DNA of 64,000 nt from an uncultured Geobacteraceae bacterium (GTDB taxonomy: Bacteria > Desulfobacterota > Desulfuromonadia > Geobacterales > Pseudopelobacteraceae). Below the pieces are notes generated by a model. That model was not told the origin of the DNA and made no database searches. It worked only from the letters and a program-made list of their open reading frames with translations. The DNA lies in assembly GCA_903901875.1 (NCBI GenBank), contig CAIUSO010000050.1:1-64000 (forward strand), given 5' to 3'. Shown here one piece after another: positions 1 to 64,000 of the stretch. The number at the start of each line of letters is the position of its first letter. The stretch's first letter is position 1. The position numbers were made by a program, and so were the translations under genes.

Positions 1-1
1 C

Positions 2-85
2 AAAAATGGCAACGGAACTATTCTCAACGGTAGAAAGCAGAACATGTTGCAAATGCTTGTCAAAGAGGAATCTGTCTATGATTAA
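2..85 (+). CDS. possible 3' end of a gene cut by the window edge
   Basis: An open frame enters from the left edge and ends at a TAA at 83-85, giving about 27 residues ending in VKEESVYD. The composition looks coding, but there is too little to assign a family. A second frame from position 5 is also open for about 50 codons, so the reading is uncertain. The stretch from 86 to 267 holds no recognisable gene. It has an eight-T run near 112-120 and two TATAAT-like hexamers at 211-216 and 218-223, neither with a convincing -35 partner. Confidence 0.25.
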   Translation, partial: KNGNGTILNGRKQNMLQMLVKEESVYD

Positions 86-267
86 CTTTGACGTGTCCCT
101 GATATCTCAACCTTTTTTTTGTACCAAAAGTCGAATAAAAAGTCGATAGTTTCCTGCACTATTGCTGAGATTAACGAGGGATTCGATAAAATCTGGTAAT
201 CTGATGTATTTATAATCTATAATAAGTGTTTCTGTTTTTACACAGCTTTACAGACGAGAGGGAATCC

Positions 268-2244
268 ATGAACAGAGCCGACGCCAATCTGGCAAAAAGT
301 AGTTTTCTCACCAATATGAGCCATGAAATCCGTACCCCCATGAATGGTATCATCGGTATGGTTCATATGCTGCTGGAAACCGAACTAACCCCGGAACAGC
401 GGGGGTATGCGGAAATCATCGGCAAGAGTGGTGATAACCTGCTGGAGCTTGTCAGTGATATTCTGGATTTTTCCAAAATTGAGGTGGGTAAGCTGGAGCT
501 GGAGCTGGCTGGCTGTAATGTTATTGATATAGTTGAAGATACGGTGGAAATGTACTTTCGGAAAGCGGCTGACAAGGGGGTGGAGCTGATCTGCTGCATC
601 GATCCGTGCCTGCCGCCCCGACTGTTGGGAGACCCGGCCAGGGTTAGACAGCTGTTGACCAATCTGGTGAGTAATGCCGTGAAGTATACCCTTAAAGGTC
701 AGATTGTGGTGAAGGTGAGCATCGCTTCGGAGAGTGACGTTGCACTTTCTCTCCTGTGCGAGGTGTCAGATACCGGAATCGGCATTCTGCCCGAACGTCT
801 CGATGCCATATTCCTTCCCTTTGCCCGGGTAGACGGCTCCACAACCCGTAACCTGGGGGGAACGGGGCTGGGGCTGACCATATGCAGACAACTGGCCGAA
901 CTGATGGGGGGAAGCCTCGAAGTGACGAGCAGTTACGGGGCCGGTTCCCTGTTTCGGTTCACACTCCCCTTTGAGAAACCGGGCGGTTCCGTGGCCGAGG
1001 GGGGGCTGCTGTTGGCCGATGGCGAAGTTTCGGGAGCCAGGGTACTTGTTATCGATGAAAACGGTACCAGACGTGGCAACCTGGTGCAGTTGTTGACCCG
1101 GTGGGGGTACGGGGTTGTGGGGGGGGCTTCGTGCCAGGCGGCGGTGCCGATGCTGGCCGATGCCGCTCTGCGTAATGATCCCTTCAGAATTGTACTGCTG
1201 GATTACCCGGAGTCTGCTGCCGGCAGGGAGGATTTTTCCCGGTTTACCGCGACCCATTTACCGCCACACACCGCAGTGGTGGTGATGTCGTCCAGCGAGC
1301 GGCTGAGCGGAGGCGAGTCGCCCCGATGTGATGCACGCCTGACAAAACCGGTGCGACAGCGGGAGCTGCGTGATTGTCTGGCACGAAGAGTGGGGAGAGA
1401 AGGAGTTCGGCCCGTTGCGGAGCAGTCGTTACCGGGGAGTCTTGAGGCGGTGCCCGCACATCCGGTGCGTATTTTGCTCGCTGAAGACAATATCATCAAT
1501 CAAAAGGTTGCCCTGAGTATGCTTGTCAAGCTTGGCTATGGAGTGGATGTGGTGACCAATGGTGTGGAGGTCCTGCGGGCACTGGCAGCCATTGACTATG
1601 ATCTGGTGCTGATGGATTGCATGATGCCGGTGATGGATGGCTACCTGACCACAAAAATTATCCGAAGCCGGGAAGCGGTTGTTCTTAATCATAATCTGCC
1701 CATTATTGCCATGACTGCCAACGCCATGAGCAGCGATCGGGGCGTCTGCCTTGAGGCCGGCATGGATGACTATCTGGCCAAGCCGGTGACAAAGGAGAAA
1801 CTGGCTGTTCTGCTTAAAAAGTGGCTTGACCACCCTACGGTTGATCTGAACAGGCACCCGGAGCGGTCGAAAATTTCCCCCCAGACCATTTCGGAAATCC
1901 TGCTCTTCGATGAGGCTGATCTTATGGAACGGCTTGATGATCGGGAGCTTGAGGGGATCATCCTGGACGACTCCCTCCAGGAAATTCCGGAACTGCTTGA
2001 GATGCTCGTGCAGTTGTCAGCCGGTGATGACTATCCGGTTATGCGTCGTCAGGCCCATACCTTGCGGGGGGTTGCTGCCAATATCAGTGCCTATGTGCTC
2101 CACGACTGCGCCATGCATATAGAAAATGCGGCAAAAAATGGAGACATTGCAACGGTGCGAGAGCTGCTCCCCGAGCTTCAGGAGCAGACAGTACGGACCA
2201 TGGGGGTAATTCGTAAGTATCTGTCCGGTACCGGTACAAATTAA
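268..2244 (+). CDS. hybrid histidine kinase without sensor domain (HisKA-HATPase-REC-REC-Hpt)
   Basis: Cytoplasmic multistep phosphorelay kinase, 658 aa from the ATG at 268. That start has a gagggA-type ribosome site five bases upstream; an in-frame ATG at 226 has none. The H-box [10 protein letters not shown] puts the phospho-accepting His at residue 19, so the protein begins inside the dimerisation domain with no PAS, Cache or membrane part. The HATPase_c domain (about 120-238) has an N-box with SNAVKYT, a DTGIGI G1 box and a GGTGLGL G2 box. A first, divergent receiver (about 260-390) keeps an acidic pair, a possible phospho-Asp in LLDYPE and Lys in LTKPV. A canonical receiver (about 400-525, LAEDN, LMDCMMP, LAKPV) and a C-terminal Hpt domain (His597 in AHTLRG) follow. 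It may be the 3' part of a once longer kinase, or it may take its signal from a partner protein. Confidence 0.9.
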
Positions 2245-2392
2245 TTTGACGTAGCTCAATAGGTGCTATTATTTTTTTATACATTGTAGTAATCTAACGA
2301 CCAGTGAAATCATTACAATAATGAAATTAGGCAGCATGATATTTTCACAGATACACTCACCGTTTTTTTTCCGGTAAGGGCGAGGATGAGTT

Positions 2393-3469
2393 GTGGTGAT
2401 GACCAGATCTTTGGACAGGGCCTTCCTGAAAAAACTTACGGTGTTGTATGTGGAAGACTCCGATTCTGCTCTGGTCATTGGTGCCCGGCTGATTTCCCGC
2501 CTCTGTGCCACGGTGCTGACAGCACAAAATGGTGCGGAGGGGGTGGAAAAGTTTCGTGCCCATGGACCAGATATTATCGTCACCGATATCCAGATGCCGA
2601 TTATGGACGGGCTTGCCATGGCCGAAGCGATCCGCCAGGAAAACCGGGCCGTACCGATCATTATTTCTACCGCATTTGAGCAGGTACACCTGCTGAGACG
2701 GGCCATTGAAGTCGGTGTTGACTCCTATCTGCTGAAACCGGTAACCCGGAGCCAGTTGACTGCCAAACTTCTTGACTGTGCCCATCTCCTGCGGATTGAA
2801 TGGGAGCGGCGCAGTGGTGAACAATACCTGCTTGCCATGGTCCGTGAAACAGTGGGAAAACTCTCTCGTGTGGTGGAAGATTGCCCCTCCGCCCTTGTAA
2901 TTACTGACTGCGACAGCATCATAGAGTTTGCCAACCGGAGCTTTTGTCGGTTGACCGGGTACAATGTTGAGGAGCTTGTGGGGAAGAGTCTCTCACTGCT
3001 CAATAGCCGTAGTCACTCACCGGAAGTGTGCCACGCAATCGGTACCACCATTGCTGCTGAAGGGGTATGGCGGGGTGAACTGCTCAGCAGTCGGAAAGAC
3101 GGAACCGAGTATTGGGAATATGCCGTTATCTCTCCGCTTCGTGATGGGGAGGGCACCATCACCGGTTATATGAATGGCCGGGAAGACGTTACGGAGAAAA
3201 AACAGCTGGCCGGAATGCTCAGCCCGGCCTTTACTCTCGACCAGGCCGGGCGGTTGGCGGGAGGGCTGGTCCACAAACTTGACAATATTTTGAGTGTAAT
3301 CAACGGCTATGGGGCGTTACTGAAAATTGCCGACGAACTGGGCGACGAACAACTGGAACATGTGAAAAAAATCTTAGCCGCATCGGCTCAGGCCAGTACA
3401 CTGACCCACACGATGCTGTCGCACTGCATAGGGACAAAACGCACCACACATGACGCACCACGGGGATAA
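2393..3469 (+). CDS. REC-PAS protein with truncated kinase domain
   Basis: 358 aa, starting at a GTG with aggA six bases upstream; an ATG at 2399 is the alternative. The N-terminal receiver (about 12-130) is complete: VEDSDS, phospho-Asp in VTDIQMP, Thr in STAF and Lys in LLKPV. A PAS/PAC unit (about 145-265) follows. The dimerisation helix then keeps a His at residue 294 (GGLVHKLDNIL), but the protein stops about 65 residues later with no ATP-binding domain. The gene at 13651 has the same order (REC-PAS-HisKA) and continues into HATPase and a second receiver, so this copy looks like a decayed or deliberately shortened paralogue. It cannot autophosphorylate by itself. It could act as a response regulator, a phosphate sink, or a dimer partner of a paralogous kinase. 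Its 3' end lies immediately before the free Hpt at 3471. Confidence 0.85.
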   Translation: MVMTRSLDRAFLKKLTVLYVEDSDSALVIGARLISRLCATVLTAQNGAEGVEKFRAHGPDIIVTDIQMPIMDGLAMAEAIRQENRAVPIIISTAFEQVHLLRRAIEVGVDSYLLKPVTRSQLTAKLLDCAHLLRIEWERRSGEQYLLAMVRETVGKLSRVVEDCPSALVITDCDSIIEFANRSFCRLTGYNVEELVGKSLSLLNSRSHSPEVCHAIGTTIAAEGVWRGELLSSRKDGTEYWEYAVISPLRDGEGTITGYMNGREDVTEKKQLAGMLSPAFTLDQAGRLAGGLVHKLDNILSVINGYGALLKIADELGDEQLEHVKKILAASAQASTLTHTMLSHCIGTKRTTHDAPRG

Positions 3470-3470
3470 T

Positions 3471-3818
3471 ATGACGGAACTTATTTTGTTTGATAAAGAA
3501 GAAATGCTTGACAATATGGACAATGATACCGAGTTCATGCAGTCGATCCTTGAAGAGTCCATGGAAGCACTGGTTACCTACCTTGATACCTTATGCGCCC
3601 ATTTTGAAAGTAACGACCAGGGGGGAATTCATATCCTGGCCCATACCATGAAGGGGGTTGCAGCCAATATTTCTGCGCCGGCCCTGCGTGATGTCTGTAT
3701 GAAAATTGAAACTGCAGCACAGGGGGGAGATTTTGAGACGGCCAAAAATGAACTCCCCCTCCTGGCACACGTTATCAACCTGACCGTTGAGGCGATCAAA
3801 AGCAGTATTCCTTTTTGA
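3471..3818 (+). CDS. stand-alone Hpt phosphotransfer protein
   Basis: 115 aa. The chosen ATG at 3471 has a ggggata ribosome site and starts one base after the upstream gene; an in-frame ATG at 3450 would overlap that gene. The whole protein is one Hpt four-helix domain with His58 in [13 protein letters not shown], the residue expected to carry phosphate between receivers. It is very similar to the C-terminal Hpt of the kinase at 30975-34133, which shares the NMDNDTEF and ILEES segments and the [16 protein letters not shown] core. That points to duplication with fusion or fission. It probably serves the neighbouring receiver proteins as a shared phosphotransfer intermediate. Confidence 0.9.
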   Translation: MTELILFDKEEMLDNMDNDTEFMQSILEESMEALVTYLDTLCAHFESNDQGGIHILAHTMKGVAANISAPALRDVCMKIETAAQGGDFETAKNELPLLAHVINLTVEAIKSSIPF

Positions 3819-3971
3819 TTGCAACAGAGAATCAATGGCCTCAACCGCACTAAATTTTATCTTGTAGCAATCCTGCTACATACAGTAAACGTTCCCACTG
3901 CTATACTTTAATAGTGCTCAATGAACGCACGTTACTTGGCTTCATTATTCCGTACCGGAGCGAGGCATGTC

Positions 3972-5969
3972 ATGAGACGGAACCCGGAATCGCCCCACAT
4001 GGATTTTGATGATGGCCTGCGACGGCGGGCCGAGTCCCGTCTGCTCTCCATGGGGCGGGTTCAGCCACCCTCCCTGTGCGGCGATGAGGTGCTGCGCCAG
4101 CTCCATGAACTTCAGGTGCATCAGGTAGAACTTGAACTGCAGAATGAGGAACTGTGCCGGATCAACGCAGAGCTGAGCGACAACAGGGAGCTTAACTCCC
4201 GTATCCTCCAGTCACTTCCGGCCCGCATTGCCGTCATAGACCGCCATGGCATGATCATCGCGGTGAACCGGTCATGGACCGATTTCCAGTTACGGAACGG
4301 TTTGCCGGTGAGGGGGGTGGGGAGCGATTACCTCGATGCCAGCCACCTTGCCGTGACCTATGGCGAGTCGGCCCCGAAGGTACGGAATGGCATTGAAAGT
4401 GTCCTGGGGGGGGCGTCGTCCCCGTTTGTCATGGAGCATCTTTGTGTCACCCCGACGGAGGGGCGGCAATTAAATCTGGTGACGGTGGTTCCGCTCAGTG
4501 ACGGAGACGATGGCTGTGTTATCTCCCATTACGACATAACCGAGAGTAAACGGGTCGAGGATGCGCTCAAGGCAAGCGAAGAACATTTTCAGCTGCTTTT
4601 TGAACGGTCCGGCGTCGGTATCGCCCTGGTACGCGCAGACGATCAGGTCATCAGCCGGGTCAACGAAAAATTCTGTACGCTGTTCGGTTATTCAAGCGAG
4701 GCGTTGTACGGGGTGGATGTGTTGACGCTGATTCACCCCAATAGTCGTCAGGCCTGCAATCAGAAATTCAGGAGCCTTGCTTCAGGGGGCCTCTGCGATT
4801 TTACCCAGGAAACCCGCTGCCTTCACCATAACGGCTCGATAATCTGGGTGAGTTTCGTGGTGTCAAATATGGAGCTGGGAGCTCCTGACCAGCAGTGCCA
4901 CATTGTCGTTGCCCAGGAAACCACGCTCCGAAAACTGGCAGAAGATGCCTTGAAAAGCAGCGAAGAACGATACGAACATCTGTTTGAAATGAATCTGAAC
5001 GGGGTGCTGCTGATTGAAAGCGGCACTGGTGCCATTCTTGATAGCAATACGGCCGGCCTTACCATGTACGGCCACTCACGGGCGGCGATGCTCGGGTTGA
5101 CCTTTTCCGACCTTTCAGCCGGGACCGATGATGCCAACGTGTGGCTTCAGGAGGACCATGCCTATTTTCCGTTACAGTGGCATACCAGAAGAGATGGTTC
5201 CTCGTTTCCGGCGGAGATTTCAGCCCGTTGCTTTGAATACCATGGCCGCGTGGTCCAGGTGGCAGCCATTCGGGATATCAGCGATCGGGTCCGTGATGAG
5301 GAAAAACTGAAGATTGCCCTGGAAAACAACCGTTCACTCCATGAGCATATGCAGAAGGCCATAGAGGATGAGCGCACCGCCATCTCCCGTGATATCCATG
5401 ACGATCTTGGTCAATCCCTCTCTATTTTGCGGTTGGGAATTGAGTCACTCATGGAGCAAAGGGGCATGGAAGAGGCCCGTCCCCAGCTGGGCCGGTTATA
5501 CAAAAATACCGACCTGGCGATTGAGACTATCCGGCGCATTGCCGGTAATCTCAGGCCCCCGCTGCTCGACAGCATCGGGCTGACCGCTGCCATTGAGTGG
5601 CAGGCCCATGAGTTCAGAAAATACAGCGGAATCGAATGTTTTGTCATGCTCAACAATCATGTGGATTACCTGGACAAACAGCGGTCAACGGCTCTTATAC
5701 GCATTGTGCAGGAGGGCCTTACCAATGTTGTCCGGCATGCCGAAGCTTCGGAAGTTGCCCTGTCGCTCTGCGAAAGGGGGGGGGAGCTGATTCTTGAAAT
5801 CTCCGACGATGGGTGTGGCATTACGGAAAAGGAACTGAGAGCCTCGACCTCCTACGGTATGATGGGGATGGAGGAACGGGCCAGAAGCTGCCGGGGTGAG
5901 TTGCAGGTCCTCGGCACACCGGGGGTGGGGACCGTGCTTCGTCTTACTCTTCCCCTTGAGGAGGCTTGA
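3972..5969 (+). CDS. PAS-PAS-PAS NarX-type sensor histidine kinase (HisKA_3)
   Basis: About 665 aa from the ATG at 3972, which has a gagg site six bases upstream; the in-frame ATG at 3921 has no clear site. The N-terminus carries the short coiled segment LHELQVHQVELELQNEEL, often seen before PAS domains in Geobacter-type kinases. Three PAS domains follow (about 85-205, 210-330, 335-450). The phosphorylation motif is SRDIHDDLGQS with His476, the HisKA_3 form that pairs with LuxR/NarL-family regulators, then a small HATPase_c with EISDDGCGI. No membrane segment is visible, so it should sense a cytoplasmic cue such as redox state, a ligand or a cofactor. It ends one base before the NarL-type regulator at 5971, its obvious partner. 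A 7-bp hairpin (TGTAGCA/TGCTACA) lies upstream at about 3864-3881. Confidence 0.92.
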   Translation: MRRNPESPHMDFDDGLRRRAESRLLSMGRVQPPSLCGDEVLRQLHELQVHQVELELQNEELCRINAELSDNRELNSRILQSLPARIAVIDRHGMIIAVNRSWTDFQLRNGLPVRGVGSDYLDASHLAVTYGESAPKVRNGIESVLGGASSPFVMEHLCVTPTEGRQLNLVTVVPLSDGDDGCVISHYDITESKRVEDALKASEEHFQLLFERSGVGIALVRADDQVISRVNEKFCTLFGYSSEALYGVDVLTLIHPNSRQACNQKFRSLASGGLCDFTQETRCLHHNGSIIWVSFVVSNMELGAPDQQCHIVVAQETTLRKLAEDALKSSEERYEHLFEMNLNGVLLIESGTGAILDSNTAGLTMYGHSRAAMLGLTFSDLSAGTDDANVWLQEDHAYFPLQWHTRRDGSSFPAEISARCFEYHGRVVQVAAIRDISDRVRDEEKLKIALENNRSLHEHMQKAIEDERTAISRDIHDDLGQSLSILRLGIESLMEQRGMEEARPQLGRLYKNTDLAIETIRRIAGNLRPPLLDSIGLTAAIEWQAHEFRKYSGIECFVMLNNHVDYLDKQRSTALIRIVQEGLTNVVRHAEASEVALSLCERGGELILEISDDGCGITEKELRASTSYGMMGMEERARSCRGELQVLGTPGVGTVLRLTLPLEEA

Positions 5970-5970
5970 A

Positions 5971-6579
5971 ATGCTCAGGATACTGATAGTGGATGACCAT
6001 CCTCTCTTTCGGGAGGGGGCCATGAATATCCTCCATAACCTGCTGCCCCGGCAGATCACCTTTGAGGAGGCGGTTACCGGAGAGGAAGCGCTGGAACGGG
6101 TGGCCCGTCGCAGCTATAATCTGGTGCTGCTCGATATCACCCTGCCGGATAATTCGGGCCTTGAAATCCTCAAACAACTGAAGAAGATCAAGCCGCAGCT
6201 GCCGATTGTGATGCTCAGTTCCCATCCGGAGGAACAATTTGCCGTACGGGCACTGCGTGCCGGTGCCAGCGGCTATGTCAACAAGGGGAGTAGTACGGCA
6301 CTCTTCAAGGAGACCATCGAGCGGGCCTTGAGCGGGGCAAAGTACATAAGTACGACCCAGGCGGAACTACTTGAGGATTCCCCCAGCTATGCCATGGAGT
6401 GCCAGGAATCTCCGAAAACATTGTCGGAGAGGGAGTTTCAGATGGTCTGCATGATGACCAGGGGCTCTACCCTCACGGAAATAGCCCGGGAACTTGATTT
6501 GAGCATCAGCTCGGTCAGTACCTACAAGTCCCGTGTACTGGAAAAGCTTAATCTCAGAACGACTGCCGACATCATTTAA
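5971..6579 (+). CDS. NarL/FixJ-family DNA-binding response regulator, C-terminal tail frameshifted
   Basis: 202 aa, starting at the ATG one base after the kinase stop, with a gaggagg-type site. The receiver (1-120) has the DD pair, phospho-Asp55 in LLDITLP and Lys in VNKG. The LuxR-type helix-turn-helix (about 140-202) contains LSEREFQMV and the recognition region SISSVSTYKSRVLEKLNLRT. The frame ends abruptly after TTADII. Skipping one T of the TTT at 6575-6577 restores a normal family tail, KYSVQHRLCT, ending in a TAG at 6608-6610. So the ancestral gene was about ten residues longer and a single-base insertion, or a sequencing error, shortened it. Most of the HTH is intact, so DNA binding may survive. 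It should carry the output of the kinase at 3972. Confidence 0.9.
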   Translation: MLRILIVDDHPLFREGAMNILHNLLPRQITFEEAVTGEEALERVARRSYNLVLLDITLPDNSGLEILKQLKKIKPQLPIVMLSSHPEEQFAVRALRAGASGYVNKGSSTALFKETIERALSGAKYISTTQAELLEDSPSYAMECQESPKTLSEREFQMVCMMTRGSTLTEIARELDLSISSVSTYKSRVLEKLNLRTTADII

Positions 6580-6620
6580 GTACAGCGTGCAGCATCGGCT
6601 CTGTACCTAGAAGGTTGCCC

Positions 6621-9600
6621 ATGTCCCGAAGTAATGAACAGAGTACCATGAATGGTGAACGGCAGGCCGTTTCTCCGGGAGAGTCGTCTCCGCTCGGTCA
6701 GGAATTACGCAGGCTGCGTCGGAGGCTCATAGTGACCTGGCTGGTGGTCGTGGTTGCCTTTGGTGCCGGGGCACTCTGCTTCATCAGCTATAGTCATTCC
6801 CGATTTATGGCACAGGCCACCGTGCAATCCACCAATGTGGTCACGTTACTCCAGAATGATATCAGGGGTGACCTTCAGGTCGTCGAAAGCGTTTTTACCG
6901 CTGTGGCGGTGGAATATCCCCGTATGAAGAATAATCCGAACCGGTCTATGGGGGAGCTGGAACGCTATCTTGCCCAGCAGGGAGCTGTCCTGGTTGGCCA
7001 TTCCGACCTGTTTCGTGTTGCCGATGCCGGTGGCGCCGTTCTCTTTGGCCTCAGGGGGGGCGAACAGCTGAATATTTCAGATACGAGTTTTTTCCAGAGC
7101 GTAAAAAACTCCCTTGATCGGAAGTTGTACTTTTCCCGTCCGGTCCGGGACAGTCTGACCGGCGGAAAAACCATCTATCTTGCCCAGCGCATCACGGGGG
7201 GGGGCGGGGAGTTTCTCGGCATAGTCTATGGCGGCATCGACCTGGACAAACTGGGTAAGGATCTGGAAAAAGTCAACGTAGGTCAGAGCGGTTCTATCAT
7301 ACTCCGTGACGCGGAAATGCGCTATCTCACACGGTTTCCTCCGCTGGCTGACGATCTGGACCGCGATTTGACGGTGATTTCTTCACCACTGCGGGCGGCC
7401 CTGCTTTCAGACCCGGATCACGGTACCGTTATCCAACGTTCTCCCCTCGATCATATCCGGCGGCTGGCCTCCTTTGCCCAGATTAAGCCCTATCCGCTGG
7501 TTGTCATCGCAGGGGTAGGGATTAACGAATATTTCACCCCCTGGTATTACGAAACGGCGTTTGTCGGTTTCGGTTTTGTTGTTCTGCTGTCGCTGTCGTG
7601 GTGTGCGGTACGGCGCATTATTCGGGAAGAGGCGGGGCGTTTGACAGCCCACCATGAGATGGCGCATTCAAATGCAAACTTCCGCGATTTTTTCAATGAA
7701 ATGAGCCGTATGGTCATTGTTCTGAACAGTGATGACATCATACTGACCATTAACCAGTACGCCGCAGACCGCGTGGGATACACGGAACGGGAGTTGGTGG
7801 GGGAACGCTTTGAGCGACTGTTCAAAGATTTCAGTGCAGAGAAAGCCACCCACGCCCTGGAGCTGACAATTGTCAGTAAGGAGGGGAAAGTCGTCCCGGT
7901 GGGGCTTACCCGTGTGTCCGGGGTCTGGAATGACGACCGCTGCCAGTTTGTTTTTCTGGAAGATCGCACCCATGTGAAGGCCACCAATGACCTGGCCGAA
8001 CGGCTGCTGAGAAACACCAGTCAGGGCATCTACGGTACGGATCGCAACGGTATCTGTTCTTTTATTAATGAAGCGGCGTTGCAGCTCACCGGTTATCAGC
8101 GTGAAGAGTGCATCGGCCATAATATGCATGAACTTAGCCATCACCATCGTGCCGACGGCTCCTACTATCCGGCCATTGAGTGTGCCATACTTGCCACTAA
8201 CCGAACCGGAGAACCGGTCTTGCTGGCCGACGAAACCCTCTGGCGGAAGGACGGGACGACGTTTGTCGCTGAAATAGCCTCCCATCCGGTCATTGAAGCC
8301 GGCCAGCTGCTGGGATCCGTGGTCACTATTACCGATATTACCGTCCGCAGGGTACTGGAGGTGGAACAGCGCAAGTTGCAGCGTGCCATTGAGCAGTGTC
8401 CGGTGACCATTGTCATCACCGATATTCAGGGAAAACTGGAATATGTGAACCCCTATTTCACCAAAATGAGTGGCTATGGACCGGACGAAGCCATCGGGGA
8501 GAATCAGCGGATCCTGCAATCTGGCTTGACCCCCCGCGAAACCTATCGGGATCTGTGGGATACCCTGCTCTCCGGCAATGTCTGGAGCGGGGAGTTTACC
8601 AACAAGGACAAGTCGGGGAACATCTACCACGAGCAGGCAAATATTTCCCCGATTTTTGATGGCAACGGCATCGTTACCCATTATCTGGGGGTTAAGGAGG
8701 ACATTACCGCGAAAAAACTCTTCATGGCCCAAATGGTCAAGGCCAAGGAAGATGCGGAGGCTGGCAACAGGGCCAAAAGTGAGTTCCTTGCCACCATAAG
8801 CCATGAAATTCGCACTCCCATGAACGGGGTGGTCGGCATGACCGAGATTTTGCTTGAGACCGAACTTACCGCTGAACAGCGGGAGTTTGCCAACATTATC
8901 CGTAAGAGCAGTGACCATATGATGGGGCTGATAACTGATATTTTTGATTACTCCAAAATCAATGAATATAAGCTTGATCTGAAAAGCTCAACCTTTGATC
9001 TCACCGAAATGGTCACCGACTGCCTGCAGATGCAGCGGATGTTTGCCGAAGAGAAGGGGTTGGAGCTGCGGCACCGGATAGATACGGATGTGCCGCACCT
9101 GTTAAATGGTGATCCGAAACGGCTCTGTCAGATTATCAGCAATATGGTGAGTAACGCCATCAAGTTTACCCTCACGGGGGAAATTTCCGTCTCCGTGAAA
9201 GTGAAAATCGACCAACTGGGGTTGGTAGTCCTGCTTTTTGAAGTTACCGATAGCGGAATTGGCATTTCTCCCCTGCACTGTCAGAAAATATTTGAGCCCT
9301 TTACCCAGGCCGATGCTTCGAATACCCGCAAATATGGTGGTACCGGCATGGGGCTGGCACTCTGCCGGCAAATTACCTACCTCATGGGGGGTGATATCGG
9401 CGTGACCAGCGAGGAGGGAAAAGGCTCAACGTTCTGGTTTACCGCCATGTTTGAACGGCCAACCGGTGAGGAGGCAGACAGTGTGACCGCTCCGGTTGAG
9501 AAGCGGAGTATGATCGTTGTGCCGGCCGAAAAGGAAATGCCTGTCTCCCCGTTGGAGGGGACAATGGTGCCGGTCGCCGATCTGGCACCCCATGACATAC

Positions 9601-9974
9601 GTATCCTGCTGGCGGAAGACAATATCATCAATCAGAAGGTAGCCCTGAATCTGCTGGGCAAGCTGGGGTACCGGACCGACGTGGCCGGCGATGGCCAGGC
9701 AGCCGTGACCGCCCTGGAAAGCTCCGATTATGATCTGGTGCTCATGGATTGTCTGATGCCGGTCATGGATGGCCTGGCCGCAACGGCGGTGATCCGTGAC
9801 CCGGCTTCAAAGGTACGCAACCATGGCATACCGATTATTGCGGTGACCGCCAATGTGCTTGACAGTGACCGTGAACGGTGTCTGGGGGTGGGTATGAACG
9901 ATTATCTGAGCAAACCGCTTAAAAAAGGGGAGCTGGCAGCCGCCATCGAACGCTGGCTGGGAAAAGCCCCGTAA
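6621..9974 (+). CDS. membrane hybrid kinase with periplasmic Cache domain and three PAS domains
   Basis: 1117 aa from the ATG at 6621 (aagg six bases upstream; a TTG at 6615 is less likely). The first membrane helix is at about 36-58. It is followed by a roughly 240-residue periplasmic double-Cache (PDC) region containing [20 protein letters not shown] and ending in YGGIDLDKL, then a second helix at about 312-332. Three PAS domains (about 350-460, 465-580, 585-700) lead to HisKA (His728 in [10 protein letters not shown]), HATPase_c with N-, G1 (DSGIGI) and G2 (GGTGMGLA) boxes, and one canonical C-terminal receiver (LAEDN, LMDCLMP, LSKPL). The helix after the H-box reads [13 protein letters not shown] instead of the usual [12 protein letters not shown], a divergence in the dimerisation domain. 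Cache domains typically bind small organic ligands such as acids or amino acids. No Hpt is attached, so phosphate must leave through a separate Hpt. Confidence 0.93.
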
Positions 9975-9995
9975 AGGGGGGAGTTGCACCCGTCG

Positions 9996-10022
9996 GTTGG
10001 GCAAGGCGAACGCGTGCCCAAC
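9996..10022 (+). other. intergenic hairpin
   Basis: GTTGGGCA (9996-10003) pairs perfectly with TGCCCAAC (10015-10022) around an 11-base loop, in the 71-bp gap between two hybrid kinase genes. No T-run follows, so it is a poor intrinsic terminator. It could be an mRNA processing or stabilising element within the operon. Confidence 0.4.
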
Positions 10023-10045
10023 AAATCAACATCAGAGGAGAGCCC

Positions 10046-13000
10046 ATGGCAGTGGCAGCAACGGCCGAACATAAACCAATTTCAGATGGTGTGCGAACCT
10101 CGTTCAGGGTGCTGTATCTCTCCTGGTCCCTGGTAATTGCGGTGTTTTGCGGCTGGGATATTTATCAAAATTACCACACTGAATACGTCAATGCGGTGGC
10201 TGTTGCCATGAACAGTTACCATAAGGACACCATTTACCGACGCTGGGTGGCCATGCGTGGCGGCGTGTATGTTGCCGTTTCCGAAGAAACGCCCCCCAAT
10301 CCGGATCTTGCCCATCTGCCGGAGCGGGATATTACGACACCCACCGGCAGGAAACTGACCCTGGTCAACCCCGCCTACATGACCCGACAGGTCCATGAAC
10401 TGGATTTTTCTACCTACGGAATTCGGGGCCATATCACCAGCCTGAAACCGCTTCGGAAAGAGAACGCCCCCGATGGCTGGGAGCGTACGGCATTGCAGCA
10501 ATTTGAACGGGGGAGTAAGGAATTTTATTCTTTGGAGAATATTGCCGGTGAGCCGTTCCTGCGCTATATGCACCCCCTGGTTACCGAGGGGGGATGCCTG
10601 AAGTGTCACGCACATCAAGGGTATAAACTGGGCGATGTGCGGGGAGGTTTGAGTGTTTCCGTCCTCTGGACCCCCTATCTGGAACGGTTTAAATCACGGC
10701 TCCCCATCACCGTAACCGGCCATTTCGGTGTCTGGTTGCTGGGCATGGCCGGTTTCATGGCGTTTCGTTCGCGGCAGCAGAGATATATCTCCCGGCAGGA
10801 GGCGCTGGTCGTTGATCTGCAATTGCATGAAATAAAACTTGCCGACAGTAACGAGCGTTTCAAGCGGCTCTTTGAAGAATCCCCCGATGCCTATGTTTTG
10901 TTTACCAACGGAGTCGTCAGTGGGGCAAACAGGGCCGCCGTGGCGTTGATCCGGGATGAAATGCCTCGCTTTTTGGGACAGTCTCTCGACTATTTTTCAC
11001 CCCAGTTCCAGCCCAATGGCCAGCTATCCCGGGATGCTGCCGACGTACATATTCAGAAAACCCTGGAGCGGGGGGTGCATACCTTTGAGTGGTTGTTCCG
11101 TCGGCAGGATGGCTCGGTGTTTCATGGCGAGGTGACTCTCTCGGTCATGGAACTGGAGAATCAGGCGGTGCTGTTTGCCAGTATTCGTGATACCTCGGTT
11201 CGGATACGCTTTGAAACCCAACTGAAAGCCATAACCGATTCCGCCTCCGACGCCATAGTTATGATGGGGCCACTGGGTGCCATTACCTTCTGGAATCCGG
11301 CCGCCGAACGGATGTTTGGTTATAGCGTGGAGGAAGCGGTGGGGAGGAACCTCCACAGCCTGGTGGCACCCGAAAGTTACCGGGCCGCTCATCGTGACCG
11401 GTTTCCCGAGTTCCAGCGAACCGGCCGTGGTGCGGCCATTGGCAAAAGGGTTCAACTGGTGGCCCAACGGAAGAATGGTGAACAGATTGACGTCGAGTTG
11501 TCCATTTCGGCCATTCAGCTTGAGGGGGGGTGGCACGCAACCGGAATTATCCGGGACATCACCGAATACAAACAACTGGAGAAAATCAGGGAGAGCGAAC
11601 AGTTCATCCGCACCACCCTCAATGGTCTGGGGCTTTACGTCTGTGTCATTGACAGCCATGGTGCCATCATAATCACCAACGAGGGGTGGGATAGCTTCAT
11701 TGAGTCCATGTTGTCCCGGAATACACCGGCAAGTGCCTCCAGCCATTATCTGGAGGTGTGCCGGTTACTCTGTTCGGAGGGGTGGGGTGGGTATGACGGT
11801 ATTGTCGAAGCTATCAACGGGGTGATTACCGGAGAGAGTGACGGCTATTCAGGGGAATTTCCGGTGCAGGCGACTGATGGTGAGTGTTGGTTCCTGCTCA
11901 ATGCCCGGGGCTTCTCTCTGGGGGGCATTCACTACACCGTTGTTTCCCACGAAGATATTTCACCCCTCAAATTTGCCATCATAGAAATGAACGAGGCACG
12001 GGAAAGTGCCCATGCGGCCAACCAGGTAAAGAGTACTTTTCTGGCCACCATGAGCCACGAAATCAGGACACCGCTCAGCGGAGTTATCGGTATGACCGAC
12101 GTGCTGCTGGATACGGAGTTGAACGACGAACAACGGGAATTTACCGAAATGATCCGCCGGAGCGGACATAACCTGCTGACGGTGGTTAATGATATTCTGG
12201 ATTTCTCAAAAATAGAGGCGGGGAGGCTGGAAATCGAAATTATCGATTTTGACCTCCGTTCCGCACTGGAACAGACCACGGAACTGCTTTCATTGTCAGC
12301 CAGGGAAAAGGGACTTGAACTCTCTCTGCAGATTCATCCGTCCGTATCCTCCTTTCTCCGGGGGGACCCGGGAAGGCTCGGTCAGATAATTACCAATCTG
12401 GTGGGTAACGCCATCAAGTTTACTCCGAAAGGGGACATTACCGTCAAGGTTTCGGTGCGCTCCGAGCAGGATGACGCAGCGACAATACTCTTTGAAATTT
12501 GTGACACCGGCATCGGTATCCCGGCAGACCGCCTTGGAGCACTGTTTTCACCGTTTACCCAGGTTGATGGCTCCACCTCGCGTAAGTACGGGGGGACCGG
12601 TCTGGGGTTGTCCATCTGCAAGCTGTTGACCGAACTGATGGGGGGAAAAATTGGTGCCACCAGCCAGGTAGGGAGCGGTTCGACCTTCTGGTTTACCATC
12701 CGCTATGAAAAACAGTTGAAGGAATATCTTCCGACTATCATGGAGTCCGTCTCCACACTCTCCTCCCAGATAGAGGGCTCTTTTGTACTGGTTGTCGATG
12801 ATGACGAAATAAGCCGTCTTTTGCTCACCACCCTGCTGTCCCACTGGGGGTGTCGCCATGAAGAGGCACCCGACGGTGAAACGGCACTGCTATCCCTGCG
12901 CAATGCCGCCTTGCGGGGGGACCCCTTTGACGTGGCCCTGCTTGATCAGGCCATGCCCGGCATGGACGGCATGGAATTGGGGGAGAGAATCAAGGCAACC

Positions 13001-13654
13001 CAATTGTTGGCCCGTACCTCACTGGTCATGGTAACCTCCTTCGGTCAACGGGGGGATGTCCTTCGTCTCGAAAAGTATGGATTTTCCGGCTATCTTACCC
13101 GTCCGGTCTGCGCAAAGCATCTGCATGATTGTCTAGCCCTCGTGATCATGAAACGGTCCGATACCACTGACCGGGTGCCGCCCGGAGTGGTAACCGAACA
13201 TACCATTGCCGCCTTATGCAATACGACGGAACGCATTCTGCTGGCAAATGCCAACCCCATAAGCCAGAAAATCATCATACGGACACTTACCGGTCTGGAG
13301 TGCAGGGTTGATGTCGTGACCACCGGTCATGAGGTGATACAGGCCCTGGAGATGAGAGATTACAAGCTGGTGCTGATGGATTCGGTCATGGGGGAAGTGG
13401 ATGGTTGTGCGGTGGCGGAACTGATTCGCGCTCCGGATTCATCGGTGATTAACCGGCAGGTTCCGGTGATTGCCTTGATTACCGACAGCTCGGGTAACGA
13501 GTTTGATAGATGCCTGAAGGCCGGCATGGATGACTGCCTGGTGATGCCGGTTAACAGGGCGGAACTGGAGAAGATGCTGCACAAGTGGGGCACCGGTAAC
13601 GGGCAGATAGCTAAAAAGGGTAAGCCGATTTTCCACGGGGAGGAACAGTCGTGA
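10046..13654 (+). CDS. heme-binding (DUF3365/Tll0287-like) hybrid sensor kinase
   Basis: 1202 aa with an agaggag ribosome site. A membrane helix (about 20-37) is followed by a periplasmic DUF3365-type domain (about 45-215). This ends in the c-type heme motif CLKCH (Cys184, Cys187, His188) with the family context GGCLKCHAHQGYKLGDVRGG. A second helix lies at about 222-240. Three PAS domains follow (about 270-385, 390-510, 515-650), then HisKA (His671) and an intact HATPase_c (DTGIGIP, GGTGLGLS). Receiver 1 (about 912-1035) has its Asp residues but Arg instead of the conserved Lys (LTRPV). Receiver 2 (about 1060-1175) reads LANANP where LAEDN is usual and LVMPV where LSKPV is usual, so it has lost Mg-binding acids and Lys. 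Covalent heme facing the periplasm suggests redox, O2 or NO sensing. The next gene overlaps its stop codon. Confidence 0.93.
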   Translation: MAVAATAEHKPISDGVRTSFRVLYLSWSLVIAVFCGWDIYQNYHTEYVNAVAVAMNSYHKDTIYRRWVAMRGGVYVAVSEETPPNPDLAHLPERDITTPTGRKLTLVNPAYMTRQVHELDFSTYGIRGHITSLKPLRKENAPDGWERTALQQFERGSKEFYSLENIAGEPFLRYMHPLVTEGGCLKCHAHQGYKLGDVRGGLSVSVLWTPYLERFKSRLPITVTGHFGVWLLGMAGFMAFRSRQQRYISRQEALVVDLQLHEIKLADSNERFKRLFEESPDAYVLFTNGVVSGANRAAVALIRDEMPRFLGQSLDYFSPQFQPNGQLSRDAADVHIQKTLERGVHTFEWLFRRQDGSVFHGEVTLSVMELENQAVLFASIRDTSVRIRFETQLKAITDSASDAIVMMGPLGAITFWNPAAERMFGYSVEEAVGRNLHSLVAPESYRAAHRDRFPEFQRTGRGAAIGKRVQLVAQRKNGEQIDVELSISAIQLEGGWHATGIIRDITEYKQLEKIRESEQFIRTTLNGLGLYVCVIDSHGAIIITNEGWDSFIESMLSRNTPASASSHYLEVCRLLCSEGWGGYDGIVEAINGVITGESDGYSGEFPVQATDGECWFLLNARGFSLGGIHYTVVSHEDISPLKFAIIEMNEARESAHAANQVKSTFLATMSHEIRTPLSGVIGMTDVLLDTELNDEQREFTEMIRRSGHNLLTVVNDILDFSKIEAGRLEIEIIDFDLRSALEQTTELLSLSAREKGLELSLQIHPSVSSFLRGDPGRLGQIITNLVGNAIKFTPKGDITVKVSVRSEQDDAATILFEICDTGIGIPADRLGALFSPFTQVDGSTSRKYGGTGLGLSICKLLTELMGGKIGATSQVGSGSTFWFTIRYEKQLKEYLPTIMESVSTLSSQIEGSFVLVVDDDEISRLLLTTLLSHWGCRHEEAPDGETALLSLRNAALRGDPFDVALLDQAMPGMDGMELGERIKATQLLARTSLVMVTSFGQRGDVLRLEKYGFSGYLTRPVCAKHLHDCLALVIMKRSDTTDRVPPGVVTEHTIAALCNTTERILLANANPISQKIIIRTLTGLECRVDVVTTGHEVIQALEMRDYKLVLMDSVMGEVDGCAVAELIRAPDSSVINRQVPVIALITDSSGNEFDRCLKAGMDDCLVMPVNRAELEKMLHKWGTGNGQIAKKGKPIFHGEEQS

Positions 13655-15597
13655 GTTTTACTGAAATTGACAGGGAATATCTGGAGACACTTACCATTCT
13701 CTATGTCGAGGATGAAACGGTCATGTTTGATCAGGGGGTGCGGCTCATTTCACGGATGTGTGGTACCCTGCTGACGGCCCGCAACGGAGCGGAGGGGCTG
13801 GATATGTATCAGACACATACCCCTGACATCGTGCTGACCGACATCAATATGCCGGTGCTGGATGGGCTTACCATGGCGGAATCCATTCGCCAGCTTGATC
13901 GGTCAGTGCCGATCATCATCCTTACCGGTTTTGAACAGTCGGAATATCTGAAGCGTGCCATCGAGATAGGGGTCAATGAATATATTGTAAAACCGGCTCG
14001 CCACCGGCAGATTGCCGAAAAACTCACTGTCTGTGCCTATCGCCTGCGGGTTGAGGCAGAGTTGCGGAAAAAAAATGAACAGCTGCGTAAACTTTCCCGT
14101 GTGGTTGAACAGAGTCCGGCAGCCATCGTCATAACCGATGCAAATGGTGCCATCGAGTTTACCAACCGGAGTTTCAGTGAATTAACCGGCTATGACAGTG
14201 AAGAGCTGATCGGTCAGAATCCGCGCATACTCAAATCACAGAACACCCCTGAACATGTGTACCGGGAGTTATGGGCAACCATTACTGCCGGGCGCCCCTG
14301 GACGGGAGAGCTGCAAAACCGTTGCAAGGACGGGAGTTTTACCTGGGAGTCGGCAACCATATCTCCCCTTGTTGATGATACCGGAGCGATCACCCATTTT
14401 ATCGGAATAAAAGAAAATATAACCGAAAAGAAGTTTTTGGTTGAACAGCTGATTTACTCACAGAAAGTTGAATCGGTCGGACAGTTGGCATGTGGTCTGG
14501 CCCATGATCTGAATAATATTTTAACGGTCATCAACGGCTTTGGTACCCTGCTGCAGATAGGCGGGGACCTGAGTCCGGTGCAACGACAGCAGATCAAGGA
14601 GATTATGGCTGCATCGTCCCAAGCCAGTGCCCTTACCCACAGTATGCTGGCATATGGTCGCAGACAGGTCATAAAACAGGTGGTACAGAGTCTGGGGCCT
14701 GTCCTGACCAGGGTCAGTGAGTTTTGCAAACGTCTCATCAGGGAGGATATCGAACTGGTCATCACCCTGCCGGATCACCCCCTGCTGGTCAGTATCGATG
14801 CCGGGCAGATTGAACAGGTGCTGATCAATTTGACCACCAATGCCCGTGATGCGATGCCCGCCGGAGGGAAATTGCACATTTCGGCCAGCCAGGGAATCAT
14901 GACCAGAAGTGATGTCAGAAACTGCGGAAAACCGTGTGCCATACTGTCTGTGACCGATACCGGTCACGGCATGGACGGGGAAACCAAAAGTCGTATCTTC
15001 GATCCGTTTTTTACCACCAAAGAGATAGGAAAAGGGAGTGGTCTGGGGCTGGCAATGGTTTTTGGCATCATAACCCAGCATGGCGGCTATATCGAGGTGA
15101 CCAGTGAGCCGGAGAACGGTGCGGAATTCTGCCTGTATCTCCCCTTGGCAGCCTCCCCTGAGGTGGAGGCGTTGGCAGCTGATCTGTCCGAGGAAGAGTT
15201 CCGGATGGCGGAAGGTTCGGAAACCATTCTCATTGCAGAAGATGACACTGTTACCCGCATGCTTCTCGTTGAAGTACTTACCAGTGCCGGTTATCGGGTT
15301 ATTCCGGCCGTTGACGGCCGGGATGCCTTTGATAAATTTGTGGCGGGTAAGGAGCGGATCAGATTGATAATTTCCGATGTGGTCATGCCGACCATGGGGG
15401 GAAAGGTAATGTACGATAAGATTCGGTCTCTTTCGGAAAGCGTACCGTTTCTTTTCATGAGTGGTCATGCCACCGACGTTATACAGGGGGGGGGAGCACT
15501 GGACGAAAATAGTGAGTTTCTTGAAAAACCGTTGATTCCAAGGCTGTTGTTACAAAAAGTCAGCCGGCTCGTTACCCCGCAGAATCGGAAAGAATAA
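13651..15597 (+). CDS. REC-PAS-histidine kinase-REC hybrid
   Basis: 648 aa, starting at a GTG that overlaps the TGA of the heme kinase (GTGA), with ggagg upstream; the two are translationally coupled. Receiver 1 (about 10-130) has VEDETV, LTDINMP and VKPA. A PAS/PAC unit (about 145-260) follows. The dimerisation motif GGLAHDLNNILTVINGFG puts His285 in the NtrB-like class. HATPase_c has NARDAMPAGG, DTGHGM and GSGLGLAM. A C-terminal receiver (about 525-640) has AEDDTV, ISDVVMP and LEKPL. With no membrane segment, it probably receives phosphate at its N-terminal receiver from the upstream kinase and acts on from there. The truncated gene at 2393 is a paralogue of its first half. Confidence 0.92.
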   Translation: MSFTEIDREYLETLTILYVEDETVMFDQGVRLISRMCGTLLTARNGAEGLDMYQTHTPDIVLTDINMPVLDGLTMAESIRQLDRSVPIIILTGFEQSEYLKRAIEIGVNEYIVKPARHRQIAEKLTVCAYRLRVEAELRKKNEQLRKLSRVVEQSPAAIVITDANGAIEFTNRSFSELTGYDSEELIGQNPRILKSQNTPEHVYRELWATITAGRPWTGELQNRCKDGSFTWESATISPLVDDTGAITHFIGIKENITEKKFLVEQLIYSQKVESVGQLACGLAHDLNNILTVINGFGTLLQIGGDLSPVQRQQIKEIMAASSQASALTHSMLAYGRRQVIKQVVQSLGPVLTRVSEFCKRLIREDIELVITLPDHPLLVSIDAGQIEQVLINLTTNARDAMPAGGKLHISASQGIMTRSDVRNCGKPCAILSVTDTGHGMDGETKSRIFDPFFTTKEIGKGSGLGLAMVFGIITQHGGYIEVTSEPENGAEFCLYLPLAASPEVEALAADLSEEEFRMAEGSETILIAEDDTVTRMLLVEVLTSAGYRVIPAVDGRDAFDKFVAGKERIRLIISDVVMPTMGGKVMYDKIRSLSESVPFLFMSGHATDVIQGGGALDENSEFLEKPLIPRLLLQKVSRLVTPQNRKE

Positions 15598-15617
15598 AAC
15601 CTGGAAAGGAAAACCCT

Positions 15618-16001
15618 ATGGCGCGAATCCTTGTAATTGATGACCATGAACAGATCAGAACCATAATCCAGTTACTGTTAACCGGTGACGGCCATACGGT
15701 TGATATCGCCGAGGATGGTAAGATCGGTTTGAAAATGGCCCGTGAATTCGATTACCAACTGGTGATCACCGACGTTATGATGCCGAATCAGGACGGTCTG
15801 GAAGTGGTGACAAAGCTGAAAAGAACCATACCGGGGATTGGTATTATTGTCATAACCGGCGGGGGACCGAGGGTTGATCTTACCGACCTGACGGAAACGG
15901 CCCGCTTGCTCGGAGCCGACAGTATACTCATGAAAGCACTTGATTTTGAACAGTTACGGAGTGTTACCGCAGAAGTGCTCGCCACATACGGCTATGTGTG
16001 A
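15618..16001 (+). CDS. single-domain response regulator
   Basis: 127 aa with aaagga about eight bases upstream of its ATG. It is a CheY-like receiver with the DD pair in VIDDHEQ, phospho-Asp in ITDVMMP and a Thr-containing VITGGGPR strand. The usual Lys-Pro pair is MKALD, with Lys kept and Pro replaced by Ala. There is no output domain. It is a close relative of the receiver at 58506-58883 in the other block, sharing YQLVITDV.MP and ITGGGPR.DL. It probably shuttles phosphate to or from the hybrid kinases just upstream. The next gene is separated by the riboswitch leader. Confidence 0.9.
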   Translation: MARILVIDDHEQIRTIIQLLLTGDGHTVDIAEDGKIGLKMAREFDYQLVITDVMMPNQDGLEVVTKLKRTIPGIGIIVITGGGPRVDLTDLTETARLLGADSILMKALDFEQLRSVTAEVLATYGYV

Positions 16002-16018
16002 TTTCCTGCTTTTGGTGA

Positions 16019-16045
16019 TGGACAATACGTATTTTTCATTATAAG
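16019..16045 (+). promoter_or_regulatory. candidate promoter for the riboswitch-MCP transcript
   Basis: TGGACA at 16019-16024 and TATAAG at 16040-16045 resemble -35 and -10 boxes, but the spacer is only 15 bases. A promoter is expected here because the aptamer starts about 30 bases downstream. The exact boxes are a weak guess. Confidence 0.3.
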
Positions 16046-16074
16046 ATGTACGTTTGAATGAACAAACCGCATTA

Positions 16075-16201
16075 CCTCTTATGTACAATGGCAAATTCAG
16101 GGTAACCTGAAGACGCAAAGCTACGAGTCCCGACGGGGGATAGTCGGGTTATCGGAAGAGGGTTGAACTACGACCCTTCTATCAATTGACTGAAGGGTCG
16201 T
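16075..16201 (+). promoter_or_regulatory. c-di-GMP-I (GEMM) riboswitch upstream of the MCP gene
   Basis: The aptamer can be folded by eye. P1 is CCTCTT (16075-16080) with AAGAGG (16156-16161). P2 is TTCAGG/CCTGAA closed by a GNRA-type GTAA loop. The conserved ACGCAAAGC core and P3, CCCGAC/GTCGGG, follow. In the ATGGCAAA segment the base aligned to the ligand-contacting G20 of the Vibrio Vc2 aptamer is G, favouring c-di-GMP over cGAMP. Downstream, ACGACCCTTC (16170-16179) pairs with GAAGGGTCGT (16192-16201). An alternative stem, GAGGGTTG (16158-16165) with CGACCCTT (16171-16178), overlaps both P1 and that hairpin. Ligand-stabilised P1 would therefore favour the downstream hairpin. Its U-tract is poor, so termination versus another mechanism is open. 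The MCP start codon is about 50 bases further on. Confidence 0.85.
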
Positions 16202-16251
16202 TGACGTTTGTCGGCGGTCGTGCTCATATTCACCATATCAAAGGAGAACCT

Positions 16252-17430
16252 ATGAACTTTTTTTTAGAGTTGTACCGTGGGCTTACCGTCAGAATCCGCA
16301 TCATATCACTTGGTATCTGTTACAACCTGTGCATATTGGTCGCCGTCGGTGTTGGACGTTCCCTCTCGCTCAATTACGCCATCGCCTCAACGGCGCTGTT
16401 CATCTTTCTGGGCACACTGTTCTGCTGGCTCCTCTTCTGGTCGGTGAATGAACCGTTACAGCGTATCCTTGCCTACCTTGGCAAAATGACCAGTGGCGAT
16501 CTTACTCAGCAGATATCGGCCAAGCGAAATAATGAAATCAGTGTCATTATCCGTTCCATCGGCAGTCTGCAGAGTACCATGCGGGATATTATTTCCCACA
16601 TCGCCGAATCATCGGCCAAGGTTTCCGGAGAGTCCCGTCTTCTCCATGACCGGTCTGAAAAAATTGCCGTCGGTGCCGATCAGGTCGCCGATCAGATTGC
16701 CAGTATTGCCACTGCCGGTGAAGAGATGTCGGCCACCTCCGGCGACATCGCCCACAGTTGTCATCAGGCGGCCGATGGTGCGAGACGTGCTTCGGAATTG
16801 GCCAATAATGGCGTGGGGGTGGTAGGAAATACTGTCACCGTCATGGGGCAGATTGCCGAACGGGTGCAAAATTCGGCCATGACCGTTGCCAGCCTGGGTG
16901 AACGCTCAAACCAGATCGGTGACATCATCAGTACCATTGAAGATATTGCCGATCAGACGAACCTGCTGGCCCTGAACGCCGCCATTGAGGCGGCCCGGGC
17001 CGGTGAACAGGGAAGAGGTTTTGCCGTCGTTGCCGATGAAGTTCGCGCGCTGGCCGAACGGACCACGCGGGCCACGAGGGAAATCGGGGTGATGATCAAG
17101 GCCATTCAGCAGGAAACCCATAACGCTGTTTCGGTGATGGAACAGGGGGTAAATCAGGTCGCCACCGGTACCATGGAGGCGGAAAACTCAGGGCGTGCCC
17201 TGCAGGAGATCCTCCAGCAGATTAATAATGTGGCCATGCAGGTGAACCAGATTGCCACCGCTGCCGAAGAACAGACGGCAACCACCGGTGAGATTGCAAA
17301 AAATATGCACCAGATAACCGATGTGGTCCAGCATACCTCCTCCGATGCCCAGGCTTCGGCCACGGCAGCGGGGGAGCTGAATGGCAACGCTGAGGAACTT
17401 CAGCGCCTGGTTCATCGTTTCAAGCTGTAA
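16252..17430 (+). CDS. methyl-accepting chemotaxis protein with minimal membrane sensor
   Basis: 392 aa from the ATG at 16252, which has an aaaggag site; the frame is open back to 16186 but that lies inside the leader hairpin. Two hydrophobic helices (about 18-40 and 44-66) are separated by only a few residues, so there is essentially no periplasmic ligand domain. A HAMP-like segment ([21 protein letters not shown]) leads into a full MCP signalling domain with the conserved hairpin tip [32 protein letters not shown] written across residues about 245-270. Gln/Glu-rich adaptation helices offer substrates for the CheR-CheB protein at 25754. Expression appears to be gated by the c-di-GMP riboswitch just upstream. 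It could sense membrane state or energy, or relay signals from partner proteins. Confidence 0.92.
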
Positions 17431-17480
17431 CTTTATTTTTTAGAGAGGATGATCCTCTGCAATTTCCGACGGGAGACGGT

Positions 17481-19823
17481 ATGGTCAGGCTGAAGCGTGT
17501 CGTAATTGTGGCTCTTTCCTACGGGATGCTGGGGGTACTGGGGCTTGCCCTCTCCAATGCTCCCGGGTATGCGAGCCCCATTTTTCCCGCCGCCGGTCTG
17601 GCCATTGGGGCCGCGCTCTGCTTTGGCACCTCCATACTCCCCGGTATCTGGCTCGGTTCCTTTCTCATGAACTGCCTTGTTGCCGGTAACAACGGTACCC
17701 TGGGCATGGTCAGCGTCGTGGTGGCCGCCCTCATTGCCGGTGGCGCAACCCTGCAGGCTCTTGCTGCCCGTGCCCTGGTCGTGGGACGTGACAACGATAC
17801 ATGGCGCACCCTCGAAGCGGAAAAGGATGTGGTTCGCTTTCTGTTTCTGGCGGCACCCGTTGCGTGCCTCATCTCCGCCACCATCGGCACCGTCACCCTT
17901 ACGGCGACCGGCACGGTGTCCCTGGGAGAAGCCCTCAACACCTGGTCCTGCTGGTGGATTGGCGATACCTTTGGAACCTTGGTCTTTGCTCCCCTTACCC
18001 TGATTTTTCTGCTCCGCGCAGAATCACCCTGGAAGGAGCGGCAGGTGTCCGTGGCCGTGCCGATGCTCTTGACCATTTGTCTGGTGACGCTTGTTTTTCT
18101 ACGGGTTGGCTACTGGGAACGGGAACAGTTGAAGGGAAAGATTGAAGCCCATGGGAAACATCTTGCCCAATTGATTGACCGCCGTCTGGTGGCCCATCAG
18201 GAAGCTTTGGCCTCTTTGCGCCGGTTGATTGAAGTGACGCCCGATATGTCCTATGAACAGTTCGAGTACTTTACGCGAATTACTCTGAAGGATAATAGGG
18301 ATATTTTTGCCCTCAGTTTCAATCCCTCCGTTGAAAATGCTGTGCGGCACACGTTTGAACAGGCCATGGCGAAGAAATCCCCCCGGCCAGGTTTTCGCAT
18401 TACGGAGCGAAATCAGAGTAATGAACTGGTGGCGGCCGCTGAACGTCCCTCCTATGTGGTGGTAGGGTATATCGCTCCGTTGCAGGGAAATCTCCCGGCC
18501 ATTGGCTATGATATCAACTCCAATGCCGTCAGACGGGCCGCCATCGACGTGGCGCGGGCCACCGGCCGGCCAGCGGCAACCGAGCCGATCAAGCTGGTTC
18601 AGGAGGAGCGGCAGCGGGTTGGATTTCTGCTGCTGAACCCTGCCTATCGTAACAGTACCATTGCCGCCGGAACCGGGCTTCCCTCCCTCTCCGGTTTTGC
18701 CGTCGGAGTGGTCAAGGTTGATGAAATGGTTCAGATTGCCACCGCCGAAATGACCCGGCAGGATCTGGTGTTTCATCTCATCGATGCCGGGAGTAATGTC
18801 AAACAGCCGGTCCTCTATCAGTCGGATGGTGGCAGCCACCATCCCCTTGATCCCTACGTCTGGAAGACCACACTGCCGGTTGCCGACCGCAGGTGGACCC
18901 TGACGGTATTTCCAACCCGGGACTATCTTGCCGACAATGGGCTCTGGCAGACCTGGAGCGTCGGGGTGGTGGGGTTGCTGTTTGCGTCGCTTTTTCAGGT
19001 GCTCATGCTCTCCATGACCGGCAGGACGGCGGTCATACAGCGCAGGGTAGCCGAACAGACCGCCGAGCTTACCGTCACAAAAAATATGCTTGAGGAGCTG
19101 AACAGCTCGCTGCAGCAGCAGGTGGAAGAGTCGGTGACAGAACTGCGTCGCAAGGATCAGATGCTCATTAGTCAGGGGAGACAGGCAGCCATGGGTGAGA
19201 TGATCAGCAATATTGCCCACCAGTGGCGTCAACCACTGAACGCCCTGTCACTGCTGATGGCAAACCTTGACTTTGCCCACCAGGAAGGGGGAATCTCTCG
19301 GGAATATATGGAGAAAACCGTGGCTACCGCAGACCGGTTACTTCAGAAGATGTCAACCACGATCACTGATTTCAGTAACTTTTTCCGACCGGAAAAGCAG
19401 AAGGTGGCTTTTCCAGCCCTGGAAGAGATCCGACGGGCGGTGAGTATGGTGGAGGACGCCTATCAGAGCAGCAACATCAGTGTGACCATTACAGGGAGCG
19501 ACACCATCACGCTCCATGGTTTTCCCAACGAATATTCCCAGGTTCTCCTCAACCTGCTGGCCAATGCCCGCGATGCCATCGTTGCCTCCGGCATCATCGA
19601 AGGTCAGGTTTATATTACCGTTACCGAACGGGAGGGGATGGGAATCGTCACGGTTCAGGATAATGGCGGCGGCATAGCGGATGATGTTATTGACAAAATT
19701 TTTGAACCCTATTTCAGTACCAAACATATGGGTACCGGCATAGGGTTGTATATGTCGAAGATGATTATTGAGCGGAATATGAACGGACGCATTGTGGCAC
19801 AAAACAGGGGGGGGGGGGAGTGA
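17481..19823 (+). CDS. MASE1-CHASE sensor histidine kinase, C-terminus altered at a G12 tract
   Basis: 780 aa with ggga six bases before the ATG. The N-terminal 215 residues are a polytopic MASE1-like membrane domain. A CHASE domain (about 230-440) shows the family pattern around PAIGYDINSNAVRRAA and the later EERQRVGFLLLNPAY. Another membrane helix (about 495-515) and a coiled coil lead to HisKA with His580 in NIAHQWRQPLNAL, a form typical of this class, and HATPase_c with NARDAIV, DNGGGI and GTGIGLYMSK. The reading frame ends just after a run of 12 G (19807-19818) as NRGGGE. With 11 G the frame would continue SEITLQTPISTTPS to a TAA at 19861-19863, the tail expected for the last beta strand of the ATPase fold. 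No receiver is fused, so a partner such as a nearby REC protein is needed. Confidence 0.9.
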   Translation: MVRLKRVVIVALSYGMLGVLGLALSNAPGYASPIFPAAGLAIGAALCFGTSILPGIWLGSFLMNCLVAGNNGTLGMVSVVVAALIAGGATLQALAARALVVGRDNDTWRTLEAEKDVVRFLFLAAPVACLISATIGTVTLTATGTVSLGEALNTWSCWWIGDTFGTLVFAPLTLIFLLRAESPWKERQVSVAVPMLLTICLVTLVFLRVGYWEREQLKGKIEAHGKHLAQLIDRRLVAHQEALASLRRLIEVTPDMSYEQFEYFTRITLKDNRDIFALSFNPSVENAVRHTFEQAMAKKSPRPGFRITERNQSNELVAAAERPSYVVVGYIAPLQGNLPAIGYDINSNAVRRAAIDVARATGRPAATEPIKLVQEERQRVGFLLLNPAYRNSTIAAGTGLPSLSGFAVGVVKVDEMVQIATAEMTRQDLVFHLIDAGSNVKQPVLYQSDGGSHHPLDPYVWKTTLPVADRRWTLTVFPTRDYLADNGLWQTWSVGVVGLLFASLFQVLMLSMTGRTAVIQRRVAEQTAELTVTKNMLEELNSSLQQQVEESVTELRRKDQMLISQGRQAAMGEMISNIAHQWRQPLNALSLLMANLDFAHQEGGISREYMEKTVATADRLLQKMSTTITDFSNFFRPEKQKVAFPALEEIRRAVSMVEDAYQSSNISVTITGSDTITLHGFPNEYSQVLLNLLANARDAIVASGIIEGQVYITVTEREGMGIVTVQDNGGGIADDVIDKIFEPYFSTKHMGTGIGLYMSKMIIERNMNGRIVAQNRGGGE

Positions 19824-19892
19824 AATTACCCTGCAAACGCCCATATCTACCACACCGTCGTAAGAAACAAAATACACCATGGAGATTATTTC

Positions 19893-24182
<4,290 letters not shown>

Positions 24183-24188
24183 GTGACC

Positions 24189-25754
24189 ATGGCGAGAGTT
24201 CTTGACATACCTGTCCCGGCTTCCGAAGAAGCGGCGGTTGCCCTGGGGTGGGGTGATGATCTTCCGGTGTTGACCGAGTCCCTCCGTCTGCACCATGACG
24301 GGAAGATTGATCAGGCTCTTGCCCTCTATCTCTGGCTTGACGCACGTCATGCCGGTAATTCCGATCTCAAGTTCAATATTGGCGAATGTTACCGGCAGCG
24401 GCGACATTTGTCCCAGGCGGTCAGGGCTTTGCGTGCCGCCCTTGCCATCGACCCTGAATTAATTGCCGCCCATGAAAGTCTCGGTGAAGTACTGCGGGAA
24501 CAGCAACGTCTGCCGGAATCCGAGGCGTCCTTTCGGCGGATTCTGGAGCTGGATGCCAACCATCTGGGGGCCTTTGGACAGCTGGCGTCTGTCTTGAAAG
24601 CCCAAATGCGCTACGATGAGGCCATGGCGGTCATCGGGGAGGCTCTGGAGAAAAAACCGGATTTTACCGACGCCCTGCTTCTGCTTGGCACGCTCTATTA
24701 TGAAAAGGGGGATATTGAAACCGCCGTTACCCTGTTTCGTCGCTCCGTGGCGTTGGAGCCCCAGTGGCCCCAGGCCCATTTTAACCTTTCTCAGTGCCTG
24801 TTGTTGCAGGGAATTTTTCCCGAGGGGTGGCGGGAGTATGAATGGCGCGATCGCACATCGGCACTGATGGCCCAGGTCCGTGATTTTGCAGCTCCCCGAT
24901 GGTCAGGAGAACCTCTTTGTGGAAAAACTCTCTTGCTGTTCTCCGAACAGGGGCTGGGGGATACGCTCCAGTATGCCCGCTACATCCCGCTTCTGATGTC
25001 GGCAGGTGCCACGGTGATTCTGGAATGTCAGCCACAACTGGTGAGGTTGATGGCACACATGACCAAAGCGGATCGGGTCATTGTGCGTGGTGAAACGCTC
25101 CCCCCCTGTGACTTCCAGACGTCATTGATGCGCCTCCCCCATGTGATGGGTACCAACCTTGCCACTATCCCCCCGTCTCCCGGTTTTCATTCGACGGGGG
25201 ATGCCTGGGGCCCCACTCTGTCTGCTCGGGGGCTCGCTCCACAACTGCCCCGCATTGGTGTCTGCTGGGCGGGCAATCCGGAGCATAGTAACGACACCAA
25301 CCGCTCCCTCTCTCTGGGACTCCTTGAGCCGGTGTTGCAACGCTGTATGAACCGGGTGACACTGGTCAGTTTGCAGTGTGGTCCCCGTGCCATGGAACGG
25401 TACAGTTATCGCTGGGCAGATGGCTTTTTTGACGCAGCTGTGGTGATAGAAGATTTTGCCGACACCGCTGAGATTATTGATCAGCTGGATCTGGTCATTA
25501 GTGTGGATACGGCGGTGTTGCACCTGGCCGGTGTCATGGGGGGACCGGTGTGGGGATTACTCCCCTTTGTGCCGGACAGTCGCTGGTTGATGGGGCGTAC
25601 TGATTCCCCCTGGTACCCATCGATGCGGCTCTTTCGTCAGTCGGAGCAGGGTGACTGGGGCGCTGTGTTGATAAAAATGGAGGAGCAGTTGCAAAAGTGG
25701 CTCTCCGGTGAGGGTGCCATGGCGGCGGGAAAGCGTAAACAGGAGCGGCACTGA
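24189..25754 (+). CDS. TPR-repeat glycosyltransferase (GT9-like)
   Basis: 521 aa from the ATG at 24189; a GTG at 24183, one base after the upstream stop, would add two residues. Four to five TPR units (about 28-205) contain repeats such as AHESLGEVLREQQRLPESEASF and DALLLLGTLYYEKGDIETAV, each split over helix pairs. The C-terminal half (about 225-500) has a nucleotide-sugar transferase fold: LLLFSEQGLGDTLQYARYI near its start and a distal SVDTAVLHLAGVMGGPVWGL segment typical of ADP-heptose/GT9-type enzymes. No signal peptide is seen, so it should act in the cytoplasm, possibly on a protein recruited by the TPRs. Its stop overlaps the start of the CheR-CheB gene, so the two are translationally coupled. 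The acceptor is unknown; flagellar, receptor or envelope targets are possible. Confidence 0.88.
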   Translation: MARVLDIPVPASEEAAVALGWGDDLPVLTESLRLHHDGKIDQALALYLWLDARHAGNSDLKFNIGECYRQRRHLSQAVRALRAALAIDPELIAAHESLGEVLREQQRLPESEASFRRILELDANHLGAFGQLASVLKAQMRYDEAMAVIGEALEKKPDFTDALLLLGTLYYEKGDIETAVTLFRRSVALEPQWPQAHFNLSQCLLLQGIFPEGWREYEWRDRTSALMAQVRDFAAPRWSGEPLCGKTLLLFSEQGLGDTLQYARYIPLLMSAGATVILECQPQLVRLMAHMTKADRVIVRGETLPPCDFQTSLMRLPHVMGTNLATIPPSPGFHSTGDAWGPTLSARGLAPQLPRIGVCWAGNPEHSNDTNRSLSLGLLEPVLQRCMNRVTLVSLQCGPRAMERYSYRWADGFFDAAVVIEDFADTAEIIDQLDLVISVDTAVLHLAGVMGGPVWGLLPFVPDSRWLMGRTDSPWYPSMRLFRQSEQGDWGAVLIKMEEQLQKWLSGEGAMAAGKRKQERH

Positions 25755-27262
25755 TGGAAAAAACAGAAAACCTTGAACTTTCGCTGCTGCTTACGGCAAT
25801 AGAACAACGGTGGGGCCACGAATTCAGCGGCTATGGTCAGGCATTCATCAAGCGGCGCATTCGTAAGGCGATGTCCCGTCACGGATTGCAGCATATCAGC
25901 GAGCTTATCCCACGGGTACTCCATGAAACAAATTTTTTTCAGGGAATTATTCAGGATATTTCCATTCCGGTGACTGAAATGTTCCGGGACCCCCATTTCT
26001 GGGTAGCCCTCCGTGAACAGGTTTTCCCCCTGCTTCGGACCTGGCCCTATTTCAAAATCTGGCACGCCGGTTGCGCCACCGGGAACGAAGTCTATTCCCT
26101 GGCAATTCTGCTCGAAGAGGCGGGATTGTTGCAACGAGCCACTATTTATGCCACCGACTTCAATGATGTGGTACTGCAAAAGGCGCGGGCCGGTGTGTTT
26201 TCCCTCAAGGAAATTCAGGAGGCAAGCGCAAACTACCTGAAGGCGGGGGGGCAGTTTTCCCTCAACCAGTATTATCATGCCCATGGTGATGGTGCAGAGA
26301 TGAAATCATCCCTGAAGAAGCAGATTGTGTGGGCCAACCATAATCTCACCGTGGACAATGTGTTTGGTGAAATGAATCTGATCCTCTGTCGTAACGTCTT
26401 GATTTATTTTAACCAGCCGTTGCAGAATCGTGCCCTTGAGCTGTTTACCGACAGTCTGGTCACCGGTGGGTACCTCTGTCTGGGGAACAAGGAGAGCCTT
26501 GATTTTTCAAGTGTCAGTCGATCCTATCTGTCCATAACGCCGAGAGAGCGGATCTATCGATACCAGTTTAGCCATGGTTCCGAGGGACAGGACGCAGCAA
26601 AGACGTCAGTGGCACGGGGGAATCAAGCGGGTGGCGGTGAAAATTCAGGCGGAGCAGTCACTGCCAGTAATGACTCCGATGGGGGGCGCGGTGTGCTTGC
26701 CATCGGCTGTTCCCTGGGGGGACTCCAGGCATTGCGCATTCTTTTGCCCGGCCTGCCGGCCGATTTTCCCCTGCCGGTGCTGGTCACTCAGCATATCGCC
26801 CCCTCGCCATCCAGTGCCATGGCCGAAGTGCTGCAAAAAAACTGCGCACTGACCGTGCGGGAGGCGATATCCGGCGAACGGATTCGCCCCGGCAACGTCT
26901 ATCTGGCACCGGCCGACTACCATCTGCTGCTCAATGATGACGGCACCCTGGCCCTGTCCAGCGAGGAACGGGACACCTATGCCCGGCCGTCCATTAATGT
27001 CATGTTCGAAGCGGTGGCCGATGTTTACGGCACGAATGCCATCGGGGTGTTATTGACCGGTGCCAACAGTGATGGTGCCCAGGGATTGGCCATGATCAAG
27101 GCTGCCGGTGGATTTGTCATTGTGCAGGATCCGGACAGCGCGGAGGCACCCGCCATGCCCCGCGCAGCCCTTCAGGCGACGAAGGCCGACTGTGTCCTCC
27201 CCCTGGAGGCCATGGTCAGGGTGATCACGACCCAATCACGATTAAGGGGAGGACCGCGATGA
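25754..27262 (+). CDS. CheR-CheB fusion: chemoreceptor methyltransferase and methylesterase
   Basis: 502 aa starting in a TGATG overlap with the glycosyltransferase. Residues 1-60 are the CheR N-terminal helical domain and 60-270 the SAM-dependent methyltransferase ([17 protein letters not shown] for [11 protein letters not shown] near the active site). A Gly/Ser/Asp-rich linker (about 275-310) leads to the CheB catalytic domain with the expected triad Ser320 (GCSLGG), His347 (TQHIAP) and Asp440 ([10 protein letters not shown]). There is no receiver on the CheB part, so phosphorylation control would have to come from elsewhere. CheR before CheB is the reverse of the common CheB-CheR order, as found in the protein at 49357-53868. 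It should set adaptation of receptors such as the MCP at 16252, or methylate signalling proteins encoded here. The next gene overlaps by ATGA. Confidence 0.92.
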
Positions 27263-28875
27263 AGTTGAACCATGAACGGAAAAAATCGAGTCACTCTGTC
27301 AGCAAAATTCTTGTGGTCGATGACGTGCCGAGTAACCTCTTTGTGGTCCAGTCCGCACTGGAAGAGCTTGACGTTGAGCTGCTTCTGGCCGCCAACGGTG
27401 AAGCGGCTCTGGAAATTCTCATGGGGGAAGCGGAGCTGCCGGCTCTGGCTTTACTGGACGTTCAGATGCCCGGCATGGACGGCTATGAACTGGCGCGGCT
27501 TATTCGCAGTCAGGAACGGATGCGGCATATGCCGATTATTTTTCTGTCGGCCTATTTCAAGGACATCGACAGTATCTACGAAGGGTATGATACCGGTGCG
27601 GTGGACTGTATCACCAAACCGTTCAGTTCTGTGGTGCTGCGGTCAAAGGTAAAGGTGTTTCTGGAGCGGAGGCTCTATGAAAAAGAGCTGAATGAAATCA
27701 GTCTGGCAGCCGAGGCGGCCAATCGGGCCAAGAGTGAGTTTCTTGCCACCATGAGCCATGAAATCCGCACCCCCATGAATGGCATCATCGGCATGTCCGA
27801 CATACTGATCGACAGCGGTTTGAGCGGCCAACAGCGGGAATATGCCGATATTGTTCTCAAAAGTGGCGAGCACCTGCTGGCACTCATCAATGATATTCTT
27901 GATTTTTCAAAGATCGAATCGGGAAAACTGGAGCTGGAACTGCTGGATTTTGACCTGAAAACGGTGCTGGATGATACGATTGCCCTGTTTACCTATCGGG
28001 CGGCCGAGGCCGGAATTACCTTGTGTTGCCGCATTGCTCCGGCCGTGCCGCTGTTGCTGAAGGGGGATCCCAGCAGAATACGTCAGATTGTCACCAATCT
28101 GGTGGGCAATGCCCTCAAATTTACCTCACGGGGGGGCGTTACCGTTGCTGTCTCACTGGCAGAAGACCAAGGTGATACGGTCACGGTTCTCTTTGAGGTA
28201 CAAGATACCGGCATCGGCATTACGAAAGAACGCCAGAACGCCATTTTTGAGCCGTTTACCCAGGAAAGCAGTGCGACAACCCGTAAATACGGGGGGACGG
28301 GACTTGGACTCGCCATCTGCAAACAGCTGGCGGAGTTGATGGGGGGGGCGATCGGCGTCACCAGTCTGGAGGGAGAGGGGTCCACCTTCTGGTTTACCGT
28401 GAAGAGCGAAAAACAGCTTTGTCAGACTGGTGGGGTTGCGGAATGTTCCGACACATGTCTGCCTCCGGATGGTGACGAACTGTTGACCAAGGGAAATGCC
28501 CGTATCCTGCTGGTGGATGATAATATTATCAATCAGAAGGTTGCCCGGCACATGCTGGATCTGCTGGGGTATAAGTCCAATGTGGTGGCCAACGGGATTG
28601 AAGCGGTCCATGCCCTGGAAATGATCGACTACGATCTGGTGCTGATGGATTGTGAAATGCCTGAAATGGACGGTTTTGAAGCAACGGCAGCCATTCGGGC
28701 AGCCGATTCAAAGGTCATGAATCGACGGGTTCCGATTATCGCCATGACCGCCAACGCCATGAAGGGTGATAGTGACAAATGCCTCAAGGCCGGCATGGAT
28801 GATTATGTGTCAAAGCCGGTTAAGAAGAATATTCTGGCGGCACTGCTGACAAAATGGTTGCCGGGTGCCGGTTGA
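27259..28875 (+). CDS. REC-kinase-REC hybrid
   Basis: 538 aa, starting at an ATG that overlaps the CheR-CheB stop (ATGA). Receiver 1 (about 15-130) has [15 protein letters not shown] and ITKPF. A short coil leads directly to HisKA (His167 in [10 protein letters not shown]), HATPase_c ([22 protein letters not shown]) and a C-terminal receiver (about 410-530; LVDDN, LMDCEMP, VSKPV). It is cytoplasmic and has no own sensor, so its input is probably phosphorylation of the first receiver, perhaps linked to methylation control given the coupled CheR-CheB. The single-receiver gene at 43656-44087 is a close paralogue of its N-terminal domain (both have SNLFV, IRGQ/IRSQ, LRHMP/MRHMP, and GAVDCI.KPF). 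Confidence 0.92.
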
Positions 28876-28991
28876 CCGCTCTTTTTAGCTCCGGGTGAAA
28901 AGGACGTTTCCCTTTCTTGCGTAAATCAGGTAAAACAAGCTGTCGTAGTTTAGATTCTTCGTTAATACATTCTGAAACATAAGGCGCAATC

Positions 28992-29396
28992 ATGACAGAA
29001 CATCATAAATTACGGGCTCTGGTGGTGGATGACTCGGAAATAAGCCGCCGCATTATCTGCAGAATTATTGCAGAGGCATTTCATTATGAAGAGGCGGAGA
29101 ATGGTTTGATCGGCCTCCAAAAATATCAGCAGGGGGTCGAGGGGGGGGATCCCTTCGATCTTGTTTTTATGGATGTTATCATGCCTGAGATGGATGGCAA
29201 GGAGACGGTCCGCAGGATCCGGAGTTATGAAGAGAGTCTTGGCCGGCTGACGACACCGATTATAATGGTGACCGCCAGTGAAATGATCGATGAAATCGAA
29301 GAATTGGTCAATGGCCTGCTGAGGAAGGTGGTCAACAAAAAGTTGTTGGAACCGCTGTTGCAGTCACTTTTCAAGGGTAATATCGATCCACTGTGA
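28992..29396 (+). CDS. CheY-like single-domain response regulator
   Basis: 134 aa, ATG with aagg seven bases upstream. Receiver with VVDDSEIS, an inserted loop VEGGDPFDLV, phospho-Asp in FMDVIMP and Thr in VTAS. The C-terminal part reads LLRKVVNKKLLEPLL, so the usual Lys-Pro switch is replaced by Lys-Val. No output domain. It lies alone between two operon-like groups (116 bp gap before, 67 bp after) and could be the diffusible target of the CheA at 35021 or of a nearby hybrid kinase. A similar loop-containing receiver is present at 53950-54345. Confidence 0.88.
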   Translation: MTEHHKLRALVVDDSEISRRIICRIIAEAFHYEEAENGLIGLQKYQQGVEGGDPFDLVFMDVIMPEMDGKETVRRIRSYEESLGRLTTPIIMVTASEMIDEIEELVNGLLRKVVNKKLLEPLLQSLFKGNIDPL

Positions 29397-29463
29397 CGTT
29401 GAAGAGATGGACGCACCAGTTACGGTCCGCTCCACCATTTTATTGTAGCCATGAGTTACTTCC

Positions 29464-30903
29464 ATGAATACTAAAACAATTCTTGTTGTTGATGATGAGC
29501 CGTTAAGCGTCAGAATACTCTGCCACCATCTCCGGAAAGAGTATACGGTCATCGTTGCCTCAGACGGTAGCCAGGCCCTGCAACTGGCCGTCGGGGACAC
29601 TCCCCCCGATTTGATCCTGCTGGATGTGTTGATGCCCGGCATGGATGGGTATGAGGTGTGCGCCCGCCTGAAGGCCGAGCCCCAGACCGCCTCCATACCG
29701 GTTATTTTTATTACCGGCCTGTCCGAGGGGGCTGATGAACAGAGGGGACTTGATCTGGGTGCGGTGGATTTTGTGGTCAAGCCCTTTTCGGCAGCCCGGG
29801 TGCGGACCCGAGTGCGCAACCACCTGGAGCTGAAGTCCCATCGAGACCACCTGGAAGCGTTGGTGAAGGAGCGTACCGCCGAGCTGTTGCACAAGCAGCA
29901 TCTTCTTGAAAATCTGAATTGTGAACTGGAACAGCAGCATCTGGAGCTGGAGAAGCATCGTGACCACCTGGAAGCGTTGGTGAAGGCCCGTACCGGAGAA
30001 CTGCTCCTGAAACAGCAACAATTGGAAGAACTTAACGGGGAGCTTGAGGAGCGGGTAACCGTCGAGGTGAGAAAGAACAGGGAAAAAGATACCCTGCTGG
30101 TATATCAGGAAAAACTCGCTTCCATCGGGCAACTTGCTGCCGGAGTGGCCCATGAGATCAACAACCCCATGAGTTTCGTGACGAGCAATTTGCGCACCCT
30201 CCTGAGTTATTCTGCCATTGAACAGCAGTACCGCTCCGCGTTGGAGGAGGCGGCGACGGCCCATTGTCCCGCAGAGGTGTGTGCCGGTCTCACGCGGATA
30301 AAGGGTGACCTGGATCTACCCTTTATTATGGACGATACGGCGGCCCTTATTACCGAATCCCTGGATGGAGCGGAACGGGTCAGGAAAATTGTGCTCAATC
30401 TCAAGGATTTTGCCCGTATTGATGGTGATGGCATCGTGCCGACTGATTTAAACGACTGTGTGCAGAGTGCGGTCAGTATTGTCCGCAATGAAATCAATTC
30501 GGTGGCCGAGCTGGAACTTTCTTTGGCCGATATACCGTCCGTACTCTGTAACCCCCAGCAGATTAACCAGGTTATTGCCAACATACTGGTCAATGCGGTC
30601 AATGCCATGACCACCTGTGGGAAAATCGGAGTCAGCAGCGAGTATCTGACGGACTATGTCCAGCTCACCTTCTCCGATACGGGACGGGGCATACCGGCAG
30701 ATATAATCGGTCGCATTTTTGACCCGTTTTTTACCACCAGGGACGTGGGGAAGGGGACCGGACTCGGTCTCAGTATCAGCTATGATATCGTGAAAAAACA
30801 TGGTGGTGAAATAACGGTGAGCAGTGAAGTGGGTGTGGGAACGGTGTTTGTGGTCAGATTGCCGGTGTCCGGACCGGTTGAAACGGAAAAAACACCGGAA
30901 TAG
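29464..30903 (+). CDS. REC-coiled-coil-histidine kinase
   Basis: 479 aa; the ATG has only a weak upstream site. An N-terminal receiver (about 5-120; VDDEPLS, LLDVLMP, VVKPF) is joined by a long charged coiled coil (about 120-215) to a HisKA with His230 in GVAHEINNPMSF and a HATPase_c with DTGRGIP and GTGLGLSIS. The coiled coil contains a 39-residue duplication beginning HRDHLEALVK. There is no membrane segment or PAS domain. Kinases of this layout are usually driven by phosphorylation of their receiver and pass phosphate on to a separate regulator, so it may form a relay with the receivers at 28992 and 30975. Confidence 0.9.
   Translation: MNTKTILVVDDEPLSVRILCHHLRKEYTVIVASDGSQALQLAVGDTPPDLILLDVLMPGMDGYEVCARLKAEPQTASIPVIFITGLSEGADEQRGLDLGAVDFVVKPFSAARVRTRVRNHLELKSHRDHLEALVKERTAELLHKQHLLENLNCELEQQHLELEKHRDHLEALVKARTGELLLKQQQLEELNGELEERVTVEVRKNREKDTLLVYQEKLASIGQLAAGVAHEINNPMSFVTSNLRTLLSYSAIEQQYRSALEEAATAHCPAEVCAGLTRIKGDLDLPFIMDDTAALITESLDGAERVRKIVLNLKDFARIDGDGIVPTDLNDCVQSAVSIVRNEINSVAELELSLADIPSVLCNPQQINQVIANILVNAVNAMTTCGKIGVSSEYLTDYVQLTFSDTGRGIPADIIGRIFDPFFTTRDVGKGTGLGLSISYDIVKKHGGEITVSSEVGVGTVFVVRLPVSGPVETEKTPE
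29839..30072 (+). repeat. 117-bp coding duplication in a coiled coil
   Basis: Units 29839-29955 and 29956-30072 both encode HRDHLEALVK followed by RT.ELL.KQ. The 39-codon period extends the signalling helix without breaking the frame. Confidence 0.8.
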
Positions 30904-30974
30904 AACGGCCGGAACTGCGGATCAGCTGTCAATTCCGTAGTTGTGATCAGGACCGTAATCCCTTGGAGGGAGTT

Positions 30975-33900
30975 ATGTCAGAGGCGGTAACAATACTTGC
31001 GGTAGACGATGACAGTATGCATACCGAATTGATCGGTAACATCATGTCAGAAGTCGGTTGCAGGGTAATCAAATGTTTTAATGGTCTGGAAGCTGTGCAA
31101 ATTCTGGAACAGATTCCCGAGATCGATGCTATCCTTGTGGACCTGCAGATGCCGGTGATGAATGGTCACGAGCTGATTAGATTTGTCAAACAGAGTACGG
31201 AATTGCAGCATATCCCGCTGGTTGCCCTCACCGGAAATCCCCACGAGGTAACCCATACCTTGAGCCTGGGTGCCAGTGAGTTTCTGGCAAAACCGTTCAA
31301 TCGGGAAGAGATGCAGTTGCGGGTGATGAATCAGGTCAGGACCAAGAAACGGGCAGACCAGGCTCGTCAGGAGCTGCAAAAAAGCGAGGCACGCTGTGAA
31401 CAGCTGCTTCAGTCCACCGATCAGGGTATTTACAGTGTTGACTTGGAAGGTCACTGTACCTTTATTAATATGCCGGGCCTTCGGATGTTGGGGTATGGAC
31501 CGGATGAACTGGTCGGCAGCAACATTACGGCACTTCTGCAGAACGAAGCTCTGATAAAAAACAGCGGATTTTCCTCAACGCCCATTCCCGCCAGCATCGC
31601 CTCCTCCTTCAGTGATGACAATTTATTTCTCTGTCGCAAGGAGGGGACGCTGTTTCCGGCCTCTTACTCATCCCATCCCCTCATAGAGCATGGCAGGATG
31701 GTGGGGGCGGTCATCACGTTCTCCGACATTACGGAACGGAAGCGGCTTGAGGAGGAACGGCGCATACTCTCCCGTGCCGTCGAACAGTGTCCGGTCTCCA
31801 TCATGATCACCGATACCCGGGGGCTCATTGAATTTGTTAATCCCAAATTCACCAGTCTTACCGGCTATGAAAGCTCGGAGGTTATCGGGCAGACCCCCCG
31901 TTTTCTGCAATCGGGCAAGGTCCCCCGGGAAGTCTATGGGGAACTCTGGCGGATGATCTCCAGCGGCGAAACATGGGAAGGGGAACTGCTGAATAAATGT
32001 AAGGAGGGGAGGCTGTTCTGGGAGCATGTCACCATTTCTGCGCTCCGGGATGGCAAGGGGACCATCACCCATTATCTGGCGGTGAAGGAAGATATCACCG
32101 CCATGAAGCGGATGCTTGAAGAATTGACTGCGGCGAAGGAACAGGCTGAGGCTGCCAGTCTGGCCAAGAGTTCGTTTCTGGCGACCATGAGCCACGAGAT
32201 TCGTACCCCGATGAATGGTGTTCTGGGTATGAACAATATGCTGCTTGAAACCAAGCTGACCACTGAGCAGAAAGAATTTGCCGAAATCGCCTGTAAAAGT
32301 GGCGAGAATCTGCTGACCATCATCAATGAAATCCTTGATTTTTCAAAAATCGAGGCGGGCAAGCTGGATCTGGAAATCCTCGACTTCGATTTGCGGGTTA
32401 CCCTGGAGGATGCCGCTGAACTGCTGGCCCTGCGGGGTGAAGAGGTGGGTCTTGAGCTGATCTGCCGTATCGATCCTGCGGTGCCATCCTACCTGAGGGG
32501 AGATCCGGGGCGTATCCGCCAGATTATTACCAATCTGGTGGGCAATGCCATCAAATTTACCCGTAAGGGGGAAGTTGTCATCAGTGCCACCCTGAAAGCT
32601 GATCGGGAGGAGAATGTTACCATTCTCTTTGAAATTCAGGACACCGGCATCGGTATTCCCCTCTCCCGGCTCTCGGCGATTTTTGATCCCTTTACCCAGG
32701 CCGACGGCAGTACCACCCGCAAATTTGGCGGTACCGGTCTTGGCCTGGCCATCTGCAAACAGCTTGCAGAGCTGATGGGGGGTGAAATCGGCGTCAAGAG
32801 TGAAGAGGGGGTCGGTTCCACCTTCTGGTTCACCCTCACCCTTGAAAAGCAGGAGATCCAGAGTGCCGATGCCTATCGGGCCCTGCAGCTTATCGGTCAG
32901 GGAAGGCTTGCTGAAGAGCGGATTCTGGTTGTTGATGACAATGCCACCAACCGGATTCTGATGAAAAATCTGTTGCGACTCTGGGGGTGCCGCCATGAAG
33001 TTGCCGCCCATGGGGCGGAAGGTCTGGAGATGCTGCGAGAGGCGGCCGTTGCCGGTGACCCGTTCCGTATTGCGGTACTCGACCAGGAGATGCCGGATAT
33101 GGACGGTATGGAACTGGGACGCTGTATCAAGGCCGAACCGCTCCTGGCGTCAACCTTGCTGGTCATGCTCACCTCCATTGCCCAGCGGGGGGATGCTGCC
33201 ATACTGGAGCAGATCGGTTTTTCCGGATATCTGCATAAACCGGTGCGTCAGGCCCAACTCTACGATTGTCTTGAACTGGTGCTGGGGAGAGATATTGAAG
33301 CGAAGGGGAGTGGTGAGTCGGGACATCTCCACGGGATTATCACCCGGCACATTATTGCCGAGTCGGGCAATGCCGGGGGGCGTCTGCTGCTGGTGGAAGA
33401 TAACATCATCAACCAGAAGGTTGCCCAGCATATGCTGAAATCTCTCGGCTATCGGGTTGATGTGGCAGCCGACGGTCAGGAGGCGGTCCGGGCCCTTGAA
33501 ATGATCGACTATAACCTGGTTCTTATGGATTGCATGATGCCGGTAATGAACGGTTTTGAGGCAACTGCGGCCATCAGGAAGGGAGATGCGGGTGCCCGGA
33601 ACAGCATGGTTCCGATCATTGCCATGACGGCCAATGCAACCCTTGGTGACCGTGAAAAATGTCTTGAAGCCGGAATGAATGATTACCTGTCCAAACCGAT
33701 TAAAAAGGAACTTCTTGCCGATTTAATTGAAAAATGGCTGGAATACAGCTCCGTACAAATAACAAAAACGCTGGTGAATGGGGATGCTATGAGTGAGATC
33801 ATACTGTTTGATTATGATGAAATGCTTGAAAACATGGATAATGATACCGAATTTATCCAATCGATTCTTGAAGAGTCAACGGAAGCACTGGTTACCTATC

Positions 33901-34133
33901 TTGATACCTTGCAGGAGAATTTTGCAAACAACGACAGTGCCGCAATCCGGATTCTTGCCCATACCATGAAGGGGGTGGCGGCTAATATTTCTGCGCCGGC
34001 GTTGAAGGATACCTGTCTGAGAATTGAAGGGGCGGCAAAGGATGGGGACATAGAAACAGCCCGTGAAATTCTCCCCGAACTGGCTCAGATTATTACCAGA
34101 ACCATCGAAGCTATCAAGCATACGGCACTCTGA
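30975..34133 (+). CDS. REC-PAS-PAS-kinase-REC-REC-Hpt hybrid
   Basis: 1052 aa from the ATG at 30975 (ggaggga three bases before; a TTG at 30963 is unlikely). The order is receiver (about 5-120; VDDDSM, LVDLQMP, LAKPF), two PAS domains (about 140-255, 260-380), HisKA (His407), HATPase_c ([15 protein letters not shown]), receiver (about 645-765; VDDNATN, LDQEMP, LHKPV), receiver (about 800-915; VEDNIIN, LMDCMMP, LSKPI) and Hpt (about 945-1050; His996 in [12 protein letters not shown]). It carries every step of a phosphorelay in one chain and adds an input receiver. The Hpt starts at an internal Met (33789) that aligns with the start of the free Hpt at 3471, so this looks like a gene fusion. It is cytoplasmic. 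Confidence 0.93.
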
Positions 34134-34166
34134 TGAGCGGGAACATTTACTGACAAGGAGCATTTT

Positions 34167-35000
34167 ATGGGCGAGATAAAAGTATTACTGGTTGAAGATA
34201 ATATCATCAATCAACGGGTTGCCCAGCATATGCTGGCCAGTCTGGGGTATCTGGTTGATGTTGCCAATCATGGTGCCGAGGCCATCACCATTTTGGAAAA
34301 GAGCAGCTACGATCTGGTGCTGATGGATTGTCAGATGCTGGAAATGGATGGCTATACCGCCACCAAAATCATCCGGGACCCCGCCTCCCGCGTGCTCGAC
34401 CATAAGGTGCCGGTTATTGCCATTACCGCGTTTACGACCCTCTACAACCGGGAAGCCTGTTTTGCCGTCGGTATGAATGACTATATCGAAAAACCGGTGC
34501 GGAAGAATATACTCAAGGAAGTACTCGAAAAATATATCAATCCGGAGCCGGTAGAGGAAACAACCCCGGTTGCCCCACTGGGGCTCCGTGTTCTTCCCCA
34601 CCAGACCTTTACCATCCAGTTGGCCTCGGGACGATTTGTCGAAGTGGAAAATATTTCCATCAAGATGGTTTCTCCCGATACCTTTAACTGCCACGACTGG
34701 AATTCCCGCAAAGATTTTTTTCTCGAAAATGTGAGCAAGGTGGTGACTGCCAATCTGGGCGAAACCACGGGGCCCACCCTGGTCTGTGGCCTGGAATGCC
34801 TCGAGACCGGCGTATTACCCCAGTTTCTCATCTCCTGTAAGCTGGTGAGTGATCCGATGCAGAATACCAACTGTGAAAGTTTGTTGCTGGCCGCTTTCTT
34901 TGCCAATGGGGGGGTCTTCAACCAGTCACTTCACCAGATACTTGAGGATGTTTTTAAATGGATTGTCTGGGAAACGGTTGCTCAGGATTATGACTTTTGA
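34167..35000 (+). CDS. response regulator with unrecognised C-terminal domain
   Basis: 277 aa with an aaggag site. Residues 1-125 are a receiver of the hybrid-kinase type (VEDNIINQ, phospho-Asp in LMDCQML, IEKPV). The usual Pro after the Asp loop is Leu (QMLEMDG). After a short linker rich in Pro/Glu/Thr, residues about 145-277 form a compact alpha/beta-looking domain with Cys residues and segments such as VENISIKMVSPDTF and GLECLETGVLPQFLISCKL. I do not recognise it as a DNA-binding, cyclase, methyltransferase or PilZ domain. It sits 33 bp after a large phosphorelay kinase and 20 bp before cheA, so it is probably an output protein of that group. Confidence 0.85.
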   Translation: MGEIKVLLVEDNIINQRVAQHMLASLGYLVDVANHGAEAITILEKSSYDLVLMDCQMLEMDGYTATKIIRDPASRVLDHKVPVIAITAFTTLYNREACFAVGMNDYIEKPVRKNILKEVLEKYINPEPVEETTPVAPLGLRVLPHQTFTIQLASGRFVEVENISIKMVSPDTFNCHDWNSRKDFFLENVSKVVTANLGETTGPTLVCGLECLETGVLPQFLISCKLVSDPMQNTNCESLLLAAFFANGGVFNQSLHQILEDVFKWIVWETVAQDYDF

Positions 35001-35020
35001 TCGGTTGATGGAGGGTACTG

Positions 35021-36823
35021 ATGTCGTTAGAGAATGTTGATCAGGAAATGTTGGAAGCATTTATTTCCGAGATGACCGAGATTCTGGAGCTGCTGGACGA
35101 TGGTCTGATTGCTCTGGAAAAGAGTCCTGAAGACGGGGAACTGCTTAACCAGATTTTCCGGTCTGTCCATAACATCAAGGGTGCGTCCGGCATCATGGGG
35201 TTTGAAGCCTTGATACGGGTGACCCATGAAGCTGAAAATGTACTGAACCGGTTGCGTAAAGGGGATATTCATCTGACCCCCGAAATTATGGATGTGATCC
35301 TGGAGGCAACCAACCTGGTAAAGCTCCAGGTCGGCGATATCAAAAACGGAGAGCTGAAGGAACGGGAAATCGGTGAAACCATCGAACGTCTGGCCGCCAT
35401 TAATACCGCAACGGCTGCCTTGGTGGTTTCTGAAACGGAAACGATGGGAGAAGATGGGCCGGAAACGGTCGCAACCGTGGAACTCCCACCGGCTGAGTCC
35501 GTACCGGTGGCGGAACCGGCTGTTACACCGGCTCGCAGCGAAGAGTCGGTGCCGGTTACCCGCAATGTTCCGGCTACCGTCGCAAAACCACCCGCCCCGC
35601 CGCGTCCGCGTCAGCTTGAGGCCAAGGAACCCCTGACCGATAATACGACGGTCCGTGTTGATGTCAAGCGTCTGGACGACCTGATGGATCAGGTGGGCGA
35701 ACTGGTGCTGGAACGTAACCGGATGATGCAGCTCAATCAGGACCGTCAGCAGAACAGGGATGAACAGCTTAATTTCAATGAGGAATTCGGGAAATTGACC
35801 AAACGGATGAGTTTTGTGACATCTGAGTTGCAGATGCAAGTGCTCAAGATGCGTATGATTCCGGTGGGCAATGTGTTCAAGAAATTCCCCCGCATTGTCC
35901 GGAGTATGTCCCGTGATCTACAGAAAGAGGTTGATCTGCAGATCGTCGGTGAGGAAACCGAACTTGATCGCTCCGTGGTGGATGAAATTGGTGATCCCCT
36001 GATTCATCTTATCCGCAATGCGCTGGACCATGGTCTGGAATCGCCGGAAGAACGGCTGGCTGCGGGTAAAACGCGCTGTGGCACCCTGGTCCTTTCGGCC
36101 CTCCACGAAGGGAACCAGATTGTGATCAGTATCAAGGATGACGGTCGTGGTATCGACACCGACCGGGTCAGTCGCAAGGCGATCGAAAAAGGTCTCATAA
36201 GCGAGGAACAGCTGGCAGGAATGAGTCAGCGTGACATATTTGACCTGATCTTTCTGCCCGGCTTTTCCACCAAGGATGTGACCTCCGACCTTTCCGGCCG
36301 TGGGGTGGGCATGGATGTGGTCAAGACCAATATCAAAAAGCTCAATGGTCTGATTGATATCAGGAGTGATAAGGGGCGCGGTTCCGAGTTTATCCTGCGC
36401 CTCCCCCTGACACTGGCCATTATCCAGTCCCTGCTGGTTGAAGTGGAGGCCGAGGTGTACTGTATTCCGCTCTCATCGGTTCTGGAAACATTGCGGGTAG
36501 ATCAGAGGCAGTTCCATACTATCGGAGGGCAGGAAGTTTTCCGGCTGCGGGACCGGGTGATGCCGCTCGTCCGGCTCCAGAGGATTTTCCAGGTCCAGCA
36601 GGTGCGTGAGCACGATGATATCTGCTATGTGGTGGTGGTCGGTTCGGCGGATAAGCGGGTGGGGTTGGTGGTTACCCGTCTGGTGGGACAGCAGGAGGTG
36701 GCCATCAAGTCCCTGGGGAATTATCTCGTTAACATACCAAGTATTGCCGGCTCTACCATTCTGGGTGACGGACGGGTAGCCCTGATTGTTGATCCCATCG
36801 CCATGTGTGATTTTATCAAGTAA
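35021..36823 (+). CDS. cheA: CheA-type chemotaxis histidine kinase lacking P2
   Basis: 600 aa with ggaggg five bases upstream. P1 Hpt (1-105) has His50 in RSVHNIKGAS. A Pro/Ala/Val-rich linker (about 140-200) stands where the P2 CheY/CheB-docking domain would be. P3 dimerisation (about 208-285, VKRLDDLMDQVGELVLERN), P4 ATPase (about 290-460, with NALDHGLESPEER, DDGRGID and GRGVGMDVV) and a P5 CheW-like domain (about 465-600) follow. It should sit in a receptor array and phosphorylate a CheY-like receiver. The island has an MCP, a CheR-CheB and several free receivers but no separate CheW, so coupling may use the P5 domain directly or a CheW encoded elsewhere. It closely follows the receiver protein at 34167. 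Confidence 0.92.
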   Translation: MSLENVDQEMLEAFISEMTEILELLDDGLIALEKSPEDGELLNQIFRSVHNIKGASGIMGFEALIRVTHEAENVLNRLRKGDIHLTPEIMDVILEATNLVKLQVGDIKNGELKEREIGETIERLAAINTATAALVVSETETMGEDGPETVATVELPPAESVPVAEPAVTPARSEESVPVTRNVPATVAKPPAPPRPRQLEAKEPLTDNTTVRVDVKRLDDLMDQVGELVLERNRMMQLNQDRQQNRDEQLNFNEEFGKLTKRMSFVTSELQMQVLKMRMIPVGNVFKKFPRIVRSMSRDLQKEVDLQIVGEETELDRSVVDEIGDPLIHLIRNALDHGLESPEERLAAGKTRCGTLVLSALHEGNQIVISIKDDGRGIDTDRVSRKAIEKGLISEEQLAGMSQRDIFDLIFLPGFSTKDVTSDLSGRGVGMDVVKTNIKKLNGLIDIRSDKGRGSEFILRLPLTLAIIQSLLVEVEAEVYCIPLSSVLETLRVDQRQFHTIGGQEVFRLRDRVMPLVRLQRIFQVQQVREHDDICYVVVVGSADKRVGLVVTRLVGQQEVAIKSLGNYLVNIPSIAGSTILGDGRVALIVDPIAMCDFIK

Positions 36824-36845
36824 CACCGACGAATAATAACTGCCG

Positions 36846-38000
36846 ATGATCAAACTACTTATTGCCACGGCACTGCTGTCGCTCATGAACTGCTACACCG
36901 CCTTGAGGATCTTCAGCCGTTGGCCATTGCCCCGTATGCAGGGGAGTTGGGTATGGATCTTCTGCGGCTGTTGTGTGCTCTTTCAGTTGACCGGCATTAT
37001 AGCCCCCCGCGTGCTTTCTCCGGTTGTGGCTCCCCATGGCTATGGGGCCAGGTTGCTCTCCCTGCTCAATGGCCTCTCCTATCTGGCACTGGGTGTACTC
37101 TCCTGCCTGATGATGTATGTGCTCTTCTTCGATCTGCTGAGCCTTGGTTCCCGGCTCTGTGGCTTCTCTTCCATACCCTTTTGCAGTGATCGACGAATTC
37201 TGTTCACCCTTGGCGGCATGACGCTTGGCACCGTTGCGCTTGGTCTCAGGCAGGCCGCTGCGGGGCCGGTTATCCGAAATGTTGATATTCATCTGCCGAA
37301 TCTTCCGGCGGCTTTTGATGGTTTCAAAATCGTCCAGATTTCCGACCTCCATGTGGGGCCGCTCATCGGACGGAGGTATGTGGAGAATGTGGTACGGATG
37401 GCGAATGGTCTTCAGCCCGATATGATTGCCCTCACCGGTGACTTCGTCGATGGTACCGTTGCTGATCTGAAGGATGACGTTGCATCGCTGGGACAGCTGA
37501 CGGCCCCCCACGGAATCTTTTATGTGACCGGTAACCATGAGTATTACTGGGATGTGGCCGGGTGGCTGGCCGAGTTTGGCCGGATGGGCATCGAGGCACT
37601 CTCAAACCGTCACGTCATGGTCAGTCGAGGTGGAGCACACCTCATGGTGGCCGGAGTGACCGATCTCTCGACCCAGCGCAGGGGAGGAGATGACGTATCC
37701 GACCCGCAGAAAGCTGCCAAAGACTCTCCCCCCGGTGTGGTGAAAATACTTCTGGCCCATCAACCGGCCAGTTATCAGAAGGCGTCGGAGGCCGGCTTTG
37801 ACCTGCAGCTTTCCGGCCATACCCATTCAGGGCAATATTTCCCGTTCAATCTTCTGATTGGTCTGTTTCACCGCTATTACCGGGGATTGAACCGTCATGG
37901 GAACATGTATATCTACGTGAGTAGCGGAACCGGTTTCTGGGGCCCACCGCTGCGGACCGGGGTGCCGTCGGAAATCACGCTACTGACACTGCGGGCGTAA
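36846..38000 (+). CDS. membrane metallophosphoesterase (calcineurin-like)
   Basis: 384 aa. Three to four hydrophobic helices occupy residues 1-140, followed by a calcineurin-like phosphoesterase domain with all metal-binding motifs: DLHVG, GDFVDG, GNHEYY, LLAHQP and GHTHSGQ. Members of this membrane-anchored group include YkuE/LpxG-like enzymes acting on lipid pyrophosphates such as UDP-diacylglucosamine, but the substrate here cannot be assigned. It starts 22 bp after cheA with a weak ribosome site, so it may be carried by read-through. It is the last gene of the + block and has no obvious role in signalling. A palindromic repeat begins right after its stop. Confidence 0.88.
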   Translation: MIKLLIATALLSLMNCYTALRIFSRWPLPRMQGSWVWIFCGCCVLFQLTGIIAPRVLSPVVAPHGYGARLLSLLNGLSYLALGVLSCLMMYVLFFDLLSLGSRLCGFSSIPFCSDRRILFTLGGMTLGTVALGLRQAAAGPVIRNVDIHLPNLPAAFDGFKIVQISDLHVGPLIGRRYVENVVRMANGLQPDMIALTGDFVDGTVADLKDDVASLGQLTAPHGIFYVTGNHEYYWDVAGWLAEFGRMGIEALSNRHVMVSRGGAHLMVAGVTDLSTQRRGGDDVSDPQKAAKDSPPGVVKILLAHQPASYQKASEAGFDLQLSGHTHSGQYFPFNLLIGLFHRYYRGLNRHGNMYIYVSSGTGFWGPPLRTGVPSEITLLTLRA

Positions 38001-38163
38001 TTTATTACCCCTCTCCCACAAGGGGAGAGGGGACTTTTGAGTGTGGCTTTTGCTCTCTTTTCCTTCGTGGAAAAGGGGGCTTTGAGTATGCCTTTCACTC
38101 CCTCTCCCCTTGTGGGAGAGGGCTGGGGAGAGGGGGCGGGGGCGGGGTGCCGCAGTGCCTCAA
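38001..38163. repeat. direct repeat copy A with inverted arms
   Basis: About 163 bp, nearly identical to copy B at 38484-38647. Each copy begins with a CCCTCTCCCACAAGGGGAG arm and ends with its reverse complement near 38100-38122, so each copy can fold into a long hairpin. Copy A also encodes the last 20 or so residues of the DUF559 protein on the - strand. Similar G/C-rich dyads are common dispersed elements in proteobacterial genomes. Confidence 0.9.
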
Positions 38164-38481
38164 AATCGTCTCAATCACCCCATCAATATTCGTCAGAATT
38201 TCATTATTCCAGAATCTCAGTACCTGAAATCCTTGCGAATTAAGCCATTGTGTGCGTTCTTCATCCTTTTCCTTCTCAAGAGCATGCTGGCTGCCGTCAG
38301 CTTCGATGATGATACTTTTTTCGAAGCAGACAAAATCAGCAATGAATCTGCCAATCTGTTCCTGACGCCGAAATTTTATCCCACTAAATTGCTTGGCTCT
38401 CAGGTGTTTCCACAATAATCGTTCCGCATCAGTTGAGGTCTTTCTCAATCCCCTGGCAACTTCTGTTAAATTGATAGGCAC
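38095..38481 (-). CDS. DUF559 / Vsr-like endonuclease-domain protein
   Basis: 128 aa from a GTG at 38481. The N-terminus ARGLRKTSTDAERLLWKHLRA and the core FRRQEQIGRFIADFVC, ADGSQH and RFWNNEIL are the DUF559 signature, a small fold related to very-short-patch and restriction-type nucleases. Candidate active-site acids are the Asp of FIADFV and the Glu/Asp of EADGSQH. The C-terminal tail TPPPPPLPSPLPQGERE is the translated flanking repeat, so gene and repeat move or evolve together. Copies A and B flank the gene almost exactly. Its composition is more AT-rich than the upstream block. No biochemical role is established for this family that I can name with confidence. Confidence 0.85.
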   Translation of the reverse strand: MPINLTEVARGLRKTSTDAERLLWKHLRAKQFSGIKFRRQEQIGRFIADFVCFEKSIIIEADGSQHALEKEKDEERTQWLNSQGFQVLRFWNNEILTNIDGVIETILRHCGTPPPPPLPSPLPQGERE

Positions 38482-38483
38482 CG

Positions 38484-38647
38484 TTTATTACCCCTCTCCC
38501 TAACCCTCTCCCACAAGGGGAGAGGGGACTTTTGAGTGTGGCTTTTGCTCTCTTTTCCTTCGTGGAAAAGGGGGGCTTTGAGTATGCCTTTCACTCCCTC
38601 TCCCCTTGTGGGAGAGGGCCGGGGAGAGGGGTACCGCAGTGCCTCAA
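38484..38647. repeat. direct repeat copy B with inverted arms
   Basis: Second copy of the 163-bp element, in the same orientation as copy A. It starts three bases beyond the DUF559 start codon. It has an extra ctaaccctctccc segment near its left end and a shorter G-rich stretch near its right end. The middle part, including gacttttgagtgtggctttt, is the same in both copies. Confidence 0.9.
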
Positions 38648-38665
38648 TATTCATCATGCGTGGAC

Positions 38666-40570
38666 TCATTCCTGACCGTTAAGTACGGTGCGGACTTCTC
38701 TCAGCAGCTCTATTGGCGTTACGGGCTTTGAGAGCATGTGAGTCCCTTTTTCCAGTGAAACTTTTTGCTGAATGGTGTCAGTGGCATGTCCACTGAAAAA
38801 AATGGTTTTTATTCCCGGTTTAATCAGTCTGATGTGCTCTAATGCCTCAGCTCCATTCATATTTGGCATAATCAGATCCATCAGAACCAAATTAACAAGA
38901 GAAGATGATTCTGCAAACTTTCTGATTGCCTGCACGCCATCTTCTGCTTCAATAACCGTGTAACCAAACTCCACCAGCACAGTCTTGGTAATCTGTCTTA
39001 CTGAAGTATCATCCTCTACGAGAAGAATGGTCTCAGATCCACCAGCCATTGGCAGCTCTCCGTTATCTCCATTTCTCCTGTCACGACCATTTTTAGTGAG
39101 CGGGAGATAAATGGTAAATGTTGTTCCTTTGTCCTTTTCGCTGGCAACTTTTATGTAACCGTCATGTTTTTCAATTATGCCATAGACAATGGAAAGGCCA
39201 AGCCCTGTTCCTTTCTGGACATCTTTCGTCGTAAAGAATGGATCAAAAATTCGAAGCTGGGTCGCTGCATCCATCCCGGAGCCTGAATCCCTCGCTTCAA
39301 TGAGGGCATATTCCCCCGCATCACCCAACTTGTGGCTTGCGGTAAACTCCTGACTTAACGTTACCACATTGGTGGATATGCTGAACTCCCCGCCATGGGG
39401 CATTGCATCACGCGCATTGGTTGCGAGATTCATGAGAACCTGCTCCAGTTGATACTCATCGGCGACTATCTGAACAGAACTTTTATACAGTTCGGTGTTG
39501 AATTTAATGTCCTCTCCAATGACTTTCTGAAGGAAATCTTTGGTCTTGGTAACTATGCTATTAAGGTTAACGACCGTTTTATTGACAACCTGCTTTCTAC
39601 TGAACATCAGCAGTTCTTTTGTCAGATAGGCTGCGCGGTCGGATGCTTCCAGAATACGCTGAATGTTTTGTCGATACGGATTATCCTCATTCATTTTCAT
39701 GAGGGTAAGATTCCCATAACCAATAATAGCAGTCAATATATTGTTGAAATCATGGGCGATGCCGCCGGCCAGTGTACCGACTGACTCCATTTTCTGACTT
39801 TGGAGAAGTTGTGATTCAAGTTGTTTATGCTGAGTAATGTCACGGAATGTGTGGACAATCTTGGTCAGTGTGCCGCCCTCTTCAAGCACCGGCGAAGCGG
39901 ACTCGGCAAGATGAATACCAAGGGCAGGTTCAAAGCACTCTGAAAAGGCCTGTTGATTTGTAATTAAACTTTTTTCATGAATGCAGTTTTTAATTGGGGC
40001 ATTTAGCCCATGAACAATTTGGTAGCATTTTTTTCCGATAACGTGCTCTGCCGGTTTTTTTACTAATTGAAAAAACGACTTATTGGCATTCAGAATGGTG
40101 TGATCAATGCTCTGAATGGCAATCCCATCCGACATTGCGTCAAAAGATGCCGACCATTCACGTGCAGCAGCCTGAATTGCCTCAGCCGCCTGTTTTCGCT
40201 CAATTGCATAACTAATTGAGCGAAAGAGCATATTCTTGTCTATCTGCCCCTTGATAAGATAATCCTGGGCACCAGACTTGACCGCTTGTGTACCTATTGA
40301 CTCATCTGCAAGTCCGGTGAGAACGATAATCGGAGCTTTGTTGCCGATTTCATTCATGGTAACAAGCGTGCTGATCCCCTGACTGTCCGGAAGACCAAGA
40401 TCGAGAAGAATCACATCAATATTTGTTTTATTGAGTACCTCAACTCCTGCTTTCAGACGATCCACACTGGTCAGCTCAAACTGGATGCCCGTATCCCGCA
40501 ACATTTCTTCTAAAAGAAAGGCATCCCCAGGATTATCTTCTACCAAAAGTACACTCAGAATATCACCCAT
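38666..40570 (-). CDS. REC-PAS-kinase-REC hybrid
   Basis: 634 aa; gagg six bases before the ATG. Receiver 1 (about 5-122) is of the VEDNPGDA type with LLDLGLP and IKGQ instead of a KP switch. A PAS domain (about 135-250) follows. The dimerisation motif GGIAHDFNNILTAIIGYG has His273, then HATPase_c with NARDAMPHGG, DSGSGM and GTGLGLSI, and a C-terminal receiver (about 515-630; VEDDTS, LMDLIMP, LSKPV). It follows the Rcp1-type receiver at 40573 with a 2-bp gap and is the last gene of the - block, ending 19 bp from repeat copy B. It has the same general class as the kinase at 13651. Confidence 0.92.
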   Translation of the reverse strand: MGDILSVLLVEDNPGDAFLLEEMLRDTGIQFELTSVDRLKAGVEVLNKTNIDVILLDLGLPDSQGISTLVTMNEIGNKAPIIVLTGLADESIGTQAVKSGAQDYLIKGQIDKNMLFRSISYAIERKQAAEAIQAAAREWSASFDAMSDGIAIQSIDHTILNANKSFFQLVKKPAEHVIGKKCYQIVHGLNAPIKNCIHEKSLITNQQAFSECFEPALGIHLAESASPVLEEGGTLTKIVHTFRDITQHKQLESQLLQSQKMESVGTLAGGIAHDFNNILTAIIGYGNLTLMKMNEDNPYRQNIQRILEASDRAAYLTKELLMFSRKQVVNKTVVNLNSIVTKTKDFLQKVIGEDIKFNTELYKSSVQIVADEYQLEQVLMNLATNARDAMPHGGEFSISTNVVTLSQEFTASHKLGDAGEYALIEARDSGSGMDAATQLRIFDPFFTTKDVQKGTGLGLSIVYGIIEKHDGYIKVASEKDKGTTFTIYLPLTKNGRDRRNGDNGELPMAGGSETILLVEDDTSVRQITKTVLVEFGYTVIEAEDGVQAIRKFAESSSLVNLVLMDLIMPNMNGAEALEHIRLIKPGIKTIFFSGHATDTIQQKVSLEKGTHMLSKPVTPIELLREVRTVLNGQE

Positions 40571-40572
40571 AA

Positions 40573-41022
40573 TTAACCTCGTTTGGGGAGCACCACAATG
40601 CTGAGCCAGAAATCCTCAATGGACCGGACAACACGTAAAAACTGATTTAAATCGATAGGTTTGGTGACATAGCAATTGGCGTGTAAATTATAACTTTTCA
40701 GAACATCTTCCTCACTACGCGAGGTTGTCAGTATTACCACCGGAATCCTTTTTAAATCATCATCTGATTTAATTTCAGCCAGCACCTGTCGTCCGTCAAT
40801 CTTTGGCAGGTTAAGATCCAAGAGAATGAGATCCGGTCGCGGTGCAGTGGAAAAACGGCCTTGTTGTCGCAGAAAGGCGAGTGCTTCTTCACCGTCCTCA
40901 ACAATATGGAGCTGGTTACTGATTTTGCTCTCTTCCAATGCTTCGCGAGCCAGACAGGCATCCCCAGGGTTATCCTCTACCAGCAGAATTTCAATTGATT
41001 TCAATCTGTCATGTTCGGTCAT
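40573..41022 (-). CDS. Rcp1-type response regulator
   Basis: 149 aa from the ATG at 41022, which has an aaagga site; an in-frame ATG at 41040 overlaps the upstream stop. A long receiver of the Rcp1 family: VEDNPGDACLAREAL, the insertion EALAFLRQQGRFSTAPRPDL, phospho-Asp in LLDLNLP, Thr in LTTSRSEED, and Lys in VTKPID. Such regulators pair with phytochrome-like kinases, which is what the upstream gene encodes. There is no output domain, so phosphate probably passes on to the REC-kinase at 38666 by direct or Hpt-mediated transfer. Confidence 0.92.
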   Translation of the reverse strand: MTEHDRLKSIEILLVEDNPGDACLAREALEESKISNQLHIVEDGEEALAFLRQQGRFSTAPRPDLILLDLNLPKIDGRQVLAEIKSDDDLKRIPVVILTTSRSEEDVLKSYNLHANCYVTKPIDLNQFLRVVRSIEDFWLSIVVLPKRG

Positions 41023-41036
41023 TTCTCTGTTTCCTT

Positions 41037-43634
41037 TCATTTTGGTAACGTAAAAAAGAAGGTAGTACCTTTTCCCAACTCGGATTCAAACCATATCCTT
41101 CCACCATGACGGGCGACAATACGTTTGCAGACGGCAAGCCCAATACCGGTTCCTGCGTATTCTCTCCGCGAATGAAGTCGCTGAAAGATAATAAAAACTT
41201 TTTCCTTATACTGCTGTTCAATTCCGATACCATTATCTCTGACAGAAAAACACCATTCATTGTCACGTTCAGTTGCAGCCACATGTATTACAGGTGTACG
41301 CTCACTATGGAACTTTATGGCATTTGCCAGCAGATTCTGGAATAGCTGAATAAGCTGCAATTTATCAACGCATACCTCTGGTAGTTCATCATGGGTAATT
41401 TCAGCGTTATTTTCAGTGATTGCTGCATAGAGATTCTTCACGGCAACTTCAAAAACCTGAGTAGTATTTGTCGGTTCCGGTTCCTTGCCCTGGCTGTTTA
41501 CACGAGAATAAAGGAGTAGATCGTTGATGAGTCCCTGCATGCGTATCGCACCATCTACCGCAAAATCAATATACTGTTTTGCCTTATCGTCAAGTTGGTT
41601 TTCATAGCGCTTGGCGAGCATTTGTGTGAAACTTGATACCATACGGAGCGGTTCCTGAAGGTCATGGGATGCGACATAGGCAAACTGTTGGAGCTCTTCA
41701 TTGGATCTTTCAAGCTCCGCAGTATATCTCTTTAAGGCCTCTTCTGCCTTTTTAAGCTCAGTAATGTCTCGGGTGACCTTAACGAAACCGCGCAACTCTC
41801 CCAAAGAGTCATACAGGGCATTTATGGCGACATTTGCGTTGAAACATGATCCATCTTTCTTGACGCGTAACCCTTCAACTTCAAAGCGTCCCTCTTTGGT
41901 GGCACGTGCCAGTTCCGCATCTGGTTTTCCCTCTTCGATATCTTTCGGAGTATAAAAACACGCAAAATAGTGGCCAATTATTTCCTCTGCATGATAACCC
42001 TTGATATGCTCCGCACCCGCATTCCAGCTGATTATATGCCCACTGGCATCCAGCATGATGATGGCATAGTCCCTGATACTTTCCACCATCATACGAAAGC
42101 GTACTTCATTTTCCCAGAGTGCTTCTTCAGCCTTCTTTCGTTCAGTGATATTGATTACCATGCCGCATGAACCAACAGAGTCGTGACCGCAGCTAAGGAT
42201 CTGAGCCCATGAAATGAATGCCCATACGATGTTTCCCTTACTGGTGAGGAGGCGACACTCTCTGGTGTGAAGTTGGTCTCCGTTTTGAAGGATTTCCTCG
42301 TTGATAATGTTACCGGTATCTTCTGTGTGCAGGTAATAATTAAATTGTTTCCCGATCATTTCCTGCTGACTATATTCCAGCATGGTGCAGAATTGAGAAT
42401 TAACAAAAGTTATAATTTGATTCACATCGATGGTAAAAATTCCTTCGTTCGATGTTTCGACGATAAGACGGTATTTTTCCTCACTTTGTCGGAGAGCTTC
42501 AGCGGTATGCTCTTTTTTGTATATTTCGGAAACAAGTAGCTCCTGTTTTGATTGTAACTCGGAGGTGCGCTCAGTAACTGTCTGTTCCAACACTTCCTGG
42601 TAACGCTGAATCTCCTCCGCTGCCAACAGGCTTCGTTTCCAACTTCTGATTATTAATAGTAAAGAAACGAGTGTCGCAAGAAAGAACAAAAGCAGCAATG
42701 CAGCCATAACAACAGCTTCATGCCACCAATCTGACAGGTAGTCACCCGATGCCCGACCGACATTAATATAGACCGGATAGCGGGACACTTTTCGATACGA
42801 AAAAATTCGTGGCACTTTATCAATGCTGCCACGATTTTTATAGGTGCCAATTGTCAGCCCTTTATTGATCATCGTTTGAAAATCTTTAGAAACGGTTTTA
42901 TTGCCAATACCCGCCCCGGCAGCTTCCGGATAACGGACAATAATACCAAGATCAATATCCCGAAGGGTTACAACACCATTTTTGCCGAAATTGAAATGGG
43001 AAAATTTACTATTGAAATAATTTAATGCAATGTTGCCGTGGACGACCCCGGCAAAGGTTCCATCCGGTTTATTGAGGCGCCTGGCGATAACGATAATCCA
43101 CTTATTACTGACACGTCCAAAAAGAGGTTTTGAGATAAAAAGAGTGGCCGAAGGATTTTTTCTTAGTGTGATAAAATATTCGCGATCAGCAACGGAGGCT
43201 ACTACGCCTGAGTTAGAGTTTACACCATACTTGATATCGCCCTTCTCGTCGGCAATACGCAAGTTATCAACTTCTGGCACGAACTTAAGTTGCTCTGCCA
43301 TATATGCGTCAATACGAACCTTTGAGAGCCCCTCAGCTGATAATTGACGTTCCGCCTCACCTTTGACAACCTTGAGGAGAAGATCGACCTTGTCAAAAAC
43401 GCTTTCAAGACTGAATTCCAAAGAACGCGTCATGTTTTCAACTTCAATAATTACCTGCTTTTCATACTGAAGCCATCTCTTGTAAAGATCATAGGCAGAG
43501 ATACTGACCACAAACGCATTGATTGTCAGAGCGATAAGTATGAGTTTGAACAGAAAAGAAGCACGCGAGGATGGCTGAGAATGCGGCTGAATATGAAGCT
43601 GAGACGGTTTGTCAAAACTGTTGTGCTTTTGCAA
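41037..43634 (-). CDS. Cache-PAS-PAS phytochrome-style sensor kinase
   Basis: 865 aa. The start is a TTG, but a GGGAGGTG site lies four bases before it and no better start exists. A membrane helix (about 25-45), a periplasmic double-Cache region (about 48-285, with FISKPLFGRVSNKWIIVIARRL and GVVHGNIAL split over its strands) and a second helix (about 300-322) precede a coil and two PAS domains (about 375-490, 495-620). HisKA has the motif SHDLQEPLRM with His657, then HATPase_c (DNGIGIE, GTGIGLAVCKRIV). This kinase type typically partners an Rcp1-like receiver, encoded directly downstream. It lacks the GAF/PHY bilin-binding region, so it is not a light sensor; ligand sensing by Cache is more likely. 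Confidence 0.92.
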   Translation of the reverse strand: MQKHNSFDKPSQLHIQPHSQPSSRASFLFKLILIALTINAFVVSISAYDLYKRWLQYEKQVIIEVENMTRSLEFSLESVFDKVDLLLKVVKGEAERQLSAEGLSKVRIDAYMAEQLKFVPEVDNLRIADEKGDIKYGVNSNSGVVASVADREYFITLRKNPSATLFISKPLFGRVSNKWIIVIARRLNKPDGTFAGVVHGNIALNYFNSKFSHFNFGKNGVVTLRDIDLGIIVRYPEAAGAGIGNKTVSKDFQTMINKGLTIGTYKNRGSIDKVPRIFSYRKVSRYPVYINVGRASGDYLSDWWHEAVVMAALLLLFFLATLVSLLLIIRSWKRSLLAAEEIQRYQEVLEQTVTERTSELQSKQELLVSEIYKKEHTAEALRQSEEKYRLIVETSNEGIFTIDVNQIITFVNSQFCTMLEYSQQEMIGKQFNYYLHTEDTGNIINEEILQNGDQLHTRECRLLTSKGNIVWAFISWAQILSCGHDSVGSCGMVINITERKKAEEALWENEVRFRMMVESIRDYAIIMLDASGHIISWNAGAEHIKGYHAEEIIGHYFACFYTPKDIEEGKPDAELARATKEGRFEVEGLRVKKDGSCFNANVAINALYDSLGELRGFVKVTRDITELKKAEEALKRYTAELERSNEELQQFAYVASHDLQEPLRMVSSFTQMLAKRYENQLDDKAKQYIDFAVDGAIRMQGLINDLLLYSRVNSQGKEPEPTNTTQVFEVAVKNLYAAITENNAEITHDELPEVCVDKLQLIQLFQNLLANAIKFHSERTPVIHVAATERDNEWCFSVRDNGIGIEQQYKEKVFIIFQRLHSRREYAGTGIGLAVCKRIVARHGGRIWFESELGKGTTFFFTLPK

Positions 43635-43655
43635 GGTTCACCTCCCATTGCCTAT

Positions 43656-44087
43656 TCAGTTTTTCAACTCCATAAACACTTTAACTTTTGCCTGAAGCAT
43701 CAATGGATTAAACGGCTTGGCTATGCAGTCCACTGCACCGGTGGAATATCCCTCATAAATGCTTTCAATGTCGTTGAAGTACGCGGACAGAAATAGTATG
43801 GGCATATGGCGCAGCCGTACCTGACCACGGATCAGCCGTGCCAGTTCAAAGCCATCCATTTCCGGCATCTGAACGTCAAGTATGGCCAAGGCGGGTGCTT
43901 CTGCTTCAGACATCAGGAGTTCCAGTGCAGCCTCACCGCTCTCGGCCAGTAACAAATCGGCACCAATATCTTCCAGGGTTGATTGAATGACAAACAGATT
44001 GCTTGACATGTCATCAACAACAAGAATTTTACAGGAATGTGATGGCACTGGTTTTGACGCTGAATTATGCGAAAATATATGTGGCAT
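43656..44087 (-). CDS. single-domain response regulator
   Basis: 143 aa, ATG with aagg six bases upstream. A receiver with VVDDMSSN, phospho-Asp in ILDVQMP, Ser in LSAYF and IAKPF. Nearly all of it is closely related to the N-terminal receiver of the hybrid kinase at 27259 in the opposite block. No output domain. Its gene is 21 bp upstream of the Cache-PAS kinase start, so it probably belongs to that transcript. Confidence 0.9.
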   Translation of the reverse strand: MPHIFSHNSASKPVPSHSCKILVVDDMSSNLFVIQSTLEDIGADLLLAESGEAALELLMSEAEAPALAILDVQMPEMDGFELARLIRGQVRLRHMPILFLSAYFNDIESIYEGYSTGAVDCIAKPFNPLMLQAKVKVFMELKN

Positions 44088-44139
44088 ATGTCGCCTTACC
44101 GATCACGGAATATCACGCGTATTAATTTGTTATCAGAGT

Positions 44140-45060
44140 TCATTTCCCCTCAGTCTCAAGACCCGGCATGGTACACACGCGGTTCCGTCCTTCAGCTTTT
44201 GCCGCATAGAGGGCCGCATCAGCCTGTTGTATCAGCTCTTTTACTGATAAACCTGTCTCCAATGAGGGAACACAGCTTGCGGCACCGATACTAACCGTGG
44301 CCGAGTAATTTTCGGGGGGTAATTTAAGGGCCTCTACATCTTTCCGTAAGCGTTCTGCAATAGTACGAGCTCCAGGTCCGTCAGAGCCCGGCAGGATACA
44401 GCCAAACTCTTCTCCTCCGTATCTTGCTGCCAGATCCGCCGCTCTGTTAAGCCCCGAATTGAGTGTCTGGGCTATTGCTCTCAGGCATTCATCACCTACT
44501 GTGTGACCATACAGATCATTAAACTTTTTGAAATGATCTATATCAATCATCAAAAGTGACAGGGTCGAACCGGTGCGCCGGGCCCTTCTCCACTCAATGT
44601 CAAGATACTCGTCAAAACGTCTTCGGTTGGCGATAGTGGTCAATACATCGGTAAACCCGATGAATTCCAGACGATCCCGTTCACGCTTTCGATCAATGTG
44701 ATTTTTTATTTTTTGACTTACAATATCCAGATTGAACGGTTTCGTAATGTAATCATCGGCACCTAAATTCAACCCGCACAATTCATTTGTGGTACTGTTA
44801 AGGGAAGTAACAAAGAAGATGGGAACTTGCCTCAGAGCGTTAATTTTCCGTATATGTCCGTAGAGTTCAAAGCCGTCCATGCCCGGCATCATTATATCCA
44901 GCAAAATTAAATCGGGAATTTGATGCTCAGCAATTGATAACGCATCAATTCCGTTCTGCGCTCCGTAAATAGTATAATCCGGACTGAGGAAAGCCTCGAG
45001 AAGCCTTATATTCGCGGGAATATCATCAACTATAAGGATGGCAGGTTTTTCAGTATGCAC
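44140..45060 (-). CDS. REC-GGDEF diguanylate cyclase
   Basis: 306 aa, GTG start with aggag six bases upstream. The receiver (1-120) has the DD pair, phospho-Asp55 and Lys107 in ITKPF. The GGDEF domain (about 135-300) keeps the catalytic GGEEF (215-219), FKKFND with Asn181, and Asp190 in GHTVGD, the residue replaced by Ser in cGAMP-making Hypr enzymes, so c-di-GMP is the predicted product. An inhibitory I-site R206-A-A-D209 lies five residues before GGEEF, implying product feedback. Phosphorylation by one of the surrounding kinases would activate it by dimerisation. It is the only c-di-GMP-metabolising enzyme in the window and a natural partner for the riboswitch at 16075. Confidence 0.94.
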   Translation of the reverse strand: MHTEKPAILIVDDIPANIRLLEAFLSPDYTIYGAQNGIDALSIAEHQIPDLILLDIMMPGMDGFELYGHIRKINALRQVPIFFVTSLNSTTNELCGLNLGADDYITKPFNLDIVSQKIKNHIDRKRERDRLEFIGFTDVLTTIANRRRFDEYLDIEWRRARRTGSTLSLLMIDIDHFKKFNDLYGHTVGDECLRAIAQTLNSGLNRAADLAARYGGEEFGCILPGSDGPGARTIAERLRKDVEALKLPPENYSATVSIGAASCVPSLETGLSVKELIQQADAALYAAKAEGRNRVCTMPGLETEGK

Positions 45061-45114
45061 CGGGAACTCCTGGGCTTATTTTGAAATTATACTGTCAACC
45101 CGCCAAAAAATACA

Positions 45115-45753
45115 TTAGCGGGGTAGTACCATGTTTTTGACCATTCGTATCTGTTCCTCAGCACATTCGGGGCACGCACCATGACTGAACACTGCATCGG
45201 AATGTTCACCAATATAGGTCTCCAGTTTGCTCCAACTTTGATTGTCATCTCTTATCTTCTTGCAATACGAGCAGATGGGGATGATTCCCTCAAGACGTTT
45301 CACACGGGAAAGTGCAGATTCCAGTGCCATCTTTTGCTGACAGAGCAAGTCACGCTGATCTTTAACAAGATCGAGTCTTTGTTTGGAAACTATATGGTTA
45401 TGTACTCTTAGTCGTAAGAGATCAATGTCAAAAGGTTTGGTTAAGTAGTCAACTCCACCCAGATGTAAACCGTGCTTCATGTTCTCATAGGTATCTAATG
45501 CTGTAAGGAATATTACGGGAATATCGGTGAATGTTTCATCTGATTTGATAATGTTACAGACATCGAAACCATTAATATCCGGCATCATAACATCGAGTAT
45601 TATAAGGTCCGGGTGGTTTACTTTTATAAGTCCGATGGCTTCATAGCCATTACCAGCCTTAATTATGTCATAAGAGTCTATCAGTGACCTTGATAAAACC
45701 TGAAGATTTATCGGTTCATCATCGACAATGAGAATAACCGGTTTATTGTTCAT
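45115..45753 (-). CDS. response regulator with C-terminal four-cysteine domain
   Basis: 212 aa from the ATG at 45753 (gggag site; an ATG at 45765 overlaps that site). The receiver (1-120) has VDDEPIN, phospho-Asp54 in ILDVMMP and LTKPF. A coiled segment (about 120-155) leads to a C-terminal module starting GIIPICSYCKKIRDD, with Cys161, Cys164, Cys194 and Cys197 in two CxxC pairs, the second in HGACPECAEE. This module ends many PAS, GAF and REC proteins in Desulfuromonadota and their relatives. The Cys arrangement suggests zinc binding, but I know of no proven function. It sits between the diguanylate cyclase and a large hybrid kinase. Confidence 0.88.
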   Translation of the reverse strand: MNNKPVILIVDDEPINLQVLSRSLIDSYDIIKAGNGYEAIGLIKVNHPDLIILDVMMPDINGFDVCNIIKSDETFTDIPVIFLTALDTYENMKHGLHLGGVDYLTKPFDIDLLRLRVHNHIVSKQRLDLVKDQRDLLCQQKMALESALSRVKRLEGIIPICSYCKKIRDDNQSWSKLETYIGEHSDAVFSHGACPECAEEQIRMVKNMVLPR

Positions 45754-45766
45754 AATGTCTCCCATT

Positions 45767-48700
45767 TTAACATTCGACTTTCCCCTTGTTTATACTGATT
45801 ACGCGATGTACTTCTTTCATAAGATCCTCTACGACAAGTGGCTTTGATACGTAACCATCAAAACCAATCTGCAAAAACCGATTTTTTTCTCCCCGCATGG
45901 CATACGCGGTGACAGCGATAACAGGCAGATGGTGAGAAGTTCCTCTTTCCCTGCTTCTTATTTCTTTTAACGCATCTTCACCATTCATAACCGGCATCTG
46001 GATATCCATAAGAACAACATCAAATGATTCCGCAGCTACTGCATTGAGACATTCCTCGCCGTTTTCAGCAATAACAACAGTGAAACCATTTTTTTTCAAA
46101 AAGGTAGCAGCAAATTGTACATTAATGGCGTTGTCTTCCACGAGGAGCACCCTGATAGACGTATTTGTCTCGATATGGGGAGCTGGATAGGCTGTCTCGG
46201 AATAAGTTGACTTCAAGGGCGAAATGCCGAAAGGAATCGTTACGCGAAAGCAACTGCCGACCCCCTGGCTACTCTCAACAGTAATCACCCCTCCCATCAA
46301 CTCAACCAATCTCCGACATATGGACAACCCGAGTCCTGTTCCCCCAAATCTCCGTGTTGTTGAGCCATTTTCCTGTACAAACGGTTCAAATATTTTCTTG
46401 AGCCCACTTTCCGATATACCGATGCCGGTATCATCCACGGATATTTCTACCAACGCAGTTGATTCCGTCAGCTCTATGTTTTTTTGAGTGATTGAAATGC
46501 TGCCATGTGAGGTAAATTTCACGGCATTACTCAACAGATTGAAGAGAATCTGTTTAAATCTCAGTTGATCACCCATGACAACAGGAGGTGTTGCCGGATC
46601 GAGCTGAACGACAAGAGCAATGTCTTTTGCGTATATGATAGATTTCTGCGAACTGGCAACTTCATTGATACACTGCTGTATACTGAGCTCTTTCCGTTCG
46701 ATGTCCGTCTTGCCGGCCTCAATTTTAGACAGATCAAGAATGTCATTGAGAAGAGATAGCAGGCTTTTCCCCGACTTTTTCAGCACACCCACGTATTCTT
46801 TTTGTTCGTCTGTCAATGGTTCCATTTCAAGAATCTGGGCCATACCGATGATGCCGTTCAGTGGTGTACGAATTTCATGACTCATATTTGCGAGGAACTC
46901 GCTTTTTGCTTTATTCGCCGATTCAGCCGCATTTTTCGCCTCATGCAACTGCTCTTCACTCCGCTTACGATCTGTTATCTCGGCAGATATACCGCATATG
47001 CCGACCACTCTATTATCTGAATTACGTATGGGGAATTTTATCGTAAGACACGTTCGTACACCCGTTGAATCCGTCAGGCTTTCTTCTATTTCAATCGTTT
47101 TATTTTGTTCAATTACCATGAGGTCGTTCTTACGGAATTCGGTGTAAACGTCTACCGGAAAAAGCTCTTCATCAGTGAATCCGATAGCAAGCTCTCTCCT
47201 GATGCCTATGACCTCCTCCCACTTTCGATTAACCAGCTTATACCGGCCATCGAGACCCTTCGCAAATATTATTGCACCGCTGTTTTGTATAATATCTGAA
47301 AGGAAGTGCTCGTTTTCCAATAATTTGAACTCCGATGTCTTCCTTTCGGTAATATCCTGAACCACACCCGATACTTCAGCCAGCAATCCCTGAGCATCAT
47401 ATGACACTTTTGCATATAACCTGAGCCATTTAATATTTTCATTGACGGTGATCCGGTATTCCCATTCAAAGGGACCGGAGCCGTCCATTACGGCATCCCA
47501 ATGTGTCGTGAATAGTGCCGAATCCTCGGCATGGATGCGCGCAATGAACGCAGCTTTGGAGAGACACATATCAGAGGGGTAGGCGTAGATACGGTAAAAC
47601 TCCTCTGATCCAAACCACTGTTCCCCTCCGTGGATAAACTTGAGTTGCCAGCTTCCCACATGGGAAATTTGCTGAGCATGGGCCAAATCCATCTCACTAT
47701 GTTTTAAATCGTTTTCGGATTTAATTCGGGTGGTTTCATTGATCTGCTGTAGTTCATGAAATGTTGCATCAAGAGTTTCGGCGGTTTCCTTAAAGTTACT
47801 GATCAAATGCTCCATTTCGGCAAAGCCGCTTTCGGGCCAGTTGATTTCCATGTCATGGTTTTCAAGTTTGGACGGCAGATTTTGAGTAATAAAACGTAAG
47901 TTATCGATGGACAGAATAACTCTCCGGCTTAATATTTCAGCAAGGAGCAGTGAACCAAGGAGTATTGCAAATATAACCGCAAATTTGCTCGTATAGCTTT
48001 CAAACAATACTGCCAGCAATGGAGCCATGGGGTGCTCCAACACAAGTTTCCACTCGCCGTACTGCCCTATGGGTTTTTCCATGACGTACAAGGAATTTCT
48101 GTACCGTTCTACGGCGGGAATGTTTGGTCGTAAGTGGGGTGTCCACCGTGTTATTTGACTATTGAGTTGATGAAATGTTCCCGGTCCACGCATAAACGGC
48201 TTGAGTACCTGCTGATCAGATCGATTACTCATAATGACGATGCCGTGACTATCAACCAACGTATACAACAGACCGACTTCGTTAAAACTGTTTCCCAGGA
48301 TATCCTGTACCTGGTCAAAATTGAGTGCAGCAAAAACCAGACCATTATATCTGCTGTTCAACAGAATCGGAGCCATCATCAATGCTCTTGGCTTGTGGGT
48401 ACCGATATTCCCCATAAAAACCTCTGATAACATCGGCTTTAAAGCTTCTTTCATACGCGTGACGTAAGGTCTTTCGGAAAAATCAGTGCCTATTACCCGG
48501 TTACCATCTTCATCAACAGCGGGAGAAAATGCTGACGATATTGAGTTGCTGTCAAGCAGAGCGACCCGTGTCATGTTTTTGTCCGACTGCCGGGCAACAT
48601 CAAGAAGTACCTGCATCTGCTGCGGAGTTTTTGAAACTGCCTGTTCAGCCAGTGCTATGATGGTAGTCCGTCTATTGAGGAACCAGGTTTCCAGCGTCTT

Positions 48701-49357
48701 CGAGATTTGCAGACTCTCCTGGTGAAGGATCTTGGTTATGTTTGCATCTGTCGTACGCAGGTCACTCTTGCTGCCAATGCCGAGTGCGATAAGCGACGGG
48801 CAGAGTACAAAAAAAGCCAGAAGGTTATACACAATTTCACGGTACGAAATAAGCGATGAGCGTGACAGCAGTGAATATCCGGTAAAGAGCAAACGGGCCG
48901 CAAGGGCGTTTGCTATTCCGTTGACCGCTTGTTTTAACATGGTAATGTATACACTGTTAATGGGAGTGTGCATGACAACATGATAGAACAGGTAGACCAG
49001 TGGCATACCAAGTAAAAGCCAGTAAATGGTAGTTGCCAACACCATCCCTATGGTGCCCTTTTTCATAATCAAACCGACAACAGCAACCTCGGTGGTCATA
49101 ATTATTATGGCATAGGGGTGATTCCAGAGGAAAAACGTATAACTGGCGATGACTGCTGCAGCGAGTATCCCCCTGCCGAGGCCAAAAAGCTGTAGAGCCA
49201 GCATGGCAAAAATGCTGCCAAAGATAAAATCAAAATTGTGAAAAATAGGATAGTTACAATAGTTGCCGATAAGCCCTGACACGATAATCAGGACAAATAA
49301 AAGGTACTGAGGAATACCACTGCTCTTGTTTAGTGTATTAGTTCGCTTGGCTGACAT
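45767..49357 (-). CDS. polytopic membrane Cache-PAS-PAS hybrid kinase
   Basis: 1196 aa, starting in a TAATG overlap with the CheB-CheR giant. The first 205 residues hold about six membrane helices of a MASE-like module beginning QYLLFVLIIVSGLIGNY. A periplasmic Cache region (about 215-455; FSERPYVTRM, MMAPILLNSRYNGLVFAALNF) and another helix (about 465-485) follow. Two PAS domains (about 580-690, 695-805), HisKA (His827 in SHEIRTPLNG), HATPase_c (DTGIGIS, GGTGLGLS) and a receiver (about 1070-1190; VEDNAIN, LMDIQMP, VSKPL) complete it. It should detect a small external ligand, while the multi-helix N-terminus may bind a membrane cue or hydrophobic ligand. Coupling to the upstream gene suggests the two kinases act together. 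Confidence 0.92.
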   Translation of the reverse strand: MSAKRTNTLNKSSGIPQYLLFVLIIVSGLIGNYCNYPIFHNFDFIFGSIFAMLALQLFGLGRGILAAAVIASYTFFLWNHPYAIIIMTTEVAVVGLIMKKGTIGMVLATTIYWLLLGMPLVYLFYHVVMHTPINSVYITMLKQAVNGIANALAARLLFTGYSLLSRSSLISYREIVYNLLAFFVLCPSLIALGIGSKSDLRTTDANITKILHQESLQISKTLETWFLNRRTTIIALAEQAVSKTPQQMQVLLDVARQSDKNMTRVALLDSNSISSAFSPAVDEDGNRVIGTDFSERPYVTRMKEALKPMLSEVFMGNIGTHKPRALMMAPILLNSRYNGLVFAALNFDQVQDILGNSFNEVGLLYTLVDSHGIVIMSNRSDQQVLKPFMRGPGTFHQLNSQITRWTPHLRPNIPAVERYRNSLYVMEKPIGQYGEWKLVLEHPMAPLLAVLFESYTSKFAVIFAILLGSLLLAEILSRRVILSIDNLRFITQNLPSKLENHDMEINWPESGFAEMEHLISNFKETAETLDATFHELQQINETTRIKSENDLKHSEMDLAHAQQISHVGSWQLKFIHGGEQWFGSEEFYRIYAYPSDMCLSKAAFIARIHAEDSALFTTHWDAVMDGSGPFEWEYRITVNENIKWLRLYAKVSYDAQGLLAEVSGVVQDITERKTSEFKLLENEHFLSDIIQNSGAIIFAKGLDGRYKLVNRKWEEVIGIRRELAIGFTDEELFPVDVYTEFRKNDLMVIEQNKTIEIEESLTDSTGVRTCLTIKFPIRNSDNRVVGICGISAEITDRKRSEEQLHEAKNAAESANKAKSEFLANMSHEIRTPLNGIIGMAQILEMEPLTDEQKEYVGVLKKSGKSLLSLLNDILDLSKIEAGKTDIERKELSIQQCINEVASSQKSIIYAKDIALVVQLDPATPPVVMGDQLRFKQILFNLLSNAVKFTSHGSISITQKNIELTESTALVEISVDDTGIGISESGLKKIFEPFVQENGSTTRRFGGTGLGLSICRRLVELMGGVITVESSQGVGSCFRVTIPFGISPLKSTYSETAYPAPHIETNTSIRVLLVEDNAINVQFAATFLKKNGFTVVIAENGEECLNAVAAESFDVVLMDIQMPVMNGEDALKEIRSRERGTSHHLPVIAVTAYAMRGEKNRFLQIGFDGYVSKPLVVEDLMKEVHRVISINKGKVEC

Positions 49358-52300
49358 TATAGTGAGAGAACCTTTTTGATTTCATAGACAAGATACTCCA
49401 GTTCGACAGGTTTTGAGACATGGCCGTCGAACCCCTCCTGCAAGAATCTGTCTTTGTCCAATCTCATGGAATAGGCGGTCAGTGCGATGACCGGTAGATG
49501 CCTGGATGTTCCCAGCTCGTTTATGCGTATTGCTTTCAGTGCCTCTTCGCCATTCATAACCGGCATTTGAATGTCCATAAGGACAAGATCAAATGACTGC
49601 CGTTCCAATTCGGCAAGACATTCCTTACCATTTGCTGCGAACACCGCTTCAAGCCCAAGTTTACGGCACAGTGCCCGATCATAATTTGTATTGATTTCAT
49701 TGTCTTCAACGATGAGAATCTTGAGTCTTGGTAACGTAAAATCCATGTGTGACCAATAGTCCGAATCTGGCAGTGAACGGTATTTTTGTGAAACAGTAAA
49801 CGGCACGATAAGTTTAAAGCAGCTCCCCACACCCTGCGAGCTCTCCACAACAACGCGACCTTCCATCAACGATGCCAATTGGCGGCAAATACTGAGCCCA
49901 AGACCGGTACCACCGAATCGGCGGGTTGTGGAGTCCTCCGCCTGAACGAATGGGTTAAAAATTGCTTCCGTTATCTCAGGCGGTACGCCCACCCCGGTGT
50001 CAGTAACGGCAATTTGAATCAACAGCCTCTCACCGGAATGTTCAAGTATGTGTGCTCTTATTTCTATGCCTCCTGTGAAGGTAAACTTGGTGGCGTTACT
50101 GAGTAGATTGGATATTATCTGCTTCACTCGCAGTTCATCTCCCACAATACCTGCCGGTATATCACGGGAAATATTCACCGTAAGATCAAGCCCTTTCTTT
50201 TCAATGGCCACCTTTTGCATAAGCACAACATCATCGATTAATTTCTTGAGACTGAAGTCATTGATTTCAATTGCAACCATTCCCGCCTCTATTTTCGAGA
50301 GGTCGAGCACATTGTTTATTAATGACAATAAGTTGTGGCTGGATATATCAAGGGACTCAACATAGGATTTTTGCTCATCATCCAATTCTGTCATCTGGAG
50401 CAACTTTGCCATACCGATTACGCCATTCATCGGGGTACGCAGCTCGTGGCTCATATTAGAAAGAAATGAACTTTTGGCAACATTTGCAGTTTCCGCAGCT
50501 GATTTTGCCTGCTGCAACTCCTCAAAAATATGTTTCTGCTGGGTGATATCCTCTTTTACCGCTACAAAACTAACAATGTTACCGTTAGAATCCTTGAGAG
50601 GAGAGATGGATGATTGTTCCCAAAATATTTCCCCGTTTTTCTTCTTGTTGCAGAACTCACCACGCCAATCATTCCCTTCGGAAATGGTTTTCCACAAATC
50701 CTGGTACATTTTCTGCGGATGTACTCCCGCACTCAGCATTTTCGGATTCTTGCCTATTATTTCCTGCTGTGAATAGCCGGTTATGTCGGTGAATTTTTGA
50801 TTAACATATTCTATTTCGCCATTTCGATCGGTGATAACAACCGTTGCAGGGCTGTTTTCTACTGCGCTCGATAATTTAAGGATTTTTTCTTCCGTCCGCA
50901 TTCGTTCCGTAATATCAATAAAGGTAACGACCGAACCAATAATCTGCTCATTGCTGCATTGTGGATATGACCAGTATTCAGCCGGAAAACTGCTCCCGTC
51001 AGAGCGCCACATTACCTCATTGAGGGAGTGGAAACCTTCTCCCGTAATCATTGTTCTGAAAAGTGGCCACTCACTGTCATGGAGTAGGGAGTCTCCTTTC
51101 GGTTTATGGTGGATTAGTTCATGTAAATTTTTTCCAACGAGGTCATCTGGACTTGCATAGCCCAGCAAATTGAGGCAGGAACTGTTACAAAAGGTACAAT
51201 TTCCCTCAAGGTCCGTACCATAGATGGCCTCAAAGGTGGAATCCAGCAGAATACGGAGTTTTTCCTCTGTATACCGCAAATCCTTCGTTCTTTCCTGTAC
51301 CGTTTGCTCCAATTCTTCGTTCAACTGGAGCACTTTCAATTCAGCTTCTTTAACCCGGCTCACATCAGTAAAAAGAATAACCACACCATCAACATTTCCG
51401 GAAGACGTTTTAAACGGAAGGATGCGGATAAGAATATGCCGCCGGTACCAGGGATCTGAATCTTCTTCTTCAATGAGTTCACCACTGGCAAGAACCTTCA
51501 GAATACCTTCCATGAGACGGGCATGGTGAGACAAACGGTATGATATGTGATCAATGGGACGACCGATGTCGTGGGAGAGTAGATTGAAATATCCCGTAAT
51601 AGCACTGTTAAATTTGCGGATACAGAGCATTTTATCAATAAAGACAGTCCCAATGTCGATACTTGTCAAAAGATTTTCCAGGTCAAGGTTTAAGGCACTT
51701 AATTCACTGTTCTTGCTTTCAAATTCGGAGTTAACGGTAAATAACTCCTCATTGACGGAATGCAACTCCTCATTGGTACTCTGCAGTTCTTCGTTAGAAG
51801 CCAATAGTTCCTCATTTGTTGCTTGTAACTCTTCATTACTGGCCTGAAGCTCCTCATTTGCCGCCTGCAAGTTTTCCTTGGTCAATTGCAGATCTTGCTC
51901 AAGATCCGTAATATGTTGATGAAAGAGTAATCGCTCCTCAAATGAATGTATTTCCTCATCCTGCTCCGGCTTAAGTAACGCTATGGGCTGATATTCTTCC
52001 GAGCGAAAACTGATAAAAAAGTGTGCAATTTTAGTTCGATGGTCGTAAAGCGGTTTAACCGAGACCTCTACTTTAAGTACGGGGCCATTTTCTTGAAGAA
52101 GCTGGACTCCACTCAACATCGCAGTGGTTTTATCGCGTGCAGCTCTCTGCAGTGTGGTGCTTACCGCCACATGCAACTCATGGGCGAGTTGTGACAGCAT
52201 GTGGGTGTCGGTACGGCCAGGCATGGGGAAGAGATAGGGCTGCATTCGACCAAATGAATGGAGAATAGTGTGGTTCTCGTCCACAAGAATACCGGACGGG

Positions 52301-53868
52301 ATATAGCTATCGAGGAGCAGATCGTAATCGAGCAGAAGTTGACGATCCAAATTGATCATACGCGAGTGTGCTTGGGCTGGTTTGGTGGTTACATTGAATG
52401 TTGTTGGCGTTGTAGTTGTTTTGAAATCGAGAGGGAGCCTCAGCTCGCGTTTTTTACGGAATATTTTATAATGTGCCTCCAGCGTTTCAAATTCAGAAGT
52501 GAGTGGTCCCAATCCCTCACTACTTCCGAGCAGCAAAATTCCTGAGACTTTTAGTGCATAGTGAAATGTGGTAATTACCCGCTCCTGCGCATCTGGCTGT
52601 AAATAGATGAGCATATTGCGGCAACAAACCAAATCGGTTTTGGTAAAAGGAGGGTCACAGATAACATTATGTGGGGCAAAAATTACCAGTTTTCTAATGT
52701 CGGGAATAATTCGCCAACTTTCTCCCTGATCCTGCCGAAAGAAGCGTGACAAACGCTCAGGAGAGACATTTGTCAGTCTATCTCTGTTGTAAACACCAAT
52801 GGATGCCGCTTCCAATGACCGCTTGTGAACATCGGTGGCAAATATGGTAATTTTCCCCCTATAATAGCATGCTTCAGCCACTTCGGTTAATATGATGGCA
52901 AGGGAATAAGCTTCCTCACCTGTCGCACAGCACGCGGACCAAACGCGAAGTTCTTCTGCACCTCGGGACGAAGCAATTATCTCGGGAATGACTATTTTTG
53001 CCAGGTAGTCAAAGGTTTCCGGATCCCGAAAAAACTCCGTAACCCCTATGAGCAGATCATGGTAGAGTGCATCAAGCTCGTCAGAATCTGAAGTAAGGAT
53101 TGGCACATAATCATCAAAAGAGGAAATTCCCTTTAGCTCTAATCGCCGGACTATTCGTCTCCCTACCATCCCGGTCCTGTATTTCGAAAAATCAACATTG
53201 AAACTACGCCGCAGAAGAGCAAAAATACCGGCATATTCCCCATCTTCGGGAAATGACTCCAAGGTGTGCGATAGCCGGGATCGGACCCCTTCCGGATCTT
53301 TTGCATACTCAACGATGGCTTTGGGAATCAACTCAGGTGATAGTTTAAAGTCAAAATTACCGGTGGCTATCGCATTGCGCGGCATACCGTCGAACTGGGC
53401 AGAGTCTGGTGTCTGAACAATAACCAATCCTCCGGCCTCTCTGATTGCCTGTATACCCCGTGACCCGTCTGAACCGGTCCCTGACAGTACAATTCCTATG
53501 GATCGTTTGTCGCAATCTTCTGCGAGTGAGCGAAAGAACGTATCAATGGCAAGTTCCGCAGGTAAACCGACCGGTTTATCTCTGAGAATAATCCGACCAT
53601 CTATCAAACCCATCTGAAAACGTGGTGGAGCCAGATAAATCGTATTGGGCTCAAGCTCAATACCTTCAATTGCCTGGAGGATAGCCATGTCCGTATGCCT
53701 GGCCAGCAGGTCATCCATGAGGCTTTTAAAATCAGGCGATAAATGTTGGATTACCACAAAAGCCATGCCACTATCCGAAGGCATCGCGGCAAAAAACTGC
53801 TCAAGAGCGTTTAATCCGCCTGCTGAAGCACCTAATGCTACAATATAAAAGTTCTTATCGGTATTCAT
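49357..53868 (-). CDS. CheB-CheR-PAS-histidine kinase-REC giant
   Basis: About 1503 aa from the ATG at 53868, where homologues usually begin; an ATG at 53898 and a TTG at 53937 are alternatives. CheB methylesterase (5-185) has triad residues Ser15 (GASAGG), His42 (IQHLSP) and Asp134 (GTGSDG). CheR methyltransferase (about 215-480) has SACCATGEEAYSLA and CRNMLIYL. A long coiled coil of NEELQASNEELQATNEEL-type repeats (about 660-735) follows, then three PAS regions, HisKA (His1141 in SHELRTPMNG), HATPase_c (DTGVGVP, GGTGLGLS) and a receiver (about 1385-1500; VEDNEIN, LMDIQMP, VSKPV). The coiled coil may hold reversible methyl-ester sites, which would give the kinase its own adaptation. No membrane segment. 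Confidence 0.93.
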   Translation of the reverse strand: MNTDKNFYIVALGASAGGLNALEQFFAAMPSDSGMAFVVIQHLSPDFKSLMDDLLARHTDMAILQAIEGIELEPNTIYLAPPRFQMGLIDGRIILRDKPVGLPAELAIDTFFRSLAEDCDKRSIGIVLSGTGSDGSRGIQAIREAGGLVIVQTPDSAQFDGMPRNAIATGNFDFKLSPELIPKAIVEYAKDPEGVRSRLSHTLESFPEDGEYAGIFALLRRSFNVDFSKYRTGMVGRRIVRRLELKGISSFDDYVPILTSDSDELDALYHDLLIGVTEFFRDPETFDYLAKIVIPEIIASSRGAEELRVWSACCATGEEAYSLAIILTEVAEACYYRGKITIFATDVHKRSLEAASIGVYNRDRLTNVSPERLSRFFRQDQGESWRIIPDIRKLVIFAPHNVICDPPFTKTDLVCCRNMLIYLQPDAQERVITTFHYALKVSGILLLGSSEGLGPLTSEFETLEAHYKIFRKKRELRLPLDFKTTTTPTTFNVTTKPAQAHSRMINLDRQLLLDYDLLLDSYIPSGILVDENHTILHSFGRMQPYLFPMPGRTDTHMLSQLAHELHVAVSTTLQRAARDKTTAMLSGVQLLQENGPVLKVEVSVKPLYDHRTKIAHFFISFRSEEYQPIALLKPEQDEEIHSFEERLLFHQHITDLEQDLQLTKENLQAANEELQASNEELQATNEELLASNEELQSTNEELHSVNEELFTVNSEFESKNSELSALNLDLENLLTSIDIGTVFIDKMLCIRKFNSAITGYFNLLSHDIGRPIDHISYRLSHHARLMEGILKVLASGELIEEEDSDPWYRRHILIRILPFKTSSGNVDGVVILFTDVSRVKEAELKVLQLNEELEQTVQERTKDLRYTEEKLRILLDSTFEAIYGTDLEGNCTFCNSSCLNLLGYASPDDLVGKNLHELIHHKPKGDSLLHDSEWPLFRTMITGEGFHSLNEVMWRSDGSSFPAEYWSYPQCSNEQIIGSVVTFIDITERMRTEEKILKLSSAVENSPATVVITDRNGEIEYVNQKFTDITGYSQQEIIGKNPKMLSAGVHPQKMYQDLWKTISEGNDWRGEFCNKKKNGEIFWEQSSISPLKDSNGNIVSFVAVKEDITQQKHIFEELQQAKSAAETANVAKSSFLSNMSHELRTPMNGVIGMAKLLQMTELDDEQKSYVESLDISSHNLLSLINNVLDLSKIEAGMVAIEINDFSLKKLIDDVVLMQKVAIEKKGLDLTVNISRDIPAGIVGDELRVKQIISNLLSNATKFTFTGGIEIRAHILEHSGERLLIQIAVTDTGVGVPPEITEAIFNPFVQAEDSTTRRFGGTGLGLSICRQLASLMEGRVVVESSQGVGSCFKLIVPFTVSQKYRSLPDSDYWSHMDFTLPRLKILIVEDNEINTNYDRALCRKLGLEAVFAANGKECLAELERQSFDLVLMDIQMPVMNGEEALKAIRINELGTSRHLPVIALTAYSMRLDKDRFLQEGFDGHVSKPVELEYLVYEIKKVLSL

Positions 53869-53949
53869 AATCCGCCTGGTCACTGTTTTTACACTCATGG
53901 ACGAGCTCACTGGGGGCCTGATCTTTCTGCCTGACAACCAGAGTGCTGA

Positions 53950-54345
53950 TTATCCGCCCAAGCCCAGAGTGTCCACGATATTTTGTACGTCTTCAAAGGT
54001 GATTGGTTTTACCAGGTAGCCATCACACTGGTTTTTAAATGCTCCCATAACATTCTGACAATCTTTAAGAGCCGTTGTCATTACTATTTTGGCATTGCCC
54101 CGAAGCTGGCTTTCATGTTCATCTTCAATGGCTCGCATCGCTTTGAGAGCAGACTGCCCATCCATTTCAGGCATCATAATGTCGAGTGTGACAAGATCAT
54201 AGGGCACCTCTTTCAGAACAGCCGTATTGAATGCTTCCACCGCTTCCTTGCCATTAACCGCAACATGACACTCGCCAAGATGTGAAAGACAAGCAATCAT
54301 CAGCGTACGACTCATAAAATCATCTTCAACAATTAATACTTTCAT
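53950..54345 (-). CDS. single-domain response regulator
   Basis: 131 aa, ATG with ggggaa upstream. A receiver with VEDDFMS, phospho-Asp in TLDIMMP, Thr in MTTAL and LVKPI. It shares with the receiver at 28992 a longer loop before the phospho-Asp strand and the EMDG..A..AMR type region. It lies about 80 bp upstream of the CheB-CheR giant in the same direction and is a likely phosphate partner for it. Confidence 0.9.
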   Translation of the reverse strand: MKVLIVEDDFMSRTLMIACLSHLGECHVAVNGKEAVEAFNTAVLKEVPYDLVTLDIMMPEMDGQSALKAMRAIEDEHESQLRGNAKIVMTTALKDCQNVMGAFKNQCDGYLVKPITFEDVQNIVDTLGLGG

Positions 54346-54381
54346 ACGTAGTTTCCCCTTTTTTCAAGATAGTTTCAGGTG

Positions 54382-54759
54382 TCACACAATAAAAGTGTTC
54401 AGCATCGTAAACAGATCATTATCAGTTGTCGGTTTCATCAGGATTTCATCAAAACCAGCTGCTAAATATTTTTCACGCTCCCCTCTCATGACACTTGCCG
54501 TGTATGCAATAATCGGAATTTTATTGCAATGTGACCAGCTCCGTAACGCTCGGCATACATCAATTCCGCTCATATCCTTCATATTGATATCAAGCAGAAT
54601 TAAATCAACGGTGTCACCAATCCTTTGCATGACATCAAGACATTCCAAGCCACTTTCTGTTTCAATCAGAGTATACGCATATCCAATAAGCATCGCCTCA
54701 ATCAGTTTTCTGTTCATTACCTTATCATCACAAATCAAGATATTTTTTTTAGATCCCAT
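54382..54759 (-). CDS. single-domain response regulator
   Basis: 125 aa, ATG with gaggt seven bases upstream. A receiver with ICDDKVMN, phospho-Asp in LLDINMK (the usual MP is MK), YTASVMRGE and LMKPT. The pattern resembles the receivers fused to hybrid kinases, so it may be a detached one. It lies 15 bp after the REC-kinase at 54775, so the two are probably translated from one message. Confidence 0.9.
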   Translation of the reverse strand: MGSKKNILICDDKVMNRKLIEAMLIGYAYTLIETESGLECLDVMQRIGDTVDLILLDINMKDMSGIDVCRALRSWSHCNKIPIIAYTASVMRGEREKYLAAGFDEILMKPTTDNDLFTMLNTFIV

Positions 54760-54774
54760 TTCCTTTACCTCAGT

Positions 54775-56028
54775 CTACAGTTGATAATCTGATCCAGTTG
54801 CAGTGGGAAACAACATATTGAAGCAGCTTCCTGTTCCCAGTGCTTCACAGGTCGCCCAAATTAATCCGCCATGCATCTCAACGAGTTTCCTGGTTAATGC
54901 CAATCCCAAGCCGGTACCTTCAAACTCCCTGGTTGAGGTGCTGTTTACCTGTTCAAACGGATTAAAAATACGTTTAAGATCTGACGCATCAATGCCAATA
55001 CCGGTATCAGATACTGAGATAAGATAGTAGCCACCTGTTTCAAAAACGCCCGGCTTCACTTGATCTGCAACCGCTTCCGGTACAAGATCCTGCATTGTTA
55101 TCCTGTCGATAGTAATGGATATTTTGCCACCATCCGGAGTGAATTTTATTGCATTCGATAATAAGTTAAAGACAATCTGTTTAAGGCTTCGTTTATCTCC
55201 TTGTAACAGGGTGTGAGTAACTGTAGAGTTATTTGTTATTGAAATATCCTTAGAGCTGGCCTGCTCCTTTACAAGTGTTATCACCGATGCAATAAGCTCC
55301 ATCATATTGATATCTTCAAAACACAACACCATCTTGTCAGCCTCAATCTTTGAAAGGTCAAGAATATCATTGATAAGTTCCAGCAGGTGGGTACCGCCAT
55401 TGAAGATATATTGAACATAATCCTGCTGGTTTGTATTTAAATCACCGCACCTTTTTTTCAACAGAACACTGCTAAAACCTATAATTGCATTCAACGGAGT
55501 ACGAAGTTCATGGCTCATGTTTGCAAGAAAGGAGCTCTTTGCCTGATTGGCTTTCTCCGCTGCTCTGACCGCCTCATGCAATTGCACCGTCCTGTTTTCC
55601 ACCAGTAATTCAAGATTCTCCTGATAGAGTCGATTCTCAGTAACCAGGCGGACTCTTTCGCTCACACGGGACAGCACTATAGAAAATTCCTGCATATTAA
55701 AAGGTTTGTTTAAATAGTCCCATGCGCCAAGACGAATTGCTTCGATTGCACTATTCAGATTGTTCATGCCCGAAATAACTACAATCGGCACATCAGGATT
55801 CAATAATTTGAGCCGTGACATAAATTCAAGCCCATCCATCCCTGGCATCTTTAAATCAGTCAACACAATATCGGGGGCATGGTGCTGATATAATTCAAGT
55901 CCTTTCACGCCACCGGAGGCTGTTATTGCGTGATATCCCAGGGCATCAGTCATGGCACTAATGATATCCAGAGTTGCAGACTCATCATCTACAAGTAATA
56001 CACGTAATTGTTCAGAATTATTAGTCAT
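54775..56028 (-). CDS. REC-histidine kinase
   Basis: 417 aa from the ATG at 56028 (gagg eight bases upstream; a GTG at 56037 is possible). Receiver (about 8-125; VDDESA, LTDLKMP, LNKPF), coiled linker, HisKA with His173 in [10 protein letters not shown], and HATPase_c with [18 protein letters not shown] and [12 protein letters not shown]. The protein ends with the ATPase domain; the next gene encodes a free receiver that could take the phosphate. No PAS or membrane part, so its input receiver probably takes signals from another kinase. Confidence 0.92.
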
Positions 56029-56053
56029 GGCAGACACCTCATGCTGGATATAA

Positions 56054-58471
56054 TCAAAATTTCAACATCCATTTGTTCAATATGGTTGCAAGTGCTTCTT
56101 TCTTAACGGGCTTTGATAAATAATCATCCATGCCAGCACGGAGGCAATTATCACGATCTTCTTTCATTGCATTGGCTGTCATTGCAATAATCGGTACGGC
56201 ATGGTTTCGAACGTTCGTACGCACGTCCCGAATTCGTGCGGTGGCTTCAAAGCCATCCATTTCCGGCATAAGACAGTCCATGAGTACAATGTCATAGTGG
56301 GTAGACTCCAAAGCAGAGAGAGCTTCCAGTCCGTTGGCAGCGACATCTACCCGGTAACCAAGATTTTGTAGCGTTTTAACCGCAACTTTCTGATTTATTA
56401 CATTGTCTTCAGCAAGAAGTATATGCGCAGAATATAATGCTGAACCAGATTGACCAACCTGCTCAGAAGGTGACATTTTAATGGTTGCGGGTGTGCATGA
56501 TTTTCTTAAAACGTGCGAAATGCTGTTGATTAATTTTGTGTGGCGCACCGGCTTAATCATTTGGACGGCAACCCCGGATTCTAACAGCAATTCCGCATCT
56601 ACCCGTTGCCCCAGAGCGGTCATTAAGATTAGAGAGGTGGAGTTTGCTAACACGTCTGACTTAATACGTTGTCCCAACTCCAGGCAGTCAAAACCGCGTA
56701 CTTTTTGATCTATCAAAGCTATATGAAAAGGGGTATTCGAACGGGCTGATTCACCCAGCAGAGCCAGTGCACTTTCCACATCACCGGCAGCTTCAGGTAC
56801 ACACCCCCACTGGCTCAGTAACGTCATCAAATAAGCTCGATGGATCGAATTGGTATCGATAACGAGGACTCTGGTCCCTGATAATTCAGTCGGTACGTTT
56901 CCTCTGGCACTATCATCGGCTGGTCCATGACCGGGTTGCTTTGCCAGGGATATGGTAACACTAAAGGTGGAGCCTTTTTCGTACTCACTGGTAACGAAAA
57001 TCTTTCCCCCCATGCTCTCTGCCAACTGTTTGCAGATGGCCAGTCCAAGCCCCGTTCCGCCGAATTTACGTGTGGTAGCACCCTCCGCCTGGATAAAAGG
57101 CTCAAAAATCGCTTTTAGCCGGTCCGCCCTCATGCCTATACCGGTGTCTTTTACCTCAAACTGAAGGGAAACGTGCTCATCACGCTCTTCTTTCAGCGAA
57201 ACAGTGATTATAATTTCACCACTATTCGTAAACTTTATGGCATTACCCACGAGGTTAATTATTATCTGACGAACCCTGCAACTGTCACCCAGCACCATTT
57301 TCGGAATGGTGGGGTCCACGATACATAGTAGCTCCAATCCCTTTTCGGCAGCCCGCAATGATGACAGCTCAGCTGCGTCCCACATCAAAGTGTAAAGGTC
57401 AAACGGCTGGACATCCAAATCTAATTTACCCGCCTCTATCTTGGAAAAATCGAGGATATCATTAATAAGATCCAGCAAGTTTTCACCGCTCTTGCGTACA
57501 ATTTCCGTATAGTCACGCTGTTCAGTGGTAAGGTGAGTATCTATAAGAAGATTCGTCATTCCAATGATGCCGTTCATGGGAGTACGGATTTCATGACTCA
57601 TCATGGAAAGAAAATTGCTCTTGGCGCGGGATGCTTCCTCTGCCCGTTGTTTATCACCAATAAGTTTCCGGAGGGTCTGCTCACGCTCCTCCTCAACACG
57701 CCTTCGTTCACTGATATCGCGAATGATGCCAATTGCACACCACCCCTTATTATTGCGGTCAGCCGATAAGGACAGTTCAATTGGTATTTCTCGTCCATCT
57801 TTCCTGACAGCAGTTAACTCTACCGATTTATGTGCAATGTGTCCTTTCTGGGTAAACAGTGAAAAAGCGGCGGCATGGGCCATCTGGTACCGCTCTGGCA
57901 ACAGGATGGTTTGGAGAGGTTTACCGGTCACTTCTGTGGAACGGTAGCCCAAAACCAGCTCTGCCGCCGGATTCCAGTGTGATATTAGACCGTTGCAGTC
58001 TATCATCACGATTGCGTCCGATATCTTATCGACAATTGCAGCAGATGCGGATCCCGCCAGCTTGCCATGGGTAATATCTCGCCAACTACACAGTATGAAC
58101 GGAAACCCGGACATTCTCATGGGACTCATCGTCATTTCAGCCCTGAATATACTGCCATCCAATTGCTGACTTACTAATTGACAGTCACCCTTGCCATCGC
58201 GCAGCACCTCGTGTATTTTTTCTCTCAAGATATCGATGGAAACTTGACCATCCGGCTGAAATTCGGGGAATACATTTTTACAGGTTTGTCCACAAAGCTG
58301 ATGTCGTTCTCCCCGAAATAGCCGTTCGGCGGCACTGTTACAGTCATAAATCATGTCATTCGTCATGATGGTGACTGCATCAGGGAGGGCCCCTATAAAT
58401 AGTCTGAAAAGCTCTTCAGGCAATTCATAATCCGGCCCACGGAGCTCGTTATCCAGCGGGTTCATGTTCAT
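56054..58471 (-). CDS. PAS-PAS hybrid kinase with two receivers
   Basis: 805 aa from the ATG at 58471 (gggga nine bases upstream; a second ATG lies six bases on). Two PAS domains (about 25-145, 150-270), the first with several Cys residues ([10 protein letters not shown]). HisKA has His293 in [10 protein letters not shown], and HATPase_c has DTGIGMR and GGTGLGLA. Receiver 1 (about 528-645) is divergent: VIDTNS replaces the acidic pair, but LIDQKV and IKPV keep the Asp and Lys. Receiver 2 (about 685-800) is canonical (AEDNVIN, LMDCLMP, LSKPV). No Hpt is attached. It is followed by REC-kinase and receiver genes, suggesting a relay through a separate Hpt. Confidence 0.92.
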
Positions 58472-58505
58472 AAAGTTGTTTCCCCAAACAGTCTGTATCA
58501 AGGTA

Positions 58506-58883
58506 TTAACGGTATAAATTCAACAGTTCATCTACCGTTTCAATAAGCTGCTGGAATGTAAACGGTTTTAGCAGTACCTTGTCCGCCCCCATGTATTCAG
58601 CTGTTTTACCTAACTTCTCCAGATCAATTCGCGGCCCTCCACCGGTAATCGCAAGGACTGCAATTCCGATATGACTATTCCGTAACTCGGTAGCAACTTC
58701 CAATCCGTCACGGCCTGGCATGATTACATCGGTAATTACCAGTTGATATGATGACGTATGAGCAAGCTCTAAACCTGTTTTTCCATCGGCTGCCGTATCA
58801 ACGGTGTGTCCACCAGCGGTGAGAAATTCCCTGACAATATTCCTGATTTCAGCTTCATCATCTATGACGAGTATGTGAGCCAT
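58506..58883 (-). CDS. single-domain response regulator
   Basis: 125 aa with agaggg six bases before the ATG. A receiver with VIDDEAE, ITDVIMP, ITGGGPRIDL and LLKPF. It is the counterpart of the receiver at 15618-16001 but keeps the normal Lys-Pro switch. It is the first gene after the 335-bp gap and appears to lead the - strand run down to 38666. Confidence 0.9.
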   Translation of the reverse strand: MAHILVIDDEAEIRNIVREFLTAGGHTVDTAADGKTGLELAHTSSYQLVITDVIMPGRDGLEVATELRNSHIGIAVLAITGGGPRIDLEKLGKTAEYMGADKVLLKPFTFQQLIETVDELLNLYR

Positions 58884-59218
58884 GGGGTACCCTCTATAAG
58901 TGTGTATCTGATAGTGAGTCTATTTATTATGGCCCCCCGCATGGGCCCGGTTAGTGTTGTATATTGCAACACCTTAAAACGGGTCGATTATAAAGTTAGC
59001 ACAAAACGTACCAAATACTATTAATCCACAATTAAAGGGCTTTACATTCTTGATACTTATTATAGGGCATTAAGTAATGTACCATAATGGGCCACTGTGT
59101 CTTGTTAAAAGACACGTGAGTGTAATGCATTGCCGACAGTACAAGCTGTAGATGAGTGGTCCTTGGGGGGATTGGGTGAAACGAGTGGTGAAATTAAGGC
59201 AGTCTGTGTTACAGCTCC
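58884..59218. other. intergenic region, probable promoter region of the - strand run
   Basis: 335 bp, AT-rich and without a coding signature in any frame. Apart from the TATAAT box described separately I see no convincing operator or sigma-54 box and no strong terminator for the NtrC-type gene that ends at 59219. Confidence 0.5.
59059..59087 (-). promoter_or_regulatory. candidate promoter for the - strand kinase run
   Basis: On the - strand a perfect TATAAT lies at 59059-59064 in the context CCCTATAATAAG. With a 17-base spacer the -35 position is TTATGG (59082-59087), a poor match, so an activator or an extended element may be needed. It lies about 175 bp upstream of the receiver gene at 58883. 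Confidence 0.35.
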
Positions 59219-60622
59219 TTAGTGCTCCTTACGGAGGTAAAACATATTTCTCCCAACTTTAAGCACCGATGCAGCTTTACTTTTATTGCCGTTGCAACGC
59301 TGAAGGGTGGTGTCAAGTATCTGGGTGGTAATGGCGTCGAGCGATATGGTCTCTTTCGTAAAATTAAGGTGGTAACTATACAGCTCATCACCCACGGTAC
59401 TACCTTCGAGTACGATAGGATTGTCACACTGAGTTGTTGTGACGGTATTCAATATCAGATGATCGGGCCCAAGCAACTCTCCTTCTGGGACAATAATAGC
59501 AGCTCGTTCAATACAATTTCTCAGTTCACGGATATTGCCTGGCCAACGGTATTGGTATAGTTTCCGCAAAGCTTCCTGACTTAAACCGGGGAGTACTTTT
59601 CCCAATTGTTTTCTCATCTTCTTGAGAAACAATTCAACAAGGGGATGTATATCCTCAACACGTTCGCGCAACGGTGGAATGGAAATTGGAAATACATGAA
59701 TGCGGTGAAACAGATCTTCACGGAACAATCCTGCGGCTACCCGCGTGGCCAAATTTTGATTGGTGGCCGCTATAACTCGGCAATCAAGCACATTTGACTG
59801 GCTGGAACCGACTTTTTCATATTTCCGTTCTTCCAGTACCCGTAGAAGCTTTGCTTGTAATACCAATGGCATATCGCCGATTTCATCCAACAGGATCGTT
59901 CCGCCTTTTGCCAAGGCAAATTTTCCGGCACGCTCTCTGTCAGCACCAGTAAAAGCACCACGTACGTGCCCAAACAATTCACTTTCAAGCAACGCCTCTG
60001 GAATAGCGGCACAGTTGATACCCACAAAATTAGTTGACGCACCTCCACCAGAGACATGGATGGCACGCGCCAGCACCTCTTTACCGCAACCACTTTCACC
60101 GTCAAGCAATATTGATGTAACCGGATACTTGGACACACTCGTTGCCATTTCCAAAACGTGACGCATCGCAGAACTGGCTGCTATCACATTCTGAAAAGAG
60201 TATGTGTGTTGCAACTCATTAATAAGCCGGATATTTTCTGAGTTTATATTTTTATATTTGAGCGTTCTCGCTATGGTGATCAGTAATTTCTCAGTGATGG
60301 CATCCTTCTCAATATAATCAAAGGCACCCATTCTTATTGACTCAACTGCGCTGTTAATCGTTCCTTGCGACGTAACGACCACAAACGGGATTGTACTGAA
60401 GTGCTCTTGCACATAGGTAAGCAAGCCAAGCCCGCCAACACCAGGCATAATAAGATCACAGAGAATGAGATCTATTTGTTGTTGACGTAACAAAGCAATT
60501 GCTTCCTCTGCACTTGAAGCTTGAATAACGGAATAACCGGCATCCTGAAGCTGGTACTGGAGCAATAACCGAAAGCTTTGTTGATCGTCAACGATAAGAA
60601 TGGTTGCAATTATGGTAGTCAT
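59219..60622 (-). CDS. NtrC-family sigma-54-dependent response regulator
   Basis: 467 aa. Receiver (1-120) with VDDQQS, phospho-Asp56 in LCDLIMP and a Lys/Asp-containing EKDA where KP is usual. The AAA+ domain (about 140-375) has Walker A GESGCGKE, the sigma-54-contacting GAFTGA loop, Walker B GTILLDEIGDM and the arginine-finger region. The C-terminal Fis-type HTH (about 430-467, RCNGNKSKAASVLKVGRNMFYL) ends a few residues shorter than usual. It should activate sigma-54 promoters when phosphorylated. It lies 9 bp after the PAS hybrid kinase with a C-terminal Hpt, its probable phosphate donor. I found no clear -24/-12 promoter in the window. Confidence 0.93.
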   Translation of the reverse strand: MTTIIATILIVDDQQSFRLLLQYQLQDAGYSVIQASSAEEAIALLRQQQIDLILCDLIMPGVGGLGLLTYVQEHFSTIPFVVVTSQGTINSAVESIRMGAFDYIEKDAITEKLLITIARTLKYKNINSENIRLINELQHTYSFQNVIAASSAMRHVLEMATSVSKYPVTSILLDGESGCGKEVLARAIHVSGGGASTNFVGINCAAIPEALLESELFGHVRGAFTGADRERAGKFALAKGGTILLDEIGDMPLVLQAKLLRVLEERKYEKVGSSQSNVLDCRVIAATNQNLATRVAAGLFREDLFHRIHVFPISIPPLRERVEDIHPLVELFLKKMRKQLGKVLPGLSQEALRKLYQYRWPGNIRELRNCIERAAIIVPEGELLGPDHLILNTVTTTQCDNPIVLEGSTVGDELYSYHLNFTKETISLDAITTQILDTTLQRCNGNKSKAASVLKVGRNMFYLRKEH

Positions 60623-60631
60623 TATCGTCTC

Positions 60632-62695
60632 TTACTCGGTTTCGCATGACAAAAAGGTGCAGTATTGATCATTCAGTACGCCACGAAACTGGGGTATCAT
60701 TACGCGGACGTTGTCTAACGAACCCGTTTGTGCTTCTTTTTCAATGTGCACAGCCAATTCATGCAAGCGGGTATCACGTAACCAGCACGCAACCCCTTTC
60801 GCCGAATGAGCAGCATGGCTGAGTGCAATGCAGTCTTCAGAATCGTAGGCTGCGTTAATTGAGTCAAGAGAAATCTTCAGGTCTTTAAACAGCTTTAGTG
60901 CAAAAGTATGCATGCGATCGGGCCTTGCTGCCAAGCTGGTTATCACCCTGAGAGAAAGCAACCGTTTAATATCTCCACATTCGGAGTCATTACCGGATTT
61001 GCAGGTGAAATCAGAAAGAGGGTTATCAAGCAACGAATCATCAGTAGTAAGCTGTCCTCTGGACGGGTAACAATTCAGGCCAGATATTAAGTTGTTTTTT
61101 AACAGGCAACGGTAAATTTCATCAATGAGCAGCTCAATTACAATCGGCTTCGCAATATGGCCATCAAAACCATTGCTGAATAACGTATCCCTTTCTTCAC
61201 GCAATGCATAGGCCGTTACCGCAATAACAGGAATATGCCGACCGGACTCCTTTTCCCGTGACCGAATTACTTGAACGACTTTATTACCATCCATCCCTGG
61301 CATATGGATATCAAGCAGAATAAAATCAAAATTATCTCTATCATACTGATATAAGGCCTGCATACCATCACTGGCCACCACTACGGAATGCCCGAGACTA
61401 TTAAGAACCTCGGCTAAAAACATCAAGTTCGAAGCCTGATCATCCACAACCAGCACGTGAAAGTGCGCGCTACTCCAACTCGCGACGTCCCTGTTACTCT
61501 TCTTGAATTCAACGGCCTCTTGTGCCAGTGTAAACGGGATTCTTATGGTAAAACAGCTACCTTCCCCAATGGTACTCTCCACCGCAACAGTGCCTCCCAT
61601 TAACCCCGCAAGTTGCCTACTGATAGGAAGACCAAGCCCTGTGCCGCCATATCTCCGTGATATGGAAACATCGGCTTGAACGTAAGGAGTAAAAATTTGT
61701 TGCAATCTATCAGAATGAATTCCAGGGCCACTGTCAGATATATTGAATTCGATACATTTCATTGTTTCATCAATGTGTGTTGCAGCAACTGAAAGTGTTA
61801 CAAAACCGTTTTCGGTAAATTTTGTTGCATTGGTAAGAATATTAAGAATTATTTGATGAAGTCTGGACTTGTCCCCTATAACATACTCAGGAACATCTTC
61901 GCTTATTTCGGTAATGAAAGTGAGCCCTTTCGTATCACAAATAAGTTTTTGAGCCTGGGAAAGCTCATGTATAATTGTGCGCAGGTTAAATGGACTTTGA
62001 TCCAGTTCGACCGCGCCCGATTCTACTTTAGAAATGTCAAGCAGGCTATTGATGATCGACAACAATTTTTCTGATGACGTTTTAAGTGCTGTGATAAAGC
62101 TTTGCTGTTTGACCGATGGCTGTGACCGCTCCAAGAGTTGGGTCATCCCCATAATAATATTCATCGGGTTTCGAATCTCGTGACTCATTGTGGCCAGGAA
62201 ATCACTCTTAGCTTTATTGGCAGTATCGGCCGCTTGCCGAGAACGCTCAAGTTGCTGCTCGTACGATTTACGCTTTCGTAAGTCCCTTGAAACACCCACT
62301 ATTTCTTTCAATCTCCCGTTGGAATCAAGAACGGGATAGGCCATTACTTCCGTCCAGATGATGGAGCCATCCTTGTGCACGTATTCGAGCTCAGCCTGGA
62401 ATTTCTCCGGTGTATGCCCTGAATTAATATCAGCAAACAACCTCTGTTGATATGTCGTGACAATAAGTTGAGACTCGGGAGTGAGTATCTCGGCGAGTGT
62501 TTGTTGTTTTGCCTCATCCGGGGTAACGCCGCGTAACTTGAATACTGAGGGGCTGACATATAAAATAGAGCCATCGGGCCCCATGGCCCAGATAACATCC
62601 AATGCATTGTCCGCTAATATGCGATGCAGTTCCTCATTGTCACGAAGTTCTCTTTTGGTATTTCTCTCAAACTCCACGTTTAAGTTGCCGTCCAT
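60632..62695 (-). CDS. PAS-kinase-REC-Hpt hybrid
   Basis: 687 aa from the ATG at 62695 (gagg six bases upstream; an adjacent ATG at 62698 is nearer). One PAS domain (about 20-140; DNALDVIWAMG), HisKA (His172 in SHEIRNPMNI), HATPase_c (DSGPGIH, GGTGLGLP), receiver (about 410-530; VVDDQASN, LLDIHMP, IAKPI) and a C-terminal Hpt (about 590-675) with AHSAKGVACWL. The complete His-Asp-His part of a relay lies in one protein, and the final Asp is probably in the NtrC-type regulator encoded directly downstream. Cytoplasmic. A 16-bp perfect hairpin precedes the gene. Confidence 0.92.
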   Translation of the reverse strand: MDGNLNVEFERNTKRELRDNEELHRILADNALDVIWAMGPDGSILYVSPSVFKLRGVTPDEAKQQTLAEILTPESQLIVTTYQQRLFADINSGHTPEKFQAELEYVHKDGSIIWTEVMAYPVLDSNGRLKEIVGVSRDLRKRKSYEQQLERSRQAADTANKAKSDFLATMSHEIRNPMNIIMGMTQLLERSQPSVKQQSFITALKTSSEKLLSIINSLLDISKVESGAVELDQSPFNLRTIIHELSQAQKLICDTKGLTFITEISEDVPEYVIGDKSRLHQIILNILTNATKFTENGFVTLSVAATHIDETMKCIEFNISDSGPGIHSDRLQQIFTPYVQADVSISRRYGGTGLGLPISRQLAGLMGGTVAVESTIGEGSCFTIRIPFTLAQEAVEFKKSNRDVASWSSAHFHVLVVDDQASNLMFLAEVLNSLGHSVVVASDGMQALYQYDRDNFDFILLDIHMPGMDGNKVVQVIRSREKESGRHIPVIAVTAYALREERDTLFSNGFDGHIAKPIVIELLIDEIYRCLLKNNLISGLNCYPSRGQLTTDDSLLDNPLSDFTCKSGNDSECGDIKRLLSLRVITSLAARPDRMHTFALKLFKDLKISLDSINAAYDSEDCIALSHAAHSAKGVACWLRDTRLHELAVHIEKEAQTGSLDNVRVMIPQFRGVLNDQYCTFLSCETE

Positions 62696-62711
62696 CATTC
62701 ACCTCAACCTG

Positions 62712-62748
62712 ACGGGGGCAACAGAGGAATTGCCTCTGTTGCCCCCGT
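62712..62748 (-). terminator. strong intergenic hairpin
   Basis: ACGGGGGCAACAGAGG (62712-62727) pairs over 16 bases without mismatch with CCTCTGTTGCCCCCGT (62733-62748), loop AATTG. It lies between the end of the RCKP mini-protein gene and the hybrid kinase. A T-rich tail is present only on the + side (TAGTCATTTT), so on the - strand it may be a partial terminator or an RNA-stabilising stem. Confidence 0.5.
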
Positions 62749-62756
62749 TAGTCATT

Positions 62757-62861
62757 TTACTCAGCCTTGACGAACTTGCCTTTTTCCCCGCATTTTTCAC
62801 ACTTCTGCGGTTTGCAACGTCCTTCCTTGGCAAAGCCACACTCACATTTCCAGGTAGCCAT
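62757..62861 (-). CDS. RCKP-type rubredoxin-like mini-protein
   Basis: 34 aa starting MATWKCECGFAKEG, with CEC near the start, the RCKP motif and a CEKCGEKGKF end, so four Cys that can bind a metal as in a rubredoxin knuckle or zinc ribbon. A strong site (gaggggg) precedes the ATG. Such mini-proteins recur in Desulfuromonadota and other anaerobes; an electron-transfer or zinc role is inferred from the motif only. It lies 33 bp downstream of the YjfB-like gene. Confidence 0.85.
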   Translation of the reverse strand: MATWKCECGFAKEGRCKPQKCEKCGEKGKFVKAE

Positions 62862-62894
62862 TATCTCACCCCCCCTCACTTCAGGTATGTTTCA

Positions 62895-63089
62895 TCAGGC
62901 ATAGGTTGAAAAAGTACCATTTCCGTTGCCGGTGCCGGCCCCAGGGGCATTTTTAACGTTGGTGGACAACATCTGTGCCATGGCGTTCTGCTGGTCCGCA
63001 GCTTGGCGGATCATGCTCGTGGTGAGTGCCTGGGCGGTCTGGCCGGCTTTCATCAGAATTGCCGTGTGTGCAATTGGACTGATATTCAT
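62895..63089 (-). CDS. YjfB-like small protein
   Basis: 64 aa from the ATG at 63089 with gtgagg six bases upstream. It begins MNISPIAHTAI, has an Ala/Gln/Met-rich amphipathic helix (about 15-45) and ends in a Gly/Asn-rich tail. The layout fits the short YjfB family of putative motility proteins, although the match is by pattern only. No membrane or signal segment. It is 55 bp downstream of the rodA remnant. Confidence 0.65.
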   Translation of the reverse strand: MNISPIAHTAILMKAGQTAQALTTSMIRQAADQQNAMAQMLSTNVKNAPGAGTGNGNGTFSTYA

Positions 63090-63144
63090 AACATACCTCA
63101 CTTTCTCTTTTACAGTATACCACTATATCAGCAGTAATGACCGC

Positions 63145-63276
63145 TTAAAACATAAAACGGCGCATGCTGATGTTTTGTAGCAGGCCGATTCCGACCATGG
63201 AGGTAATCATTGAGGTGCCCCCATAGGAAAAAAACGGCAGAGGCACCCCCACAACAGGGAACAGCCCGGTTACCAT
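63145..63276 (-). pseudogene. rodA: 3' remnant of rodA (FtsW/RodA/SpoVE family)
   Basis: The 43 codons from an ATG at 63276 to TAA at 63145 encode MVTGLFPVVGVPLPFFSYGG followed by TSMITSMVGIGLLQNISMRR, which is the conserved last part of RodA, including the PLPFFSYGGTS loop. Upstream the similarity stops at once and the frame closes after 15 unrelated codons in AT-rich DNA. RodA is normally about 370 residues, so about 330 are missing. It marks a junction where foreign or rearranged DNA replaced the 5' part, or a duplicated 3' end left by an integration. Confidence 0.85.
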
Positions 63277-63622
63277 TTGGCACGAACCAAACCATTTATA
63301 AACACAAATAATATGTAGTTTATTGATTGATATTAATATAAATTATATCTGTCAATTAATTGTAACATCAAATGATTATTGAAATATATCTTGAATATAT
63401 GTTCAAAATAATTTATTGTGTCCAAGAGTATGTGGCTCAGACTTGAGATCTATTCGCTATAGAGTGGATCTGTTATTCGGCCAATACGTGCAGCAGTATT
63501 GAGGAGTGGTGTTGCTGGCACGTAAAGGTTGTGACTGTTGACTCTTGCTGAAATATGATTGTTAGTTGGTATGAAATTACGTGACCAAGGCGAACTTGCC
63601 CGCTGGTATAAAGGATTATGTG
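63277..63622. other. AT-rich intergenic region
   Basis: 346 bp with low GC, especially 63300-63420. No coding frame with similarity to a known family was seen, and the short frames on either strand are not convincing. An AGATC/GATCT inverted pair occurs near 63450-63475. It presumably contains the promoter of the NHL-repeat gene. Confidence 0.5.
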
Positions 63623-64000
63623 ATGAAGTTATATGAAAAGCTGAATTCCAAATTTAAGCGGTTAAAGTATTCAATATTGTTGCTATTCGTTGTTGTGTTG
63701 TTTTTTGCGTGTAAAAGCTTCGTTACGACAAAGGGCACTGCCTCTGCGTCAGTTGTCACGGGCGAACTGAGTTTAATTGCCGGTAAAATTGATGGTGCCG
63801 GACACAATGACGGTGTAGGAAGTGTGGCGCGGTTCAGTCATGGCAGGGTACCATATATTCATCTGATTGGCATGGTAACTGACGCAGAAGGTAATATGTA
63901 TGTAACTGATACCGGCAATCATACGATTCGTAAGATTACTCCTCAGGGTGTTGTAACCACACTGGCAGGTCTTGCGGGTAAGCCCGGTAGTAGCGATGGC
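63623..64000 (+). CDS. NHL-repeat protein, cut by the window edge
   Basis: At least 126 residues from the ATG at 63623, with aagga about eight bases upstream; no stop before the window ends. A basic start and a hydrophobic stretch (about 19-32) end in FFAC, a possible but poor lipobox; an uncleaved anchor or a signal peptide are alternatives. From about residue 55 the sequence has NHL beta-propeller features: GVGSVARF, GMVTDAEGNMYVTDTGNHTIRKIT and VTTLAG, where the first repeat is complete. Such proteins are exported or surface-bound and bind partners or sugars. It is divergent to the - block and is not part of the signalling run. Confidence 0.85.
   Translation, partial: MKLYEKLNSKFKRLKYSILLLFVVVLFFACKSFVTTKGTASASVVTGELSLIAGKIDGAGHNDGVGSVARFSHGRVPYIHLIGMVTDAEGNMYVTDTGNHTIRKITPQGVVTTLAGLAGKPGSSDG

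Follow-up and report, generated by a model that had tools for sequence, protein, structure and literature searches.

Control of methyl-accepting chemotaxis proteins (MCPs) by riboswitches of the c-di-GMP-I class (GEMM-I) has already been published for Bc1, which precedes mcpE in Bacillus thuringiensis; the same report describes Bc1 as frequently located upstream of MCP genes and as responding to c-di-GMP in vivo little if at all (PMC11218506). For Cd1 of Clostridioides difficile, a scheme of four strands (P, A, T and H) with OFF logic has been described (PMC9262584), and Geobacter relatives have been reported to harbor 16 or 17 GEMM riboswitches (PMC4914508, PMC6456294). Hence, the 18 RF01051 aptamers identified in the 4.3-Mb draft genome analyzed here are unremarkable in number. 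One of them lies in the window, by which we refer to the whole 64-kb stretch of DNA under analysis, where it constitutes a genuine GEMM-I riboswitch in the leader of a chemoreceptor gene (Table 1).

The aptamer and its ligand pocket

The Rfam match in the window leader covers the complete RF01051 model (positions 1-87 of 87; 61.2 bits against a gathering threshold of 35; E 1.6e-9) and is the sole gathering-level Rfam match in the 64 kb. This bears out the riboswitch family assigned in a sequence-only reading of this DNA, and the P1, GNRA-capped P2, core and P3 elements described there were all found in their places in the sequence and the Rfam alignment. In particular, both hallmarks of GEMM-I, the capped P2 and the GACGCAAAGC core, are present within 16096-16121. 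The score falls in the middle of the range observed for the genome (58.0-67.3 bits, except for L018 at 42), and by eye the window aptamer carries one extra nucleotide between the last G on the P1 side (16083) and G20 with respect to most sister copies. A recent origin as a copy of a sister riboswitch was considered and discarded, the best DNA match elsewhere reaching 78-80% over some 105-120 bases.

Table 1. Features of the window leader and its downstream gene, in window coordinates.
Feature	Position	Strand	Evidence
Promoter-like site TGGACA-17-TAAGAT, 5' of the riboswitch	16019..16047	+	Consensus scan, 9/12; spanned by a 36-nt block, 88.9% identical in the riboswitch-free leader of the relative
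P1, 6 bp, closing the aptamer: P strand 16075-16080 with A strand 16156-16161	16075..16161	+	Sequence; folding probability 0.93-0.97 at transcript ends 16162-16172
c-di-GMP-I (GEMM-I) aptamer	16080..16156	+	RF01051, 61.2 bits, gathering 35
G at the Vc2 G20 position (ligand contact)	16090	+	Rfam model position 11
P2 hairpin, 6 bp, 16096-16101 with 16106-16111, GUAA (GNRA) tetraloop	16096..16111	+	Sequence, Rfam alignment
Conserved core GACGCAAAGC	16112..16121	+	Sequence, Rfam alignment
Short P3 tip UCCC/GGGA, 16128-16131 with 16137-16140	16128..16140	+	Sequence
U at the Vc2 C92 position (pairs with the second base of the ligand)	16152	+	Rfam model position 83
A:T stem, 16158-16165 with 16171-16178, 8 bp (6 Watson-Crick and 2 G-U), alternative to P1 and hairpin	16158..16178	+	Folding probability 0.64-0.96 at ends 16176-16198; A-T matching, 40 leaders
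T:H hairpin, 16170-16179 with 16192-16201, 10 bp, all Watson-Crick, no U-tract	16170..16201	+	Sequence, pair check, folding
Shine-Dalgarno region AAAGGAGA of the MCP gene	16240..16247	+	Sequence
MCP, 392 aa; HAMP, MCPsignal; two hydrophobic stretches with a very short loop (by eye)	16252..17430	+	Pfam; start agrees with the gene of the relative

Positions 20 and 92 of the pocket follow the Vc2 numbering. The register was cross-checked on the pilM aptamer, in which the corresponding base is A14 and J1/3 reads G74-C75 before C76 of P1 (PMC6274999). A c-di-GMP-selective GEMM-I pocket combines G20 with C92, of which the window aptamer presents the former at 16090 and a U at 16152 instead of the latter; the G at 16090 also sets it apart from GEMM-Ib (cGAMP) aptamers, which are defined by A20. 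Given a G20/U92 rather than a G20/C92 pocket, c-di-GMP is not to be assumed as the ligand: judging from the bases themselves, G20 would speak for c-di-GMP and U92 may leave room for cGAMP. G20 and C92 have been described as less conserved than A47 (PMC9049102).

The pocket was compared across 98 aptamers, comprising the 18 of this genome and 80 of the 399 matches found elsewhere in the genus (a total of 417), a survey biased toward high scores because the 80 were taken from the top of the ranking. Positions 20/92 were read as G/C in 43 aptamers, A/C in 19 (one of which, L083, starts at a contig end and is a misreading, being G20 by eye), G/U in 17, C/C in 9, G/G in 9 and U/C in 1. It is conceivable, if rather unlikely, that the window pocket prefers 3',3'-cGAMP over c-di-GMP, with U92 pairing the adenine of the ligand, and such a preference would fit either of the main readings of the switch itself that are weighed below. 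The recurrence of G20/U92 in 17 of the 98 aptamers indicates a natural pocket rather than a one-off, and related Geobacter are described as using cGAMP riboswitches (PMC6456294). On the other hand, G20 characterizes the c-di-GMP-selective variant, the A20G change being reported to turn a cGAMP riboswitch c-di-GMP-selective (PMC6456294), and U is able to wobble-pair with G, the C92U mutant of Vc2 having been crystallized (PDB 3MUR, 3UD3; PMC10671752).

Two further pockets were observed in the survey. C20 occurs together with C92 in five aptamers of this genome (L001, L002, L003, L007 and L008) and in L061, L068, L096 and L108. In the Rfam register, nine related aptamers (L098, L102, L103, L104, L109, L112, L113, L126 and L129) read G20/G92, and in the three that were inspected in full (L098, L102 and L104) CACAAAGC replaces CGCAAAGC. 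These nine might form a distinct subgroup or might possibly reflect a shift in the alignment.

Exclusive stems and the output of the hairpin

The 8-bp A:T stem overlaps P1 at 16158-16161 and the T:H hairpin at 16171-16178, and the mutual exclusivity of the three stems, proposed in the sequence-only reading, is thus real, as a check of the shared strands and their pairs confirms. The P:A, A:T and T:H pairings also succeed one another as they would in a Cd1-type OFF switch. When growing transcripts starting at a presumed 16054 were folded in silico in the absence of ligand, P1 was dominant at ends 16162-16172 and was replaced by A:T at ends 16176-16198, with the probabilities given in Table 1; from 16200 onwards P1 was back (at least 0.93) alongside T:H (at least 0.89). 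Since the complete ligand-free RNA also ends as P1 plus T:H, any regulation must occur during transcription. The finished RNA is predicted to adopt an identical fold whether or not ligand is bound, and by that prediction the hairpin alone is no report of ligand binding.

Nine leaders were folded likewise, and the order of P:A, A:T and T:H was recovered in six of them (L013, L010, L004, L003, L016 and L064). In L015, A:T persists and T:H is only weak, and in L005 and L009 no P:A pairing was found within the strand limits used, so that the P/A/T/H scheme is not uniform. Among 1000 dinucleotide shuffles of 16157-16251, one contained a Watson-Crick hairpin of at least 10 bp, 115 allowed the A region to form an 8-bp stem and none contained both. 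The 8-bp stem is therefore weak evidence by itself and its support comes from the sister leaders. In 40 leaders chosen by their A-strand sequence, pairing of A with its own T averaged -10.46 kcal/mol versus -9.68 kcal/mol with the T of other leaders, the observed mean for own pairs being reached in 20 of 2000 permutations; the same comparison for P:A revealed no better matching within leaders than after permutation (1815 of 2000 reach the observed value).

The sequence-only reading had also pointed to the lack of a good U-tract, and a consensus terminator scan of 15950-16330 indeed returned no intrinsic terminator. The window leader (2.01), L016 (1.77) and L009 (0.91) have the three lowest U-tract scores of the 41 leaders scored. 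A low value for L069 is an artifact of the wrong hairpin having been picked. The T:H hairpin of the window is consequently not the hairpin plus U-tract of an intrinsic terminator. A Shine-Dalgarno-sequestering riboswitch was also considered and rejected on the basis of predicted access, the unpaired probability of the Shine-Dalgarno region, some 40 nt past the hairpin, being 0.51 with P1 and T:H forced and 0.50 with A:T forced. By these predictions, the window hairpin cannot be classed as a canonical terminator or as a sequestrator, and it may instead be a relic, or an attenuator that is weak or aided by a factor.

Automatic scoring detected a U-tract hairpin in 87 of the 98 leaders, and its presence at the end of T:H in most sister leaders points to termination as the ancestral output. 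The 11 leaders that failed the automatic rule are L013, L016, L067, L074, L077, L089, L092, L103, L104, L108 and L110, of which L077, L089, L103 and L104 show U-rich tails by eye; L009 passed only by virtue of an A:T-like stem, its true output being at the Shine-Dalgarno. In L009 (1-1579, reverse strand), which also precedes an MCP gene, the H strand is located at the Shine-Dalgarno sequence (AGGGG), which stands six bases upstream of the ATG, and translational versions of the strand scheme hence exist in this genome. By eye, only the window leader and L016 among the 98 leaders combine a strong T:H hairpin with the absence of a U-tract and a spared Shine-Dalgarno. L016 likewise precedes an MCP gene and has its hairpin in the place of T:H, but differs from the window leader in its A20/C92 pocket and in a 20-bp hairpin with a duplex energy of -38.5 kcal/mol, as opposed to 10 bp and -16.6 kcal/mol. 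Outputs other than a U-tract are found by eye at three of the six MCP genes under these riboswitches and at none of the rest, an excess that was noticed post hoc.

The chemoreceptor gene, its sisters and the nearest relative

The product of the downstream gene is confirmed as a chemoreceptor, as first read from the sequence, by its Pfam matches (MCPsignal, 179.5 bits; HAMP, 26.6 bits), and by eye it is nearly devoid of a periplasmic part. It is located in a row of signaling genes that includes hybrid kinases, a single-domain response regulator and a CHASE/MASE1 kinase. The reading frame extends without a stop from the ATG back to a TTG at 16186, within the hairpin loop; the ATG at 16252 is favored because it coincides with the gene start in the nearest relative. 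The promoter consensus scan returned two sites versus 0.6 expected. The second, TTGACG-18-CATATT (9/12, 16201-16230), begins where the U-less hairpin ends and would bypass the riboswitch, although it may be a chance match. A paralogue of the MCP (G000 contig C84:116-1162) is 66% identical over 158 residues and presents one TGA inside the matched stretch.

MCP genes lie downstream of six of the 18 aptamers (that of the window, L005, L007, L009, L012 and L016), or of six among 17 assessable leaders, given that no gene follows L002 within its contig; the genome holds 45 matches to the MCP signaling domain, a few of which are pieces of one gene. Among the 80 other leaders of the survey at least one (L057) precedes an MCP gene, a lower bound because eight of them have fewer than 900 bases downstream and more distant signaling domains would be missed.

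The nearest relative conserves the gene order around the window MCP, with a response regulator 93% identical, an MCP 90% identical and both flanking kinases. Its MCP leader is some 138 bases shorter and lacks the riboswitch, while keeping the 36-nt promoter-like block (89%), and none of its eight RF01051 matches lies at this gene. In a similar vein, no RF01051 riboswitch was found at its counterparts of the L007, L009, L012 and L016 MCPs, which are 81-86% identical over their N-terminal part, and that of L007 also retains the promoter block. The L005 riboswitch is the only one of the six at MCP genes to be shared with the relative (87% protein identity). The absence of four of the other five, besides that of the window leader, suggests that riboswitches at chemoreceptor leaders have turned over recently. 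Gain in the window lineage would be the simpler reading and is favored over loss in the relative, for five of the six MCP sites are empty there while the neighborhoods of three of its eight riboswitches (L180, L183 and L185) match those of L005, L015 and L014. A riboswitch conserved at this MCP was discarded, no RF01051 match being found in 35 loci with relatives of the gene (L020-L054). These loci say little on ancestry, however, since they include duplicates (L020 and L049 being a single gene). Beyond the nearest relative, they also lack the neighboring response regulator, for which L028 alone shows a match, weak and unrelated.

Proposed attenuation, possible decay and known systems

The aptamer match, strands, in silico folding order and absence of a U-tract are observed, and ligand, direction and effect are inferred; we give slightly less than an even chance to a working OFF switch that acts by transcription attenuation. 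In such a switch the ligand would stabilize P1 (P:A), A could instead pair with T in an antiterminator-like stem, and T could pair with H. With the polymerase at around 16176-16198, unbound RNA would flip from P1 to A:T, whereas bound ligand would hold P1 and free T, so that T:H forms immediately behind the polymerase. As the hairpin is not followed by the U-tract that an intrinsic terminator requires, its proposed role is that of an attenuator, either weak or assisted by NusA or Rho, which would reduce readthrough into the MCP gene. The prediction of the sequence-only reading that c-di-GMP favors the hairpin and lowers MCP expression is thereby retained in its direction, given that a ligand-stabilized P1 would free T for the hairpin. 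In view of G20/U92, c-di-GMP is a candidate ligand, and the lowering of expression is a prediction, the hairpin having no U-tract, Shine-Dalgarno access being equal and the ligand-free RNA ending as P1 and T:H as well.

The attenuation OFF switch is supported by the RF01051 score, the folding order and its recurrence in six of nine leaders, the A-T matching, the U-tracts of the sister leaders and the Cd1 scheme. The lack of a terminator, the low U-tract score, the non-uniform scheme, the null P:A matching and the ligand-free P1 plus T:H fold argue against it, and its absence in the relative deprives the window platform of support from conservation. Several of these observations would also suit a decayed platform, in which the U-tract has been lost, the aptamer still folds and expression of the gene is locked in the ON state; the riboswitch would then be in the course of disappearing, or would never have been well connected here. 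We regard decay as a serious rival while leaning against it: the missing U-tract, the unusual U92, the extra nucleotide before G20 and the riboswitch-free leader of the relative all agree with it, and ligand-independent expression after a terminator mutation is a reported precedent in Geobacter (PMC6456294), but the aptamer score is mid-range among the 18 sisters, the hairpin is uneroded and exceeds in length the stems of several sisters (6-9 bp), and L016 presents a second long U-less hairpin at an MCP gene. Translational or mRNA-stability control, in which T:H or a competing structure would alter the access of ribosomes or RNases rather than transcription, has its parallel in L009; we consider it very improbable for the window, where the Shine-Dalgarno lies well past the hairpin with equal access in both states and the complete RNA settles as P1 and T:H without ligand.

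A broader and quite unlikely proposal is that, within the divergence of the two species, chemoreceptor leaders have time and again acquired GEMM-I riboswitches whose pockets differ, and that in the window leader and L016 a longer U-less hairpin has replaced the intrinsic terminator as a U-independent output, through pausing or factor-assisted attenuation, the level of the second messenger setting which chemoreceptors are made. If the switch does work, an intracellular cyclic dinucleotide sets the amount of a chemoreceptor and couples the choice between settling and swimming to sensing, a coupling known in outline from Bc1 and mcpE. The 18 aptamers also amount to a natural experiment in which one strand scheme is combined with varied pockets (G20, A20, C20 or U20; C92 or U92) and varied outputs (U-tract, Shine-Dalgarno or U-less hairpin), with a relative that is empty at five of six chemoreceptor sites. 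Such matched leaders permit comparisons of how the ligand is chosen, which type of output is used and how riboswitches are gained.

Regarding the systems described previously, and as far as their reports set them out, the window riboswitch shares with Bc1 a c-di-GMP-I aptamer in an MCP leader and hairpins far from the ribosome-binding site, but Bc1 has two terminators, each followed by poly(U), in place of a single U-less hairpin. With Cd1 it shares the OFF logic of P:A, A:T and T:H, predicted in the window, and a T:H compatible with the bound aptamer; Cd1, in contrast, ends in an intrinsic terminator, and the window pocket is G20/U92. The GEMM-Ib (cGAMP) riboswitches of Geobacter, such as those of pilM and pgcA, likewise belong to RF01051 and to related bacteria, yet they present A20, are ON switches and have the A strand inside the terminator, instead of G20 and a separate T:H hairpin (PMC9262584, PMC6456294). 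What is unusual here is the occurrence of a U-less T:H hairpin twice in one genome, both times at MCP genes, together with the empty leaders of a close relative.
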